Below, in pieces: positions 1-64,000 of a DNA stretch of 64,000 nt. Position numbers and translations under genes: made by a program. The DNA comes from Actinomycetes bacterium. Its GTDB lineage: Bacteria > Actinomycetota > Thermoleophilia > RBG-16-64-13. The notes below the pieces were generated by a model. The model searched no databases and was not told the origin of the DNA. It worked only from the letters and a program-made list of their open reading frames with translations. The stretch lies in the NCBI GenBank assembly GCA_024637035.1, contig JAGXFW010000005.1, positions 1-64,000 on the forward strand, given 5' to 3'. Positions within the stretch are counted from its first letter, which is position 1; every line of letters begins with the position of its first letter.

Positions 1-102
1 GCTTCGGGGCGCCGTGAGCTTCGGGGCGCCGTGAGCTTCGGGGCGCCGTGAGCTTCGGGGCGCCGTGAGCTTCGGGGCGCCGTGAGCTTCGGGGCGCCGT
101 GA
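1..102. repeat. Six tandem copies of a 17-bp unit
   Basis: The unit gcttcggggcgccgtga is repeated six times without a mismatch from the first base to position 102. It starts at the window edge, so the array may be longer. Each unit carries TGA, and because 17 is not a multiple of three every forward frame is closed within 51 bp. The reverse strand is open in all frames but has no ATG or GTG inside the array. It is most likely an intergenic minisatellite upstream of the next gene. There are no unique spacers, so it is not a CRISPR array. Confidence 0.95.
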
Positions 103-148
103 GATAGTGTCGCTACGACCCCATGTGAGCCAAGGAGGCCGAGCCGTC

Positions 149-760
149 ATGTCGCAGACCGTCACCCCCGTGGCACTCGGATCGGGCGTATTCGCCGTCA
201 ACAGCTATCGCATCGACACGGGCGACGGCTTCGTGCTGGTGGACACGGGCATGAGGAAGCACCGGGCCGCGCTGGCGGCGAGGTTGCGAGCGGGTGGGGA
301 TGAGGCCGGCCCGCTCAGGCTCATCCTCATCACTCACGGCGACATGGATCACATCGGGAACGCCGCCTATCTGCGAGGTGAGTGGGGTGCGCCGATCGCG
401 ATGCACCGGGGTGACGTCGGGATGAGCGCGGCGGGCGACATGTTCTCCGGTCGCAAGAAGCCGAACGTGCTCGTACGGACCGTGCTCTCGCTCGTGGGTC
501 GATTTCCTCAGGCCGACCGTTTTGAGCCCGATGTCCTGGTGGACGAAGGTTCCGACTTGTCCGAGTACGGGCTGGCGGGAGCCGGGGTGCTGCTGCTCGG
601 TGGACACTCCGCGGGTTCCATCGCGTTGTTCCTCGCGGACGGCAGCCTGATCTGCGGCGACGTCCTCGAGAACCGCAACGTCGGGACGGTCTACCCAGGT
701 CACGGGAGGCCGTTCTCGTTCTCGGAGCTCGTCCGGGCTCGGAAGCCTGCCAGCAGGTAG
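149..760 (+). CDS. Metallo-beta-lactamase-fold hydrolase, possibly shortened
   Basis: Predicted 203-residue cytoplasmic metallo-hydrolase. The start is ATG 149 because AAGGAGG at 132-138 lies 10 bases upstream; an upstream start at 107 has no such site. The metal motif reads THGDMDH, so the second histidine of the classical HxHxDH motif is Asp, as in some subfamilies. Later conserved blocks are GGHSAGS, ICGD and YPGHGRPF. Only about nine residues separate ICGD from YPGHG, where relatives usually have some 30-40, which suggests a short in-frame deletion and perhaps reduced activity. The substrate cannot be predicted. The gene stands alone between the tandem repeat and sucC. Confidence 0.75.
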   Translation: MSQTVTPVALGSGVFAVNSYRIDTGDGFVLVDTGMRKHRAALAARLRAGGDEAGPLRLILITHGDMDHIGNAAYLRGEWGAPIAMHRGDVGMSAAGDMFSGRKKPNVLVRTVLSLVGRFPQADRFEPDVLVDEGSDLSEYGLAGAGVLLLGGHSAGSIALFLADGSLICGDVLENRNVGTVYPGHGRPFSFSELVRARKPASR

Positions 761-1109
761 CTCGCTCCGGCGCACACCAGTGACCACCGAGAAGGTCTGT
801 CCCGACACGGGGCTGATCGTGATGGTCGTCTTGGAGAAGCGCACAGTCGAATCCCTCTAACTTCGTGGAATGGGACAACACCCATCCGCTCGCGCCGCGG
901 TAGGCTGTTCGTGCGCAGATGATCCCCCTGTCGCGGGCTCCGCACCCCGGGACTCGCGATTCTTCACCCGCCTCGTCTCTCCACCGGGCCACACCGGGGG
1001 GCCGGAATGGACACGAGGGCGGCCCACGGATCAGGAAGTCTCTGCATCCACGCTTCTCCGGAGCGGCAGCTGCCGCTGACGTCGCGCAGTCTTTGGAAGG
1101 AGTGTTGGA
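761..1109. other. Intergenic region before sucC
   Basis: About 350 bp with no convincing gene. A 26-codon GTG-initiated frame at 780-860 has no ribosome-binding site and no recognisable motif. Longer frames on both strands have no clear start signal. GGAAGGAG, about eight bases before the GTG at 1110, is the ribosome-binding site of sucC. I see no convincing promoter or terminator. Confidence 0.5.
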
Positions 1110-2339
1110 GTGCATCTCTACGAATTCGAAGGCAAGGCTTTGCTTGCCCGGCTTGGTGTGTCGACGCCCCCAGGGGAGTTCTGCCCCGATCTGGAGGCGG
1201 CCATCCAGACGGGAGAGAAGATCGGGTATCCCTGCGTGGTGAAGAGCCAGGTACTCACCGGCGGGAGGGGGAAAGCCGGGGGTATCGCCATCGTCGACTC
1301 CGCGGATGAACTCGCAGCCGAAGCCGCCCGGATCCTGCTTCTGGAGATCAAGGGACAGTCGCCGGCCGGTCTCCTGGTCGAGGGGCGAGCGCCGGCCGGC
1401 CGCGAACTCTACGCCGCCGTGGCGTTCGACACCGGCACCGCCGGCCTCGCGCTCCTTTTCTCACCGCGGGGCGGGGTCGAGGTGGAGGAGGACGCGACAT
1501 GGTTGCTGCGCATACCCGTGACCGTGGAGGATATCGCGGCGGTCACCCCCGCCTGGGTCTCACAGCGGCTCCATGCCGCCCTGGCTGCGCGCGACGCAAG
1601 CACCCCGTCCGCGGACGTCACCGCCGGCGCCCCGCCAGCCGGCGCCGCCAAGACCCCGCCCGCGGATGCCCTCCCCTCGGACACCCTGGAGGCCGTCGCC
1701 GGGCTGCTCGCCGACCTGCTCAGCGCCGTCGTGGAGTACGACCTCGAACTCCTCGAGATCAACCCGCTGATCGCCTCGGCGCACTCCCTGATCGCCGCCG
1801 ACGCCAAGGTCACAGTGGACGACGACGCCCTCTTTCGGCAGTCGGACGGCCTGGTAGTCGCGGCCCGCCCTCTTCCCACGGCCCTCGAACAGCGGGCCCG
1901 CGCGGCCTCCCTGACTTTCGTCGACCTGGACGGCGAGATCTGCCTCATGGCCAACGGGGCAGGGCTCAATCTCTCGCTCCTGGACGCGGTGGCCGCGTTC
2001 GGCTCCACCCCGGCGAACTTCCTCGATACCGGCGGCGGAGCAAGCTCAGCGAAGGCCTACGAGGGCATGCGTATCCTCCAGGACCGGAGCGCCTCCGACC
2101 CCGGCGTGCGGGCACACTTGGTGATGCTGAGCCTGGCCATCACCCGAGCGCGGGAAGCGGCCGAGGGTATCGCCCGTGCGGTCACCGAGCGGCCAGACGA
2201 CCCGGTGCCCACCTTCGCCGTGGTGCACGGCACCGGCGCGGAGGAAGGACGGCGTCTGCTGGAGGAGGCCGGGCTGCAGGTGGCCCCCGACATCAGGACG
2301 GCGGTCCAATGGGCCGCCACCGCCGAAAGAAGGGTGTAG
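1110..2339 (+). CDS. sucC: Succinyl-CoA ligase (ADP-forming) beta subunit
   Basis: The 409-residue ATP-grasp subunit of the enzyme that interconverts succinyl-CoA and succinate with nucleotide phosphorylation. The N-terminus MHLYEFEGKALL, the VLTGGRGKAGGI nucleotide-binding stretch and the ANFLDTGGGAS motif of the C-terminal CoA-ligase domain are visible. The GTG start is preceded by GGAAGGAG. An Ala/Pro/Thr-rich segment of about 30 residues (roughly 163-190) interrupts the ATP-grasp region, which explains the extra length over the usual 385-390. sucD follows after three bases, so the two are co-transcribed. A related acyl-CoA synthetase acting on another acid is possible. Confidence 0.88.
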   Translation: MHLYEFEGKALLARLGVSTPPGEFCPDLEAAIQTGEKIGYPCVVKSQVLTGGRGKAGGIAIVDSADELAAEAARILLLEIKGQSPAGLLVEGRAPAGRELYAAVAFDTGTAGLALLFSPRGGVEVEEDATWLLRIPVTVEDIAAVTPAWVSQRLHAALAARDASTPSADVTAGAPPAGAAKTPPADALPSDTLEAVAGLLADLLSAVVEYDLELLEINPLIASAHSLIAADAKVTVDDDALFRQSDGLVVAARPLPTALEQRARAASLTFVDLDGEICLMANGAGLNLSLLDAVAAFGSTPANFLDTGGGASSAKAYEGMRILQDRSASDPGVRAHLVMLSLAITRAREAAEGIARAVTERPDDPVPTFAVVHGTGAEEGRRLLEEAGLQVAPDIRTAVQWAATAERRV

Positions 2340-2342
2340 GCG

Positions 2343-3215
2343 ATGGGTTTCCTCTGCACCGATCAGACACGCGTGCTCGTTCAGGGCATCACCGGCAACT
2401 TCGGCCGCAGCCAGACTCGGCTCATGCAGGGCTACGGCACCCGCATCGTGGCCGGCGTGACTCCGGGCAAGGGAGGCGGTGAGGCTGAGGGCGTGCCGGT
2501 CTTCGACACCGTGGCTCAGGCCGTGGAGGAGGCCGGACCTCTAGACGCCACGGTCATCTACGTGCCCGCGCCCTACGCCGCCGCGGCCGTGGAGGAAGCA
2601 GTGGAGTCTCGCATACCTCTCGTGGTGGTGATCACCGAAGGGGTGCCGCTCCATGACGAGATGAGCCTGCGTCATCTCACCCGCTCGCGGGGCGTGTGGA
2701 TGATCGGCCCGAACTGCCCAGGTATCCTGGTGCCGGGCGAGACCAGTCTTGGCATGATCCCGCCCGGCTCCACGACTCCGGGGCCCGTGGCTGTGATCAG
2801 CCGGAGTGGCACGCTGACCTTCGAGATCACGAAGATCCTCACGGACAACGGCATCGGCCAGTCGGTCTGCGTGGGAATCGGCGGCGATCGGGTGATCGGC
2901 CGCGACTTCACCGACTACCTGCGGCTGGCCGAAGCCGACGCCACCACCCGGGCCATCGTACTCGTCGGCGAGATCGGCGGAGACGCCGAAGAGCGGGCCG
3001 CCGCGGTGATCGCGGCCGAGATCGAGAAGCCCGTCTTCGGACTGTTGGTGGGTCGCCATGCTCCCCGGGGCCGGCGCATGGGACACGCCGGAGCTATGAT
3101 CTCGGGGAACACCGGTACCATCGAGAGCAAGGAAGCCGCGCTTAAGGCCTCTGGGGTCACGATGGTCGACTATCTCTGGGAACTTCCCGCCGCCCTCGAG
3201 CGCTTCACGGCTTGA
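2343..3215 (+). CDS. sucD: Succinyl-CoA ligase alpha subunit
   Basis: The 290-residue CoA-binding subunit, which carries the phospho-histidine. The start ATG lies three bases after the sucC stop. Visible motifs are the N-terminal CoA-binding Rossmann region with QGITGNFG, the ITEGVP and IGPNCPG segments, and the catalytic loop GHAGAMISG with the active-site histidine near residue 249. Length and domain order match the family. With the beta subunit it forms the substrate-level-phosphorylation step of the TCA cycle or of propionate-type metabolism. The latter would fit the methylmalonyl/propionyl-CoA genes at 51-58 kb. Confidence 0.92.
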   Translation: MGFLCTDQTRVLVQGITGNFGRSQTRLMQGYGTRIVAGVTPGKGGGEAEGVPVFDTVAQAVEEAGPLDATVIYVPAPYAAAAVEEAVESRIPLVVVITEGVPLHDEMSLRHLTRSRGVWMIGPNCPGILVPGETSLGMIPPGSTTPGPVAVISRSGTLTFEITKILTDNGIGQSVCVGIGGDRVIGRDFTDYLRLAEADATTRAIVLVGEIGGDAEERAAAVIAAEIEKPVFGLLVGRHAPRGRRMGHAGAMISGNTGTIESKEAALKASGVTMVDYLWELPAALERFTA

Positions 3216-3416
3216 TGGGGCCCCCGGTGTCGTCCGCGCCTGTTGTTACAATGTCCGTACCCGACCGATACGCGGCAGGGGGCTATGAATGGTGTACGAG
3301 CAGGCTCCGCGGCGGGAACCCTTGTTCCGCCGGGCACTGAGGTCGAGATGTACTCGGGCTACGAAGAGTCCTGATCCGAACGGTCGCGGTCGCGCGGACT
3401 GAGAGGAGAACCATCT

Positions 3417-3745
3417 TTGGACACACGGATCGCCACCCTCGTGCGCAACCTCCTCGACTATTCCGTCTCCCTGGAGCCGAGAGACAAGCTCCTGATCGAG
3501 GGTGAGACCGGCTGCGAGGGGCTGGTGCGCGGGTTGATCACTGGGGCCTACGCTCGGGGAGTCCAGCCCTTCTTCGAACTTGTCGACCCCACCCTTCGCC
3601 GGGCGCAGCTCCTCGGGGCCACGAGGGAGCAAATCGACCTCGAGATGAGCTGACGTCTCGCTCGCGTGAAGGAGATGGACGCCCGCATCTACATCCTGGC
3701 CGGGGACAACCTCCTCGAGTTCGCCGACGTCCCCCCGAGGCCATG
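3417..3745 (+). pseudogene. M29-type aminopeptidase remnant
   Basis: The frame opening at TTG 3417 encodes an N-terminus typical of M29 (AmpS) metalloaminopeptidases (LEPRDKLLIEG, GVQPFFELVDP). It hits an in-frame TGA at 3651-3653. The same frame then continues with VKEMDARIYILAGDN and FADVPP, as expected of the family. In the C-run at about 3731-3737 the frame is lost: restoring one base would give DVPPEAMQ. Homology ends shortly afterwards, where a methyltransferase remnant begins. With a stop, a frameshift and loss of the metal-binding C-terminal part, no functional peptidase can be made. Confidence 0.8.
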
Positions 3746-4627
3746 CAGAGGGCGATCTGCAGGCGCTCGTGCGCTTCGCGTTCGGCCCCGCCGTACGGGA
3801 GCTGCATCTGGGGGCGCGCGACAAGGGCAAGCTCTTGATCCACGCGGTGAAGCGTCGTAACAGCCAGAGACGTTCCCGCGAGAACGTGCACCGCCACTAC
3901 GACCACATCTGCCGCAAGTTGCACCTTCGTCCAGGTGATCGCTTGGTCGACATCGGCTGCGGTTGGGGCGGCATGCGTGGCTCACGCCGCGACGGAGTAC
4001 GGGGTCGAGGGTGTCGGCCACACGCTATCCACCGAGCAGCATGCCTACGCCGAGCAACGGCTCAAAGACATGGGTCTCCATCCGCGCGTGCGCGTGGAAC
4101 TGGCCGACTACCGCGAGGTCCGCGGCGAGTTCGACAAGTTCGTCTCGATCGGCATGTTCGAACACGTGGGCAAGGAGTACTTCGGCGTCTTCTTCCGGAA
4201 GGCTCGCGAACTCCTGGTGGAGGGTGGCATCGGCGTGCTTCATACCATAGGCAATGAGAGGGAAGGCCGTCTCGACCCGTGGATCGCCAAGTACATCTTC
4301 CCCGGTGCTCATGTGCCCACGCTGGCGCAACTCGCACCGCACATGGGTGAGCACGATCTTGCCGTCACCGATGTAGAGAACTTGCGCCTTCACTATGCCC
4401 AGACCCTGGACGCGTGGGCGGCTTCGTTCGAGACGCACGTCGACGAGGTCCGCGAGCGCTTGGGAGAACCCTTCGTGCGCACGTGGCGTTTCTACCTCCA
4501 CAGTACCTGCGCGGGCTTCAAGTGGGGCGAAAGCAGGGTCTTCCAGATCGCCTTCACATTCGGTCGTCGCCCCGTGGACCGGGCCGCTCGTAGCAGCGGT
4601 AAGACGTGCGCGTGCCTTGCCGAGTGA
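3746..4627 (+). pseudogene. Cyclopropane-fatty-acyl-phospholipid synthase remnant
   Basis: SAM-dependent methyltransferase of the CFA synthase family, broken. The first part (frame of 3769) runs from the N-terminal region into HRHYDH and then directly into LRPGDRLVDIGCGWGG, so about 60 residues normally lying between are missing. Near 3960-3980 the frame shifts into the frame of 3935, which carries the rest: IGMFEHVGKEYF, LLHTIGN, FPGAHVPTLAQL and the C-terminal YLHSTCAGFKWG. The intact family converts unsaturated phospholipid acyl chains to cyclopropane or methyl-branched forms. It is fused head-on to the truncated peptidase remnant, so one deletion probably joined two former neighbours. Confidence 0.8.
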
Positions 4628-4687
4628 CGAGCGTCTGCGTTAGAGTGCGGCGGGCACGTGTGCATCGAGAAATCACGGAGGATCGCC

Positions 4688-5698
4688 ATGGCGGACCCCC
4701 TCGCCGCGTATCACGACACCTCGTCGGCTATCAGTCTGAACGACCGGGCGGCAGCCATCGTCGAACACATGATCGCCGAGCAAGCGAGCTTCGGTATCGC
4801 CGCCCACCGGCTTGAGAACGGTGCCGTCGTGCTCGATTGCGGATCTCGTGCCCTGGGTTCTCTCGAAGCCGGCCGGCTCTACGCCGAAGCGTGCCTGGGC
4901 GGGCTTGCGGATGTGCGTCTGCGCACGCTGGATCTCGATGGCTGGTCATGCCCCGGGGTCGAGGTCGACGTGAGGCACCCGCTGCTCGCGTGCATGGGGT
5001 CCCAGCTCGCCGGTTGGGCGGTCGAGGTTCCACGCGAGGGTGACGACGCCGGGTTCTACGCCCTGGGCTCCGGCCCGGCGCGGGCGCTGTGTCGGAAGGA
5101 GCGCATATTCGACCTCATCGAACACCGCGAGTCGTCGACCGCCGCCGTGCTTGCCATGGAGTCGTGGGGGTTGCCCACCGAGAGGGCCGCCGATTGGATC
5201 GCTGAAGGGTGTTGCCGGCTGTCGGCCGAGGGGCTCTATCTGCTGATCGCGCCAACGGCCAGCTTGGCGGGATCGGTGCAGGTGGCGGCCCGGGTCGTCG
5301 AGGTCGCCCTCTACAAACTCCACCGCTCCGGGTTCGACCTCACCACGGTGTTCGCGGCGTTCGGATCGTGCCCCGTGGCACCCATTGCCGCCGACGACCT
5401 CGCCGCCGTAGGCCGCACGAACGACGGCATCCTCTACGGGGGCCGGGTGTGGCTGTCGGTCCACTGTGAAGACGCCGCCATCGAGGCGATCCTCGACGAA
5501 CTGCCCTCGTCGGCGTCGGCGGACTACGGCGTCCCGTTCGGCGACTTGTACGAGCGGGCCTGCGCCGATTTCTATCAGATCGACGCACTGCTCTTCAGCC
5601 CGGCTGAGCTGTACATCACCAATGCCAAGAGCGGCCGCACCCATCACGTCGGCCGTCTTGCCCCGGAGATCGTGCGGGAGTCGTTCCTCGGCGGTTAG
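4688..5698 (+). CDS. mch: Methenyltetrahydromethanopterin cyclohydrolase
   Basis: A 336-residue enzyme that interconverts methenyl- and formyl-tetrahydromethanopterin in C1 transfer. ATG 4688 is chosen because GGAGG (4677-4681) is six bases upstream. Family signatures include the APTASLAGSVQVAARVVE region, CPVAPIA, GRTNDGILYGG near residue 241, the ASADYGVPFGDLY stretch, and a C-terminal SFLGG. Length is slightly above the roughly 315-325 usual for the family. No other methanopterin gene (fae, mtdB, ftr/fhc) lies in the window. Its stop codon sits inside the palindrome that precedes the Fic gene. Identification is strong; the physiological role is inferred. Confidence 0.9.
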   Translation: MADPLAAYHDTSSAISLNDRAAAIVEHMIAEQASFGIAAHRLENGAVVLDCGSRALGSLEAGRLYAEACLGGLADVRLRTLDLDGWSCPGVEVDVRHPLLACMGSQLAGWAVEVPREGDDAGFYALGSGPARALCRKERIFDLIEHRESSTAAVLAMESWGLPTERAADWIAEGCCRLSAEGLYLLIAPTASLAGSVQVAARVVEVALYKLHRSGFDLTTVFAAFGSCPVAPIAADDLAAVGRTNDGILYGGRVWLSVHCEDAAIEAILDELPSSASADYGVPFGDLYERACADFYQIDALLFSPAELYITNAKSGRTHHVGRLAPEIVRESFLGG

Positions 5699-5725
5699 TC
5701 AAGGTTGTATACTAACCTTGACTAA
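5695..5725. promoter_or_regulatory. Perfect 12-bp inverted repeat before the Fic gene
   Basis: TTAGTCAAGGTT (5695-5706) and AACCTTGACTAA (5714-5725) are perfect inverse complements around GTATACT. The spacer contains TATACT (5708-5713), a good -10 hexamer, although no clear -35 is seen. A start about seven bases downstream would give a short leader carrying AAGGGGG before ATG 5735. The layout suggests an operator over the promoter, perhaps bound by the winged-helix C-terminus of the Fic protein. The mch stop TAG lies in the left arm. Confidence 0.65.
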
Positions 5726-5734
5726 GGGGGAGCC

Positions 5735-7009
5735 ATGGCCAAGGTTGTTCGATGCACTTGGGTGAGTGAGGCTAGTTCAGGTCTCGCGCGGGCTGACCGC
5801 CTCTCGTGCGAGTACGATGCCTACATCCCCGATGCCCTAACCGGTCGTTCGTATACCTTCAGCGGGCCGGTGGCCGCCGATGTCACCGATGCTGAGAGCG
5901 CGATTGCTCGCTTGGATGTGGAGACCGCCGCTCTCGTCGACACTGAGGCTCTCGCCAGACTGCTGTTACGTGCCGAGTCGGTGGCGTCCTCGCGCATCGA
6001 AGGCTTGGAGGTTGGAGCGCGCCGGCTTCTGAGGGCGGAGGCGGGGCGTGCTCTGGAGGGAAGACGCACCGATGCCACCGCGAACGAGGTTCTTGGGAAT
6101 ATCGAAGCCATGTTGTACTCCGTCAAGAGCGTCGGGGTGGGAGACGAGATCAGCGTGGCCCATCTTCTGGAGGTTCACCGCCGGCTTCTTGAGGGATCGC
6201 GTTTGGAGGAACACGGTGGTCGCATCCGTACCGTGCAGAACTGGATAGGTGGCAGCAGCTTCAACCCCTGCTCGGCCGCGTTCGTTCCCCCCCCTCCTGA
6301 GTCCGTGGACGGCCTTCTCGTCGATCTCTGCGATTTCTGCAACGACGACTCCTTGCCGGCGATCGCGCAGGCTGCTATCGCGCATGCCCAGTTCGAGACC
6401 ATCCACCCCTTCATCGACGGCAACGGCCGGACGGGACGGGTGCTCATCCATCTTGTGCTGCGGCGTCGAGGGTTGACGTCGCGGGTCGTGCCGCCCATCT
6501 CACTCGTCCTCGCTACATGGGCTGACGACTACATCCGTGCCCTCGACGGCACTCGCTACCTGGGTTCGCCCGCGTCTCTCGAGGCGTGCGAGGGCAGCGA
6601 CCGATTAATCGGCCTGGTTGCGGCTGCGTGTGGACATGCCGTCGCTGATGCCATGGACTTCGAGAGGAGGATCGCCGCCCTGGAGACGTCCTGGCGTGGG
6701 CGTCTGGGCGGAATCAGATCTGAGTCAGCAGTCGACCTGCTGCTACGGCTGTTGCCGGGGGCTCCAGTCTTGAACGTCGCCACGGCCGCGGACCTGATCG
6801 GACGCAGCGGACAGGCGGCAAACGGAGCTATTGAACGACTCGTCAAGGCCGGCGTGCTGAAACAGATCGGAGGAGGTAGTCGCAATCGTGTGTTCGAAGC
6901 CACGGAGGTGATCGATGCCTTCACCGACCTCGAGCGGGGACTCGCCAGCCCTGCGGGTGACACTCGCGTGGCGCCACCAGTTCGGAGAGTGCCTCGACGG
7001 AGCCACTAA
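5735..7009 (+). CDS. Fic-domain AMP-transferase-type protein with C-terminal HTH
   Basis: A 424-residue Fic/DOC protein. The core motif HPFIDGNGRTGR is intact near residue 224, including the catalytic His and nucleotide-binding residues, so transfer of AMP from ATP to a target protein is expected. An N-terminal (S/T)xxxE(G/N) motif, SSRIEG near residue 84, is the inhibitory helix of class II Fic proteins, making the enzyme self-inhibited. The region after residue 330 resembles a winged helix (DLIGRSGQAANGAIERLVKAGVLK). The start is ATG with AAGGGGG just upstream. The palindrome before it suggests autoregulation. No antitoxin partner is adjacent. The target is unknown. Confidence 0.88.
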   Translation: MAKVVRCTWVSEASSGLARADRLSCEYDAYIPDALTGRSYTFSGPVAADVTDAESAIARLDVETAALVDTEALARLLLRAESVASSRIEGLEVGARRLLRAEAGRALEGRRTDATANEVLGNIEAMLYSVKSVGVGDEISVAHLLEVHRRLLEGSRLEEHGGRIRTVQNWIGGSSFNPCSAAFVPPPPESVDGLLVDLCDFCNDDSLPAIAQAAIAHAQFETIHPFIDGNGRTGRVLIHLVLRRRGLTSRVVPPISLVLATWADDYIRALDGTRYLGSPASLEACEGSDRLIGLVAAACGHAVADAMDFERRIAALETSWRGRLGGIRSESAVDLLLRLLPGAPVLNVATAADLIGRSGQAANGAIERLVKAGVLKQIGGGSRNRVFEATEVIDAFTDLERGLASPAGDTRVAPPVRRVPRRSH

Positions 7010-7120
7010 AGAACGGCGCGCGATCCAACCCTGGCTTTCGGTCGGCTTGCAGTGTGACCGCCGACGATGTCGAATCGTTTCGTCGGCGGCCACGCGCCCG
7101 CGCAGTCGGCAGCGCGGGTG

Positions 7121-8026
7121 CTATGTCTCGGAGCGCGCCGCCGTGGCGGTGGCCACCGAGGCGAGCGATATCCTCAGTTCAGCGCGATGCGCGCGGAAGG
7201 CGATCACGACGGCCGTCACCCACACCGCTGCCAGCGCCGCTAGTATCCACCCGCCATTCATTACCTGGGCGTGGTTGAGCAGGGTGCGCGCGTTGGTGAG
7301 CACGATGAGGCCTCCGGCGGCCGAGCCGAGTATGCGAGGTGCGGCGTGGCGCACGAGCCAGGCGGCCACCGGGGCGGCCACGACGCCTCCCGCCAGTAGG
7401 GCTCCCACCACGGGCAGCGGGAACGCCTGGGAGCGCCAGCTGATCAGGAAGCCGAGGCTGGCGAAGACCGCTACGAGGAACTCCGAGGCATCGATCGATC
7501 CAATGATCTTCCTGGGTTCCATCTTGCCTGTGGCGAGCAGGGTGGGCGTGCCGATCGGCCCCCACCCGCCACCGCCGGAGGCGTCGATGAAGCCGGCGGT
7601 GAGGCCGAGCGCCGCCAGATACCGGCCGCGGACAGGCGTGGAATCCTTGCGCACCGGTTTGACTCCGAACGTGAACCGCACGAGCACATACACGCCGAGG
7701 GCAAGCAGGAATCCGGCCATCCAGGGTTTCCCTGCTTCGGTGGACAGGTTCGACAGGACCACGGCGCCCGCGAATGCGCCGACTGCTCCGGGCACGCCGA
7801 TCCGCCACACGACGCGCCAGTCGATGTTGCCGAACTTCCAGTGGGAGAGCCCGGACATGAGCGTCGTGCCCACCTCAGAGAGGTGCACGGATGCTGAGGC
7901 CACCGTGGGGGTGAGACCGGTGGCCAGCAACAGGGTCGTGGACGTGACACCATATGCCATGCCGAGGGAGCCATCGACGAGTTGGGCCACGAAACCGACG
8001 AGAGCGAGCACGAGCAGTCCGGCCAT
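7121..8026 (-). CDS. TauE/SafE (TSUP) family membrane transporter
   Basis: A 301-residue integral membrane protein with about eight hydrophobic segments in the two-half arrangement of the TSUP family. The N-terminal GFVAQLVDGSLGMAYGV segment and the GFIDASGGGGWGPI repeat in the second half are characteristic. Family members export or import sulfite, sulfonates or other small organosulfur anions; the substrate here is not known. It is transcribed divergently from an Rrf2-type regulator with about 150 bp between them, so control by that regulator is a reasonable inference. Confidence 0.85.
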   Translation of the reverse strand: MAGLLVLALVGFVAQLVDGSLGMAYGVTSTTLLLATGLTPTVASASVHLSEVGTTLMSGLSHWKFGNIDWRVVWRIGVPGAVGAFAGAVVLSNLSTEAGKPWMAGFLLALGVYVLVRFTFGVKPVRKDSTPVRGRYLAALGLTAGFIDASGGGGWGPIGTPTLLATGKMEPRKIIGSIDASEFLVAVFASLGFLISWRSQAFPLPVVGALLAGGVVAAPVAAWLVRHAAPRILGSAAGGLIVLTNARTLLNHAQVMNGGWILAALAAVWVTAVVIAFRAHRAELRISLASVATATAARSET

Positions 8027-8118
8027 GAGAGTCCTCCTTCCGGATCACAAGGATGGGGCGGCGCAATGAATGTTGATAGTATCTATAAAGATTGTTGATT
8101 TTGTCAGCGAGAGGAATG

Positions 8119-8137
8119 TACGCCTGCCAAAGGCGTA
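8119..8137. promoter_or_regulatory. Inverted repeat between TSUP and Rrf2 genes
   Basis: TACGCCT (8119-8125) and AGGCGTA (8131-8137) form a perfect 7-bp inverted repeat around gccaa. It sits in the AT-richer divergent intergenic region, about 40 bp before the Rrf2 start. It is a candidate operator for the regulator. No consensus for this regulator is known to me. Confidence 0.45.
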
Positions 8138-8175
8138 TGTCAAATACCATTATCGAGGGGGAAGGGGCGGCACGC

Positions 8176-8628
8176 ATGTGGATCTCGAGGAGGACTGACT
8201 ACGCCACCAGGGCCATGCTGGCACTGACCCTTGCCGGCGGCGCGACACCCATGAGATTGCAGGATTTGGCCGATCGAACCGCCGTTCCGCTCAGCGTGCT
8301 CGAACAGATCATGCCCGTGCTGCGAACCGCCGGCGTGGTGCGGTCGGAGCGAGGCCGGAGCGGAGGGTACCGGTTGAACCATCCGCCAGAGAAGATCACC
8401 CTCGAGGCGGTGGTCCGTCTGTTCGAAGGCCAGTTGGCGCCGATCGCCTGTGCCACCAGGAAGGAACCAGAGCCGTGCCCCATGATGGGCGGCTGTTCGC
8501 TCCGTTCAGTGTGGGAAGAGATCAGGGACGCCACGATCGAGCGCCTTGACCGCACCACCTTTGCCGATCTCGCTGCAGGGGCGGCCGGTCCCTGGCTGGA
8601 CCCCAGCAAGATGGAACTCGTCGACTGA
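8176..8628 (+). CDS. Rrf2-family transcriptional regulator with cluster-type cysteines
   Basis: A 150-residue winged-helix regulator. ATG 8176 is chosen because the family begins with MWISRRTDYATRAMLAL, and a GAGGGGGAAGGGG purine stretch precedes it; an in-frame start at 8092 would add 28 unrelated residues. DNA-binding helices are followed by the RGRSGGYRL wing. Three cysteines in a C-x8-C-x5-C arrangement (CATRKEPEPCP, GGC) sit where IscR, NsrR and CymR-like proteins bind an Fe-S cluster. A redox, nitric-oxide or iron-sulfur sensing role is therefore likely. The divergent transporter is the obvious candidate target. Confidence 0.87.
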   Translation: MWISRRTDYATRAMLALTLAGGATPMRLQDLADRTAVPLSVLEQIMPVLRTAGVVRSERGRSGGYRLNHPPEKITLEAVVRLFEGQLAPIACATRKEPEPCPMMGGCSLRSVWEEIRDATIERLDRTTFADLAAGAAGPWLDPSKMELVD

Positions 8629-8665
8629 GGCGGTCGCTGAGGCCTCTCGATAGAATGGCGGCAGG

Positions 8666-8929
8666 ATGAAGATCTCCGTCAAGACCAAGCCGAACGCTAA
8701 GGAGACGAAACTCGTCATGATCGACGAGACGCACTTCGAGGCGTGGGTGAACGAGCCGGCCAAGGACGGCAAAGCCAACGACGCTGTGGTGAAGTTGGTC
8801 GCCAAGGGACTCGGTATCCCTAAGAGCCGGGTCGAGATCGTCCATGGCCTCCGGTCTCGCGTGAAGACACTCGAGATCGACAGCACCCTCGACCTGGTTC
8901 CTCTGTTGCGTTCGCCCCGGCTTGTGTAG
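8666..8929 (+). CDS. DUF167 / YggU family protein
   Basis: An 87-residue protein of the conserved DUF167 (YggU) family, of unknown biochemical function. The N-terminal VKTKPNAKE segment, the conserved PAKDGKANDAVVKLVAKGL helix and SRVEIVHGLRSRVKTLEI are typical, and the length is normal. ATG 8666 follows GGCGGCAGG. It lies 37 bases after the Rrf2 gene on the same strand and may be co-transcribed with it. No motif suggests an enzyme. Confidence 0.85.
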   Translation: MKISVKTKPNAKETKLVMIDETHFEAWVNEPAKDGKANDAVVKLVAKGLGIPKSRVEIVHGLRSRVKTLEIDSTLDLVPLLRSPRLV

Positions 8930-9025
8930 AAGGCGGGGGCGGGGCGGCACGCCCGAGCGGCGATCGGCCCACGCGGGATCCGAGTTCCCGGTCCGGCGCA
9001 CGCGCCCCCGCCGAAGTGCCGAGCG

Positions 9026-9430
9026 CTACCCCCCGAGCCACTTCCCGGCGAAGAAGCCCACCAGACTCACCAGGGTGCCGAGCACAGCGCCCCAGACCAT
9101 ATCCACGAGGCTCACGATCACGGGCCAGTCCTTCACCGTTGCGAGGTTGGTGAGGTCATAGGTGGCATACGCGATCAACCCGAACAGCGCCGCGTGTATG
9201 AGCGTCGTCGCGAGTGAACCGTTCTCTACGCCGGGCACGACCACGAACACCAGTATTCCCACCACGAACAGCAGGTAGAAAGCGATCGCCGCGGTCCAAT
9301 TGGGGTTCGGAGCCATGAGGAAGCCCAGATACTTGCGGTAGAACGTGCGCGCCACCAGGCCGAGCCAAACCATGTCTATGGCCAGGAAGGCGACGAAGGT
9401 GATGAGGTAGAGCTTGACGTAGTAGGCCAT
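9026..9430 (-). CDS. DUF2177 family membrane protein
   Basis: A 134-residue protein with four hydrophobic helices. The first contains FVAFLAIDMVWLGLVARTFY, and the sequence YATYDLTNLATVKDW followed by VDMVWGAVLG matches the DUF2177 family of small inner-membrane proteins. Function is not established. ATG at 9430 is preceded on the coding strand by GGAGGCAACG. It is apparently monocistronic. The roughly 190 bp upstream to the next minus-strand gene contain nothing I recognise. Confidence 0.8.
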   Translation of the reverse strand: MAYYVKLYLITFVAFLAIDMVWLGLVARTFYRKYLGFLMAPNPNWTAAIAFYLLFVVGILVFVVVPGVENGSLATTLIHAALFGLIAYATYDLTNLATVKDWPVIVSLVDMVWGAVLGTLVSLVGFFAGKWLGG

Positions 9431-9620
9431 CGCGTCGTTGCCTCCTATTCATGCACGAAACGGAATCGAGTACCCCGCCGAGCGGGCGAGGCGCATCGGT
9501 GACTGCGTGCGTGCGACATATTTGCCCGGGCCGGCTCGGCGACAAACCGGGTCCGTCCCCCGCCGTCGAGGATCGCGCGATCGCCCGTCCCGCAGGGTGT
9601 TCGCGCGGGGCGGAGGCGCA

Positions 9621-9971
9621 TCATCCATCACCAGGGTCGTTCGAGGGCCAGACGATGAGGATCAGGAGGGCGACGCAGATGGTCAGCGATGCGACACGCA
9701 CCAACACGGCCGGCGTCAGCGTGGACCAGATGAGTAGCGAGGCGAGCACGGGCGCGATGATGACAGCGCGGAGGAGTCGCCCGCGGGAGAGCCAGATGCC
9801 CTGTCGTGCTGTTGCGTGTGCGAGGCCGTCGGCGCTCCCGGCTGCACCGAGAGACCCCGTGAGAACAGCGGACCCCGGGGGCTCCGACCGCCCGCACGAT
9901 CGGCATGCGGCTCCGACCTGCCGCGGGCGACCGCAGTCGCACACCTCGATCTTCACTGTGCTCCCGCTCAT
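9621..9971 (-). CDS. Small zinc-ribbon membrane protein of unknown function
   Basis: A 116-residue unrecognised protein. The N-terminus holds four cysteines as CxC and CRSCG, like a minimal zinc ribbon. A Gly/Ala linker and two adjacent hydrophobic helices follow near the C-terminus (AVIIAPVLASLLIW and ICVALLILIVW). The start is taken as ATG 9971, with GAGGGG upstream; a GTG at 9995 is the alternative. It follows the oxidase subunit I/III gene by 58 bases on the same strand. An accessory role in the oxidase operon, for example a subunit-IV-like protein, is possible but unproven. Confidence 0.55.
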   Translation of the reverse strand: MSGSTVKIEVCDCGRPRQVGAACRSCGRSEPPGSAVLTGSLGAAGSADGLAHATARQGIWLSRGRLLRAVIIAPVLASLLIWSTLTPAVLVRVASLTICVALLILIVWPSNDPGDG

Positions 9972-10029
9972 GCGCGACCCCTCGCCCGTGGCCACGGATG
10001 CGCCGCCGCGGGGGAACAGTCGAACGACC

Positions 10030-12542
<2,513 letters not shown>

Positions 12543-12546
<4 letters not shown>

Positions 12547-13526
12547 TCGAGGCCTTTCAGGTATGCGACCAGCCCGTCGAGCTGGTTGTCGTCGAGGGGT
12601 AACGCGGGCATGAGGTTGCCCTGCTTAGCGGCTTGGGGGTCGCGGATCCAAGTGCGAAGGTCGTCTGGGGTGTTGTCGAGGGTACCGGCTCCCAGGCTGA
12701 GACGTCCGGCCACGTGGGTCAGGTCGGGTCCGAGAGAGCCCGCCGCCTCTGTGCCCCGGATCGCGTGGCAGCCCGCGCACATCTGTAGGAACGTCTCTTT
12801 GCCTCGCTGAGCGGTGGGATCGGTGGGCTCCCGGGCGGGCTCCTGCTGCAGTCTGACCCACGCCGAGAACTCCTCAGCGCTCTCCACCACGAGGTAGAAG
12901 CGCATGTGGGCGTGCTGCATACCGCAGAACTCGGCACACGCCCCAAGATAGACACCCGGTGTGGCGGCCAAGAAGCCGGCGCGGTTGGTGTGCCCGGGAA
13001 CGAGGTCGGTCTTGCCACCCAATTGCGGCACCCAGAAGCTGTGGATCACGTCGGCCGACTCGAGGTCGATGCCCACCTCGCGCCCCACCGGCACGTGGAT
13101 CTCGTTGGCGGTGACGACATCGCCGTCGGCGTACCGCACCTCCCACCACCACTGGTGACCGATCACGGTGAGTTCGACGTCTCCCCCTGGCATCTCGAGG
13201 GAGTCCATCGTGCGCGCGGTCATCACGAAGATGATGATGACGAGTATCGCGGGGATCAACGTCCACACCGCTTCGATGGTGTTGTTGCCGTGAGCCTGGC
13301 GCACCTGCTCCTCCGGGCGGTTCCGGAAGCGCACCAGCGCCACGATCAGCCAGGTCTCGACCACCGCGAGGATGATGACGGATATCACCAGCAGGAAGAC
13401 GGCCAGGCTCATGATCTTCTCGGCCTGCGGAGACTCCGGTCGCAGGATCGAAGGTGTCGCAAGCGCGGAGGGCGCGAGGGCGCACGCTGCGGCCAGCATC
13501 GCGATGCAGGCCGCCCACCAGCGCAC
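12543..13526 (-). CDS. ctaC: Cytochrome c oxidase subunit II with haem c domain
   Basis: A 327-residue membrane-anchored electron-entry subunit. Signal-like N-terminus (to about residue 24), two transmembrane helices, then a cupredoxin domain. CuA ligands are visible: His in VIHSFW, and Cys-AEF-Cys, His and Met in CAEFCGMQHAHM. A fused C-terminal cytochrome c domain carries CAGCH plus a distal methionine in NLMPAL, defining a caa3-type enzyme that takes electrons from cytochrome c or its own haem. First gene of the oxidase operon. No assembly factors (ctaA, ctaB, Sco) are in the window. Confidence 0.95.
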
Positions 13527-13558
13527 GGCCGCTGCCGGAGTCGTGTGAGGTCGTGGTC

Positions 13559-13981
13559 TCAGCGCGCCACCAGGACCGGCACCGAGGCATATTGGACCAC
13601 GCGGTTCGATTGCGAACCGATGACCAGACCTTTGAACTGCCCCAGCCCTCGACTCCCCACGATGATCAGGTCGGCGTGATGGGCGTCGGCCGCGTTCAGG
13701 ATCGCTTCGGCCGCCGGTCCTTCGAGCACATCAGACTCCGCTTGCAGCCCCTCCAGCTTCAACTGCTGGGTGAGTCCCTCTGTGAGCGCATGCGCGTCAT
13801 GGATATCGTACGAGTCATCCCTGCTCGGCACGACGACCCTCGGCACGTGGGGGAAGGCGTGCACGACCACGATCTTGGCATCGTGAGCCCTCGCCAGTGC
13901 GCGGGCGATATCCACCGCCTTCTTCGAATGCTCCGACCCGTCGTATCCGAGTACGATCGTGTTGAAGAGTCCATTCCGCAT
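13559..13981 (-). CDS. Universal stress protein (UspA family)
   Basis: A 140-residue single Usp domain. ATG 13981 is preferred because the family begins with NTIVLGYDGSEHSKKA; an in-frame upstream start would add 22 arginine-rich residues. The ATP-binding signature G-x2-G-x9-G-S is present in VGSRGLGQFKGLVIGSQS, so it is probably an ATP-binding type. It ends with PVLVAR. The gene lies 32 bases upstream of ctaC on the same strand and could share its transcript. Usp proteins act in stress and energy-limitation responses; the specific role is unknown. Confidence 0.9.
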   Translation of the reverse strand: MRNGLFNTIVLGYDGSEHSKKAVDIARALARAHDAKIVVVHAFPHVPRVVVPSRDDSYDIHDAHALTEGLTQQLKLEGLQAESDVLEGPAAEAILNAADAHHADLIIVGSRGLGQFKGLVIGSQSNRVVQYASVPVLVAR

Positions 13982-14262
13982 CCAGCGCCTCCCGCTTCCC
14001 CATGCTCTTCGGGCCAATCGACTCTCTTCCCACGCGAGCCGGCGCATGAACCCGCCACGAAGCCGCGTGCCTTACCACCCTGTTCTTACCAGAACGCACG
14101 ACCGCGGGCAAGGAATGTCGTGCTCCGATGGCGTGGTGTCCGGGGTGCCCGCCGCTCGGCCCTGCGGCTCGCCTGGAATGCTGGACTACGTCTCTGGTAA
14201 GGTAACCCGCAGTCTGCTGGAAGAGTACTGATCCTGAACGCATGACCCGGGAGGTGGTGCGG

Positions 14263-15054
14263 ATGGCGCGGTCGATCGGCCGAGTCGCGCTTGTGACGGG
14301 TGCCGGCTCCGGCATAGGCAGGGCTGTCGCTGTGCGTCTCGCCGCTGACGGCATGCGGGTGGGACTCATGGGCCGCCGCCGCGAACCCCTCGAAGAGGTG
14401 GCGGAGCTCATCTCGAGCCGCGGTGGGCAGCCAGCCTTGGTCGTGCCCGGAGACGTCACGGTGCCCGGCGACGTGCAGACGTGCGTCGACGCCGTCGTCG
14501 ATGGCCTCGGCGGTCTGCACGTAGCGGTCACCAGCGCCGGCGTATCGTTGCGAAAGCCGTTCCTCCAGACCCGCATCGAAGAGTTCGACCACGTGATGAG
14601 CGTGAATGTGCGCGGCACATACTTGGTTGGGCAGGCCGTGGCGAGAGCGATGTCGAGAAATGTCGGGGGCGCCGGATCCGCGGGCGACAGAGTGGGTGGA
14701 TCGATCGTGAACATCGCTTCCACGAACGGCATGGTGGCCGACGAGGTGCTTCCTGAGTCCGCCTACAACTCGTCCAAAGCCGCCGTGATCTTGCTCACCA
14801 AGTCGATGGCTCTTGAGCTGGCCTCACTCGGCATTCGGGTGAACGCGGTGTGCCCCGGCTGGATCGTGACCCCACTCACGGCCGAGCAGGGCGCGGACGA
14901 GACGTTCCAGTCTGCCTACCTGAAGAAGATACCCATGCGCCGCTTCGGCGAGCCTGAAGAAGTGGCTGCCGTTGTGGCCTTTCTGATCTCTGACGAAGCT
15001 TCGTACGTGACGGGGGCGAGCATCGTCGTCGATGGGGGTCAACTCACCTTCTAA
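14263..15054 (+). CDS. Short-chain dehydrogenase/reductase
   Basis: A 263-residue classical SDR oxidoreductase. ATG 14263 is chosen because GGGAGG (14249-14254) precedes it; ATG 14242 would add seven residues without a clear site. The cofactor motif TGAGSGIG is near the N-terminus. The catalytic set includes the serine in NIAST and YxxxK in SAYNSSKAA (Tyr168, Lys172). The typical C-terminal YVTGASIVVDGG is present. GRRR after the second strand suggests NADP(H). It is like 3-oxoacyl-ACP or sugar-alcohol reductases, but the substrate cannot be assigned. Confidence 0.9.
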   Translation: MARSIGRVALVTGAGSGIGRAVAVRLAADGMRVGLMGRRREPLEEVAELISSRGGQPALVVPGDVTVPGDVQTCVDAVVDGLGGLHVAVTSAGVSLRKPFLQTRIEEFDHVMSVNVRGTYLVGQAVARAMSRNVGGAGSAGDRVGGSIVNIASTNGMVADEVLPESAYNSSKAAVILLTKSMALELASLGIRVNAVCPGWIVTPLTAEQGADETFQSAYLKKIPMRRFGEPEEVAAVVAFLISDEASYVTGASIVVDGGQLTF

Positions 15055-15186
15055 AAGCTCGCCCGCCTTGACTACTTGCCCTCCGCGTGGGAGACTCCGT
15101 AATCGTAGTTCGGAGTTCTTGAAGTGCCGTGAGACCGCAGGACCAGTTCCGTGGCTCCATCGAACGTCAGGACTTCCGAGTAGAAG

Positions 15187-15223
15187 GACGGCACGTATCG
15201 CCGTCAGCCGGGGGTGTTCCCGG
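15187..15223 (+). promoter_or_regulatory. Two hairpins in the cold-shock gene leader
   Basis: GACGGC (15187-15192) pairs with GCCGTC (15200-15205), and CCGGG (15208-15212) pairs with CCCGG (15219-15223). Both lie 28-64 bases before the cold-shock ATG. Cold-shock mRNAs often have structured leaders that respond to temperature, so these may be regulatory. That role is inferred from position only. Confidence 0.4.
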
Positions 15224-15250
15224 TGAAAGACAAGCAGGAGGTCCCAACAG

Positions 15251-15457
15251 ATGGAGACCGGCAAGGTCAAGTGGTTCAACGATGCCAAGGGTTACGGCTT
15301 TCTCGAGCGTGAAGAAGGGGAGGATGTCTTCGTACATTTCTCCGCCGTCACGGGCGAAGGATTCCGCACCTTGACTGAAGGCGAATCCGTTAATTTCGAA
15401 GTGGTCGAAGGCCCCAAAGGCCTGCAGGCCGCGAACGTGAGTCGCGCGACCGCCTGA
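15251..15457 (+). CDS. cspA: Cold-shock protein, single CSD
   Basis: A 68-residue OB-fold RNA/ssDNA-binding protein. It starts [17 protein letters not shown], containing RNP1 (KGYGFL) followed by RNP2 (VFVHFS), and has full family length. GGAGG lies 10 bases upstream of the ATG. These proteins melt secondary structure in mRNA and act as RNA chaperones. The region before it contains two hairpins, and a strong hairpin terminator follows, so it is a single-gene transcript. Confidence 0.95.
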
Positions 15458-15494
15458 CCTGAAGCAGTCCGGCTTGCCGGACGAGTCTTCTTGT

Positions 15495-15525
15495 CGACCC
15501 CGCGGGCCTTTGGCCCGCGGGGTCG
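15495..15525 (+). terminator. Hairpin terminator after the cold-shock gene
   Basis: CGACCCCGCGGGCC (15495-15508) and GGCCCGCGGGGTCG (15512-15525) form a perfect 14-bp stem with a TTT loop. It lies 38 bases past the stop and is followed by a T-containing tract (TTCGCTTTCT). It is the clearest intrinsic terminator in the window. Confidence 0.85.
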
Positions 15526-15662
15526 TTCGCTTTCTGGGGACGCTCGTGGCGGTGGGCATTCGCGCCATCCTCAACGGCCTCGTGGTACCCTCTGTGCACC
15601 CCGCCGCCTAGAGGGCGGCGACCGTAGATGTCCCCGTATCGCATCCAGGAGACCGACCTCTG

Positions 15663-16046
15663 ATGGAGACCGAGAAGAAGTACGGCGCCATCGCCATCGA
15701 GACCAACGAACTCGCAGCGTGGCCCAACCCCGTTCCCGAACGGCCCTATCTGGTGTCGATCGACGTTCCGGAGTTCACCTGTGTGTGCCCCCAGTCGGGC
15801 TATCCGGATTTCGCCACCATCAGGATCCGGTATCAGCCGCGCGACCGCATTGTGGAACTCAAAGCGCTGAAGCTCTACATCAACGCATATCGCGATGTGG
15901 CGATCTCGCATGAAGCCGTCACCAACAAGATCCTCGACGATCTCATCACGCTGCTGGACCCGCGATGGATGAGGGTCACCGGCGACTTCAACGTGCGGGG
16001 CAACATCAAGACCATCATCCGGGCCGAACACGGGCAACGCGCGTGA
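15663..16046 (+). CDS. queF: NADPH-dependent 7-cyano-7-deazaguanine reductase
   Basis: A 127-residue unimodular QueF (YkvM type) that reduces preQ0 to preQ1 in queuosine synthesis. The nucleophilic cysteine lies in [14 protein letters not shown]. The QueF motif is [14 protein letters not shown], and HE in [10 protein letters not shown] is the substrate-binding pair. ATG 15663 follows CCAGGAGACCG. It is the first gene of queF-queC-queD-queE and overlaps queC by GTGA. I looked for a preQ1 riboswitch in the 137-bp leader and found only a GC-rich hairpin. Confidence 0.95.
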
Positions 16047-16753
16047 CCGTGTCGCCCGCGAACCTGCAGTCCCCCGCAGAGGATCCTGCGACCGCGCACT
16101 ACCTGCTGCTGAGCGGCGGCGTCGATTCCTCGACACTTGCCGGCTGGGTTCAGCACTCCCATCGAGGCGCGCCTATCGTCGCGATCACGTTCATGTACGG
16201 GCAGAAGCACGGCGTCGAGTGCGACGCGGCCTCTGCCGTGGCGGCACACTACGGCCTGGAGCATCGCGTGGTCGGGCTTAGCGCGATCGAGGGCTCCGCT
16301 CTCACAGACGATCACCAGGCGGTGCCCGAAGGGCGCGATCTCGCCACCGTGACCGGAGTCGCGCCCACCTACGTGCCCGCGCGCAACCTGCTGTTCTTGG
16401 CGACTCTCGCCTCGATCGCAGACGCTCACGGTCCAGCCGACCTATGGCTTGGCGTGCACCGTGACGATCACACAGGCTACCCGGACACTCGGCCGGAGTT
16501 CGTGCGGGCTGCCGATGAGGCGGTTCGTCTGGGCACGCAATACGGTCTGCGGGTCAAGGCCCCGTTCGTGGAGTGGTCGAAGGCGGACGTGGTCCGCTGG
16601 GGGGTCGGGCACGAGGTGCCGTACGATCTGACCCTCTCCTGCTACCAGGGGAGCCGTCCTGGTTGCGGAGTGTGCGACACCTGCCAGGCGCGCATCGAAG
16701 CGTTCCGCGAGGCCGGTGCAGTCGACCCGATACCGTACAAGGTGGAGGGCTGA
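16043..16753 (+). CDS. queC: 7-cyano-7-deazaguanine synthase
   Basis: A 236-residue ATP-dependent enzyme that converts 7-carboxy-7-deazaguanine to preQ0 with ammonia. The PP-loop motif [12 protein letters not shown] is near residue 18. The C-terminal zinc site has four cysteines (LSCYQ, CGVCDTC). The GTG start at 16043 overlaps the queF stop as GTGA; GTG 16049 is an alternative. Length is normal. Translational coupling and operon position support the preQ1 pathway role. Confidence 0.94.
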
Positions 16754-16756
16754 CCT

Positions 16757-17119
16757 TTGAGGACTACCGTGACCAAGATACTCACCTTCGACGCCGCCCA
16801 TTCCCTGCCCGAACATGAGGGCAAGTGTCGCAACATCCACGGCCACACATACACGCTCGAGGTGTCCGTGGAGGGTCCGGTGCGGCACGGCGGCCCTGCC
16901 GACCGCATGGTCATGGACTTCGCCGACCTTCGCGGGCGGGTGGCTGAACTGGTCATCGATCACGTCGATCATCAGTACTTGAACGATCTGTTCGACTTCG
17001 CACCCACTGCAGAGGCACTGGCCGCATGGGCTTTTGAGAGACTACGCGATTCGGGCCTCCCCGTGGCGCGCGTCAGGCTCTGGGAGACTCCCACGAGCTA
17101 CGTCGACGTTACGACCTAG
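16757..17119 (+). CDS. queD: 6-carboxytetrahydropterin synthase
   Basis: A 120-residue homologue of pyruvoyl-tetrahydropterin synthase that makes 6-carboxy-tetrahydropterin from dihydroneopterin triphosphate. The zinc histidines are in FDAAHSL and IHGHTY, and the catalytic cysteine in GKCRNIHG. A C-terminal glutamate (LWETPTSY) binds the pterin. TTG 16757 is preferred because GGAGGG lies seven bases before it; GTG 16769 is the alternative. It starts three bases after queC. GTP cyclohydrolase I (folE), which makes the substrate, is not in the window. Confidence 0.93.
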   Translation: MRTTVTKILTFDAAHSLPEHEGKCRNIHGHTYTLEVSVEGPVRHGGPADRMVMDFADLRGRVAELVIDHVDHQYLNDLFDFAPTAEALAAWAFERLRDSGLPVARVRLWETPTSYVDVTT

Positions 17120-17127
17120 GGGTCGGC

Positions 17128-17748
17128 GTGCGTGTTCTAGAGGTGTTCGATTCGTTGCAGGGAGAGGGCGTCTGGGCGGGTGTCGCCATGACGTTCGTAC
17201 GCCTTGCCGGATGCAATGCGTCAGACCTGCGCTTGGCGTGCCTGGCTTGGTGCGACACGCCGCAGAGTTGGAGGCGCGACGGCGGCACCGACACCGACAT
17301 CTCTGAGATCGTGGAGCAGGTGCGGCAGAGCGGTCTGGGAAGGGTCTGTCTCACCGGGGGTGAACCTCTGCTTCAGGGTGAGAGCGTCGAGAGCCTCGTC
17401 GATGCGCTGCAGCACGTCGGGGTCCTCGTGCACGTCGAGACCAACGGCACCCTGCCACTTCCTGATGGACTCCGACCGGACTGGGTGACGGTGAGCCCGA
17501 AGCCGCCTGTTCACTTCATCGATGACCGCTTGCGAGGGATGGTAGATGAACTCAAGGTGGTGGTCGACCAAGACTTCGTGGCGGCCCGGGTAGAGATGTT
17601 GGCGGCGGACCACCCCTCGGCCGCTGTGTGCCTCCAGCCGGAGGCGTCTCGTCTGGCCGAGACCGGTGCGGTCGCGACCGCCACGGTCATGGCTCATCCG
17701 GGGTGGCGCCTCTCCATCCAACTCCACCGCGTGCTGGGGATTGCCTAA
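17128..17748 (+). CDS. queE: 7-carboxy-7-deazaguanine synthase (radical SAM)
   Basis: A 206-residue radical SAM enzyme that ring-contracts 6-carboxytetrahydropterin to CDG. The N-terminal FDSLQGEGVWAGV and FVRLAGCN segments, LTGGEPLLQ and VETNGT are family features. The cluster cysteines are spaced C-x8-C-x3-C (GCN...ACLAWCDT) rather than the canonical CxxxCxxC. Other non-canonical spacings exist in QueE, but this one is unusual. The GTG start is eight bases after queD. The stop overlaps the stop of the convergent gene by two bases. Confidence 0.9.
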   Translation: MRVLEVFDSLQGEGVWAGVAMTFVRLAGCNASDLRLACLAWCDTPQSWRRDGGTDTDISEIVEQVRQSGLGRVCLTGGEPLLQGESVESLVDALQHVGVLVHVETNGTLPLPDGLRPDWVTVSPKPPVHFIDDRLRGMVDELKVVVDQDFVAARVEMLAADHPSAAVCLQPEASRLAETGAVATATVMAHPGWRLSIQLHRVLGIA

Positions 17749-18047
17749 TCGAGGCCCATCGCTGACATCACGCCTCGGTCCGTCGGTGTGAACACCCAGC
17801 GCTCCCCGTCGGCGGGGCGGCTGTCTGTCGCGGAACCTGCTTGATGGGCGTCGGCACGCAGTGGGTCGGTGACGCGAGCCGCGTAGCCTTGTTCCTCGAG
17901 TTCTACGAGGTCTGCAGCGAGATCCTCCTCACTGGCCGACAGTTCGGTGCCGAGCGACACGGGGTCCAGGACGGTGCTGTTCGTAGACCGGTCGAAATGC
18001 TGCACGATCATGTGCAGGAGCGCTCTCTGGCGCAACGTGAGTGCCAT
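17745..18047 (-). CDS. Hypothetical small protein, winged-helix-like
   Basis: A 100-residue protein of no family I recognise. ATG 18047 is chosen because GGGAGGAG lies just upstream on the coding strand; the longer in-frame version adds 34 unsupported residues. It begins MALTLRQRALLHMIVQHFD. The pattern of helices followed by ELEEQGYAARV and a late WVFTPTDRG resembles a winged-helix domain with a two-strand wing. No catalytic residues stand out. It converges on queE with overlapping stop codons. A DNA-binding role is a guess. Confidence 0.6.
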   Translation of the reverse strand: MALTLRQRALLHMIVQHFDRSTNSTVLDPVSLGTELSASEEDLAADLVELEEQGYAARVTDPLRADAHQAGSATDSRPADGERWVFTPTDRGVMSAMGLD

Positions 18048-18154
18048 GGTCTCCTCCCGAGGCCGTTCCTTCGAGGATACACTGCTCCTGCCCAACCGCT
18101 CAACACAGATGCGGGTCGGGAGGTTCGAGGTCTGAAGGTGAGCCAGCACGCGGC

Positions 18155-18196
18155 TTGACGTTTCTCCAAGTAAACACTACGATAGGAGTGTTTACT
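18155..18196 (+). promoter_or_regulatory. Promoter with a 10-bp palindromic operator over the -10
   Basis: TTGACG (18155-18160) and TACGAT (18178-18183) are separated by exactly 17 bases, a good vegetative promoter. AGTAAACACT (18169-18178) and AGTGTTTACT (18187-18196) form a perfect 10-bp inverted repeat around acgatagg that covers the -10 and predicted start. This is the geometry of a repressor operator. It lies 76 bp before the Fe-S protein gene. I do not recognise the regulator. Confidence 0.75.
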
Positions 18197-18271
18197 AATC
18201 CATGCCTCGAGGGGATTGAGCTTTCGAAGGCGAGCGAGCCGGACAAACGGGCGCATTGGAAGGAGCCGAGC

Positions 18272-19093
18272 ATGGCTACACGAGAGATGATCAAGATCGA
18301 CGAGGTACTCTGCAACGGGTGCGGACTGTGCGTGCCGGCGTGTGCGGAGGGAGCTCTGGAGATCGTTGATGGGAAGGCTCGTGTAGCCGCCGAATTCTAC
18401 TGTGACGGTTTGGGCGCTTGCCTCGGCGAGTGTCCGGAAGGTGCCCTGACGATAGAAGTACGAGAGGCCCCCGAGTACGATGAGGTCGCCGTGGAAGCGC
18501 GCCTGCGCGAGCTCGGACGCCCGTCCTTGGCCGCCTCCGGACACGAGCACGGCAACGGCCACGCGGCGCACGCTCCCCATCATCAGCCAGCGGAGGCGCC
18601 GGCTGCGCACGTAGGATGCCCGGGCTCGCTCGCGCGTGACATGCGCAAGCCTGAGGCGGCGTCCGCTCAGGCGTCGACCACAGCGGATTCGGAGGAGCAG
18701 CCGAGGGAGAGCTTGCTGCAGAACTGGCCGGTTCAGCTCGGCCTTGTCAACCCCAACGCGCCCTTCCTCCACAACGCAGACCTGTTGATCGCCGCCGACT
18801 GCGCGCCGTTCGCATATCGCGATTTCCATTCGGAGTTCCTCGAGGGCCGAAGCCTCGTCATCGCCTGCCCGAAGCTCGATAACGCCCAAGCGCATCTCGA
18901 GAAGCTGGCCACCCTGTTCCACGCCGCGCAGCCCCGCTCGGTGCAGGTGGTGCGCATGGAAGTCCCCTGTTGTGGCGGGCTGGTGGCTCTGGCTACGCAG
19001 GCAGCGGAGTTGGCGGGTCTGAGCGTGCCCGTCGAGGAGATCGTCGTGAGCATCGGGGGCGAGCGACTCACCCCTGCGACCGCCGTGCGCTGA
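18272..19093 (+). CDS. Dicluster ferredoxin-type iron-sulfur protein
   Basis: A 273-residue soluble protein. The N-terminal 65 residues form a 2[4Fe-4S]-like domain: CNGCGLCVPAC and CDGLGACLGEC. A His-rich linker (about residues 90-108, many His in an Ala/Glu background) and a conserved CPGS segment follow. The C-terminal domain includes NWPVQLGLV, ADCAPFAYRDFH, ACPKLDN and EVPCCGGL, with further cysteines. This architecture is found in anaerobes as an uncharacterised redox or regulatory protein. ATG 18272 has GGAAGGAG upstream. Expression is probably controlled by the operator at 18169-18196. Electron partner unknown. Confidence 0.8.
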   Translation: MATREMIKIDEVLCNGCGLCVPACAEGALEIVDGKARVAAEFYCDGLGACLGECPEGALTIEVREAPEYDEVAVEARLRELGRPSLAASGHEHGNGHAAHAPHHQPAEAPAAHVGCPGSLARDMRKPEAASAQASTTADSEEQPRESLLQNWPVQLGLVNPNAPFLHNADLLIAADCAPFAYRDFHSEFLEGRSLVIACPKLDNAQAHLEKLATLFHAAQPRSVQVVRMEVPCCGGLVALATQAAELAGLSVPVEEIVVSIGGERLTPATAVR

Positions 19094-19140
19094 ACGCCGA
19101 GGGCCCGCGTGCGAGAAGCTAGCGGCCCTCGGGTGGGCCG

Positions 19141-19629
19141 CTAGCGGCCCTCGTCCGAGAGCTCCTCGAGCACACCCAGGATGAGCGTGATGTCGCGCTG
19201 CTCCGCGATCTCGGCGTGGTAGGCCCAGTGGGTCACCCCGCGTCGGTCGAGAACGAATACGGATCGTCGCGGGTGTCCGCTCTCCTCGTCGAGCACGCCG
19301 AAAGTGCGGGCGACCTTCCCGTGAGGCCAGAAGTCGCTGAGGAGAGGGTAGTCGAGGCCCCCGCACTCCTTGGCGAAGGCGCGGTGTGACGCGGTCGAAT
19401 CGCAGCTGATGCCCAAGACCTGGGCTCCGAGCTCAGCCATCCTGGCGCTGTACGCCTGCAGGATGGGAAGCTCCCTCGTTCACACGGGTGTCCAGTCGAG
19501 CGGATAGAAGAACAGCACCACGTTCTTACCCGTTGGGCCGTGGTAGGTCGACAGTGTCTCGGTGTCGCCGAGGTGCGAAGGCAACGTGAAGTCGGGGGCC
19601 GCTGCTCCGATGGGAAGCGGTTCGCTCAT
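19141..19629 (-). CDS. Peroxiredoxin with in-frame TGA at the catalytic position (probable selenoprotein)
   Basis: Read through one TGA, the gene encodes 162 residues of an AhpE/BCP-like peroxiredoxin. It starts at ATG 19629 with AAGGAGAGG upstream and runs through FFYPLDWTPV, then TGA at 19482-19480 (codon 50), then TRELPILQ and the rest of the fold (LGISCDS, PLLSDFWPHGKVARTFGV). TGA falls exactly where relatives have the peroxidatic cysteine of TPVCT, so TPVUT is the natural reading. Everything else is intact, and a stem-loop follows the codon. Cys63 and Cys75 are candidates for resolving residues. It should reduce peroxides. The downstream part (19440-19141) has no ribosome-binding site of its own. 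Confidence 0.85.
19437..19466 (-). promoter_or_regulatory. Candidate bacterial SECIS hairpin
   Basis: On the coding strand, 13 bases after TGA, CCATCCT pairs with AGGATGG. After a GCA bulge, GGCG pairs with CGCC around the loop UACAG. That gives 11 pairs in 30 bases. Bacterial SECIS elements lie within the coding region just downstream of UGA with their apical loop at about this distance, so position and shape fit SelB recognition. Confidence 0.65.
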
Positions 19630-19828
19630 GGAGATGACCTCTCCTTCGTCGTGAGGGGCTCGGCTCTCTAAGCTGAGGTGCGCCGTCTTGTTCGGATAAT
19701 CTCCTGCAGGTCGCCGGGCCGAAACCTGCTTGGAGATCTTGCTTCAGGTAAGATTGGTGTGGAAGCCGCCCGGAGTTCCAGTTGGCGGCGGTCTCGTGTG
19801 TTCGAGTTCGCTAGCAGGAGGAGTCTCC

Positions 19829-22381
19829 GTGAGGACCGTCCATCGTTTCCACGTACAGCCTGCTATCCCTGAGAGGTTGTCGTGCCTACACGAGTTGGCC
19901 TACAACCTGCGATGGACCTGGGACCACGACACCATCGAGCTCTTCCTGCGACTCGATGCCGACATGTGGCAGGAATGCCGGCACAACCCCGTGCTTCTGT
20001 TGAACCGGGTATCGCAAGCTCGATTCCAAGAGGTTCTGGAGGACGACGCCTTCCTCGCTCACCAGGATCGCGTATGCGCTTCGCTGAAGGCGTATTTGAG
20101 CGACCCCGGCTGGTTTCCCAAGCAGCACCCGGAGGGGACCGATCTCACGATCGGCTATTTCTCTATGGAGTTCGGTCTCACGGAATGCCTGCCGATCTAC
20201 TCTGGCGGCTTGGGGGCCCTGGCGGGTGATCATCTCAAGTCGGCCAGCGACCTCGATCTACCCTTGGTCGCCGTGGGGCTGCTCTACCAGAAAGGGTACT
20301 TCAGTCAGTACCTGAACTCCGATGGCTGGCAGCTCGAGGAGTATCACACCAACGACTTCTCGACCCTGCCCATCCAGCCGGTCACCAGGGAGGACGGGAA
20401 GGTGCTCGAGGTGTCGGTGGACCTCGCCGGCAGGCGGGTTTCCGTTCGCGTCTGGCGCGCCCAGGTGGGGCGTATCCCGCTCTACTTGCTCGATACCAAC
20501 CTGGCTCAGAACCATCCCGCCGACCAGGATGTGACCGACGAATTGTACGGCGGAGGTCCGGAAGAGCGGATCCGGCAGGAGATCGTGCTCGGTATCGGCG
20601 GAATACGTGCGCTGGAGGCGATGGGCATCAAGCCGCGGGTGTGCCACATGAACGAGGGGCACTCCGCCTTCCTCTCTCTGGAACGCGTGCGCCGACTGCT
20701 GCAGGAGTCGAGCCTCGACTACCAGTCGGCGAGGCAGGTCGCCAGCGCCGGCACCGTATTCACCACGCATACGCCGGTTCCCGCTGGATTCGACCTGTTC
20801 TCCAAGGAGCTCGTAGAGAAGTACTTCGCCAACTACGTGGGTGAACTCGGGCTCACCATGGACCAGTTCATGGCCAAGGGCCGGGCCGTCCCCTCCGATC
20901 AAGCGGAGCCGTTCAACGTGGCCGTGCTTTCCCTGCGACACGCGTACCGCCGGAATGCCGTCAGCGCCCTACACCGCCGCGTGACTGCACACATGATGCG
21001 CGCCGGATGGCCCGACCTGCCCGACGAAGACATGCCCATCGAGTACGTGACCAATGGCGTGCACATGCGGGGGTGGGTGGCTGCAGACTTGGCACAGCTC
21101 TTCGACCGCTATTTGGGCCCGCGGTGGCGTGAAGACCCGGCCGATCCTGCCGTGTGGAGCCGGATCGACAGGGTTCCCGATGAGGAGTTGTGGCGCACCC
21201 ACACTCGACAGCGCGAGCGCCTCGTCGCGTTCGTCCGCTCCAATCTCGAGACGCAGCTCAAGCGCCGGAACGCGTCACCCCGGGAGCTTGAGGCCGCCCG
21301 TGAGGCCCTGCGCGCCGACGCGCTCACCATCGGGTTCGCTCGTCGCTTCGCGACGTACAAGCGGGCCACGCTCGTCCTGCGCGAGGTCGACCGGCTGAAA
21401 ACCCTTCTACTCGACGAGCGCCATCCGGTGCAGTTCGTCTTCGCCGGGAAGGCCCACCCGCGCGATGACGCCGGCAAGGAGTTCATCCGCGAGATCGTGC
21501 GGTTCGCAAAGCAGCAAGGGGTACAGCACCGACTGGTGTTCCTCGAGGACTATGCACTCGACATTGCGCGCGCCCTGGTCCAGGGTGCCGACGTATGGTT
21601 GAACACACCGCGCCGGCCACTCGAAGCGAGCGGCACGAGCGGCATGAAGGTCGTCGTGAACGGGGGGCTCAACCTTTCCGTGCTCGATGGCTGGTGGGAC
21701 GAGGGCTACTCTTCCGAGGTCGGCTGGGCGATCGGCACCGGCGAAGAGTACGAAGACACCGACTATCAGGACCGGGTGGAGTCCCGCAGCCTCTATTCCC
21801 TCATGGAAGAGCAGATCGTGCCGCTCTTCTACGATCGAGGCTCGGACGGCATCCCGCGGGGCTGGCTCGCCATGATGAAGGCCTCCATGGCCCGCCTCAC
21901 TCCACAGTTCTCCGCTGCCCGCATGGTGCGCGAGTACACGGAGCGCTTCTATCTGCCCGCCGGCGCCCATTTCGGACGTCTTGCGGCCGAGGACTACGCC
22001 AAAGCGCGGGAGATCGCCCTTTGGAAGGACCATGTTCGTACGGAATGGCCTGGTGTCGAACTGGTGGCGGTGGCCGATTCCGACGGCGAGACGGTCACCG
22101 TGGGGGCGAGCCTGTCCTTCCACGCCAAGGTACGGCTCGGGGGTCTCTCGCCGGACGATGTCGCGGTGGAGGCCTACCACGGGCTGCTCGACGGCGAAGG
22201 CTCGCTGGTGAGCGGACGTACCGTGCGCCTCGAATGGGCCTCAGAGGAGGGGGGCGTTCACTCCTATGAGGGCCACGTGGTGTGCGAGCGGAGCGGTATG
22301 CACGGGTATTCTGTGCGTGTCCTGCCCTCCCACGACGACGTGCTCATCCCCAACGAACTCCAGTTGGTGCGCTGGGAGTGA
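19829..22381 (+). CDS. glgP: Alpha-glucan (glycogen/maltodextrin) phosphorylase
   Basis: An 850-residue GT35 enzyme of the shorter, DUF3417-containing type. It releases glucose-1-phosphate from alpha-1,4-glucans. GTG 19829 is chosen because GGAGGAG (19817-19823) precedes it; an upstream frame from 19730 adds 33 unrelated residues. The N-terminal LAYNLRWTWD is the DUF3417 signature. GYFSMEFGLTECLPIYSGGLG, HMNEGHSAF and HTPVPAGFD follow. The PLP site is EASGTSGMK with the Schiff-base lysine, then NGGLNLSVLDGWWDEGY. A C-terminal beta-rich extension of about 120 residues follows. It stands alone, divergent from the peroxiredoxin. Confidence 0.93.
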   Translation: MRTVHRFHVQPAIPERLSCLHELAYNLRWTWDHDTIELFLRLDADMWQECRHNPVLLLNRVSQARFQEVLEDDAFLAHQDRVCASLKAYLSDPGWFPKQHPEGTDLTIGYFSMEFGLTECLPIYSGGLGALAGDHLKSASDLDLPLVAVGLLYQKGYFSQYLNSDGWQLEEYHTNDFSTLPIQPVTREDGKVLEVSVDLAGRRVSVRVWRAQVGRIPLYLLDTNLAQNHPADQDVTDELYGGGPEERIRQEIVLGIGGIRALEAMGIKPRVCHMNEGHSAFLSLERVRRLLQESSLDYQSARQVASAGTVFTTHTPVPAGFDLFSKELVEKYFANYVGELGLTMDQFMAKGRAVPSDQAEPFNVAVLSLRHAYRRNAVSALHRRVTAHMMRAGWPDLPDEDMPIEYVTNGVHMRGWVAADLAQLFDRYLGPRWREDPADPAVWSRIDRVPDEELWRTHTRQRERLVAFVRSNLETQLKRRNASPRELEAAREALRADALTIGFARRFATYKRATLVLREVDRLKTLLLDERHPVQFVFAGKAHPRDDAGKEFIREIVRFAKQQGVQHRLVFLEDYALDIARALVQGADVWLNTPRRPLEASGTSGMKVVVNGGLNLSVLDGWWDEGYSSEVGWAIGTGEEYEDTDYQDRVESRSLYSLMEEQIVPLFYDRGSDGIPRGWLAMMKASMARLTPQFSAARMVREYTERFYLPAGAHFGRLAAEDYAKAREIALWKDHVRTEWPGVELVAVADSDGETVTVGASLSFHAKVRLGGLSPDDVAVEAYHGLLDGEGSLVSGRTVRLEWASEEGGVHSYEGHVVCERSGMHGYSVRVLPSHDDVLIPNELQLVRWE

Positions 22382-22404
22382 GGTTGCCCTCGCCGAAGCG
22401 GGGG

Positions 22405-23202
22405 TCAGCGATTGACGCGGAACGTGTCCAGCACCACACGTAGTGTCGGATACACGACGTCCCATTCAGCGTCGGTGGCTTGACTGGTTATCTGGTACTG
22501 ACGGTTCCCCTCCACCAGGAACACCATGTGCGAGCGCAGCCTCTTCCCGCTGCGTGTGAACCGGAAGGTCACCTCGAACCCTTGGCTCTCACCCACCGCG
22601 CGCGGCGCCAAGGGCTCCACGGTCTCGAAAGACTGGAGTCGACCTTCCAGGCCGGCCAGGAGGTCCGCCAGTTCCTCGCCGAACGCGGGCAGAAGGTCGT
22701 CGCCCACCGCAACACCGAGCTGGTACGTCGAGACAGCGACGCCATCCAGCAGCTCCGTTCCCAGCCGCCCGCCGGTGGGATCGAACGCGCCAACACTCCT
22801 GACAGGCGTGCCGCCCTCGCTCGCCTGCGTCGCCGGCGCCTGTGTCAGCTTCCACCCCTTCGGATACGCGAACGTGAACCACCCGTCGGGATCGTCGTAG
22901 ATGTAGGTGGCGAGAGGAGGGAGGTCAGGCAGCGGCGGCGTGGTGGTGGTCGTGATGTCACCGGCGAGTGTCGTGGGCGAGACGCCGGTTCCATCCGAGG
23001 TCGACGGCGAGCCCTGTTCGCTCGTGACGCCCGGCCCTGCAAGCGGGTCGATGATCGACGGACCGGTGGCGCTCACGGTCGTCGTCGGGTTCGGGTCCGG
23101 GGTATTCGCACAGCCGGGTGAGCCGAACAGAGCGAGCGACACCGCCAGTGCAGCGGTGGCGGACGCCGGAAACCGGCGGGCTGGGTTACGCTTCGAGACC
23201 AT
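22405..23202 (-). CDS. Secreted lipoprotein, PsbP/DcrB-like fold
   Basis: A 265-residue exported protein. A basic N-terminus and hydrophobic segment end at FGSPGC, an imperfect lipobox with Cys31. A long Thr/Pro/Ser-rich linker leads to a compact domain from about residue 95 (DDPDGWFTFAYPKGWKL, followed by FEVTFRFTRSGKRLRSHMVFLVEGNRQYQITSQA). This is the pattern of PsbP/DcrB/DUF1795-like proteins. Function unknown. It is the last gene of the minus-strand surface-protein set, overlapping the preceding gene by 17 bases. Confidence 0.7.
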   Translation of the reverse strand: MVSKRNPARRFPASATAALAVSLALFGSPGCANTPDPNPTTTVSATGPSIIDPLAGPGVTSEQGSPSTSDGTGVSPTTLAGDITTTTTPPLPDLPPLATYIYDDPDGWFTFAYPKGWKLTQAPATQASEGGTPVRSVGAFDPTGGRLGTELLDGVAVSTYQLGVAVGDDLLPAFGEELADLLAGLEGRLQSFETVEPLAPRAVGESQGFEVTFRFTRSGKRLRSHMVFLVEGNRQYQITSQATDAEWDVVYPTLRVVLDTFRVNR

Positions 23203-23452
23203 CGTCCGGCCGGAACTGTCGAAGGGGCGGTGGCTCGCTTCCCGCGAGTCGCACCCACACGTTCACGAGCGTTAGGTCGGCTTCCACGGCCCCTTCCGCC
23301 ACCAACTCCTGGAGGCAGGATCGCACCGCATCGGCGTCGAGTCCGAGTTCCCGTTCGAACTCCAAGGCGTGGACCTCGGCTTGAGGGTTACGCTCGTGGG
23401 CGGCGAGCAGATGCTGGAGGATGTCCGAACAGGCGGATCGCGGGGTGTTCAC
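23186..23452 (-). CDS. Small hypothetical protein, helical
   Basis: An 88-residue protein of no known family. GTG 23452 overlaps the stop of the DUF916-type gene as GTGA, so coupled translation is likely; a longer upstream frame would overlap that gene for over 100 bases. The sequence is mostly helical (SACSDILQHLLAAHERNPQAEVHALEFERELGLDADAVRSCLQELVAEGAVEADL) with a winged-helix-like pattern. It has no signal peptide, unlike its neighbours. It may be an intracellular regulator of the surface genes, but this is speculative. Confidence 0.6.
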   Translation of the reverse strand: MNTPRSACSDILQHLLAAHERNPQAEVHALEFERELGLDADAVRSCLQELVAEGAVEADLTLVNVWVRLAGSEPPPLRQFRPDDGLEA

Positions 23453-24477
23453 GATGCCGTCTCGCGTGGGGCGGGCGAGAATGGCTCTGCCATGGCGTCG
23501 GGCGTCGATTCTTCCGTCGCGTCGGTCGCAGCCTTCTTCCGCGCGGCGATTCGCCGCCGCCACTCCCTGAATAGGGCGATGTCGAAGCCGATCAACATGA
23601 TGTCGAGCAGCAGGATGACTTTCCAGGAAAGTACGAAGTACCCAACCGAAGTCTCCACCGAGTGGTCGAACACTCCGATCCGCGGCCCGAACTGCAGCTC
23701 GGTCTTGGCCTTCATGCGACCGAGCCAGGGGACGTTCTCCAGCTTCACCTGGAAGTCGCGAGAAGCTCCAGGCAGGAGAGTGAACTGCCCGAACTCCTCG
23801 TCGAAGGAGCCCGAAGGCAGGCCGCCCCAGGTCTGCACGTACCCGTTCGGCGTGAGGTGCACGTTGCCGGCATTGGTGATGCGAACGCTCACCGTGTCCG
23901 CACCCGCCCCGAACACAACGGTGGGCACGGAGAGCGACTCGATGACCAGGTTCCGTGAAATCGGCCCGGGGATGGTGATGAGTACTTGCCCGACCACCTG
24001 CCCGATGATCTGCACGCTGGTGGTGTCTTCTTGGCCCTCTGTCTCAACGGGGACGCCCTCGAACACGATGGCCGCGTAATGGCCCCCGGACTCGGCGTCC
24101 TCGGGCACAACGATGTTGTAGTCGATGATTCGGGTCTCGTCGGGCGCCAACCGCATGGTCGCGACGGGGAAATCGAGCCATGTCCCGGCAGAATAGGTGG
24201 TGTGGCCCAACTCTTGCATCTCGAAGCTACCGTCGGCCAGAAGGTCGAAGTCGCGCACGAACACCGTGAGATCGATCGGGTTCTCGGCGTGATTGCGCAC
24301 TCCCACCCACTGCGAGGAGGAGGTGCCCGGGTCGAGGGTGAGTTCGATCTGAGCGGGCGCCAGTTCGACGCTGAAGCGTGCCGCGTGCGCGGGAACGGGG
24401 GCCCTCAGCGTGAGCGCAAGTGCCGTCAGCACGACGAAGCCGACGACAGACTCCCGCATGATCATTGTTCTCCGCAT
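23449..24477 (-). CDS. DUF916-type WxL-interacting surface protein
   Basis: A 342-residue exported, membrane-anchored protein. A signal peptide ends near AHAARFSVELAPAQIEL. Two Ig-like beta domains follow (LDPGTSSSQWVGVRNHAENPIDLTVFV..., then VVFGAGADTVSVRITNAGNVHLTPNG). A C-terminal transmembrane helix (KVILLLDIMLIGFDIALF) and a basic cytoplasmic tail end it. This is the layout of DUF916 (WxL protein peptidoglycan-binding) families. ATG 24477 is preferred because GGAGGA precedes it; ATG 24465 is an alternative. The gene upstream encodes a WxL-like secreted protein, the expected partner. Confidence 0.75.
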   Translation of the reverse strand: MRRTMIMRESVVGFVVLTALALTLRAPVPAHAARFSVELAPAQIELTLDPGTSSSQWVGVRNHAENPIDLTVFVRDFDLLADGSFEMQELGHTTYSAGTWLDFPVATMRLAPDETRIIDYNIVVPEDAESGGHYAAIVFEGVPVETEGQEDTTSVQIIGQVVGQVLITIPGPISRNLVIESLSVPTVVFGAGADTVSVRITNAGNVHLTPNGYVQTWGGLPSGSFDEEFGQFTLLPGASRDFQVKLENVPWLGRMKAKTELQFGPRIGVFDHSVETSVGYFVLSWKVILLLDIMLIGFDIALFREWRRRIAARKKAATDATEESTPDAMAEPFSPAPRETAS

Positions 24478-24556
24478 GCCGCTCGTCCTCCGGCTGCTGG
24501 TGCAGCCCGCCATCCGCCCGCTCCTCGCGTGGTTCCTTCGCTGCCCGACTAGCATA

Positions 24557-24580
24557 GCAAAAGGGCCCTTGCGGGCCCTT
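24557..24580 (-). terminator. Terminator after the WxL-like gene
   Basis: AAGGGCCC (24561-24568) and GGGCCCTT (24573-24580) form a perfect 8-bp stem with a 4-base loop. Read on the minus strand, the stem is followed by TTTTGC, making an intrinsic terminator about 25 bases past the stop at 24606. It lies before the next minus gene, so the DUF916 gene may need its own promoter or read-through. Confidence 0.7.
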
Positions 24581-24605
24581 GTTGCCGCATCGATTGTCCT
24601 GCCGT

Positions 24606-25079
24606 CTACTGGAAGGCCAGCGTATAGGTGTGGGTTCCCGAGTAGTTGCCTGCCGAGTCGGCCCACGTGAAGGCCTGGCCGTAAGTGACCGGAACGAATT
24701 GGGACGAGGTCTTCGCGCCGGTGGCAACGGTCCGGTTGACTTCTGCGGAGCTTCCACCCACCGTGATTCGACTCGCGGGCAGGACGGCAGCAGTACCGCC
24801 AGCGTCGGTGCCATTCAGGTTCGTAAGTGCGTTCGCCGTGAGGGTCCAGGCCCAGTTGGCTCGCACCTCGAACTCTGCGGTCGTGTCGATGTGGGCGTTG
24901 ATCCCCGGGCTACCACGGAGCGCCACGGCTGCATCGGTCACATCGAGCCATACTGCCTTCGAGACCGACGCGGTCACGTTGACGCTTTGAGTCGGGTCGC
25001 CCGGGGACGTGAACGCCGCCGCGGACAACAGCCCCAACATCGCGATCACCAGAACCCCTGCTACCAGTACCTTCTTCAT
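24606..25079 (-). CDS. Secreted WxL-like beta-sandwich protein
   Basis: A 157-residue exported protein. ATG 25079 follows GGGGAGGG and begins a signal peptide (MKKVLVAGVLVIAMLGLLSA) cut near AAAFTS. The mature part is small, Thr/Ala/Asn-rich and beta-rich. Motifs NWAWTLTANAL and the C-terminal YSGTHTYTLAF resemble the two conserved blocks of WxL or coat-protein-U-like domains. It is probably displayed on the cell surface together with the DUF916-type protein encoded next. No catalytic features. The fold assignment is tentative. Confidence 0.65.
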   Translation of the reverse strand: MKKVLVAGVLVIAMLGLLSAAAFTSPGDPTQSVNVTASVSKAVWLDVTDAAVALRGSPGINAHIDTTAEFEVRANWAWTLTANALTNLNGTDAGGTAAVLPASRITVGGSSAEVNRTVATGAKTSSQFVPVTYGQAFTWADSAGNYSGTHTYTLAFQ

Positions 25080-25199
25080 GATCCCTCCCCGTCGCCAACG
25101 GCGCTCTTTGACTGCGGATCTCCGGTGGTGCGGCATCTTCAGCGCCCACGTACGGTCCGCCATTTTCCTTACTGGTGCAGGTGTCGACACTCAGAGGAG

Positions 25200-25215
25200 A
25201 TTCCTTTAGAGGAAT
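25200..25215. promoter_or_regulatory. Palindrome upstream of the WxL-like gene
   Basis: ATTCCT (25200-25205) and AGGAAT (25210-25215) form a perfect inverted repeat around TTAG in the AT-richer gap. It lies 121 bp before the minus-strand start at 25079. TTGACT on the minus strand (25237-25232) could be a -35, but no good -10 is at the right distance. It is a possible operator. Confidence 0.35.
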
Positions 25216-25341
25216 TTGAGTACTTTTGCCCAGTCAAGCTGGGTAACGTACAGGAAGACGCGCGCGTGTTGGCTCGGACTACTGCGCGGGACGGCCGACA
25301 CAGGGGGCTGGCGGCGCCTGGATTCTACTCTGCGTGTGGGG

Positions 25342-25821
25342 TCAGTGGGCCTGGTAGGCGAGGCCGACGACGCTCCAGTCGATCGTCTGGAGCAGGGCCT
25401 CGTATTCGGCGAGAGCCGTCGCGGGGATCGTGGCCACCCGCGGTCCGTCTTCCGACCCACGAGCCGCGTACAGCTGGTAGGAGGTGGGGGCTGCGGTGGT
25501 GTTGCTCCAGATCTCGACGACGCGGTCGGCGCGGTCGAGGACTATGAGCCGCGCCGCCTGCACAGTCACCGACACTTGTACTGAGGCAGTGGCGCCCGCA
25601 TCGGGGCCGACTGCTGCGGGGCCGACTGCTGCGGGGGATGTGGGCCGAAGCGTGTCGGCCGCGGGCACGATCTCTGGGGAGGCGGTCGTCACGGGGACGG
25701 TGAAGACGGTGTTGGCCGGCGGAGGGGCGAGTTCGGCAGCCGGCGCGACCGATACCGCGAGGATCACCACGAAGACCGGCGCCAAGGCCATGATCATCGT
25801 CGTTGTCCGAGGCTGTCTCAC
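25342..25821 (-). CDS. Secreted protein of unknown function
   Basis: A 159-residue exported protein. The start is GTG 25821 with AAGGGTG upstream. A hydrophobic N-terminal segment (MIMALAPVFVVILAVSVAPAA) is followed by a Pro/Ala/Thr linker. The linker contains a short duplication (AAVGPAAVGP) made by a 15-bp tandem repeat. The C-terminal domain (VQVSVTVQAARLIVLDRADRVVEIWSN) is beta-rich and slightly like the neighbouring WxL-like protein, without a cysteine pair. It is first in the minus-strand surface-gene set. Function unknown. Confidence 0.6.
   Translation of the reverse strand: MRQPRTTTMIMALAPVFVVILAVSVAPAAELAPPPANTVFTVPVTTASPEIVPAADTLRPTSPAAVGPAAVGPDAGATASVQVSVTVQAARLIVLDRADRVVEIWSNTTAAPTSYQLYAARGSEDGPRVATIPATALAEYEALLQTIDWSVVGLAYQAH
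25603..25632. repeat. Two tandem copies of a 15-bp unit
   Basis: GGGGCCGACTGCTGC occurs at 25603-25617 and again at 25618-25632. It lies inside the linker of the secreted protein and adds five residues in frame. It is a simple slippage product. Confidence 0.9.
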
Positions 25822-26052
25822 CAGGCACCCTTTTCCCTTGCTTGATATCAGTATCGGGAAAGCGGAGGCCCGGGTCCGATGAGCGACTCACCCCGAACCT
25901 CACAGCGGTTTCTACCCTAGAAGAAACGGCGGGAACCACACCTGAATACCATGACTTACCTAGGCGCGATAGGTACACGGCTTCCTAGGTGGCTTCCGCG
26001 GAGGCCAGGTGGGGGGGCGGGGTCCGTTCGGGCGGCGCGCACTGCACCATCG

Positions 26053-26535
26053 GGAGACCATCTCTACATAGAGCGCAATCGGGTTCTTGACAAGAGTAGC
26101 TGTCGCGTATTAGGGTTCGAACCGTTCGACCGCCAGTGGAGGCAGTTGATGGTCTCCACAGCCTAGGATGGGACCCGGGTGTGGTGGTCGAGCGGGTCGC
26201 TCTGATTCGGTGGATGGGACCACTTTCAGATCGACTCGAAGGAGAAAGGGAAGGGTCGGTATCCGTTTGTCCACGGCAGCCTGTGGGTCGCCTTTTGGCG
26301 AGCCCTGGGTTCATGGAACCCGTGCCGTGGGTGGGAGAGAGAGGACTTTCATGAAATCCCAGATCTGGTAGGAACCTCGAAGTCTCTCGGCTCTCTTGTG
26401 TCCAGGCAACTCAAGCCACAAGCGGCTGGTGCCGATGGTGACATCACGCGGATGCCCGAGAAGCAGGAGAAAGTGGTCTTTGGACCGGAGTGAGTCGACT
26501 AACGTTTCGGCACGGCTAGCTAGGCTAGCCGTGCC
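26053..26535 (+). ncRNA. Candidate structured leader upstream of the HD-GYP gene
   Basis: This stretch has no convincing gene but many nested helices. GGAGACCAT (26053-26061) pairs with ATGGTCTCC (26149-26157). GTGGTC (26184-26189) pairs with GACCAC (26218-26223), enclosing a GAGC/GCTC hairpin. CCACGGCA (26271-26278) pairs with TGCCGTGG (26323-26330), enclosing two hairpins in a three-way junction. CTTGTG (26395-26400) pairs with CACAAG (26417-26422). An 11-bp hairpin lies at 26509-26535. A TTGACA at 26087 with TATTAG at 26108 could start transcription within it. I matched it to no known riboswitch. The bases from 25822 to 26052 hold nothing recognisable. Confidence 0.5.
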
Positions 26536-27898
26536 GCGTCTTGTGAAGAGGTCCGGCTGGAAGCTCTATGCCGGCTTCCTCATTTCCGCTGGGGTCGTAT
26601 TCGTGGCCGCTCTCGTGCTCCTGCACGAAGCGTGGTCGGGGTTGCCGCGGTTCACTTTGCTTGCGCCGAACTACACAGCTGTCGGCCTGCTCTTCTTCGC
26701 GGGGGTCGGCGTGTTCGCGTCTCGGAACCGCATCCAGATCGGCCAGGGCATGGATGTCTCGGCCGCGTTCCTTCCCGAGTTCCTCAGCGCGGCGTTGTTC
26801 GGACCGCTCGTGGGTGCTCTCGTCGCCGTAGCGGGAGTCCTGAGCGAACACGAGAAGGGCCGTGCTCTCTCGCGGACGGTGTTCGCTTCGGCGGCCTTCG
26901 CACTCATCGGTGGCGGCACCGGTCTTCTGTATTGGTGGCTCAAGCTGGCCTGGGGTGGCGGCGGGCTCGGGCTCGCCGGCGCCGGCGTGGTCGCCGGCCT
27001 GGCCTATCAGGTGCTCAACTATGTGGTCTGGATCCCCATCGCCTGGCTTCGTCGCGGAGTCGGGCCACGAGAGTGGTTCGACGAAGGTTTCAGGCCGTTC
27101 CTTCCTTTCCACGCGTTCTTCCTCGCGCTCAGTCTAGGGCTGCTGTTCAGCTTTCAGGACAAAGGGGTGCTCGGCTTCGCCTTCGCCTTCCTGCCGGTGC
27201 TTGGGCTCATCTACGCTTTTCGCACATTCGCGAACCAGCGCGAGCAGGCTCGAAGCCTCGAGCGCTTCTCGTTCCAGATCGCAGTCAGCATGATCACCGC
27301 CCTCGACCTCAAGGACAACTACACAGCCCGGCACTCTGCAGCTGTGGCTCAGTACTCGTTCGACACGGCTGAGGAACTCGGCCTTCCGCCCAATCGATGC
27401 AACCTGGCTCATTTGGCCGGACTCTTGCACGACCTGGGCAAGATCAGCGTGCCGGACGGTCTTCTGAACAGCAGAGAGCGGCTCGATCAAGACGAGTGGG
27501 AAGTGGTGCGTGGGCACGCTGTGGCGGGTCACAAGATCGTGAGCAACATGACAGAGTTCGAGGAGCTCGGTCGTGTGATCCTGCATCACCACGAGCGGTA
27601 CGACGGTACCGGCTACCCACAGGGCCTTGCCGGCGAGCAGGTCCCCTTGCTCAGTCGCATCGTGGCGGTGGCCGACAGCTATTCGGCCATGGTCTCCGTT
27701 CGACCCTATCGGTCGATGAGGGATTCTGCCGACGCCATGGAGGAATTGCGTCAAGGTCGAGGAGGCCAATTCGATCCGGTCGTAGCAGGCGCCTTCTTGG
27801 ATATCCTGGAACGCTCGTCTGTCGAGTATCGTACGGCCGAGCAGGCGGACTTCCAGTTGCAGTTCCAGAAGGCCCATTTCCTGGCGGATATCGCCTGA
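26480..27898 (+). CDS. Membrane HD-GYP domain protein (putative c-di-GMP phosphodiesterase)
   Basis: About 472 residues. The N-terminal half has seven or so hydrophobic helices, forming a membrane sensor (YAGFLISAGVVFVAALVLL onward). The C-terminal half is an HD-GYP domain with LLHDLGKISVPD, the HD metal pair, and HHHERYDGTGYP, the GYP motif. Such domains hydrolyse cyclic di-GMP. The start is uncertain: TTG 26480 has AGGAGA upstream, while GTG 26531 and GTG 26543 also fit, and the hairpin at 26509-26535 would then lie in the leader. No GGDEF partner is nearby. The signal sensed is unknown. Confidence 0.85.
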   Translation: MDRSESTNVSARLARLAVPRLVKRSGWKLYAGFLISAGVVFVAALVLLHEAWSGLPRFTLLAPNYTAVGLLFFAGVGVFASRNRIQIGQGMDVSAAFLPEFLSAALFGPLVGALVAVAGVLSEHEKGRALSRTVFASAAFALIGGGTGLLYWWLKLAWGGGGLGLAGAGVVAGLAYQVLNYVVWIPIAWLRRGVGPREWFDEGFRPFLPFHAFFLALSLGLLFSFQDKGVLGFAFAFLPVLGLIYAFRTFANQREQARSLERFSFQIAVSMITALDLKDNYTARHSAAVAQYSFDTAEELGLPPNRCNLAHLAGLLHDLGKISVPDGLLNSRERLDQDEWEVVRGHAVAGHKIVSNMTEFEELGRVILHHHERYDGTGYPQGLAGEQVPLLSRIVAVADSYSAMVSVRPYRSMRDSADAMEELRQGRGGQFDPVVAGAFLDILERSSVEYRTAEQADFQLQFQKAHFLADIA

Positions 27899-28064
27899 AG
27901 CAGCGAGCGGCGTTCCTTCCGAGGGGCACTGACCCGGCTTGTTGGAGTCGAACGCCGGGCGCCCGGCGACCCCTTCCCTATGGTAGCCTGACGCGTGATA
28001 CTCGGCCTCGTAGGGGGAGCACTCGAAGGTCCGAGCACGCGCGTTGCTTCGGGGGTGTATTGAC

Positions 28065-29342
28065 TTGATCAGAGGTACACTGGCGCGAATCCTCAGTGCC
28101 CAGGCTTTGTCCAGCCTGGGCAACTCGGTGACCACGGTGGCATTGGCCGTCATGGTATTCGATCGCACCGGATCGGTGCTCCACATGGGCGGTATCCTGG
28201 CCGCTCACGTGGTTCCGCTGATAGTGATGAGCTTCGTAGGCGGAGCGCTGCTCGATCGATACGACGCCCGGCGCCTGATGGTGGCAGCCGATGTGGCCAG
28301 AGCTCTGCTGATCATGCTCATGCCGTGGGCGATTCAGGTGGACATCGGGCTCATCTACGTGGTAGCGGGGTTGATGGGGGTCTTCGGGTCGGTCTTCAAC
28401 CCGAGCCAAGTGAAGCTTGTGGGGGAGATCGTTCCGTCTCGGGACCTGGTCAAATCGAATTCGTATCTGAGCATAGCCCGCGACGGTGCCGAACTCGGCG
28501 GGTACGTCGTGGGCGGGGCTTTGGTCGTTACCCTCGGCTACACGGCGACCTTCCTTGTGGACGGAGCCAGCTACATCGTGTCGGCGCTGTTGCTCCTCGG
28601 CCTTCCGCGCGCACAAACGACCGAACATGCCCACAAGCCTCTGGCGGCGATCATCCGCGATTCTCCACGAGCGGTGGGTGCGATCCTCGGGCGCCCGCAT
28701 CTTCGCACGAACCTGCTGTTCGCCCTCATCCCGGCGGTGTTCATCATGATGATGACTCCGAATGCGTATGCCCTGGCGCTGGAGGTGTTCGACGTAGGAG
28801 CGACGGGGTTCGCCGCCATGGAGGTGGCGATGGCCCTCGGGTTCATCGTGGGAGGGGTCATCGCGAGTCGCGTCGACTATCAGGGCGACCGCAATCGCTA
28901 CGTATTCTGGTCGATCATCTGCATGTCGGTGGGCATGCTCGGGGTGGGCCTGAGTGACTACTTCTGGCTGTCGGTGGCACTGTTGGCCGGGGGAGCGGTG
29001 GCCAACGTGGGCGTGCTCGTGGGATCGATGACGTTGTTCCAAGAGATCGAACCGCGGCCCGACAAAGGTCGCATCATCGCGGTGCGCGCCGGGTTCGGTC
29101 AGATCGCCACCGCCGTGGGCCTTCTGGCCGGGGGCGCGCTCGGCGCTATCGTGGGTGTTCGCCCGCTCTTCGTGCTGATCGGTTTCGCCTGTGCCGTGTC
29201 GGCCATTGTCATCTACCTGCCGTACGTGGGGTCGTTGGCCGGCCGCGCGGAAGTCGGTGAACCCGCTTCGCCGTTGGATTCGCCTAGCAAGGTAGATATG
29301 AGAGCCCTTGAGGGCGAACCGTTCGGGGAGGGGCAGGCATGA
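28065..29342 (+). CDS. Major facilitator superfamily transporter
   Basis: A protein of about 425 residues with 11-12 transmembrane helices. It has the MFS loop motif GGALLDRYDARRLM between helices 2 and 3 and an N-terminal LSSLGNSVTTVALAVMVFDRTGS typical of the DHA3/enterobactin-exporter-like MFS branch. TTG 28065 is chosen because GGGGGTG lies seven bases before it; TTG 28044 is an alternative. The stop overlaps the start of the DUF1385 gene as ATGA. The transported compound is not predictable; drug or macrolide efflux is common in this branch. Confidence 0.82.
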   Translation: MIRGTLARILSAQALSSLGNSVTTVALAVMVFDRTGSVLHMGGILAAHVVPLIVMSFVGGALLDRYDARRLMVAADVARALLIMLMPWAIQVDIGLIYVVAGLMGVFGSVFNPSQVKLVGEIVPSRDLVKSNSYLSIARDGAELGGYVVGGALVVTLGYTATFLVDGASYIVSALLLLGLPRAQTTEHAHKPLAAIIRDSPRAVGAILGRPHLRTNLLFALIPAVFIMMMTPNAYALALEVFDVGATGFAAMEVAMALGFIVGGVIASRVDYQGDRNRYVFWSIICMSVGMLGVGLSDYFWLSVALLAGGAVANVGVLVGSMTLFQEIEPRPDKGRIIAVRAGFGQIATAVGLLAGGALGAIVGVRPLFVLIGFACAVSAIVIYLPYVGSLAGRAEVGEPASPLDSPSKVDMRALEGEPFGEGQA

Positions 29343-30208
29343 CTGAGTCGAATCAGGACCCGGAGCGCACAGACCGGAGCGCGGCGAGCGGCGCGGTCGA
29401 TGAGGTGCCCTTGCGGGTCGGAGGGATGGCCCTCCAGAACGGCCTGCTATTGCAGACAGCGAGGCACTGGGCAGCCGCTGTCCGCGAAGCTGATGGTTCG
29501 ATCGGCGTGACCTCAGGCGTCAAACGCTTCGGGAAGACGAGGAACGCCGAGGGCGGGGTGCCGATACTTCGGGGCCTGGCGCGGTTGGCCGATTCGTTCA
29601 GCGTCATCCCCGCACTCAAGGGGCGCAAAGGCTCGGCCATCCTGCCGTTCCAGGCGCCGCGCATCCTTGGGGCGCTCGGCCTGTCCACCCTGGTCACCGC
29701 GGCCTCGCGTCGGCTCGGGGGTTCGCAAGCCACGCAGGAGACGAGGGCCCTTGTTCTTGGGCTCGTGCCGGTGTTGCTCGCACTCAGGGATTCGGAGCTT
29801 GCCGCGTATCATGGTGCGGAACACAAGGCTATCGATGAGTACGAGCTGACCATGCGGGGTGAGGACGCTGCCGGGGCCGTCCGCGAGCACGCACGTTGCG
29901 GCTCGAGTCTGGTGGTGCCTCTGGTGGCGACCAGCCTCGCGGGGAACATCGCGATGCGTTCGGTCATCCGAAGACCCTCGCCGGCGACTGTGGCACTCGG
30001 AAGCTTGCTGAGCCTGGGTTCCGCGCTCGAGATCTATCGCTGGGCTGGAAAGCGTCCCGATTCGCCGGTGGCGCGCGGGCTGGCGCGGTCGAGCTACCTG
30101 CTTCAGCACTTCTTCACGACCCGGGAACCGAGTGAGGAGCAGATGGCCGTGGCGCGCGAGGCGTTGGCCGAACTCCTGCGCCTCGAAGGAAGGCCGTCCT
30201 CGACGTAG
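29339..30208 (+). CDS. DUF1385 family membrane protein
   Basis: A 289-residue protein, translationally coupled to the MFS gene. Conserved DUF1385 features are the N-terminal RVGGMALQNGLLLQT (a variant of the usual GGQAVIEGVMM), GGVPILRGL, and AAYHGAEHKAIDEYE followed by HARCGSSLVV. Several hydrophobic segments suggest a membrane protein. No function is established for the family. The N-terminal region is more divergent than usual. Confidence 0.8.
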   Translation: MTESNQDPERTDRSAASGAVDEVPLRVGGMALQNGLLLQTARHWAAAVREADGSIGVTSGVKRFGKTRNAEGGVPILRGLARLADSFSVIPALKGRKGSAILPFQAPRILGALGLSTLVTAASRRLGGSQATQETRALVLGLVPVLLALRDSELAAYHGAEHKAIDEYELTMRGEDAAGAVREHARCGSSLVVPLVATSLAGNIAMRSVIRRPSPATVALGSLLSLGSALEIYRWAGKRPDSPVARGLARSSYLLQHFFTTREPSEEQMAVAREALAELLRLEGRPSST

Positions 30209-30241
30209 AGCGGGCCCCGCGGTGCCCCGGAGTTGTGGAGG

Positions 30242-31171
30242 CTACCGGCGGCCGTCGAGTCGGGACAGGCCGGCTCGAAGCGCGGCCGCTACCGCCTTTC
30301 CGTACTCCTCCGGCAATATGACGCGGTCGAGTTGCGGAGTCCCCCAGGCCTGGTGGTGCGGCCGGTACTGGTCCATGATGTTCACGTAGGTGTCGGGGGA
30401 CACCTCGTCGGCGAGGAACGCCACCGCCGCCGCCGTGCCGGCCAAGTCGGCCGGCAGGACCAGGTGCCGCACCAGGAGGCCCCGGGTCGCTACCCCGCGG
30501 TCGTCAAGGCGAAGGTCTCCCACTTGCCGGTGCATCTCCTTGATCGCCTTCCGGTTGTGCTCGGGGTAGTCGGGAGCATCGGAGAGGATCCTCGAGATCT
30601 GCCCGGACGCATACTTGATGTCGGGCATGTAGATATCTACCACCCCGTCGAGAAGGGCGAGTGCGTCTTCTCGGTCGTACCCACCGGTGTTGTACACGAG
30701 GGGGAGGCGGAGGCCGGAGGCGGCCGCAAGGGATACCGCTTCCAGGATCTGCGCGATCACATGCGTGGGTGAGACTAGGTTGATGTTCTCGCACCCTCTG
30801 GCTTGAAGGTCGAGCATGAGCGCGGCCAGTTCGGCCGGCTCCGCCTCCATCCCCCTGCCGGTCTGGCTGATCTCGGAGTTCTGACAGTACCTGCAGTGTA
30901 GGTTGCAGCCGGAGAAGAAGATGGTGCCGGAGCCCCCCGTCCCCACGAGTGGGCGCTCCTCGCCGTGGTGGGGTCCGGCACTCGCCACTCTGGCCTTCCG
31001 ACCGATGCGGCAGTACCCGATCTCGCCGCCCATGCGATCGACCCCGCATGCGCGTGGGCAGAGGTCGCATGCGCCGAGACGCCGGAGCGCGCTCTCGGCG
31101 TTCTCGCGCAGCCGGCCGGTGATCGCCGCCTCGCGGTACGAGGGTCCTTCAGGGTGTGCGGAAGCCGTCAT
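30242..31171 (-). CDS. PflX-like radical SAM protein (COG1313)
   Basis: A 309-residue radical SAM protein. The cluster motif is CNLHCRYC near residue 90, preceded by GTIFFSG. An N-terminal cysteine-rich segment (CDLCPRACGVDR, GYC) is typical of the PflX/COG1313 group, related to pyruvate formate-lyase activating enzymes. NINLVSPTHV and VYNTGGYDR are further family blocks. The substrate is unknown; an activase or maturase role is assumed. It ends just downstream of DUF1385 in convergent orientation. Confidence 0.88.
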   Translation of the reverse strand: MTASAHPEGPSYREAAITGRLRENAESALRRLGACDLCPRACGVDRMGGEIGYCRIGRKARVASAGPHHGEERPLVGTGGSGTIFFSGCNLHCRYCQNSEISQTGRGMEAEPAELAALMLDLQARGCENINLVSPTHVIAQILEAVSLAAASGLRLPLVYNTGGYDREDALALLDGVVDIYMPDIKYASGQISRILSDAPDYPEHNRKAIKEMHRQVGDLRLDDRGVATRGLLVRHLVLPADLAGTAAAVAFLADEVSPDTYVNIMDQYRPHHQAWGTPQLDRVILPEEYGKAVAAALRAGLSRLDGRR

Positions 31172-31196
31172 GTCCCTCGCATCACCGGCGTCCGGC

Positions 31197-31688
31197 TCAA
31201 TGCCGGCCCAGTTCCTCGAAACCCTTGCGCAGGATCTCGAATGCGTGGTCGAGAGCCTGGGGGATCACTCGTACGTCGGATACCACCGGCATGAAGTTCG
31301 TGTCACCGTGCCAGCGAGGCACTACGTGCAGATGCAGGTGGTCTTTCACCCCGGCACCCGCGGCGGCACCCAGATTCAGGCCTACATTGACGCCCTCTGG
31401 ATTGAAGTGCCGTTTCAGGACCCGGATAGCGTCCTGGCAGACTGTCATTAGTTCGAGGAGGGTCGGTGGCTCCAGGTCTTCGAGTCCGGCCACGTGGGCG
31501 AACGGTGAGATCATCAGGTGGCCGTTGTTGTAGGGATAGGCGTTCAGCATCACGAAGACCGAATCCCCGCGCGAGACGATGTGCGTCGCGGAGTCGTCCC
31601 CGACCAGCGGTTTGGTGCAGAAGATGCAGTCTTCGGCCTTGGGAGCCATGATGTACTGCATGCGCCACGGAGCCCAGAGTTGATCCAC
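31197..31688 (-). CDS. HIT-family nucleotide hydrolase/phosphorylase
   Basis: A 163-residue protein with the histidine triad HLHLHVVPRW. CIFC near the N-terminus and NAYPYNNGHLMI resemble bacterial HIT proteins related to AP4A phosphorylase and Fhit. GTG 31688 is preferred (VDQLWAPWRMQYI is the normal family N-terminus) with GGAGA upstream; the longer frame adds eight residues. It likely acts on dinucleoside polyphosphates or AMP conjugates. It lies 25 bases upstream of the PflX-like gene on the same strand. Confidence 0.9.
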   Translation of the reverse strand: MDQLWAPWRMQYIMAPKAEDCIFCTKPLVGDDSATHIVSRGDSVFVMLNAYPYNNGHLMISPFAHVAGLEDLEPPTLLELMTVCQDAIRVLKRHFNPEGVNVGLNLGAAAGAGVKDHLHLHVVPRWHGDTNFMPVVSDVRVIPQALDHAFEILRKGFEELGRH

Positions 31689-31854
31689 GGTGTCTCCTCT
31701 CTTCGCGCCCACACCTACCGGAAGACATTGTATCGAAGTGAGGGTGACCGCATTGTCCGGGCCCGCCGAGGACCCGATCAGCGCCGCCGCGGGAGGCGGG
31801 ACGGCACCGCACTTCGCCTTGTCGGGCAGGCGAGGAGAGGTTAGCCTGTGGGGT

Positions 31855-32496
31855 ATGGATCACGCCTCCCCAGAACCCACACCCGATTCGGTGGCCCCGC
31901 GCACAGGTCGGTCGTTCGCGAAGAACCTCCCTCTGGCTCTGATCGCAGTCGGGGCGGTGGCCGTGGCGATCGGGGTGGCCGTCGTGCCGCCCGATAGGAC
32001 TCTCGGCTCGAACGTGCGGCTGGTGTTCTTCCACGGCGCCGTCACCTGGACCGGCATCGTCATGGCGTGGACGGCCGGCGTGCTCGGACTTGCATTCCTA
32101 CTGCTCCGGCGTCCGGATGCTCGGCGAGTCTGGTTGGCTCTGTCGATGGCCGCCCTGTTTTGGGTCGGCTCCCTCGCCATCAGCTTCCCGGTGATGATCA
32201 AGACCTGGGGTGGCGTCTTATGGAACGAGCCGAAGCTGCTCATGTCGGCCGAGGTGGTCACCGTGCTGCTCGTGGCGTGGGCCATAGGGCTCGTGGCCGA
32301 CAGACCGCGACTCACCGCCGCTCTGGCGCTGGCATCCCTTCTGGTCATGGCGGTGCTGTTGGCGATCACCCCGGGCGCTTTCCATCCCGACAACCCGATC
32401 ATGGCATCGGGCGACGTTCGCTATATCGGCACGTTCGGCCTGATCGTGGCCGGGTTGCTCGGCATCAGCGGAGGACTCGTGCTCACCGAGAAGTGA
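31855..32496 (+). CDS. Membrane protein, weakly CcmC/CcsA-like
   Basis: A 213-residue protein with six hydrophobic helices. FFHGAVTWTGIVMAWTAGV and TWGGVLWNEPKLLMSAEVV weakly recall cytochrome-c-biogenesis haem-handling proteins of the CcmC/CcsA type, but the tryptophan-rich WWD signature is missing. ATG 31855 is the most likely start; only a weak GTGGGG precedes it. The Nudix gene starts two bases after its stop, so they are co-transcribed. Function is uncertain. Confidence 0.6.
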   Translation: MDHASPEPTPDSVAPRTGRSFAKNLPLALIAVGAVAVAIGVAVVPPDRTLGSNVRLVFFHGAVTWTGIVMAWTAGVLGLAFLLLRRPDARRVWLALSMAALFWVGSLAISFPVMIKTWGGVLWNEPKLLMSAEVVTVLLVAWAIGLVADRPRLTAALALASLLVMAVLLAITPGAFHPDNPIMASGDVRYIGTFGLIVAGLLGISGGLVLTEK

Positions 32497-32497
32497 C

Positions 32498-33154
32498 GTG
32501 AGTGTGGGACCCTTCTCCGATCCAACGGCCGCTGACGGGGTTGGCGACCCCGGCGCCGATCGGCTCTCCGCCGCCGAAGCCCGACACGGGACTCCTCGGG
32601 TGGTGTTCCTGGAGCAACACGTGCTCCCCTGGGAACTCGACCTGATCGAGAAGGTGTGTGGCGATCGAAGGCACCATGACGTCACCGTGTTCGCGTTCCA
32701 CGATCTCGATCTTGCCTTGGTACACAAACCCTCCGACCCGCAAGGCGTCTGGTGGGCTCCGGCCGGTGGCGTGGATCCGGGTGAGGAGTTGTGGGCGGCC
32801 GCCGAACGTGAGACGTACGAAGAAGCAGGCGTGACGGTGCGAGCCAACCGCTACCTGCTCCGCGTTGACGCTCTGTTCCGGTGTGGCGACCGACGGCGCG
32901 CATGGACTTCACACGTGATGACGGCGGAGTGGTCTTCCGGGGAGCCGGCTCCCGTCGATACCCGTGAGGTCGAGGCCGCCTCCTGGGTGACTGTGGGTCG
33001 GTTCCTAACCGACGTCGCCCCCCGCATGCGTGAGGCTGGGTGGGGGCGCTTCGAGTACCGTTTGCGGATGGCAGATCTGGTGTTCGAGGAACTCGGTCTG
33101 GCTGGTGGCACGTGCGGCCCTCCTCGCATACAATGCAGCGACCGTCGGGAGTGA
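32498..33154 (+). CDS. Nudix hydrolase
   Basis: A 218-residue protein with a complete Nudix box (GGVDPGEELWAAAERETYEEAGV), binding Mg2+ and cleaving a nucleoside diphosphate linked to another moiety. An N-terminal region of about 60 residues precedes the domain. The GTG start follows the upstream stop by one base. The substrate is not predictable. Confidence 0.87.
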   Translation: MSVGPFSDPTAADGVGDPGADRLSAAEARHGTPRVVFLEQHVLPWELDLIEKVCGDRRHHDVTVFAFHDLDLALVHKPSDPQGVWWAPAGGVDPGEELWAAAERETYEEAGVTVRANRYLLRVDALFRCGDRRRAWTSHVMTAEWSSGEPAPVDTREVEAASWVTVGRFLTDVAPRMREAGWGRFEYRLRMADLVFEELGLAGGTCGPPRIQCSDRRE

Positions 33155-33195
33155 CCCGCCGGTCGCTCACCGTCACGCGCCCGAGGAGGACACAA

Positions 33196-35259
33196 GTGGA
33201 GAGCGCCCCGCAGGAGTCCGGTGAGGGTCGGGAGTTGCTCGTCGCCCTGAGCGATCGATTCGCCGGACCAGACGCCGAAACGGTGGTCGCGCGGCTCCAG
33301 AAACCCGACATGGCCGACATCAAGGCTGTCGTCTCGTGGCGTGGTGCCATCCTCGACCCGGCTGTCTGCCCCGTGAGTCTTGCCCGCGCCTACGTCGCTC
33401 TTGTGCAGCAGGAGTCGTGCGGTCGTTGCAGCCCGTGCAGGGTGGGGACCCAGGTCATACAGAGGATCCTGGTCCGTTTGGAGCAGGGCAAGGGGCGCAA
33501 GCGAGACCTCGACCACCTGCGCCTACTAGCCGAGGGGGTGGATGAAGCCGCTTGGTGCGGCATCGCAGACACCATCCGCGATCCGCTCGTGGCTCTACTC
33601 GATCTTGGCGCGGAGCACTTTGCGGCCCACCTCGAGGGTTTGGTGTGTCCGGAGCCGTCGACGCTCGGCTGGGTGACGGCCCCGTGCCGGTCGACCTGCC
33701 CCTCCACGGTCGACTGCCCGAGCTACATCTTCCAAGCGATGGAAGAGCACGCTCATCTGGCCACTGAGATCGTGAAACGAGACAATCCCCTGCCGGCGGT
33801 GATCGGGCGCACGTGTCATCACCCGTGCGAGTCGAATTGCACTCTCGTGGACACCGGACAGCCGCTCGCCATCAACCATGTGAAGCGCTGGTGCGCCGAC
33901 CGTGCCGAAGGGATCGCCCGCATCGAACACGGCCCCGGAAGAGACGCGGGTTCCAGCGTATCCATTCCCGAAGACGCCCCCATTGGGGTGGATGTGCCGG
34001 TCTTGCCCGATGAGCTGGTCGAGGAGTCCACGGCGCAGCTGAGTCAGCGAGCGGTCGTCGCCCACCCAGACACAGGCGGCCAGAAGGTGGCAGTGATCGG
34101 GGCAGGGCCCGCGGGGCTCTCAGCCGGCTACTATCTCGCACGCCTCGGGTACCGCCCCGTGATCTTCGAGGCTCTCCCGGTGCCGGGAGGCATGCTCTAC
34201 GTGGGTATCCCGGAGTACCGGCTGCCCAAGGCCCACCTGCTTCGTGAAGTGGAGCTGATCGAGAGAGAAGGCGTGGAGATACGCTACAACACGGCCATCG
34301 GCCGCGACCTCTCCTTTGCCGACCTGGACGAGATGGGATTCGAGGCCACCTTCGTGGGCATCGGAGCGCACTCCGGCAAGAAGCTACGAATCCCGGGCGA
34401 AGAGCTGCCCGGTTCCATGGACGCGATCGACTTCCTTCGCGAGGTATCCCTCGGTACGCGCACCGAAGTGGGGGAGAAGGTGTTGGTCATCGGTGGAGGC
34501 AACTCTGCCATGGACGCCGCGCGCACGGCGCTGCGGATGGGCGCCAAAGAGGTAAGGGTGGTGTACCGTCGGGCCCGCGAGCAGATGCCGGCGAATCCGT
34601 GGGAGGTCGATGAAGCTGAGGAGGAAGGCGTCGACTTCCGCTTCCTCTCGGCGCCCGTGAGTTGCGATGGCGACACGTGTGTCGAGGGGCTTGTGTGCCA
34701 GAAGATGGAACTCGGCCCCCCCGATGACAGCGGGCGCCGGTCGCCGGTGCCCTCGACGGGCGCGCCGTTCGAACTCGAAGCCGACATGATCATCGCCGCC
34801 GTCGGCCAACAGCCTGATTTCTCGCCGTTCGCGGCCGATCCTGCCATCGCGCTCAACACGTGGGGCTACCTCGAGATGGACCCGTATACCTTCGTGACGA
34901 GCAAGCCCGGCGTGTTCGTGGGCGGAGACGCTGTGAGCGGGGGCGGGTCGGTGATCGAGGCGATCCAAGCGGGCAAGCTTGCGGCCAAGTACATCGACCG
35001 GCATCTGCGCGGGCTGCCGGTGGTCGAGGACCTCGAGGACCGGGTGAAGCGTATCGCCGTGCAGTTGGGAGCTCAGACGAGCCGCTACCCGATCATGCGC
35101 GACCGCGACTACGGTGCCCGCGAGTCCATGCCCATGCTCGAGCCCGAGATCCGCAAGGCGAACTTCGACCACTGCGAATTGGGCTACGACGACGCTCGTG
35201 CTCGGCGGGAGGCTTCACGCTGCCTTCGGTGCCACCGGCCCATCATCGTGGCGACCTGA
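33196..35259 (+). CDS. NuoF/GltD-type iron-sulfur flavoprotein oxidoreductase
   Basis: A 687-residue protein. GTG 33196 follows GAGGAGGA. Domains in order: a NuoF-like C-terminal Fe-S domain (about 60-150) with SCGRCSPCRVGTQ; a Fer4_20-type cluster region (about 155-230) with CRSTCPSTVDC and CHHPCESNC; then a GltD-like flavin and pyridine-nucleotide domain with AVIGAGPAGLSAGYYLA, VIGGGNSAMDAARTALRMG and GVFVGGDAVSGGGSV; and a final CLRC. It should move electrons between NAD(P)H and ferredoxin-like carriers. AOR lies 2.3 kb downstream. Aromatoleum AOR pairs with an FAD/NAD subunit, so a partnership is plausible. Confidence 0.85.
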   Translation: MESAPQESGEGRELLVALSDRFAGPDAETVVARLQKPDMADIKAVVSWRGAILDPAVCPVSLARAYVALVQQESCGRCSPCRVGTQVIQRILVRLEQGKGRKRDLDHLRLLAEGVDEAAWCGIADTIRDPLVALLDLGAEHFAAHLEGLVCPEPSTLGWVTAPCRSTCPSTVDCPSYIFQAMEEHAHLATEIVKRDNPLPAVIGRTCHHPCESNCTLVDTGQPLAINHVKRWCADRAEGIARIEHGPGRDAGSSVSIPEDAPIGVDVPVLPDELVEESTAQLSQRAVVAHPDTGGQKVAVIGAGPAGLSAGYYLARLGYRPVIFEALPVPGGMLYVGIPEYRLPKAHLLREVELIEREGVEIRYNTAIGRDLSFADLDEMGFEATFVGIGAHSGKKLRIPGEELPGSMDAIDFLREVSLGTRTEVGEKVLVIGGGNSAMDAARTALRMGAKEVRVVYRRAREQMPANPWEVDEAEEEGVDFRFLSAPVSCDGDTCVEGLVCQKMELGPPDDSGRRSPVPSTGAPFELEADMIIAAVGQQPDFSPFAADPAIALNTWGYLEMDPYTFVTSKPGVFVGGDAVSGGGSVIEAIQAGKLAAKYIDRHLRGLPVVEDLEDRVKRIAVQLGAQTSRYPIMRDRDYGARESMPMLEPEIRKANFDHCELGYDDARARREASRCLRCHRPIIVAT

Positions 35260-35274
35260 GCCGCCGCGGTAGGG

Positions 35275-35976
35275 TCAATCGACTCGCGGGGTGATCTGCG
35301 CTACGCAATGCCGGTCGCCGGCGCAGATGCAGGCACTGTGCTCCCAATCGATCGGCTCGGCGCAGATCTGAGACACCATGCCCCGAAGGACTGCTTGGTG
35401 CAGAGTGCAGATCGTCGGGTCGAAGTCGGGGGCAAGCTCGGCGAAGACACAGTTGTGAATCGAGAGTTCGAAGGACTTGTCTTGACGTTCGACGGCGGTG
35501 GACACTCCGCTTCCGGACATCTCACGCCTCACCACATCGATCGCCTGGGCGAGCGGGAAGGGGCCGTCCGCGGCGCGTCCCCTGTCGCGGATGTAGTCTC
35601 GGCCCCACATGAAACCGAACTCGTCTAAGTCCGTAGCATCGTCGGTACGTGTGGCCAAGTCCATGGCCAGCCGGGCGAGGAAGCGATAGTCACGGGGCGG
35701 AAGCGTGATCGAGACCGCGTGCGGGCTCGGAAGGAACGCCAGCTGGGGTCTGCCCACGACACCCGGTCGATGGCGCTTCTGGGAGATGATGAGGCCCGCG
35801 TCTACCAGCTTGTTCAAGTGGATGCGGATGGCACTGTGATGCATGCCGATCCGTTCGACGAGGTCTTGGACGGTGAGCGGATCAGCGGCGCCTGCGATTG
35901 TGCGGAAGATGGTGAAGCGCGTTTCTTCACCCAGGGCCCTGGCTACATCCAAGATCTCGCGACGCACTTCGTACAT
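35275..35976 (-). CDS. SufR-like (COG2345) winged-helix regulator with cysteine cluster
   Basis: About 233 residues. An N-terminal winged helix (TRFTIFRTIAGAADPLTVQDLVERIGMHHSAIRIHLNKLV) is followed by a domain ending in conserved cysteines (NCVF, ICTLH, QICAE, CICAGDRHC), the layout of SufR/COG2345 regulators that bind an Fe-S cluster. ATG 35976 (MYEVRREILDVARAL) is the likely start; the frame extends to 36057 without a better site. It lies between the flavoprotein and AOR and may control both according to redox or Fe-S status. Confidence 0.78.
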   Translation of the reverse strand: MYEVRREILDVARALGEETRFTIFRTIAGAADPLTVQDLVERIGMHHSAIRIHLNKLVDAGLIISQKRHRPGVVGRPQLAFLPSPHAVSITLPPRDYRFLARLAMDLATRTDDATDLDEFGFMWGRDYIRDRGRAADGPFPLAQAIDVVRREMSGSGVSTAVERQDKSFELSIHNCVFAELAPDFDPTICTLHQAVLRGMVSQICAEPIDWEHSACICAGDRHCVAQITPRVD

Positions 35977-36129
35977 CGGATGTGTTGCACCACCGTTCGT
36001 CGGGCCGGATTCTGACACGATCACGTCGAACTGTATCAATTCCCCACCGCAACGCAAACGCGGCTGTGTCGGCTAGCAGGGACCCGTTGCCGTGTTAGCC
36101 GTCCAAATAGCGCGGGGACCGCCGCCCTA

Positions 36130-37335
36130 TCAGTCGTCCCAGCGGAACTGGGGTTTGTGGGTCTTGTTCCAGACTTCCTGAGTGGCGTCCTCGGCTTCCT
36201 GGTCTTCCGCGGCGGTCGGCACGACGTTGGCCGGGTGATCCTGCTCGAGCGAGAGCTCGAGTTCCGAGGCGTCGAGGCGGCCGGAGTCTTCGATGATCGC
36301 GTTGGTCTCTTTGAACACAGCCGACAGGTCGGTGAGCTCCATGCCCTCTCCGAACTCTGTGACCCGATCGTCTTGGGCGTCTTCGGATAGATCGAGCAGG
36401 TACTGGTACCAGACGATATCCCAGCCCACGGTCAGCAGTACTTTGCGCTCCGCACCCGCGATCTTCACCAGGTTGACCAGCGGCCGACCGAGACCGCGAC
36501 GTACGCTACGCATCTTGCTGACGAACACCGATTCGTTGAACAAGCGCTGTATGAGCCTCACATCGTCGCGTGTGAGGTCGGATGCGGACACCACCATGGT
36601 GTTCCCGTGGTCAGGGGTTCCAGGGGTTTCTGCGGAACGCTGCGCCGGATCGAGCTCTACGACGGGGTACTCTCCGGTCGAACCGAGCAGCCCCTCCGCG
36701 CGGCGCAGCCGGCCTCTCGTGCGTTCCAGGTCCGCTTCCAGAGCGCGGATGCGGTTCTCCATCTCCATCATCGTCAGTTGCGCGGTGTCGTAGCCGACGA
36801 AGAGCCTGTCCAGTTGGACGGCGAGCTCATCGAGCTGAGTTTGCTCCCGGCTGCGGGCCGCGGCGAGATCGAGGAGTATCGCGCGGGCCGCTTCGGCGGG
36901 GTCTGCGTCCTCCGGCCACGCCGGCTGGTCGAACGCCGAACCGATGTCGTCCGATTCGTCGTCGGCCGCGCCGGGCTCGGGCGCGCCGGCGGGAGTGTCG
37001 GCCTCCGAAGCATCGGTCTGGGGCGCATCGGCGGGAGTGTCCGCGGGAGTGTCGGCCTCGGGAGCGAGTGGATCAGACGTTCCCTGAGCCGACTCCCCGG
37101 CGCGCGTGGCCCCGTAGGCAGGGGTCGCCGTCGATGCCGGCATCTGGGGTTGAGGGTCAGGTTCCACGCTCTCGGCCTCGGCACCCTCTTCGATCTCGAG
37201 TTCCGCGAGGCAGTTGCCGCACACCAACACAAGCGCTTCGTCGTCGGTCTCGACGAGGGTTCCATTGCCGGCCAGGACGGCCTGGCACATACCGCACCGA
37301 TCAGTGGGGGCGAGGGGTTCGTCCCAAGGGTTCAT
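36130..37335 (-). CDS. Zinc-ribbon and coiled-coil protein of unknown function
   Basis: A 401-residue acidic protein. ATG 37335 follows GGAGGAG; the longer frame to 37902 runs antisense to AOR and is rejected. An N-terminal zinc ribbon has CGMCQ and CGNCL. An Asp/Pro/Ala/Thr-rich linker of about 100 residues follows, then a coiled coil (about 185-240, MEMENRIRALEADLERTRGRL). A conserved-looking C-terminal domain ends it (VRLIQRLFNESVFVSKMRSVRRGLGRPLVN, VGWDIVWYQYLLDL). I do not recognise the family. It is divergent from AOR with 205 bp between starts. Confidence 0.7.
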   Translation of the reverse strand: MNPWDEPLAPTDRCGMCQAVLAGNGTLVETDDEALVLVCGNCLAELEIEEGAEAESVEPDPQPQMPASTATPAYGATRAGESAQGTSDPLAPEADTPADTPADAPQTDASEADTPAGAPEPGAADDESDDIGSAFDQPAWPEDADPAEAARAILLDLAAARSREQTQLDELAVQLDRLFVGYDTAQLTMMEMENRIRALEADLERTRGRLRRAEGLLGSTGEYPVVELDPAQRSAETPGTPDHGNTMVVSASDLTRDDVRLIQRLFNESVFVSKMRSVRRGLGRPLVNLVKIAGAERKVLLTVGWDIVWYQYLLDLSEDAQDDRVTEFGEGMELTDLSAVFKETNAIIEDSGRLDASELELSLEQDHPANVVPTAAEDQEAEDATQEVWNKTHKPQFRWDD

Positions 37336-37466
37336 CGCAGTCACTCCTCCTGCCCGGCTGGGGCGGGTGGAAAGGGATTCTCTCGAGTCTTCCATGTGAT
37401 TATACCAGGGCGATTTTCGGGAATTGTGGCGTGCGAGGGGGCTTCTGCGTGGTGGGAGCGGTGCGA

Positions 37467-37494
37467 TTGACAGCCGTCGCGCCCCTGATAGAGT
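37467..37494 (+). promoter_or_regulatory. Promoter of the AOR gene
   Basis: TTGACA (37467-37472), a perfect -35, and TAGAGT (37489-37494) are 16 bases apart. The predicted start lies about 40 bases before ATG 37541. The site is in the gap shared with the divergent zinc-ribbon gene. Confidence 0.65.
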
Positions 37495-37540
37495 TATGGA
37501 GCATCGGATCTGTGTGATGGGCGCCCGAGGAGGGGAACGA

Positions 37541-39286
37541 ATGAGAAGGATACTGCGTGTAGATGTGGCCGCTGGGACCACCGCCTTCGAGGATCTGCCT
37601 GCCGAATGGACGCTGCGCGGGGGCCGGTCCCTCACGTCGACCATCGTGTCCAACGAGGTGGATGCCGCCGTCGACCCGTTGGGCCCCGACAACAAGATCG
37701 TGTTCGCCCCTGGGCTCCTCTCCGGCACGACGGCCCCCAACTCCGGCAGGCTCTCAGTCGGGACGAAGAGCCCACTCACCGGTGGCATCAAGGAAGCCAA
37801 CTCCGGCGGCCAGGCCGCCATGCGTCTCGCCCGATTGGGCGTAGCCGCCATCATCGTGGAAGGGGACCCCGGCGACAAGAAGTGGGTGTTGCACCTCTCC
37901 AAGGACGGCGCGCGTCTCGACGACGGAGCCCCCTACTGGGGCACGGGCAACTACGAGTGCGCGGCAGCGCTACGGGCTGCCTACGGGGAGAAGGTCGCCA
38001 CCATACAAGTGGGACCGGCCGGAGAGATGGGCTACAAGAACTCTTCTGTCGCCGTGACCGACCCCGAGGGCAACCCGGCACGTCACGCCGGCCGGGGAGG
38101 CACCGGCGCCGTGATGGGCGCCCGGGGCCTGAAGGCCATCGTGGCCGATGACGCCGGCACCGAGCGGCCGGAGGCGGTCGACAAGGAGCGCTTCGCTGTG
38201 GCGCGCAAGACGCTGGTGGACGGTCTGAAGAGCCATCCGGTGACCAGTCAGGGCCTCACGAATTATGGCACGGCCATCTTGGTGAACATCATCAACGAGG
38301 CCGGTGGGCTGCCCACGCACAACTTCACCTCCGGCCGGTTCGACGGCGCCGAGGCGATCTCGGGCGAGACTGTCCACCAGAATTGCGAGGACAGAGGCGG
38401 CAAGCGCGAGCATGCCTGCATGACCGGTTGCGTGATCCACTGCTCGAACGTCTACAACGACAAGGATGGCAATTACGTCTCGAGTGGCGTGGAGTACGAG
38501 ACGATCTGGGCTCTGGGCGCCAACTGCGACAATGCCGACATCGAGTCGATCGCTCAGATGGATCGGTTGTGCGACGATCTGGGCCTCGACACCATCGAGA
38601 TGGGCGACACCTTCGGCGTGGCCATGGAGGGTGGTGTCCTTCCGTGGGGCGATGCCGCGCGCATGATCGAGCTCTTCGAGGACATCAGGCAGGGCACGGA
38701 GTTGGGCCGCAAGCTCGCCAACGGCTGCGTGCATGCTGGAGCCGAGTTCGGGGTAACACGGGTCCCCGCAGTCAAAGGCCAAGGCATCCCGGCGTACGAC
38801 CCGCGGGCCGTCAAGGGCATCGGAGTCACGTACGCAACCAGCACGATGGGCGCCGACCATACGTCGGGCTATGCTGTGGCTACCAACATCCTCAAGGTCG
38901 GTGGTGACGTCGATCCTCTGGCTTCCGAGGGGCAGTGCCCGCTCTCCAACGGGCTGCAGCAGGCCACGGTACTGTTCGATTCCGCCGGCCTCTGCGTGTT
39001 CCTGGCCTTCGCCGCGCTCGACCAGCCCGATTCTCTGGCCGCCATCCCCGAGTTGATCAGCGCGCAGTATGGCGTGCCCTTCGGTCTCGACCAGATCGGA
39101 CCGTATGGCGAGACCCTGCTGTCCATCGAGCGCGATTTCAACCGCCGGGCCGGTTTCACGGAGAAGGACGATCGACTGCCGGCCTTCTTCAGCACCGAGA
39201 GGCTGCCTCCGCATGACGTGATCTGGGATATCCCGGACAGCGAACTCGACCAGGTCTGTGGTTGGAGTCCGGTTCTGGAGATGTAG
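37541..39286 (+). CDS. aor: Aldehyde:ferredoxin oxidoreductase
   Basis: A 581-residue tungsten (or molybdenum) pterin enzyme that oxidises aldehydes to acids with ferredoxin as acceptor, or the reverse. ATG 37541 has GAGGAGGGGA upstream. The N-terminal domain is visible as RRILRVDVAAGT and the GRLSVGTKSPLTGGIKEAN region. The [4Fe-4S] cysteines are CMTGCVIHC, with a further one expected in the C-terminal part (SAGLC). The pterin-binding region includes GVEYETIWALGANC and DTIEMGDTFGVAMEGG. It is an AOR paralogue rather than the Pyrococcus archetype, so the natural substrate is uncertain. Two ubiquitin-like MoaD/ThiS proteins follow. Confidence 0.93.
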   Translation: MRRILRVDVAAGTTAFEDLPAEWTLRGGRSLTSTIVSNEVDAAVDPLGPDNKIVFAPGLLSGTTAPNSGRLSVGTKSPLTGGIKEANSGGQAAMRLARLGVAAIIVEGDPGDKKWVLHLSKDGARLDDGAPYWGTGNYECAAALRAAYGEKVATIQVGPAGEMGYKNSSVAVTDPEGNPARHAGRGGTGAVMGARGLKAIVADDAGTERPEAVDKERFAVARKTLVDGLKSHPVTSQGLTNYGTAILVNIINEAGGLPTHNFTSGRFDGAEAISGETVHQNCEDRGGKREHACMTGCVIHCSNVYNDKDGNYVSSGVEYETIWALGANCDNADIESIAQMDRLCDDLGLDTIEMGDTFGVAMEGGVLPWGDAARMIELFEDIRQGTELGRKLANGCVHAGAEFGVTRVPAVKGQGIPAYDPRAVKGIGVTYATSTMGADHTSGYAVATNILKVGGDVDPLASEGQCPLSNGLQQATVLFDSAGLCVFLAFAALDQPDSLAAIPELISAQYGVPFGLDQIGPYGETLLSIERDFNRRAGFTEKDDRLPAFFSTERLPPHDVIWDIPDSELDQVCGWSPVLEM

Positions 39287-39359
39287 GGGAGCATCGCTTG
39301 GATGCGTGGGTCATCGATGGGGGCGGGGCGCCGCGGCACCCCGCCCCCGCAGTCTGTCG

Positions 39360-39385
39360 CCGCCGGCGCGCCGTCGCGCCGGCGG
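39360..39385 (+). terminator. Hairpin between AOR and the first MoaD-like gene
   Basis: CCGCCGGCGCG (39360-39370) and CGCGCCGGCGG (39375-39385) form a perfect 11-bp stem with a ccgt loop, 74 bases after the AOR stop. There is no T-tract, so it may act as a processing or attenuation element rather than a full terminator. Confidence 0.45.
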
Positions 39386-39401
39386 GTCGGTGTCGCCTGA
39401 C

Positions 39402-39677
39402 ATGAAGGTGACCGTGAAGCTCGGCTCGACCCTTAGAGCCAAGGCGCCCGCCTTCCAGGGGGGTGAGGGAGTCATCGAACTGGAGGGCCCGGGGCCGGCG
39501 CGTGTGCGTGATGTCCTGCAGTCGCTCGGCATCGCGGACGACGAGGTCAACCTGATCTACCGGAACCACCGCTTGGTCACGGCGGCGGCCCACATCGAAC
39601 ACGGCGACCGGCTGGGGCTGTTCCCCCCGAACTTCATCCACTTCTCTCAGTTCTACCTGAAACGCGACGAGGAATAG
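39402..39677 (+). CDS. MoaD/ThiS-like ubiquitin-fold protein 1
   Basis: A 91-residue beta-grasp protein. It begins MKVTVKLGSTLRAKAP, with the middle VRDVLQSLGIADDEVNLIYRNHRLV and a late HGDRLGLFPP, matching small MoaD/ThiS-fold proteins seen beside AOR genes. It does not end in Gly-Gly but in an extension after FPPNF, so it is not an obvious sulfur carrier. ATG 39402 is chosen because the longer frame adds 48 low-complexity residues overlapping the AOR end. It may assist the tungsten cofactor. Confidence 0.75.
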   Translation: MKVTVKLGSTLRAKAPAFQGGEGVIELEGPGPARVRDVLQSLGIADDEVNLIYRNHRLVTAAAHIEHGDRLGLFPPNFIHFSQFYLKRDEE

Positions 39678-39828
39678 TGAGCTGGAGCCGGTCCGGCCGG
39701 GAGTGATCACGGGTGTGCGACACGGGGAGCAGAGCGCGCGGGTCGACGCTAGGCCCATGGTAGACTTGACTGGACGACGGTACGGCTGCACAACGGGCGG
39801 AACGCCCTCCAACTGCGGAGCCCCCACG

Positions 39829-40059
39829 ATGATCGATGTACGCCTCTTCGCGACGCTTCCGATGCGCTCGACCAGCGGGCGGAAGGAGTTCGCCCTGGAA
39901 CCTCGCCCCGGGCTCACAGTGGGTGAGATCGTTGACGCGGAAGGTCTGCGCCGAACCGATGTACACATCGTGATGATCAACGGCAAACACGGGTCGCTCG
40001 ACTCGGAACTCGACGACGGCGACAGACTCGGGCTCTTCCCGCCCGTTGGCGGCGGATAG
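39829..40059 (+). CDS. MoaD/ThiS-like ubiquitin-fold protein 2, Gly-Gly terminus
   Basis: A 76-residue beta-grasp protein that ends FPPVGGG, the Gly-Gly tail used for thiocarboxylate formation by MoaD, ThiS and their relatives. It starts MIDVRLFATLPM, with TVGEIVDAEGL and DDGDRLGLFP typical of the fold. ATG 39829 has GGAG upstream; the longer frame is unsupported. It is the best candidate in the cluster for a true sulfur carrier to molybdopterin or tungstopterin. No MoeB-like activating enzyme is in the window. Confidence 0.82.
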   Translation: MIDVRLFATLPMRSTSGRKEFALEPRPGLTVGEIVDAEGLRRTDVHIVMINGKHGSLDSELDDGDRLGLFPPVGGG

Positions 40060-40069
40060 GGACCCTCCG

Positions 40070-40801
40070 ATGGCGCCTGCTCCCCCCGAGAGCGGTCGTT
40101 TTCCTGCGGCTCCCGCGGATCTGGCCACCAAGCTGCTCACCGGCCTCGCTCTCTCGATCTTGGGAATCCTCGCGGTCGGCGGGTGCGTGCAGGTGGGTGT
40201 GTCAGTGGCAGAGACCGACGTACTCGGTGTAGTGCGCGGGCTCTCGTACGCTGGTCTCGCCTTTGCCGCGGGGGTGTTCGCTCTCGCTCGCACTCCCTGT
40301 ACATACCGGCTCGAACAAGACGGAGTGCACGGTACCGTTCTCGTAGTGGAGCGACGCTGGAGTGCCGCGGTGAGGTTGGCGCTCGGGCGCTATCAGGACG
40401 TCTTCGCCGCGCGACGCGTCATCTTCCCGTGGGTGCCGTTGCTTTCGGGCACCCGTGTGTTCGGGTTGCGGGGCGCTCGCATCGAGGAGTCGCTCGCCGG
40501 CTTCTGGTCGTTCGGTCGCGATGGTCGTCGTGCTCTCGTCTTCACTGGGCCCGGCCGCCCGCGCACCCTCGTGTCTCCCGACGATCCGCAGGCGATGCTG
40601 GCCGCCCTCGCGTGTCTGGATGACGCGCCGCGGCAGACGTCGGAGACCTCCGCCGAGGCGCCGCCGGCTGGTGAGGTGCCGTCGCGCGCGAACCAGGGGG
40701 CGGCGAAGGCGAGCGAGGTGCCGTCGCGTGAGAACGAGTCGGCGGCACAAGGGCCTGCGGCTGGCTCGGGAAGGAGCTCCGGTGGAACAGATCCGCGTTG
40801 A
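40070..40801 (+). CDS. Membrane protein with PH-like domain
   Basis: A 243-residue protein. Two hydrophobic helices near the N-terminus (LLTGLALSILGILAVGGC and GLSYAGLAFAAGVFAL) are followed by a beta-rich segment (TYRLEQDGVHGTVLVVERRWSAAVRLALG, LVFTGPGRPRTLVSPDDP) that looks like a bacterial PH/DUF304-type domain. A low-complexity Glu/Ala/Ser tail overlaps the macrodomain gene by 20 bases. ATG 40070 is the likely start. Function unknown; the overlap suggests coupled translation with the macrodomain protein. Confidence 0.6.
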   Translation: MAPAPPESGRFPAAPADLATKLLTGLALSILGILAVGGCVQVGVSVAETDVLGVVRGLSYAGLAFAAGVFALARTPCTYRLEQDGVHGTVLVVERRWSAAVRLALGRYQDVFAARRVIFPWVPLLSGTRVFGLRGARIEESLAGFWSFGRDGRRALVFTGPGRPRTLVSPDDPQAMLAALACLDDAPRQTSETSAEAPPAGEVPSRANQGAAKASEVPSRENESAAQGPAAGSGRSSGGTDPR

Positions 40802-41348
40802 TGGGAGACCGATCGTCATCAAGATGGGCGACATCACGGAGGAGGTCGCCGACGCGATCGTCAACGCGGCCAATTCGAGCCTCATGGTTGGCGGCGGGGT
40901 CGACGGAGCGATCCATCGGGCGGGGGGTCCCGACATATTGGCTGAATGTCGGGCCGTGCGCGAGGCCCGCGGTCTGCTGCCCGCGGGCGAGGCGGTGTCC
41001 ACGACGGCCGGTGGGTTGCGCGCTCGCCGGGTGATCCACACCGTGGGCCCGATCTGGCGGGGCGGAGTGCAGGGGGAGGAGGCCACGCTTCAGCGCGCGT
41101 ACCGCTCCAGCCTGGCGGTGGCCGCGGAGGAAGGGCTCCGAACCGTGGCCTTCCCGTCCATCTCTACAGGCGCGTACGGGTATCCAGTGAGGCAAGCCTC
41201 TGTCGCCGCGCTGTGCAGCGTTGCGTCTTTCGTCGATGAGGGCCCTGAGATTCTCGAAGAAGTGCGGTTCGTGCTCTTCGACGAGACCACGTTCGACGCG
41301 TATCGTCACGCGGCTCGATTCGTCTCGAGGTTTACAACACAAACGTAG
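40782..41348 (+). CDS. Macrodomain protein (ADP-ribose or O-acetyl-ADP-ribose binding)
   Basis: A 188-residue single macrodomain. GTG 40782 has GGAAGGAG upstream. The ADP-ribose loops are visible as GDITEEVADAIVNAANSSLMVGGGVDGAIHRAGG and the glycine-rich SISTGAYGYPV. The sequence is most like MacroD/YmdB proteins, which remove ADP-ribose from proteins or hydrolyse O-acetyl-ADP-ribose. It overlaps the PH-like gene. A promoter overlaps its stop codon and serves the next gene. An ADP-ribosyl transferase was not found in the window; the Fic protein is 34 kb away. Confidence 0.9.
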   Translation: MEQIRVDGRPIVIKMGDITEEVADAIVNAANSSLMVGGGVDGAIHRAGGPDILAECRAVREARGLLPAGEAVSTTAGGLRARRVIHTVGPIWRGGVQGEEATLQRAYRSSLAVAAEEGLRTVAFPSISTGAYGYPVRQASVAALCSVASFVDEGPEILEEVRFVLFDETTFDAYRHAARFVSRFTTQT

Positions 41349-41357
41349 TGTTATACT
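41331..41357 (+). promoter_or_regulatory. Promoter with short inverted repeat before MoaD-like 3
   Basis: TTTACA (41331-41336) and TATACT (41352-41357), 15 bases apart, overlap the macrodomain stop. AACAC and GTGTT form a 5-bp inverted repeat between them. The start would lie about 55 bases before the third ubiquitin-fold gene. Spacing is short for a vegetative promoter, so confidence is moderate. Confidence 0.45.
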
Positions 41358-41421
41358 GCTCGAATGGCGGCTCGACCGGGGTCGCTGGGCGTGAAGTATC
41401 GGCGGAACTCTGGAGGGCGGC

Positions 41422-41691
41422 ATGGCCTCACGAGAAGGTGTCGAAGTGCGCGCGTTCCTGCATCTTGCCGGGTTGGTGGGCGAGAAGGGACATGTGACCG
41501 TGCCGCCGCGGCGAGGTGCGACGGTCGCGTCTGTGGCGCGCGAAGCAGGGCTGGATCCGGCATGTGTGGGGTTGGTCATGGTCAACGGCGTCAAGGCGGA
41601 GTTGGACGCCTTCGTCGGTGGGGGTGACCGGGTGGCTTTCTTCCCGGACTACGTCCCGTACCACCGCGTATACGGGATGTGCGTGCTGTAG
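41422..41691 (+). CDS. MoaD/ThiS-like ubiquitin-fold protein 3
   Basis: An 89-residue beta-grasp protein. Typical features are AFLHLAGLVGEKG at the N-terminus, TVASVAREAGLDPACVGLVMVNG in the middle and GGGDRVAFFPDY near the end. It lacks a Gly-Gly tail and ends VYGMCVL. ATG 41422 is preceded by GGAGGG. It resembles the small MoaD-like proteins of tungsten-enzyme loci but may act as a scaffold rather than a sulfur carrier. A GC-rich hairpin (41701-41718) follows the stop. Confidence 0.75.
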   Translation: MASREGVEVRAFLHLAGLVGEKGHVTVPPRRGATVASVAREAGLDPACVGLVMVNGVKAELDAFVGGGDRVAFFPDYVPYHRVYGMCVL

Positions 41692-41901
41692 CCGCTGTCC
41701 GGCCGCGGTTTCGCGGCCGCGGGAGACCTGGTGCGACTGGCGTGTCGCGACTGACGCAGCCGCGAACCTGGTCGCTGTCCGGCGTCCGCAGTCCCGGATC
41801 GCCTCGGAGCCTCTCTCTCGTCTGATAGATTATTCGCTCGTGACGCCGCCAGAGGTGTCTCGAGCGCTGGGTGGTATTCGAATGAACAGGGAGGGCGACA
41901 T

Positions 41902-43086
41902 ATGCCCGTCAGCAAGAAGATCGAGAGCTTCATGGAACGATCCTCGTGGATCCGCAGGATGTTCGAGGAGGGTGGGCGGCTGAAGGCCGAGCATGGAGCC
42001 GACAAGGTGTTCGACTTCAGTCTGGGCAACCCGAATCTGGAGCCACCAGAGGAATTCCACCGCGTTCTTCGCGAACTCATCGAAGATCCGCATTCAGGCA
42101 GACACGGTTACATGTCCAATGCGGGCTACCTTGAGACGCGCACTGCGGTGGCGGACTACCTCACCGTGGAGCAGGACGTGGCCGTCAACCCCGAGCACAT
42201 CGTCATGACTTCGGGGGCCGGAGGAGCGCTCAACGTCATCTTCAAGGCCATCCTCGACCAAGGCGATGAAGTGCTCGTGCCCAAGCCGTTCTTCGTGGAG
42301 TACAACTTCTACGTCGACAACCACGGCGGCGTGCTGAAACCGGTCGAGACTCACCCTGACTTCAGCCTGGACCTGGACCGCATCGCCGCGGCGATCACCC
42401 CCAAGACCCGCGCGATAATCCTGAACTCGCCCAACAACCCGACGGCGCGCATCTACCCCGAAGAGACCGTGCGAGAGCTGGGGCGACTCCTCGAGCACGC
42501 CTGGCTCGAGAACGGCCGCGTGATCTACCTGGTCGCCGACGAGCCATATCGGAAGATCGTGTACGGCGACACGAAGGTACCCTCCTTGATGGCCGCCTAT
42601 CCGAACACGATCCTCTCGACGAGTTACTCCAAGGACCTCTCCCTGTCGGGCGAACGCATCGGCTTCATCGCGGCGCACCCCGAGATCCCCGATGTGCAGC
42701 AACTCATGGGTGGTCTGATCCTTGCGAATCGTATCTTGGGCTTCGTGAACGCTCCCGCGCTCATGCAGCGCGCGATCGCCCGACTGCAAGGGGTCAAGGT
42801 GGACCTGACCCACTATCGGGAGAACCGCGACCTGCTTCTCGGCGCGCTGCGAGGCTCAGGATTCACCGTGCCCGAGCCCGACGGGGCCTTCTACTTGTTC
42901 CCGAAGTCGCCGGTGGAAGACGACGTGGTATTCGCGCAGGAACTCCAGGAAGATCTGGTGCTGGTGGTGCCGGGTAGCGGGTTCAGCGGCCCGGGTCACT
43001 TCCGGATCGCCTACTGCTGTTCGCGGGCCACAGTGGAAGGCGCCATCCCGATCTTCGAAAAGGTGGGGCGCAAGTACTACGGCTGA
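41902..43086 (+). CDS. Class I/II PLP-dependent aminotransferase
   Basis: A 394-residue fold-type I aminotransferase. The internal aldimine lysine lies in TSYSKDLSLSGERIG near residue 243. Other marks are NSPNNPTARIYP, DEPYRKIVY and a substrate-arginine region FRIAYCCS. ATG 41902 has GGGAGG upstream. Sequence and length suggest a pyridoxal-phosphate aminotransferase acting on amino acids such as aspartate, alanine or aromatic ones, but the specificity is not clear. It follows the AOR island after 210 bp and is probably transcribed on its own. Confidence 0.9.
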   Translation: MPVSKKIESFMERSSWIRRMFEEGGRLKAEHGADKVFDFSLGNPNLEPPEEFHRVLRELIEDPHSGRHGYMSNAGYLETRTAVADYLTVEQDVAVNPEHIVMTSGAGGALNVIFKAILDQGDEVLVPKPFFVEYNFYVDNHGGVLKPVETHPDFSLDLDRIAAAITPKTRAIILNSPNNPTARIYPEETVRELGRLLEHAWLENGRVIYLVADEPYRKIVYGDTKVPSLMAAYPNTILSTSYSKDLSLSGERIGFIAAHPEIPDVQQLMGGLILANRILGFVNAPALMQRAIARLQGVKVDLTHYRENRDLLLGALRGSGFTVPEPDGAFYLFPKSPVEDDVVFAQELQEDLVLVVPGSGFSGPGHFRIAYCCSRATVEGAIPIFEKVGRKYYG

Positions 43087-43138
43087 TCGCTCCACGCGCC
43101 TCCGGAAGTGCTGAAGGCGCGTGGCGAGGCGGCCGGGC

Positions 43139-43168
43139 GTTCAGTCGCCGGGCGTTCAGTCGCCGGGC
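43139..43168. repeat. Two tandem copies of a 15-bp unit at a gene end
   Basis: GTTCAGTCGCCGGGC is present at 43139-43153 and 43154-43168. The second copy includes the last codons and stop of the minus-strand flavin-type oxidase gene, so the repeat is a duplication of the end of that gene. No effect on the protein is expected. Confidence 0.85.
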
Positions 43169-43647
43169 AACTCGCGGTACGTGATCGCCCTGATCTCCAT
43201 GCGGTACACGGTCGTGCCGGCGACCTTGCTCGGCGTGAGGGGCTCGCCCGCCGCCTCCGGATGGTACTTGGCCACCACGGTGCGCAGGGCGGCGTCCTTC
43301 TCGGCCTCCGACTCGAGCCTGAAGGCGCGGCCGAACACCAAGGCTGAGTGGCATCGGAAGTTGTCGGAGCACGGGTCGTCGCCCTTGACGAGCTTGGGAT
43401 CGCTGGTCACTGCCAGACACACCCTCGGCTCGCCCTCGAGCGCACGGGACCTCTTGCCCTCGCCCCCATGGAAGTAGATGTCCTCACCATCGTACGCAAA
43501 AGAGATCGGCACTACGTAGGGTCCCGCGTCGTCGGCCACGGCCAAGAAGCCCATGTGTGTCTCGGCGAGGAGTTCCCCAGCCTTCCTGCGCGCCTCGCCG
43601 GTGGCGACTGCGTCGCCCAGGGTCTCCTCGAGTGCTTCGTCTCTCAC
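43156..43647 (-). CDS. Pyridoxamine 5'-phosphate oxidase-like / NimA-type flavin protein
   Basis: A 163-residue split-barrel flavin-binding protein. GTG 43647 has GGAGGA upstream; the upstream extension to 44043 is antisense to other coding sequence. The N-terminus ETHMGFLAVADDAGPYVVPISFAYDGEDIYFHGGEGKR and VCLAVTSDPKLV match the PNPOx-like family that includes nitroimidazole-reducing NimA proteins. It may bind FMN or F420. The substrate is unknown. Confidence 0.82.
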   Translation of the reverse strand: MRDEALEETLGDAVATGEARRKAGELLAETHMGFLAVADDAGPYVVPISFAYDGEDIYFHGGEGKRSRALEGEPRVCLAVTSDPKLVKGDDPCSDNFRCHSALVFGRAFRLESEAEKDAALRTVVAKYHPEAAGEPLTPSKVAGTTVYRMEIRAITYRELPGD

Positions 43648-43697
43648 GTGTCCTCCTCGTGCTGTCGTAGCCCGGTTCGGACCGGGTGCGGTCGGGG

Positions 43698-44702
43698 TCA
43701 GGCGCCGTTGATAGCGCGCACGTGGCGCTCGATGGCTGCACCGTAGCCGTCGCCGGGCACTGCCCAGCGGCCGTTCAAGTCGGAGAGGACCTTTGCCACT
43801 CCTCGGGGCGCCACCAGATGGTACCTCGGGTCCGTGGTGGAGTTGACCCAGCCGGCGCGATCCTGCGTGAAGACATAGGCCACCATGTGCGCCACATGAG
43901 CTTTCACTCCGGCCTCCGCGGTGGGGAACAAGATGCCAGGCACGCCGCCGCCGGTGGCTCCGATGCCGGCGTAATTGTTCTGAGAGGGACTCACGCTGCC
44001 CCCATAGGCGCCGAACCCCGTCTCGTGCAGCATCTGCGCCCACAGCACGTCGGCCCGCAACCCCACCTCGGCCGCGTACCTCACGTAGTACCCCGCGAGT
44101 GTCTCCGTGGATACCGTGAACTTCGGGGCCGATTCATTCTGCAGCAGATACCGCGAGAGTTCTCCTGCCGTGCCGGCCCAGACTCCCGCGAGTGGTGTGG
44201 TGCCGTTCTGACCGACCACTCGGGTGGTCGGGCCCGCGACGACCGTGGGGGTCACCGTGGCGGGTTGGCTGCCCGCGGGCGCGGGGTTCGTGGTCGCGCT
44301 CGTCGCCGAGACGGACGCCTCCCACGCGGGATCGAAGGATATGGCTGCGACGATGCCCATCGCCCCGGAGTCGGCACCCTCGCGGAGGAGCTGCGCCTGC
44401 GCCTCTCGCTGCTTGGTCTTCCAGGAGGGCTCGGGCGCTTGCTCGGCTGAGTGGGGCACCGGAGCGAACTCGGAGGGGGTGGCCGCAGAGGCGGCGCCGT
44501 CAGCGCCGGTAGCGGCCGAGCCGGTGTCATCGGTGGTGGCGGCCGCTTCAGCGGGAAGGACGACTTGGTCGGCTGTGCTCCGTGCGGTCGCCGACGGCGC
44601 TCGGTCAGGAGCCCCTACGACGGCCGCCGCGAGTGCGCCGCCCGCGAGCACGAGGGCCACGCCTGCGAGGCCGGCTATCCATCTGGGGGAAGGCTGTCTC
44701 AT
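43698..44702 (-). CDS. Secreted N-acetylglucosaminidase (glucosaminidase domain)
   Basis: A 334-residue exported hydrolase. An N-terminal hydrophobic segment (IAGLAGVALVLAGGALAAAVVG) acts as signal or anchor. It is followed by a long Ala/Thr/Pro linker (about 35-185) and a C-terminal PF01832-type glucosaminidase domain with DVLWAQMLHETGFG, the catalytic Glu, and SQNNYAGIGATGGG. It should cleave peptidoglycan glycan chains. It is divergent from the phosphoglycerate mutase gene. A role in cell-wall growth is likely. Confidence 0.87.
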   Translation of the reverse strand: MRQPSPRWIAGLAGVALVLAGGALAAAVVGAPDRAPSATARSTADQVVLPAEAAATTDDTGSAATGADGAASAATPSEFAPVPHSAEQAPEPSWKTKQREAQAQLLREGADSGAMGIVAAISFDPAWEASVSATSATTNPAPAGSQPATVTPTVVAGPTTRVVGQNGTTPLAGVWAGTAGELSRYLLQNESAPKFTVSTETLAGYYVRYAAEVGLRADVLWAQMLHETGFGAYGGSVSPSQNNYAGIGATGGGVPGILFPTAEAGVKAHVAHMVAYVFTQDRAGWVNSTTDPRYHLVAPRGVAKVLSDLNGRWAVPGDGYGAAIERHVRAINGA

Positions 44703-44848
44703 CGCTCTAGTGCGATCTCCGCTCGGGCGTTCGCCCTCGATGCGTCTCGGGGCCCTGATCGAGCATGATACCCGGTTATAATGGTTGCCGTCGTCGGGCC
44801 GCCCGCGGGCCCCGGGACGTCGGGGCGCCGAGATCGAAGGAGCCTGGT

Positions 44849-46033
44849 TTGAAGTTCGTCGTGTTGATCACTGATGGTGCATCCGGCTGGGCGGTCGATG
44901 CCTTCGGAGGGCGTACGTCGCTCGAGGCGGCTGCGTTGCCGAATCTAGACCGGCTGGCGCGTGAAGGCACGGTAGGACTCGCTCACACGGTCCCTGGGGG
45001 GATGGAGCCGTCGAGCGCCGTGGCTTGCATGAGCGTGCTGGGTTACGATCCGTGTCGTTACTACGCCGGACGCGGACCGATCGAGGCGGTGGCTTTGGGC
45101 ATCGACCTGGAACCCGAACAGGCGGCCCTGCGGTGCAACCTGGTCACGGTCGTCGATGGCGTCATGCGGAGCTACGCGGCGGGAGGGATCCCATCTTCGG
45201 AATCGCACGTCCTGCTTGAGGCGATCCAGAGCGAGTTGGGTGACGGACAGGTGCGTTTCCATCCGGGTGTGGGGTTCCGCCACATCCTCACCGTGCGGGA
45301 CGGCCGGTCTTTGCTGGATACGCATTGCACGCCGCCGCACGACCTCACCGACCAGACCGTCGATGGACATGTTCCTTCCGGACCGGCCGCTGATCTTCTG
45401 CTCGATCTGATGGAACGGTCCAAGGCTGTCCTCGCGGATCATCCGATCAATCGGCGGCGGATCGAGAGGGGAGACCTGCCCGCGACGCAGATCTGGCCGT
45501 TCTGGCCCGGCCTGCACCCGGACGCCCTGCCCTCGTTCCTCGATACCTACGGAGTGCGGGCGGCGGTGACCTCGTCGGTGGACCTTCTGCGGGGCATCGC
45601 CCGGCAGATCTCGATGTCGGTGTTGGAGATACGGGGCGTCACTGACGGGACCGACAACGACTACGCGGCTCAGATGGAGGGTGCCCTCGTCTCGCTCGAC
45701 GAGAACGATCTCGTCGTGGTGCACGTGGAGGCTCCGGACGCCACCGGCCACGCCGGAGACGCTGAGGGCAAGCGTGAGTCCCTCGAGTGTATCGACCGTC
45801 TGATGGTGGGGCCGTTGGCCGGGGTGAGGCGGGGCTTTCGCGTGCTCGTGATGCCCGATCACCCCACGCCGCTCGCAATCAAGACGCACACGGCTGAGCC
45901 TGTGCCCTTCATCTTGTGGGGCGAGGGCTTCGAGCCCAACGGAGCAGTGGCGTTCAACGAGGCGGCTGCCTCGGCCACGGGCCTGGAGGTCGCGCACGGG
46001 CACGAACTCATGGGCCGCTTGCTGGGCCGGTAG
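44849..46033 (+). CDS. apgM: 2,3-bisphosphoglycerate-independent phosphoglycerate mutase, archaeal type
   Basis: A 394-residue alkaline-phosphatase-fold enzyme interconverting 2- and 3-phosphoglycerate in glycolysis or gluconeogenesis. TTG 44849 has GAAGGAG upstream. Motifs are LITDGASG at the N-terminus (metal and phosphate site), EPSSAVACMSVLGYDP with the catalytic Ser, VVVHVEAPDATGHAGD and VMPDHPTPLAIKTHT with metal-binding Asp and His. It is of the ApgM family, not GpmI. Many actinobacteria use other mutases, so this one is of interest for taxonomy. Confidence 0.9.
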   Translation: MKFVVLITDGASGWAVDAFGGRTSLEAAALPNLDRLAREGTVGLAHTVPGGMEPSSAVACMSVLGYDPCRYYAGRGPIEAVALGIDLEPEQAALRCNLVTVVDGVMRSYAAGGIPSSESHVLLEAIQSELGDGQVRFHPGVGFRHILTVRDGRSLLDTHCTPPHDLTDQTVDGHVPSGPAADLLLDLMERSKAVLADHPINRRRIERGDLPATQIWPFWPGLHPDALPSFLDTYGVRAAVTSSVDLLRGIARQISMSVLEIRGVTDGTDNDYAAQMEGALVSLDENDLVVVHVEAPDATGHAGDAEGKRESLECIDRLMVGPLAGVRRGFRVLVMPDHPTPLAIKTHTAEPVPFILWGEGFEPNGAVAFNEAAASATGLEVAHGHELMGRLLGR

Positions 46034-46107
46034 CGGCCCCACGGGCGACCGGACGACGGTCGGCCTTCGCGCGGCCGGCCTGCATGTGGCTCGCGGAGAG
46101 AGTCGAC

Positions 46108-46174
46108 GGCACCCGAACGGTGCCCGCGCGGCGGCGGCGCGCGGGCGAGAGCCGGCCGGGATCCTCGCCCGGCC
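46108..46174. terminator. Hairpins between convergent apgM and rubredoxin genes
   Basis: GGCACC (46108-46113) pairs with GGTGCC (46119-46124), and GGCCGGG (46154-46160) pairs with CCCGGCC (46168-46174). They lie between two convergent stops and may terminate both. Neither has a T-tract, so the call is modest. Confidence 0.4.
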
Positions 46175-46191
46175 GCCGCAGTCTGGTGGAG

Positions 46192-46356
46192 TCAGTCCTC
46201 GATCTTCTCGAAGTCCTCTTTCGTGGCGCCGCAGTCTGGGCATTCCCAGTCGTCGGGGAGGTCTTCGAACGAGGTGCCCGGGGCGATGCCCTGGCTCGGG
46301 TCACCGGCCTCGGGATCATACACGTAGCCGCACAGCATGCATTCCCACTTGTCCAT
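46192..46356 (-). CDS. Rubredoxin
   Basis: A 54-residue rubredoxin with the two CxxCG/CPxCG pairs (CMLCGY and CPDCGA) that bind one iron. The [24 protein letters not shown] core is typical and the length is normal. ATG 46356 has GAAGGAGAG upstream. It is a small soluble electron carrier for oxygen and peroxide detoxification or other anaerobic electron transfer. Peroxide-related partners such as rubrerythrin are not adjacent, but the peroxiredoxin at 19 kb is in the same cell. Confidence 0.96.
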
Positions 46357-46475
46357 GTGCTCTCCTTCGGGTCGCCCTTCACGGGAGTCGACGTCTCTTG
46401 CGGCACGGTCACCATCGAGCCGCATCGTTAAACGTACCGCTTTGCGCACCACTTGCCAACCGGCCAGGGTCAGGG

Positions 46476-46533
46476 TTGACAAGACCGCCCTTGAGATTGT
46501 AGCCTGCTGAACATCCGGATTAAGGGCCCTTAA
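46476..46533 (+). promoter_or_regulatory. -35-like TTGACA and a 14-bp palindrome before the antiporter
   Basis: TTGACA (46476-46481) lies 18 bases before TAGCCT (46500-46505), a fair -10. Downstream is the perfect 14-bp palindrome TTAAGGGCCCTTAA (46520-46533). It sits about 15 bases past the -10, where a repressor could block initiation or elongation. It is about 100 bp before the antiporter gene. Confidence 0.5.
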
Positions 46534-46636
46534 CGATTGCGCTGCGCCGATTCCTACGGACAGCTCTCGAGTTCACGGGCGTTCACGAAGAGGAGACGGG
46601 AGTTGGGGTCGGTTCTGCGCGCGCTTGGGGCGATTG

Positions 46637-47968
46637 ATGACTGAAGACCTCGGGCACTCTCTCAGCCCTCTTCTCGTTCTCCCGTTCGCCGGGCTTCTTC
46701 TCTCCATCGCTATTCTCCCCCTCGCGGCCGAGCACTGGTTCGAGAAGAACCGGAACCGGGCGATCGTGGCGGCGGCGTTCGGCCTGCCCGTCGTGATCTA
46801 CCTCGTCGCTCGCTTTGGCGCCGAAGGCGTCACCGAGGTTCTTCACACAAGCGAAGAGTACTTCTCTTTCATCATGCTGCTCGCGGCGCTTTTCACGATC
46901 TCCGGCGGCATCTACCTTACCGGCAACCTGCTCGGCACGCCCCTTACCAATGTGGCCTTCCTTCTCGTCGGCGCCGTCCTCGCGAACTTCATCGGGACGA
47001 CGGGGGCCGCGATGGTCCTGATCCGCCCCTTGCTGCGCGCCAACAGCGAACGCCACCACCAGAAGCATGTGGTGATCTTCTTCATATTCGTGGTGGCCAA
47101 CATAGGCGGACTTCTCTCGCCTCTCGGGGATCCGCCCCTCTTCCTCGGGTTCTTGCGAGGTGTGGACTTCTTCTGGACGCTGCAGCTGCTCCCGCAATGG
47201 GCGATGGCGGTGGGTCTGACCACCGCTGTGTTCTTCGTGCTTGACTACCGCATGTATCGCAAGGAGACGGTCAAGACGATCCGTGAAGATATCGCCGATT
47301 ACGTGCCGATGCGCATCGCCGGCAAGATCAACATCCTCTTCCTGCTAGGCGTCATCGGGTCGGTCCTCTTGTCGAAACCCCTCGCCCACTGGGGTGAGGC
47401 GATCCACTTCCCCTTCCTACGTGAGTTGATCATGTTCGCCATGATCCTGTGCTCGCTCAAGTTCGGGCCGAGCGGACCGCGCAAGGCGAACCACTTCAGT
47501 TGGGCTCCCATCCAGGAGGTCGCGATCATCTTCGCCGGCATCTTCGCCGCCATGATCCCAGCCCTAGCCATCCTGAAAGCCCGTGGGGCCGAACTCGGTC
47601 TGGTCGAGCCTTGGCATTTCTTCTGGGCCACCGGGGTACTCTCGTCGTTCCTGGACAACGCACCTACGTACCTCACGTTCACGTCTACGGCTCAAGGCTT
47701 CCTCGGTATCGATTCGGTCGCCGGACTCATGAGCACAGACGTCGTGGCCGCCCTCGGACGGGCGCCCGAGATCTTTCTGGCCGCGATCTCTTGCGGCGCC
47801 GTGTTCATGGGCGCCAATTCGTATATCGGTAACGCGCCCAACTTCATGGTGAAGTCGATCGCCGAGAGCAGCGGTTTGAAGATGCCGTCGTTCTTCGGCT
47901 ACATGGCCTACTCGGCCGTGGTCTTGGTTCCCATCTTCATGGTGGTCTCGCTGGTGTTCTTCCGATGA
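46637..47968 (+). CDS. NhaD-like sodium/proton antiporter (ion transporter superfamily)
   Basis: A 443-residue membrane protein with about 12 hydrophobic helices of the ion-transporter/ArsB-NhaD superfamily. GGIYLTGNLLGTPLTNVAFLLVGAVLANFIGTTGAAMVLIRPLL, then NIGGLLSPLGDPPLFLGFLRG and FLDNAPTYLTF are characteristic. ATG 46637 is the likely start; TTG 46625 would add four residues. It probably exchanges Na+ for H+, which would support the sodium-linked enzymes that follow. Substrate direction is not proven. Confidence 0.83.
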   Translation: MTEDLGHSLSPLLVLPFAGLLLSIAILPLAAEHWFEKNRNRAIVAAAFGLPVVIYLVARFGAEGVTEVLHTSEEYFSFIMLLAALFTISGGIYLTGNLLGTPLTNVAFLLVGAVLANFIGTTGAAMVLIRPLLRANSERHHQKHVVIFFIFVVANIGGLLSPLGDPPLFLGFLRGVDFFWTLQLLPQWAMAVGLTTAVFFVLDYRMYRKETVKTIREDIADYVPMRIAGKINILFLLGVIGSVLLSKPLAHWGEAIHFPFLRELIMFAMILCSLKFGPSGPRKANHFSWAPIQEVAIIFAGIFAAMIPALAILKARGAELGLVEPWHFFWATGVLSSFLDNAPTYLTFTSTAQGFLGIDSVAGLMSTDVVAALGRAPEIFLAAISCGAVFMGANSYIGNAPNFMVKSIAESSGLKMPSFFGYMAYSAVVLVPIFMVVSLVFFR

Positions 47969-48182
47969 CGGCCGGGCGGAAACGGTGTGAGGGGCTATGA
48001 GGTCAGGCTCCCCCAGGGGGCGTTCAGTGTTGAGGTCTCGGATGGGAGGTGCGCCACGCTGAACAGGGGTCGTGTCTTGGTTGGACGGTGCACCCGCTAG
48101 AGCGGGCTCACCAGGCAGTTGAAGCGCCCGGCGCGGCGAGAAGTCGGTCGAGGCGCGGTAACGGAGAAGAAGGAGGAATTCG

Positions 48183-50255
48183 ATGTCGTTGGAAACTTGG
48201 GCGGTGCTCGCAGCTGTAGCTGCCGTCCTGGCCCTCATCTACGCCGCGTATACCGCGAGCGTCGTGGTGAAGGCGGAAGTTGGCACCGAGAAGATGGCGA
48301 CCATCATGGGTCTCATCCAGAGCGGCGCCATGGCGTTCTTGAAACGCGAGTATTCGGTACTGATCTGGTTCGTAGGCTTCGTGGCCATCGCGATCGCAGT
48401 GGTGGGCAGCATCTGGGACGTGGGCCTCGGCTGGCAGACCGCTGTCGCTTATCTGGCAGGTAGCTTCCTGTCCGCGACGGCCGGCTATCTGGGCATGATG
48501 ATCGCCACGCGGGCGAACGCCCGCACGGCGAACGCCGCGCGTACGTCGCTCGCGGCCGCGCTCGACGTCGCCTTCAAGGGCGGCTCGGTGATGGGCATGA
48601 TCGTGGGCGGACTCGGCCTTCTCGGCGTCTCCGTCATCTGGCTGATCTTCAGGGAGCCCCAGTACGTCAACGGCTTCGCGCTGGGCGCGAGCTCCATCGC
48701 GCTCTTCGCGCGGGTGGGCGGCGGTATATACACCAAAGCCGCCGACGTGGGCTCCGACCTGGTGGGCAAGGTGGAGGCCGGTATCCCCGAGGACGACCCG
48801 CGCAACCCCGGCACGATCGCCGACAACGTGGGCGACAACGTGGGCGACGTGGCCGGCATGGGCGCCGACCTCTACGAGTCGTTCGTGGGCTCGATCATCG
48901 CCACCATGGCGCTGGGCGTGGTAATGGCGAACAACGCCACCACCAGCAAGTTCGTGATCCTGCCGCTGATCATCGCCGGCGCGGGTATCCTGGCTTCGAT
49001 CATCGGCACCTTGTTCGTGAAGGCCAAGGAAGGCGCCCGGCTGCACACCGCCCTCAACCTGGGCACCTACGTAGCCACGGGCCTGACCATCGCCGCCATG
49101 TTCGTGACCATCGGCTGGTTCTTGCCTGGTGATGGTGAGGGTTGGACCACCTACATGGGCTTCTTCTGGGGCAGCGCTGCCGGCCTCGTGGCGGGCGTGC
49201 TCATCGGCAAGGTGACCGAGTACTACACCTCCGACCATTACGGTCCCGTGAAGGGCATCGCTGAGGCGTCGAACACCGGCGCCGCCACGAACATCATCCG
49301 TGGGCTTGGCGTTGGCATGGAGTCGGTCGTGGTCCCCGTGCTGCTCGTGGTGGGCGCCATCATCGTGGCGTACTACTTGGGCGACACTGTCCCGCTCGCG
49401 AACTCGGGTGTCTACGGTGTGGCTTTGGCAGCGCTCGGCATGCTTTCCACCACCGCGATGACTATCAGCGTGGACGCGTACGGTCCGATCGCCGACAACG
49501 CCGGCGGTATCGCAGAGATGGCGGAGCTCCCGAAGGAAGTGCGTCAGCGTACCGACCAACTCGACTCGCTCGGTAACACCACCGCCGCCATCGCCAAGGG
49601 CTTCGCCATCGGTTCCGCGGCTCTGACGGCCCTGGCCTTGTTCACGGCATTCGCCGAGACGTACAAGTCCGCCGGCGGTGGAGAACTGACTCTCGACCTG
49701 TTGAAAGGCCCGGCCGTGATCATCGGCCTGTTCCTGGGCGGCGCCCTGCCGTTCCTGTTCTCGGCTCTCACGATGAACGCCGTCGGCCGCGCGGCCGGCG
49801 CCATCATCGACGAAGTGCGCCGTCAGTTCCGTGAGATCCCCGGCCTGATGGAAGGTACCGCTGTACCGGATTCGGCCACGTGTGTGTCGATCGTCACCGG
49901 CGCGGCACTCAAAGAGATGATCATTCCCGGCATGCTTGCGGTGCTCGTGCCGCTGATCGTGGGTCTGATCAGCCCGGTCGCCTTGGGCGGCCTGCTGGCC
50001 GGCGCTCTGGTCTCCGGCTTCCTGCTCGCCATCATGATGGCGAACGCGGGCGGCGCGTGGGACAACGCGAAGAAGTTCATCGAGGGTGGCGAGTACGGCG
50101 GCAAAGGTTCCGCGCCGCACGCCGCGGCCGTCGTGGGCGACACGGTAGGCGATCCCTTCAAGGACACCTCCGGTCCGTCCATGAACATCCTCATCAAGCT
50201 CATGAGCGTAGTGGCCCTGGTGTTCGCACCGGTGTTCGCGGCCATCCACGGATAG
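48183..50255 (+). CDS. hppA: Membrane-bound pyrophosphatase, K+-dependent type
   Basis: A 690-residue ion pump of about 16 helices, driven by pyrophosphate hydrolysis. The substrate sites are [35 protein letters not shown] and the later [13 protein letters not shown] and [14 protein letters not shown]. The GNTTAA segment has Ala where K+-independent enzymes have Lys, so the enzyme is of the K+-dependent type. This type includes both H+ and Na+ pumps, and the sequence does not let me say which. ATG 48183 has GAAGGAGGAA upstream. It lies among sodium-linked genes, which favours a Na+ option as an inference. Confidence 0.96.
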
Positions 50256-50270
50256 TAGGAGTAGAAGGCG

Positions 50271-50309
50271 CGTGACACGTATCGAATCGAGAACTCGGCG
50301 CGTGTCACG
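50271..50309. promoter_or_regulatory. Inverted repeat overlapping the DtxR-family gene start
   Basis: CGTGACACG (50271-50279) and CGTGTCACG (50301-50309) are perfect inverse complements, 21 bases apart. The right arm ends at the first base of the GTG start. It may be a self-regulatory site of the DtxR-family protein, or a hairpin controlling its translation. Confidence 0.45.
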
Positions 50310-51025
50310 TGTCTGACGTAGAGAGCAAACGGATCCCCGACCGGGCGGCCCGAGAGTACCTCAAGCAGATATTCAAGCTCGAGGAACGCGAGGGCCCCCG
50401 GGAGGGACCGGTCCAGACCAACGAGCTCGCTCACGCCATGGGCCTCACCGCCCCCGCCGTGACCGACATGGCCAAGAAGCTTGCGGAGCGAGGGTTGGTG
50501 GACTACACGCCCTACCGTGGCTTGCGGTTGACCGGGTCGGGCAGGCGCGAGGCCACTCGGGCGCTGCGGCGTCACCGCATCGTCGAGCGCTTCCTCACCG
50601 ACATGCTCGGCTTCCCCTGGTCCGACGCCCACGACCTTGCCTCACGATTCGAGCACGAAGTGCCCGATGAGGTCGAAGCTCGTCTCTATTCCGCCCTTCA
50701 CAAGCCGACGTCGTGTCCGCACGGGTTTCCCATCCCCGACGTACCTGAGGACTCCTTCCCCGACGTGGTGACCCTCTACGAGTTGGAGCCGGGCGAGGTG
50801 AGCGAGGTGGCAACGGTGCTGGAAGAAGGACCCGATATCGTGGGGTTCATCGACTCCCTCGGCCTCTGTCCGGGAGCCCGCGTGGAGATCCTGCAGAAGA
50901 TGCCGTTCGACGGACCGATGGTGCTCAAGGTCGAGGGGATCGAACGGACGGTCGGACAGCGGCTCGCTCGTATCGTCACGGTGTTTCCCGTGGTACGCTC
51001 GCGTGGAATCGAAGCGCAACGGTGA
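50309..51025 (+). CDS. DtxR/MntR-family metal-dependent regulator
   Basis: A 238-residue regulator. The N-terminal helix-turn-helix ([38 protein letters not shown]) is followed by the metal-binding dimerisation domain ([36 protein letters not shown]), with His and Glu ligands, and a C-terminal SH3-like FeoA domain ([21 protein letters not shown]). It is likely a manganese or iron sensor. GTG 50309 is the best start, with only a weak site upstream. It precedes the carboxyltransferase operon by 40 bases. Confidence 0.88.
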
Positions 51026-51064
51026 TGCAGTAGGTCTGCCCCTTTCATGAGGAGTTGATGCGGT

Positions 51065-52627
51065 TTGGAGACAACACGGGACAAGCTCCGCCACCTGCGT
51101 GAGATCAAAGAAGCGGCTATCCACGCCGCCTCGCAGAAGGCTATTGACAAGCAGCATCAGAAGGGGAAGCTCACCGCTCGAGAACGCATCGACCTGTTGC
51201 TCGACGAAGGCTCCTTCGTGGAGTTGGATATGTTCGCGCGGCATCGCTCGCACAATTTCGGCATGGAGGCGGACCGTCCCTATGGCGATGGGGTGGTCAC
51301 CGGACACGGCACGGTGGATGGTCGGCTGGTGTTCGTGTTCTCGCAGGACTTCACGATCTTCGGTGGATCGTTGGGCGAGGTGTTCGCGGAGAAGATCTGC
51401 AAGGTCATGGATCTCGCCGTGAAGATGGGGGCTCCCCTGATCGGGATCAACGACTCAGGAGGCGCCCGCATCCAAGAGGGCGTGGAGTCGCTGGCCGGAT
51501 ACGCCCATATCTTCTACCGCAACGTGGATGCCTCGGGTGTCATCCCGCAGCTTTCGCTGGTGATGGGCCCGTGTGCAGGCGGCGCGGTGTACTCGCCCGC
51601 CATCACGGACTTCGTGTTCATGGTCGAGGGTACCAGCCACATGTTCATAACCGGTCCGAACGTCATCAAGACGGTGACCGGAGAGGACGTCTCGTTCGAG
51701 GATCTGGGCGGCGCGATGACTCACAACTCGCGGAGCGGCGTCGCGCAGTTCGCGGCCGCCAACGAACAAGAGTGCATCGCCCAAGCGCGTAGGCTCATCT
51801 CGTTCCTGCCCGCCAACAACCTCGAAGAAGCTCCCTATCGGGAGCCCAAGGACGATCCCTCTCGCACGTCTCCCGCTCTGCAGACCGTCATCCCCGATGA
51901 CGCGAACGCACCCTACGACATGCACGACGTAGTCCGCGAGATCTTCGATGACGGCGATTTCATGGAAGTGCACGCGCACTTCGCTCAGAACATCATCGTG
52001 GGTTTCGCCCGGTTGAACGGACACCCGGTGGGTGTGGTGGCCAATCAGCCGGCCCACATGGCCGGGACGCTCGATATCGATAGTTCGCGCAAGGGCGCCA
52101 GGTTCGTGCGTTTCTGCGACGCGTTCAGCATCCCGTTGATCACGTTCGTGGACGTGCCTGGTTTCCTTCCGGGCATCGACCAGGAGTGGGGGGGGATCAT
52201 CACTCACGGCGCGAAGCTCCTGTATGCCTTCTGTGAGGCGACGGTGCCGAAGCTCACCGTGATCACGCGCAAAGCCTACGGCGGCGCCTACGACGTCATG
52301 AACTCCAAGCACATCCGGGCGGACTTCAACGTCGCCTGGCCGACGGCCGAGATCGCCGTCATGGGCCCGCAAGGCGCGGCCAACATCCTCTACGGCAAGG
52401 AACTCGGTGCCATCGAGGACCCGAAGGAGAAGGCCGACCGCCGGCAGGAGCTCGTAGAGGAGTATGAGGAGAGGTTCGCGAACCCGTTCATCGCGGCGGA
52501 GCGAGGGTATGTAGATGACGTCATCCAGCCGGCGGATACGAGGCCGCTCTTGGTGAAGGCGCTCGAGCGGTTCCTCACCAAGCGCGAAGACCACCCGCCG
52601 CGCAAGCACGGCAACATCCCGATGTAG
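51065..52627 (+). CDS. mmdA: Biotin-dependent carboxyltransferase, methylmalonyl-CoA decarboxylase alpha type
   Basis: A 520-residue carboxyltransferase of the PccB/MmdA family. It transfers a carboxyl group between an acyl-CoA and biotin. Oxyanion-stabilising loops are [16 protein letters not shown] and [12 protein letters not shown]. The N-terminal [19 protein letters not shown] and terminal KHGNIPM are normal. The TTG start follows a GAGGAG at longer spacing. It heads mmdA-mmdD-mmdC-mmdB, which is the gene order of a membrane decarboxylase that pumps Na+. A second carboxyltransferase, probably carboxylase-associated, lies downstream. Confidence 0.9.
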
Positions 52628-52638
52628 GCGGGAGACGC

Positions 52639-52944
52639 ATGGATATCTACACAGAAGGCGTGGCCGTCATGGTCATCGGGATGAGCGTGGTGTTCGTCAC
52701 GCTGGTCGTCCTGGCGACCTTCACCGCTCTCTTGGAGCGCCTGTTCCGTCCCGCGGAAGAGCGGGTGCTGGAGGTGTCACACGACTCCCTCCACGACGAG
52801 AGCGGGCACGAACTGCAGGAAGTAGCGCTCGCGGCGGTGGCGATCTACGTGTCCGAGAAGACGCGGCGCAGAACCTACGCCCCCCTCTCTCGGGTGAGCG
52901 AGCAGTGGAAGATGATGGGTCGCTTCAGATCCCTGAGGAGGTAG
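52639..52944 (+). CDS. mmdD: OadG/MmdD-type small membrane subunit
   Basis: A 101-residue protein with one N-terminal transmembrane helix (GVAVMVIGMSVVFVTLVVLATFTALL) and a soluble C-terminal tail, as in OadG and MmdD. This subunit links the carboxyltransferase to the membrane. The tail (VALAAVAIYVSEKT) shows the helix found in OadG proteins. ATG 52639 is 11 bases after mmdA and 6 bases before the biotin-carrier gene. Confidence 0.82.
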   Translation: MDIYTEGVAVMVIGMSVVFVTLVVLATFTALLERLFRPAEERVLEVSHDSLHDESGHELQEVALAAVAIYVSEKTRRRTYAPLSRVSEQWKMMGRFRSLRR

Positions 52945-52950
52945 GAGCGC

Positions 52951-53388
52951 GTGAAGTTCCGCATGAAGATGGGGGGTATCGAGCACGAGGTGCGTGTGGT
53001 CGAGGTGGACCTCGATCTGTATCGCGTGTTCGTGGACGACAAGGAGTTCGACGTCGAGGTGGAGCCGGAGACCGCGAGACTCGCCCCGGCCGCAACCGCA
53101 GCTGCTCACCTTCCCGCGGCGTCCGCCCCGAAGGCGTCGGCGTCGGCGACACCCGCACAGCGGGCGACCGGAGGTGTCCAGGGCGTGGTTGCCCCGATGC
53201 CCGGCAAGGTGCTTCGTATCCTCGTCGCAGAGGGCGACGTGGTCCAGCGAGGTTCTGCTGTGGCTATCCTCGAAGCCATGAAGATGGAGAACGAACTTCG
53301 AGCGACGGCTGACGGCACCATCCTCCGGATCGCGGTGAAGGAAGGGCAGAACGTCTCGAAGGGCGACCTGATCGCCGAGGTCGGGTAG
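52951..53388 (+). CDS. mmdC: Biotin carrier subunit of the decarboxylase
   Basis: A 145-residue biotin carrier. It ends with a biotinyl domain carrying EAMKMEN, the modified lysine near residue 111. An N-terminal beta domain (KFRMKMGGIEHEVRVVEVD) is followed by an Ala/Pro-rich hinge. GTG 52951 is six bases after mmdD. Biotin on this lysine carries the CO2 from MmdA to the membrane beta subunit MmdB. Confidence 0.93.
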   Translation: MKFRMKMGGIEHEVRVVEVDLDLYRVFVDDKEFDVEVEPETARLAPAATAAAHLPAASAPKASASATPAQRATGGVQGVVAPMPGKVLRILVAEGDVVQRGSAVAILEAMKMENELRATADGTILRIAVKEGQNVSKGDLIAEVG

Positions 53389-53391
53389 GGC

Positions 53392-54594
53392 ATGACCGAG
53401 ATCCTCGCCGAGTCCTTCCGCGATCTCATAGCGTCTACCGGGTTCGCCAACCTCACGATCGGCAACGTGATCATGATCGCGATCGGTCTGGTGCTCGTCT
53501 ATCTGGCCATAGCCAAGAAGTTCGAGCCCTTGCTCCTGCTCCCCATCGGTATGGGGGCGGTGCTCACGAACATTCCGATGGGCGGCGTGTTCCACAGCGA
53601 GATCTGGCTGGGGCCCGAGGGCGTGGCGCACGGCGAGTGGGGTCGTGCCGAGGTGTTCGCGGCCCTCGTCAAAGATGGTGGTCTCGTCGACTGGCTCTAC
53701 ATGGGCGTCAAGTTCGGTATCTTCCCGCCCCTCATCTTCCTGGGTGTAGGCGCACTCACCGATTTCGGCCCGCTCCTTGCCAATCCCAAGACGATCTTGT
53801 TGGGAGCGGCGGCTCAGTTCGGCATCTTCACCACGGTGCTCGGCGCCTTGGCGCTCGGGTTCACCATGAAGGAGGCGGGAGCGATCGGCATAATCGGGGG
53901 AGCCGACGGGCCCACGGCCATCTTCCTCACCTCCAAGCTTGCCGACCACCTGATGGGACCCATCGCGGTGGCCGCATACTCCTATATGGCCCTCGTGCCC
54001 ATCATCCAGCCGCCCATCATGCGCTTCATCGTGCCCGCCCGTGAGCGGGCCATCCGCATGGAGCAGCTCCGCGACGTGAGCAAACGCGTGAAGATCATCT
54101 TCCCCATCTCGGTGGCCGTGCTCGTGGGCCTCATCCTGCCGAGTGCCGCCCCGTTGATCGGGGCCCTCATGCTCGGGAACCTGTTCCGCGAGAGCGGTGT
54201 GGTGGACCGCCTGTTCGGGGCCGCCCAGAACGAACTCCTGAACATCGTGACCATCTTCCTAGGCGTTGGCGTGGGGGCCACGATGACCGCCTCCAACTTC
54301 CTGAACTGGCAGACCATGTCCATCCTACTTCTGGGGCTGGCGGCCTTCTCCGTCGGCACCGCCGCGGGACTGCTGCTGGGACGGCTCATGAACTTCGTGT
54401 CGAAGACGCCCATCAACCCGCTCATCGGCTCGGCGGGCGTGTCGGCGGTCCCGATGGCCGCACGCGTGAGTCAGGTCGTGGGGCAGGAGTCCGACCCCGA
54501 CAACTACTTGCTCATGCACGCCATGGGCCCCAACGTGGCGGGCGTGATCGGGTCAGCCGTCGCGGCAGGGGTGCTTCTGGCGATAGCCGGGTAG
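53392..54594 (+). CDS. mmdB: Na+-pumping decarboxylase beta subunit
   Basis: A 400-residue polytopic subunit that decarboxylates carboxybiotin and exports Na+. The essential Asp lies in [11 protein letters not shown] (near residue 173). The second half has [18 protein letters not shown], which carries conserved Asn and Ser residues. The N-terminal half has several helices. ATG 53392 is three bases after mmdC. Its presence shows that the preceding genes form a membrane-bound sodium pump and not only a soluble carboxylase. Confidence 0.95.
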
Positions 54595-54657
54595 TAGGTC
54601 TTCCGAGGAGTTCCACCACGCAGCGGGCCCGGGATCCTCGGGCCGAGGAGGGTCGTC

Positions 54658-56241
<1,584 letters not shown>

Positions 56242-56362
56242 GCGTGCCACTGTGCCGAGGGCCTCGGTCGCCGCGATGCGGCGCCGGCCCGCGGCGCTCA
56301 CGGCCCGGGCCCCTTGTGGGCGGCACAATCGGCGAGACGACTCTCCGATGAGGGAGGCGGTC

Positions 56363-57886
56363 ATGTTCAAGAAGATCCTGGTGGCGAACAGAGGCGAGAT
56401 AACGGTCCGCATCATCCGGGCGTGCCGGGAGATGGATATCCCGGTGGTCGTGGTCTACTCCGACGCCGATCGCACGGCCCTACACGTGCGCTATGCCGAC
56501 GAGGCCTATTCCATCGGACCGGCGCCCTCGGTGGAGAGCTACCTGGTCGCGGAACGCATCATCGAGGTGGCGGTACGGTCGGGCGCGGAAGCGGTCCACC
56601 CGGGATACGGCTTCCTCTCGGAGAACCACCGTTTCGCCACGATGTGCGCGGAGGCGGGCTTGGTGTTCATCGGCCCATCGCCCCGCGCGATGGAGTCGAT
56701 GGGCGACAAGCTGCAGGCACGCCACGCCATGGCTGCTGCGGGGGTTCCGTTGGTGCCGGGTACGCCCGAACTGACCTCGGCCGAGCAGGCTCACGAGCTG
56801 ATCGGTCCCATCGGCTACCCGATCGTGCTCAAGCCGTCTGCCGGCGGTGGGGGCAAGGGCATGCGGGTGGTGGAGCGCGAGGAGGATCTGGCCGCCGCTC
56901 TTGAGTCGGCGCGTTCGGAGGCTCTGTCCAGCTTCGGCGATGACTCGATCTATGCCGAGCGGTATGTCCTACGGCCACGGCACGTCGAGATCCAGGTGCT
57001 GGCCGATAATCACGGCAACGTGGTGCACCTGTTCGAACGGGAGTGCTCGATCCAGCGACGCCATCAGAAGGTGGTGGAAGAAGCCCCTTCGCCGTTCATC
57101 ACCCCCGATACCAGGATGGCCATGGGAGAGGCCGCGGTGCGGGCGGCCCGCAGCGTCGATTACGCCGGGGCCGGTACGGTGGAGTTCCTGGTGGACGCGG
57201 AGCAGCGCTTCTACTTCCTCGAGATGAACACGCGCCTCCAGGTGGAGCACGCCGTCACCGAACTCGTCACGGGCATCGACCTGGTCAAGATGCAGCTATC
57301 GGTGGCGGCCGGGGAGAGGCTTCCCTTCACCCAGGACGACATCACCCTCACGGGTGCCGCCGTGGAGTGCCGCATCTACGCCGAAGACCCAGACCGCGAC
57401 TTCATGCCTTCTCCGGGACGCATCACGGCTCTGAGAGCGCCCGGCGGACCTGGCGTGCGCGACGATATAGGCGTGTACGAAGGCTACGAGGTGCCTCTCT
57501 ACTACGACCCGCTTCTGTCGAAGTTGTCGGCGTGGGGACGCGATCGCGACGAGGCAATAGGAAGGCTCCGCCGAGCTCTGTCCGAGTACGTGATCGAGGG
57601 GATCAAGACCAACATCCCCTTCCACCAGCGCCTCTTGCGGCATCCGGACTTCTTGTCGGGGGATTTCGATACCACGTTCGTGGACCGTCGCCTGCTGGCG
57701 CATGCCGCTGCGTGTGCGGACGAGGAGTTGGCCCTGGTAGCCGCGGCTGTGCTCGCCGCCATGCACGAGACCGCCCGATCCGATGCCGGCGACATTGCGG
57801 GGGCCGCTGAAGCCGGCGGAGGATCGCCGGCCTGGCGGCGGGCGGGGAGACGGGCGGCCGCCGAGGGCGGCTGCGGAACCTGGTAG
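56363..57886 (+). CDS. accC: Biotin carboxylase
   Basis: A 507-residue ATP-grasp biotin carboxylase. It begins MFKKILVANRGEITVRIIRAC and has the glycine-rich ATP loop KPSAGGGGKGM, ECSIQRRHQKVVEEAP and EMNTRLQVEHAVTE. ATG 56363 has GGGAGG upstream. A C-terminal Ala-rich extension of about 55 residues makes it longer than the usual 450; it may contact the biotin carrier or carboxyltransferase. It carboxylates biotin on the carrier protein with bicarbonate and ATP. Confidence 0.95.
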   Translation: MFKKILVANRGEITVRIIRACREMDIPVVVVYSDADRTALHVRYADEAYSIGPAPSVESYLVAERIIEVAVRSGAEAVHPGYGFLSENHRFATMCAEAGLVFIGPSPRAMESMGDKLQARHAMAAAGVPLVPGTPELTSAEQAHELIGPIGYPIVLKPSAGGGGKGMRVVEREEDLAAALESARSEALSSFGDDSIYAERYVLRPRHVEIQVLADNHGNVVHLFERECSIQRRHQKVVEEAPSPFITPDTRMAMGEAAVRAARSVDYAGAGTVEFLVDAEQRFYFLEMNTRLQVEHAVTELVTGIDLVKMQLSVAAGERLPFTQDDITLTGAAVECRIYAEDPDRDFMPSPGRITALRAPGGPGVRDDIGVYEGYEVPLYYDPLLSKLSAWGRDRDEAIGRLRRALSEYVIEGIKTNIPFHQRLLRHPDFLSGDFDTTFVDRRLLAHAAACADEELALVAAAVLAAMHETARSDAGDIAGAAEAGGGSPAWRRAGRRAAAEGGCGTW

Positions 57887-57897
57887 GAGGGGAGACC

Positions 57898-58401
57898 GTG
57901 GCGCGATACGTGCTCGAGTACGGCGGCGGCGTTCATGAAGCGGAGGTCGAGGCACGCGGTGACGGTGTCTACACCGTGAACGTCGGAGGACGCACGGTCG
58001 ACGTGGACGCGCGACTCGTGGAGCAGACGGTGCTCTCTCTGATCGTGGGAGGATCGTGCAGCGAGGTGCACTTCTCGCGGGAGCGCGGCTGCTACACCCT
58101 GCTGATCGGCGGGGAGCACTACACGGTCGCAGCGCGCAACAGACGCGTACGCGATGCCTTCGCGTTGGGAGAGGTGGCCACCGTAGGACGCCAGGTGCTT
58201 CTTGCGCCCATGCCCGCCAGGGTTGTTCGCGTTGTCGCGCACGCCGGCGATGCGGTCGCCGCCGGAGACGTACTGCTGGTGCTCGAGGCTATGAAGATGG
58301 AGAACCCGCTGCGCTCGCCTATCGACGGGACGGTCGCCGAGGTCGCCGTGCTCGAGGGGCAGGTGGTCGCCTCGGGGCAGAAACTGGCGGTGGTGGAGTA
58401 A
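57898..58401 (+). CDS. Biotin carrier protein of the acyl-CoA carboxylase
   Basis: A 167-residue protein with a C-terminal biotinyl domain (LEAMKMENPL, biotinylated lysine near residue 134). An N-terminal beta-rich domain (RYVLEYGGGVHEAEVEARGDGVYTVNVGGR) is followed by a second strand-rich segment. GTG 57898 has GGAGGGGAG upstream and is 11 bases after the biotin carboxylase. It completes the carboxylase. Two biotin carriers (this one and mmdC) thus sit in one locus. Confidence 0.9.
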   Translation: MARYVLEYGGGVHEAEVEARGDGVYTVNVGGRTVDVDARLVEQTVLSLIVGGSCSEVHFSRERGCYTLLIGGEHYTVAARNRRVRDAFALGEVATVGRQVLLAPMPARVVRVVAHAGDAVAAGDVLLVLEAMKMENPLRSPIDGTVAEVAVLEGQVVASGQKLAVVE

Positions 58402-58505
58402 GACCCCGCTCAGTCCTTCCCATGCCGACGGCGCGTTCGCAGGTCGATATGAGTGCCGAAGCAGCACAACTATCTCCTGATTAGAGCGTAATCGGCATCT
58501 ATTGC

Positions 58506-58534
58506 TTGACTGTGGTGCGGAAAGAGCATATGAT
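58506..58534 (+). promoter_or_regulatory. Vegetative-type promoter of the Lrp-family gene
   Basis: TTGACT (58506-58511) and TATGAT (58529-58534) are separated by exactly 17 bases. Each matches the consensus at five of six positions. Transcription would start about 45 bases before the TTG at 58586. This is among the best matches to a housekeeping promoter in the window. Confidence 0.8.
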
Positions 58535-58585
58535 GGGCGCGGTTGATGGAACCCCGGCAACGGGGCGATCGTCGGAGGCGCTCTG

Positions 58586-59044
58586 TTGGATGAGGTGGCA
58601 GTGGGAAGGTCACTGGACGACGCCGACCAGGAGATCCTGGCGGCCCTCAGTGAAGACCCCCGGATGTCGTTCGCGGAGATCGCGCGGCGGATGGACGTCT
58701 CCCCAGGCATGGTGCGGCAGCGGTTCCAGCGTCTGCAGGACGCGGGAGTCGTCCGGATCGTTGCCATAACCAATCCCACGCTCACCGGCGGGTCTCTCAT
58801 GGCCGTCATCGCGATCCGGGTGGATGTTGCCGAGATCGATCGAATCGCCGAGGCGGTGGCATCATTCGATGAGGTGGTCTATCTGGTCGTCTTGTCGGGC
58901 GGCTACGATCTGCTTGCCGAGGCACGATTCCGTGACCACGCGCACCTCCTCGAGTTCTTGTCCAAGCACCTGCGTGCCATCGAGGGAGTGAGAGACTCAG
59001 AGACCTTCGTCAACTTGAAGATCGTCAAGGAGACGTACTACTAG
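58586..59044 (+). CDS. Lrp/AsnC-family transcriptional regulator
   Basis: A 152-residue regulator. The N-terminal helix-turn-helix (LDDADQEILAALSEDPRMSFAEIARRMDVSPGMVRQRFQRLQDAGV) is followed by the RAM effector domain (EVVYLVVLSGGYDLLAEARFRDHAHLLEF). TTG 58586 has GGAGG upstream; GTG 58595 is an alternative. The saccharopine-dehydrogenase-like gene follows 95 bases later. Such regulators often respond to amino acids, so control of this downstream amine or amino-acid enzyme is likely. Confidence 0.9.
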   Translation: MDEVAVGRSLDDADQEILAALSEDPRMSFAEIARRMDVSPGMVRQRFQRLQDAGVVRIVAITNPTLTGGSLMAVIAIRVDVAEIDRIAEAVASFDEVVYLVVLSGGYDLLAEARFRDHAHLLEFLSKHLRAIEGVRDSETFVNLKIVKETYY

Positions 59045-59139
59045 GGCAGAGCACAGCGCACAGTCGAACCATGGGTGGCGCAGGGAACGGACGCGCCGTC
59101 CGATGCAATGGTATCCGAGCGGGAAGACAAGGAGGGAAC

Positions 59140-60363
59140 ATGCACGCGTTTCTACTAGGGTTGGGAGCCATCGGTTTCGTCACTTCGCAGGACCTCGTGG
59201 CGAGCGGCGATTTCGAGAAGGTGACCCTGGCCGATTTCAGTCAGAAGGCCATCGACAGGGTGAAGAATCGGATCGGCGAGCCTGATCACGTCGTCTATGC
59301 GCAGATCGACGCCGGCGATCCAGCCGCTCTCGAGGCCGCCTTCGCCGATGTGGACCTGGTCATCAACGCCCTGGAACCCAAATTCAACGTGAACATCATG
59401 CAGGCCTGTCTGCGCTCGCGGGCCAACTACATGGACCTGGCGCAGGGCGGACCCCGCTACGCGACGGGCACGCCCGACAGCTTCGAGTTCCTCGGATGGA
59501 GCCAGCAGTTCAAGGACCGCGGTTTGCTCGGTATCCTGGGTATGGGCATGGATCCTGGAGTGACCAACGTCTTCGCTCGCTACGGGGCCGACCGTATGGA
59601 CGAGGTATGGCACATCGGCGTACGCGACGGCGACAGCGGCGTCGTGCCCGGTATGGAGGACAGCTTCTACACGCTCTGGAGCCCGTCCATCGCGATCGAA
59701 GAGTGCCTGATGCCGGCTATGGTCTGGGAAGACGGCGAGCACAAGCGGCTGGGCGTCTTCGGTGAAGCCGAGGTGTTCCCGTTCCCCGAACCCCTGGGGC
59801 CCCAGACGGTCTACACCGTCGATCACGAGGAAGCCAAGACCATCCCCTTGTACCTGCCCGGCATCCAGGAGAAGGGTCTGAAGCGCTGCGAGTTCAAGTA
59901 CCAACTCGACCAGGAGTTCATCGACATCCTCCTCGTGCTCGGCAAGCTGGGCCTGAACAACCCGTTCCCCATCGAGGTCAAGGGACAGATGGTCGTCCCG
60001 CGCGACGTGGTGGTGGCGCTCATGCCCGACCCGGCTGAGGTCGAGGGCGAGGCAGTAGGGTGGGGGGTCATCGGCACGCTCGTCGAGGGTCGTCACCAGG
60101 GCAAGGAGCAGAGCCTCTTCTACTACGTCGCGAACTCCTATGAAGCGTGTCGCGAGGAGCTCGGCGCCAGCGCCGTGGCCTACCAGACGGGGCGCCCGCC
60201 GGCCGCCATGGCCGGCCTGTTCGCCCGCGGCGAACTCACCGTGGGAGGTGCTGCTGCTATCGGGTGCTATCCCTGCGAGAGCTTCGATCCCGAGCCGATC
60301 GTGGAAGCTTTCAAGGCGCACGGCATCGTCATGCAGATAGCGGATCTCACCGATCGATTCTGA
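59140..60363 (+). CDS. Saccharopine dehydrogenase-like oxidoreductase
   Basis: A 407-residue protein with an N-terminal Rossmann fold (FLLGLGAIGFVTSQDLVAS) and a C-terminal saccharopine dehydrogenase/carboxynorspermidine synthase-type domain (MGMDPGVTNVFARYGADRMDEVWHIGVRDGD, CEFKYQLDQEFIDILLVLGKLG). ATG 59140 has AAGGAGGG upstream; the frame from 59071 adds 23 residues. It could act on lysine, diaminopimelate or polyamine precursors. Specificity is not clear. Confidence 0.85.
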   Translation: MHAFLLGLGAIGFVTSQDLVASGDFEKVTLADFSQKAIDRVKNRIGEPDHVVYAQIDAGDPAALEAAFADVDLVINALEPKFNVNIMQACLRSRANYMDLAQGGPRYATGTPDSFEFLGWSQQFKDRGLLGILGMGMDPGVTNVFARYGADRMDEVWHIGVRDGDSGVVPGMEDSFYTLWSPSIAIEECLMPAMVWEDGEHKRLGVFGEAEVFPFPEPLGPQTVYTVDHEEAKTIPLYLPGIQEKGLKRCEFKYQLDQEFIDILLVLGKLGLNNPFPIEVKGQMVVPRDVVVALMPDPAEVEGEAVGWGVIGTLVEGRHQGKEQSLFYYVANSYEACREELGASAVAYQTGRPPAAMAGLFARGELTVGGAAAIGCYPCESFDPEPIVEAFKAHGIVMQIADLTDRF

Positions 60364-60439
60364 TCGCTTGGGCTTGGCGAGCGGACTGTCGAGCGGTACT
60401 CGAAGCTTGACAAGGTTCCGCGCGGTCGAGTAGTGTGCC

Positions 60440-60476
60440 GGGGGTCCGGGCTGTCGTGGTACGTCACCGGACCCCC
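60440..60476 (+). promoter_or_regulatory. Inverted repeat upstream of the peptide-binding protein gene
   Basis: GGGGGTCCGG (60440-60449) and CCGGACCCCC (60467-60476) are perfect inverse complements around 17 bases. It could be an operator or a hairpin in the leader of the gene that starts 37 bases later. There is no T-tract, so it is not a simple terminator. Confidence 0.5.
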
Positions 60477-60512
60477 CGGCCGCGAAGGCCGAAGTCACAG
60501 AGAAAGGGCTGT

Positions 60513-62114
60513 GTGCGGCACTCTCTCCATCGCCTTCTGATCTTCGTCGCGCTTGTGCTCTCCGTCGGGCCACTCGTGCTCGGCTGCGCGTCCGAGAAAG
60601 CTACCCCGACCACCGCGCTCGAGATAGACGGTGGGAATACCGTAACCACTGCTTCGGGCGCCGCGCCTACGCCTGGGGCGGTTCTGGCGGTGGCGATCGA
60701 GCCTTTCGAGGACCTGGACCCCACCCGCCTTACATCCACCGGCGATGTGTTCCTAGCACGACAGGTGTACGAGTGGCTCGTGGAGCAGGACGACACGGGT
60801 GCGCTCGTGCCGGGCTTGGCCCTGGGCTGGGACCACTCTGACGCGACCACGTGGACGTTCGGGCTCCGGAGTGGGGTGCTCTTCCACGACGGTGAAGAAT
60901 TCGACGCGAAGGACGTCGTGCACACCTTCGAAAGGCTGCGAGTCCTTGCCGAGTCGACGCCGGGGCTCGTTGGCTTCGACAACATCAAGACGGTCACGGC
61001 CATCGAGCCTCAACTGGTCAAGTTCGTGCTCGAGCAGCCCGATCTCGAGTTCCCCGCGCTCCTGGCGACAGACCCCGCCGCCGTGCTCTCGGAGGGAGTC
61101 TCCGATCCCGCGGCCCAGTGGGTGGGCACGGGACCGTTCGCGCTGTGGTCGTACGTCCCGGCGCAAGGCGCCGTTCTCAAACGCCACGTCGACTACTGGC
61201 GACGCGACGCCTCGGGCCGTCGCCTTCCATATCTTGACGGTCTGGATCTCGTCTTCTCGCGGGACCCGAGTACCCGCGTGGGCGAACTGTTGAGCGGTCG
61301 CGTGGGCTTCGCGGGAGGCTTGACGGCGGAGGAGGTGGCTACGGTGCGGGCATCGCCTTCGCATCTCGTGGTGCTGCGTCAGTCGAACGATCACTTCGCG
61401 ATCGACGTTCAGACGGGCGCCGGTCACCTTGGAGCCGACGTGCGGGTGCGCCAAGCACTGAAGCTCGGCACGGATCGCGGATCCCTCATACGGGCGGTGC
61501 GACCCGGACTCGCGGTGCCGGGCGCCGATACGCCGTTCGGCCCGATGTACGACGATACACAGAGCGACGTCGAACCGCTGTACGATGCCGCCGCGGCGAC
61601 TGCTCTACTGGCGGAAGCGGGCCTCCCGACCGGTATACGCGGAGAGGTGCTCGTGCAGAATGAGCCCGAGGCACTGCTCGTCGCCGAGGAATGGACGAGG
61701 CAGATGGCCGAGATCGGAGTCCTGCTCGAAGTGAGGAGTGTGGCTGCCGGTCCGTATGAGAGCGATGGCGACGCATCTTGGCTTGCGGCTGAGTTCTGGG
61801 TGACCCGCTGGTCCACGGAGGTATCGCCCCTCGCGTATCTGCGCTCTGTGTATTGCCCTTCGGTCCCCCTGGGCGGCACCTGGTGGGAAGACGAGGAGTT
61901 CCGCACGCTGGTGGCCGACCTGGTGGTCGAAGGGGACGAGGCCCGCCGCCGTGAGTTGTATCTCTCGGCCGAGCGGATCCTTCAAGAGCGCGGACCGGTG
62001 GTGGTGCCGTTCTTCATGACCACCGCGGTCGGGCTCGACAGGCGCATACGGGGCCTTGAACTGGCGCCCTACTGGCCCCGGACCACTCTTCGGGCGGTCT
62101 CCTTCGCGTCTTGA
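60513..62114 (+). CDS. Extracellular solute-binding lipoprotein, family 5 (peptide/nickel type)
   Basis: A 533-residue exported protein. The N-terminus RHSLHRLLIFVALVLSVGPL ends in the lipobox LVLGC (Cys25), so it is membrane-anchored. A long family 5 domain follows (YEWLVEQDDTGALVPGLALGW, FGLRSGVLFHDGEEFDAKDVVHTFERL). GTG 60513 has GAAAGGG upstream. The usual role is binding oligopeptides or nickel for an ABC importer, but no permease or ATPase genes lie in the window. The end overlaps the convergent IclR gene by 46 bases. Confidence 0.88.
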   Translation: MRHSLHRLLIFVALVLSVGPLVLGCASEKATPTTALEIDGGNTVTTASGAAPTPGAVLAVAIEPFEDLDPTRLTSTGDVFLARQVYEWLVEQDDTGALVPGLALGWDHSDATTWTFGLRSGVLFHDGEEFDAKDVVHTFERLRVLAESTPGLVGFDNIKTVTAIEPQLVKFVLEQPDLEFPALLATDPAAVLSEGVSDPAAQWVGTGPFALWSYVPAQGAVLKRHVDYWRRDASGRRLPYLDGLDLVFSRDPSTRVGELLSGRVGFAGGLTAEEVATVRASPSHLVVLRQSNDHFAIDVQTGAGHLGADVRVRQALKLGTDRGSLIRAVRPGLAVPGADTPFGPMYDDTQSDVEPLYDAAAATALLAEAGLPTGIRGEVLVQNEPEALLVAEEWTRQMAEIGVLLEVRSVAAGPYESDGDASWLAAEFWVTRWSTEVSPLAYLRSVYCPSVPLGGTWWEDEEFRTLVADLVVEGDEARRRELYLSAERILQERGPVVVPFFMTTAVGLDRRIRGLELAPYWPRTTLRAVSFAS

Positions 62115-62998
62115 TCCGTCGCGAGGGCGTGCCCTGCCGCTTGAGCTGCTGCTTCCACCGCTGCGCACGCGCGGGCCAGGTCTGGTCCCTCCAACCGGAA
62201 GTTCGGACCGGTGACGCTCAGCACGGCGGAGGGGTGTTCCCTCCGGGGGATACGGCACGCGACTGCGGTCACTCCCGGCTCGACCGAATCCCGGACCACC
62301 TGCACACTGGGGTCACCTCCGAACGCCGCGCCGCTCGCGGTGTTGTCCAGAGGGATCTGCCTGCCTACCCAGCCGGCATGGCGCAGGGCGTGGCGGCTCT
62401 CGACTTGGTCGATGTAGACGGCGTGATCGCTCTCGAGCACCACGAGGTTCGCTGTCTCGCGCGTGGCGTCTCGAAGCCGCGTGAGGATAGGCCTGGTGAC
62501 GATACGGAGTTGATCCAGATCACTCACTCGTGACGCCAGCGCGACCAATTGCGCCCCGAGCCGGTAACGCCCTCCTGGTGTCTTGGCCAGCAAGTCGTTC
62601 TGCTCCAACACCGGAAGCAGCCTGGTGACCACCATGGGCGGCAGTTCGCTGAGGCGCGTTACCTCGCCGACATCCAGCAGCTGCGTTCCTTGGCCGAAGG
62701 CCCGGAAGACAGCAAGCGCATGTGTGAGCAGCGGCGCGTCTCCCGCTATCTCGAACAGGCGTGAGCCGAGGCTCCAACCCCGTGAATCGCTGTGGTACGT
62801 GACGAACCGGCGCGTACGCATGGTGTTGAGCAGGTTGTGCAGGCTCGACTTGGGGATATCGCATTCCTGGGCTATCACCATGGTGGGGGTGGGATACGTG
62901 CGTCGCGCGAGGAATTCGAGCACCTTCATGGTGCGTTCCGCCGATCGTGCCGGGGGATCGTTCTCGGTGCGCATGAGGGCTCCGATCGTGGTGTCCAT
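62069..62998 (-). CDS. IclR-family regulator with two DNA-binding domains and a short effector domain
   Basis: A 309-residue regulator. The first winged helix (about 20-75) has TPTMVIAQECDIPKSSLHNLLNTMRTRRFV. The second (about 95-160) has DVGEVTRLSELPPMVVTRLLPVLEQNDLLAKTPGGRYRLG. The IclR effector domain follows (TRETANLVVLESDHAVYIDQVES) but lacks about 40-50 residues after IPLDNTASGAAFG, so it is shorter than normal. ATG 62998 is the likely start; a frame from 63985 is antisense to other genes. It is divergent from the ferredoxin and korA genes, its probable targets. Confidence 0.82.
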   Translation of the reverse strand: MDTTIGALMRTENDPPARSAERTMKVLEFLARRTYPTPTMVIAQECDIPKSSLHNLLNTMRTRRFVTYHSDSRGWSLGSRLFEIAGDAPLLTHALAVFRAFGQGTQLLDVGEVTRLSELPPMVVTRLLPVLEQNDLLAKTPGGRYRLGAQLVALASRVSDLDQLRIVTRPILTRLRDATRETANLVVLESDHAVYIDQVESRHALRHAGWVGRQIPLDNTASGAAFGGDPSVQVVRDSVEPGVTAVACRIPRREHPSAVLSVTGPNFRLEGPDLARACAAVEAAAQAAGHALATDQDAKETARRVVRGQ

Positions 62999-63322
62999 GC
63001 CGCTTCGATCGGCTATGGTGAGCCGTTCGCGACCGTTTGGAGGGGACACTGTACTCCAGCAGCGAGCGGAGTGCGAGTCCAACATGTGGGATGAAGACTT
63101 GGCCGCGTCCAACAAACCCGACCATAAGCAGGCAGGTCTCCATGGGTGGCGGGTCGAATCTGTCTTGTATGCTGGAATGACAAGTGAGTGCCATTGAATC
63201 GTTGCCCGAGGAGGAGCAGACTGCCCATCTGGGAAGGCAATGCCCATGGGAATGCACTGCTCTCTGGTCTCCGTGTGATCGAGGGCGCGCCCATCGAATC
63301 GAAAGTGGAGAGTGGAGATACC
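62999..63322. other. Divergent regulatory region between IclR and ferredoxin genes
   Basis: A 324-bp gap with no convincing gene. CTTGT (63164-63168) and ACAAG (63080+100, i.e. 63180-63184) make a small inverted repeat and could be part of an IclR-type operator. I see no strong promoter pair, and the frames here are shadows of the divergent genes. Confidence 0.45.
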
Positions 63323-63541
63323 GTGAAATCGACCCCGTTGAAGCAGCGAGTGCGATCGACTCCTCGCTTCGACTCCGTGCGGTGCAAGAACTGCGGATTG
63401 TGTGCATGCGTGTGTCCCGTCGCTTCCATCGAGGTGCCCGCCTCGGCGGTCCCGGTTCTCCTCGAACCCGAGAAATGTACATCGTGCCGTTCCTGCGAGT
63501 TCATCTGCCCGGATTTCGCGGTGACCATGGCCGAGGCCTGA
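63323..63541 (+). CDS. 2[4Fe-4S] ferredoxin subunit of a 2-oxoacid oxidoreductase
   Basis: A 72-residue ferredoxin with two complete cluster motifs, CKNCGLCACVCP and CTSCRSCEFICP. GTG 63323 has GTGGAGA upstream; a longer frame from 63188 is less likely. It is four bases before the alpha subunit gene and matches the delta subunit (KorD/VorD-like) of 2-oxoacid:ferredoxin oxidoreductases. It would pass electrons from the oxidation of a 2-oxoacid to soluble ferredoxin. Confidence 0.9.
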   Translation: MKSTPLKQRVRSTPRFDSVRCKNCGLCACVCPVASIEVPASAVPVLLEPEKCTSCRSCEFICPDFAVTMAEA

Positions 63542-63544
63542 TCG

Positions 63545-64000
63545 ATGGAACTCTGGTACACGCATCTCATGCGGGAGTCCATCGACCAGGACAGCCTCCT
63601 GGTGCAGGGCAATCGAGCTTGCGCGCTCGGTGCGCTCGACGCCGGAGTGCGCTTCTTCGCCGGCTATCCCATCACTCCGAGTTCGGAGATCATGGAAGTG
63701 ATGGCGCGCGAGTTGCCGGCCGTGGGCGGGGTCTTCATGCAGATGGAGGACGAGATCGCCTCGATCTGCGCATGTATCGGGGCGTCGCTCACCGGCGAAG
63801 TCTCGATGACGGCCACGTCGGGCCCGGGCTTCTCTCTGATGCAGGAGGCTATCGGCTACGCGATCATGGCTGAGGCTCCCAGCGTCATCGTGAACGTCAT
63901 GCGCCAAGGGCCTTCCACGGGCAGACCCACCACGCCTTCGCAGGGGGATGTCATGCAGGCCCGCTGGGGGACGCACGGCGACCACCCTGCCATCGTGCTG
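63545..64000 (+). CDS. korA: 2-oxoacid:ferredoxin oxidoreductase alpha subunit (partial)
   Basis: The N-terminal 152 residues of an alpha subunit that continues beyond the window. GYPITPSSEIMEVMARELP, MQMEDEIASICACIGAS and TATSGPGFSLMQEAIGYAIMAE are the normal N-terminal domain of KorA/VorA proteins. The enzyme decarboxylates a 2-oxoacid such as 2-oxoglutarate to an acyl-CoA with thiamine diphosphate, reducing ferredoxin. ATG 63545 follows the ferredoxin gene directly. Which 2-oxoacid is used cannot be told from this fragment. Confidence 0.9.
   Translation, partial: MELWYTHLMRESIDQDSLLVQGNRACALGALDAGVRFFAGYPITPSSEIMEVMARELPAVGGVFMQMEDEIASICACIGASLTGEVSMTATSGPGFSLMQEAIGYAIMAEAPSVIVNVMRQGPSTGRPTTPSQGDVMQARWGTHGDHPAIVL

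Follow-up and report, generated by a model that had tools for sequence, protein, structure and literature searches.

The peroxiredoxin locus

The features of the locus, which lies in the window (the 64,000-nt stretch of DNA analysed as a whole), are itemized in Table 1 together with related genes elsewhere in the source genome. The core of the locus is a peroxiredoxin gene on the minus strand, no strand having been given in the initial annotation. Its frame is interrupted only once, by a TGA at codon 50, in the context LDWTPV-U-TRELPILQ. The earlier reading that this TGA replaces the peroxidatic Cys in a frame of 162 codons is confirmed in both coordinates and motif. Residues 7–132 match the Pfam family AhpC-TSA (PF00578) with 122.6 bits (E = 1.2e-35), continuously across the TGA, and the column of the peroxidatic Cys coincides with the TGA in the motif P43-x3-T47-P-V-U50. 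The section upstream of the TGA had been credited with its own ATG and ribosome-binding site, and an RBS-like sequence, AAGGAGAGG, is indeed found, separated from the ATG by 8 nt.

The order glgP, prx, 4Fe-4S protein and queE is kept in relatives with long enough flanks, except for a same-genus relative that has a different gene in the place of glgP. The gene for the ferredoxin-like 4Fe-4S protein converges on that of the peroxiredoxin, and the two are neighbours in each of the five relatives examined. The adjacent queC, queD and queE-like genes (7-deazaguanine synthesis; named by eye) form a cluster that is partly conserved beside the locus. Other read-through TGAs were sought in the window from codon usage, and the top candidates have no redox-type context and, judged by eye, resemble antisense reading of other genes.

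Table 1. Positions of the features discussed. Coordinates are those of the window except where a contig of the source genome (C number) is given.
Feature	Position	Strand	Basis or remark
Predicted selenocysteine-type peroxiredoxin, AhpE-like, AhpC/TSA family	19141..19629	minus	Read-through translation, Pfam, PDB sequence match, dN/dS
Start ATG; stop TAG of the peroxiredoxin gene	19629-19627; 19143-19141	minus	162 codons
TGA, predicted Sec50, peroxidatic position of PxxxTxxU	19480..19482	minus	TGA at same codon in homologues
RBS-like AAGGAGAGG	19638..19646	minus	5′ of peroxiredoxin ATG; read from sequence
bSECIS-like stem-loop in coding sequence	19437..19466	minus	Fold, stem-score comparison, covariation
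Upper hairpin GGCGU-ACA-GCGCC	19444-19456	minus	Part of stem-loop 19437..19466
Ferredoxin-like 4Fe-4S protein	18272-19093	plus
queC, queD, queE-like genes	15965-17748	plus
selD	C7:14250-15176		TGA in GSG-U-ACK
Formate dehydrogenase alpha (FdhA)	C17:101839-103884		Sec codon in RL-U-HSS
TlpA/Prx-like thiol:disulfide oxidoreductase	C31:45131-45469	minus	TGA in WGTW-U-PTC (UxxC)
AhpC/TSA-domain protein	C3:40465-40833	minus	TGA in NRGFV-U-PYC (UxxC)
Glutaredoxin-like protein	C28:101807-101983		TGA in PT-U-PDC (UxxC)
Glutaredoxin domain fused to thioredoxin-reductase-like protein	C30:170764-170943		Fused in frame

The stem-loop following the UGA codon

The RNA 3′ of the UGA can be folded into a stem-loop lying wholly within the coding sequence. 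It begins 13 nt past the UGA, as the initial annotation had it, and is formed by 7 + 5 pairs with a 3-nt bulge and one U-G pair, making 12 pairs rather than the 11 originally counted. Folded alone the hairpin of the window is unremarkable (z = −1.5, with 10 of 200 shuffles as good), and by the folding energy of the whole region TGA and Cys genes can scarcely be told apart (p = 0.06). With the pooled sequences as input, RNAalifold returned no consensus structure; this is probably due to the register of the stem shifting by a base or two.

Stems were sought at each offset after the UGA, using synonymous-codon randomisation (500 trials) as the control. The short-stem potential of 26 TGA genes has a sharp peak with the loop centre at +29 nt, where the value is 6.4 compared to 3.0 in the Cys genes. 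Within this zone the best stem score is 8.38 for the TGA genes, against 5.80 for all Cys genes (p = 5e-8) and 5.34 for the closest of them. Synonymous randomisation of the TGA genes gives a score of 6.47 ± 0.34, and the observed value was reached in none of the 500 trials, while the Cys genes have no significant excess of stems over their own randomised versions (p = 0.06). The five-pair stem covaries in 19 aligned genes, with a score of 0.370 versus 0.186 ± 0.05 in shuffles (0/500), and each version of the stem slid from this position scores lower.

The bSECIS model, as given in PMC13188914, places a loop of 3–9 nt at 16–37 nt past the UGA on a stem of 4–16 bp, and requires a G within the first two positions of the loop. 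The hairpin of the window has a 3-nt loop located 28 nt past the UGA and a 5-bp upper stem, and so fits these limits of position and size. The apical loop of the minimum free energy structure (−17.8 kcal/mol) is ACA, without the bSECIS loop G; the G enters the loop only when one or two terminal pairs are open, giving GUACA (−15.8 kcal/mol) or GUACAGC (−13.5 kcal/mol). A search for a SECIS downstream of the TGA had been proposed initially, and the hairpin found there, conserved with the TGA and covarying, is judged to be a bSECIS-like element that accompanies the TGA form only and is absent from the Cys genes.

Selenocysteine machinery of the source genome

The source genome is a draft of 3.57 Mb in 34 contigs. 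The prediction that it should encode a selenocysteine system was borne out by selA, an adjoining selB, tRNA-Sec and selD. On contig C26 selA (549.5 bits; cut-off 267.9) is followed directly by selB (345.5 bits; cut-off 242.25), and the tRNA-Sec, with the anticodon UCA (72.6 bits; gathering score 47), is found ∼27 kb from them on the same contig. The selD gene (402 bits) has its own TGA in the canonical site, followed by a strong hairpin, and a TGA-bearing selD is present in 17 of the 18 genomes of the family (the source genome included). The FdhA gene also has its canonical Sec codon. Since selA, selB, tRNA-Sec, selD and a Sec-type FdhA are all present, the source organism decodes Sec.

Distribution and conservation of the TGA

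The peroxiredoxin is encoded in six of the 18 family genomes, that of the window among them, and all six have the TGA at codon 50 and both selA and selD. The only nearly complete family genome without selA and a true selD has no peroxiredoxin either. Among 104 homologues from many phyla the site codon is TGA in 27, TGC in 63 and TGT in 14, and never TAA or TAG; thus the Cys expected at the same codon in relatives occurs in 77. The record labels of the TGA forms are Actinomycetota, Chloroflexota, Zixiibacteriota, Bacillota, Myxococcales, Deltaproteobacteria and SAR324. A search of plasmid records added only distant homologues. SelA is present in 25/27 genomes with the TGA form compared to 14/32 with the Cys form (Fisher p = 8e-5), a rough figure given that the genomes compared are related rather than independent and include draft assemblies; the two TGA-form genomes without SelA are both drafts.

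Six changes of the Sec label are needed on a tree of 103 sequences, against a mean of 23.5 when shuffled. The starred branches force at least two Sec/Cys changes and a single origin is unsupported, so that Sec and Cys have been exchanged more than once; the tree is unrooted and gives no direction for the exchange.

When the window gene is compared with the homologue from its own genus, dN/dS is 0.02 before the TGA and 0.19 after it. Comparison with two other family members gives 0.16 and 0.20 before the TGA, and 0.21 and 0.33 after. These low values show that the section 3′ of the TGA is translated and constrained, under purifying selection. The catalytic residues Thr47 and Arg122 are found without exception in the 27 TGA forms. 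Other cysteines are less constant. Within the family Cys76 is retained by most members but not by one, and Cys89 is missing from two; positions 76 and 81 are Cys in 12/27 and 9/27 of the TGA forms respectively, and five of the 27, one family member included, have no Cys besides the site.

If the TGA were a nonsense mutation truncating the protein at residue 50, the gene would be a pseudogene, and read as a plain stop the codon would indeed leave a 49-residue peptide. Yet the TGA is shared by six family members that differ down to about 62% identity, and the further disabling mutations that such relatives might have carried were looked for and not found, there being no other stop or frameshift in any of the six. 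Moreover the stop is without exception a TGA that falls on the catalytic Cys, the dN/dS after it is well under 1, and the catalytic residues 3′ of it are conserved, making a pseudogene very improbable.

A split gene, in which translation stops at the UGA and restarts downstream to give two polypeptides that assemble, appears similarly implausible. The initial annotation had the downstream part without a start. There is in fact an in-frame ATG at 19440, but it has no correctly spaced ribosome-binding site, in which respect the annotation holds, and the methionine that it encodes is not kept in most relatives, being shared with the nearest one only. The assembled enzyme would lack its catalytic residue, and the machinery for Sec is present.

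An error of sequencing or assembly converting TGC or TGT to TGA might be entertained for a draft genome in 34 contigs, but is exceedingly unlikely given the same TGA in six separate family genomes and in 27 homologues across several phyla. Lastly, organism-wide use of TGA as a sense codon (code 4 or 25; Trp or Gly) can be dismissed, as ordinary genes of the window such as that of the neighbouring 4Fe-4S protein end in TGA, and Trp or Gly at a peroxidatic site that is Cys in homologues would be inactive.

Proposed mechanism

We consider it very probable (∼96%) that the gene encodes a selenoperoxiredoxin, with the UGA decoded as Sec50 under the guidance of the hairpin. The insertion of Sec, the peroxidase activity and the choice of reductant in the following scheme are what we infer from the sequences. 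Translation would be initiated at the ATG at 19629. At codon 50 SelB carrying Sec-tRNA-Sec, guided by the downstream hairpin, would decode the UGA, and translation would then run to the TAG. Sec50 would be activated by Thr47 and Arg122, as is Cys in other peroxiredoxins, and would reduce hydroperoxides, being itself converted to a selenenic acid that is then reduced by a thiol.

A one-Sec cycle is favoured because no resolving Cys appears to be conserved, and an AhpE-like cycle of this kind with an external thiol or redoxin is most likely. Cys76 may assist in the protein of the window, as a selenenylsulfide. The mycothiol route of AhpE is doubtful here because no gene of the source genome passes the cut-off for the mycothiol ligase gene mshC (251 bits vs 485), and the reductant probably differs from that of AhpE. 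Glutaredoxin-like genes are present in the genome. One encodes a thioredoxin-reductase-like protein with a glutaredoxin domain fused to it in frame, and the fusion is a possible candidate for the electron donor. Another glutaredoxin-like gene has its own TGA in a UxxC motif, and its product is probably a selenoprotein.

Comparison with known peroxiredoxins

Peroxiredoxins with Sec at the catalytic site were said in the initial annotation to be known already, and those with the TxxU motif are indeed an established family (PF00578/COG1225), with 12 members listed in 2006 (Zhang et al., PMC1794560) and reviewed since (PMC9312934, PMC13188914). The predicted protein resembles them in its AhpC/TSA fold, Sec in PxxxTxxU, Cys homologues and downstream bSECIS, with no difference in mechanism. 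Neither the uncultured actinobacterial family nor the AhpE-like branch is named in the available parts of these three papers.

PrxU of Eubacterium acidaminophilum has been studied experimentally (Soehling et al. 2001, cited in PMC13188914). It too has Sec at the catalytic position. However, the protein of the window scores 68.6 bits with the PrxU model (NCBIfam NF040737; cut-off 270) and is ∼70 residues shorter than the model, placing it by these measures in a different subfamily. The six best PDB sequences are all of Mycobacterium tuberculosis Rv2238c/MT2298 (AhpE), the best with an E-value of 7e-27 (1xvw, 4x0x, 5id2). The signature PLLSDFWPHG is common to both proteins; AhpE, a one-Cys peroxiredoxin, uses Cys, whereas the protein of the window is predicted to use Sec.

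Three AhpC/TSA-domain proteins were found in the source genome, and each has an active-site TGA, in the contexts TPV-U (window), W-U-PTC (contig C31) and V-U-PYC (contig C3). The TGA of the TlpA/Prx-like gene on C31 is followed by a compact hairpin, GGGCG-GAGA-CGCCC. Both this protein and that on C3 are probable selenoproteins.

Standard annotation would label the peroxiredoxin gene as two fragments or a pseudogene. Its reading as an AhpE-type selenoperoxiredoxin would add an actinobacterial member to a family whose members have come chiefly from comparative genomics. What is new is modest, namely the AhpE-like branch in an actinobacterial family and the active-site TGA in each of the three AhpC/TSA proteins. 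The occurrence of TGA (27) and Cys (77) forms side by side allows the two to be compared cleanly, and the SECIS-like hairpin is seen only with TGA. At roughly even odds, the TGA genes constitute a widespread group of AhpE-like selenoperoxiredoxins, distinct from PrxU, that work with a single Sec and need no resolving Cys, and the whole AhpC/TSA-family thiol-peroxidase set of the source genome, three of the three proteins found, would depend on selenium.
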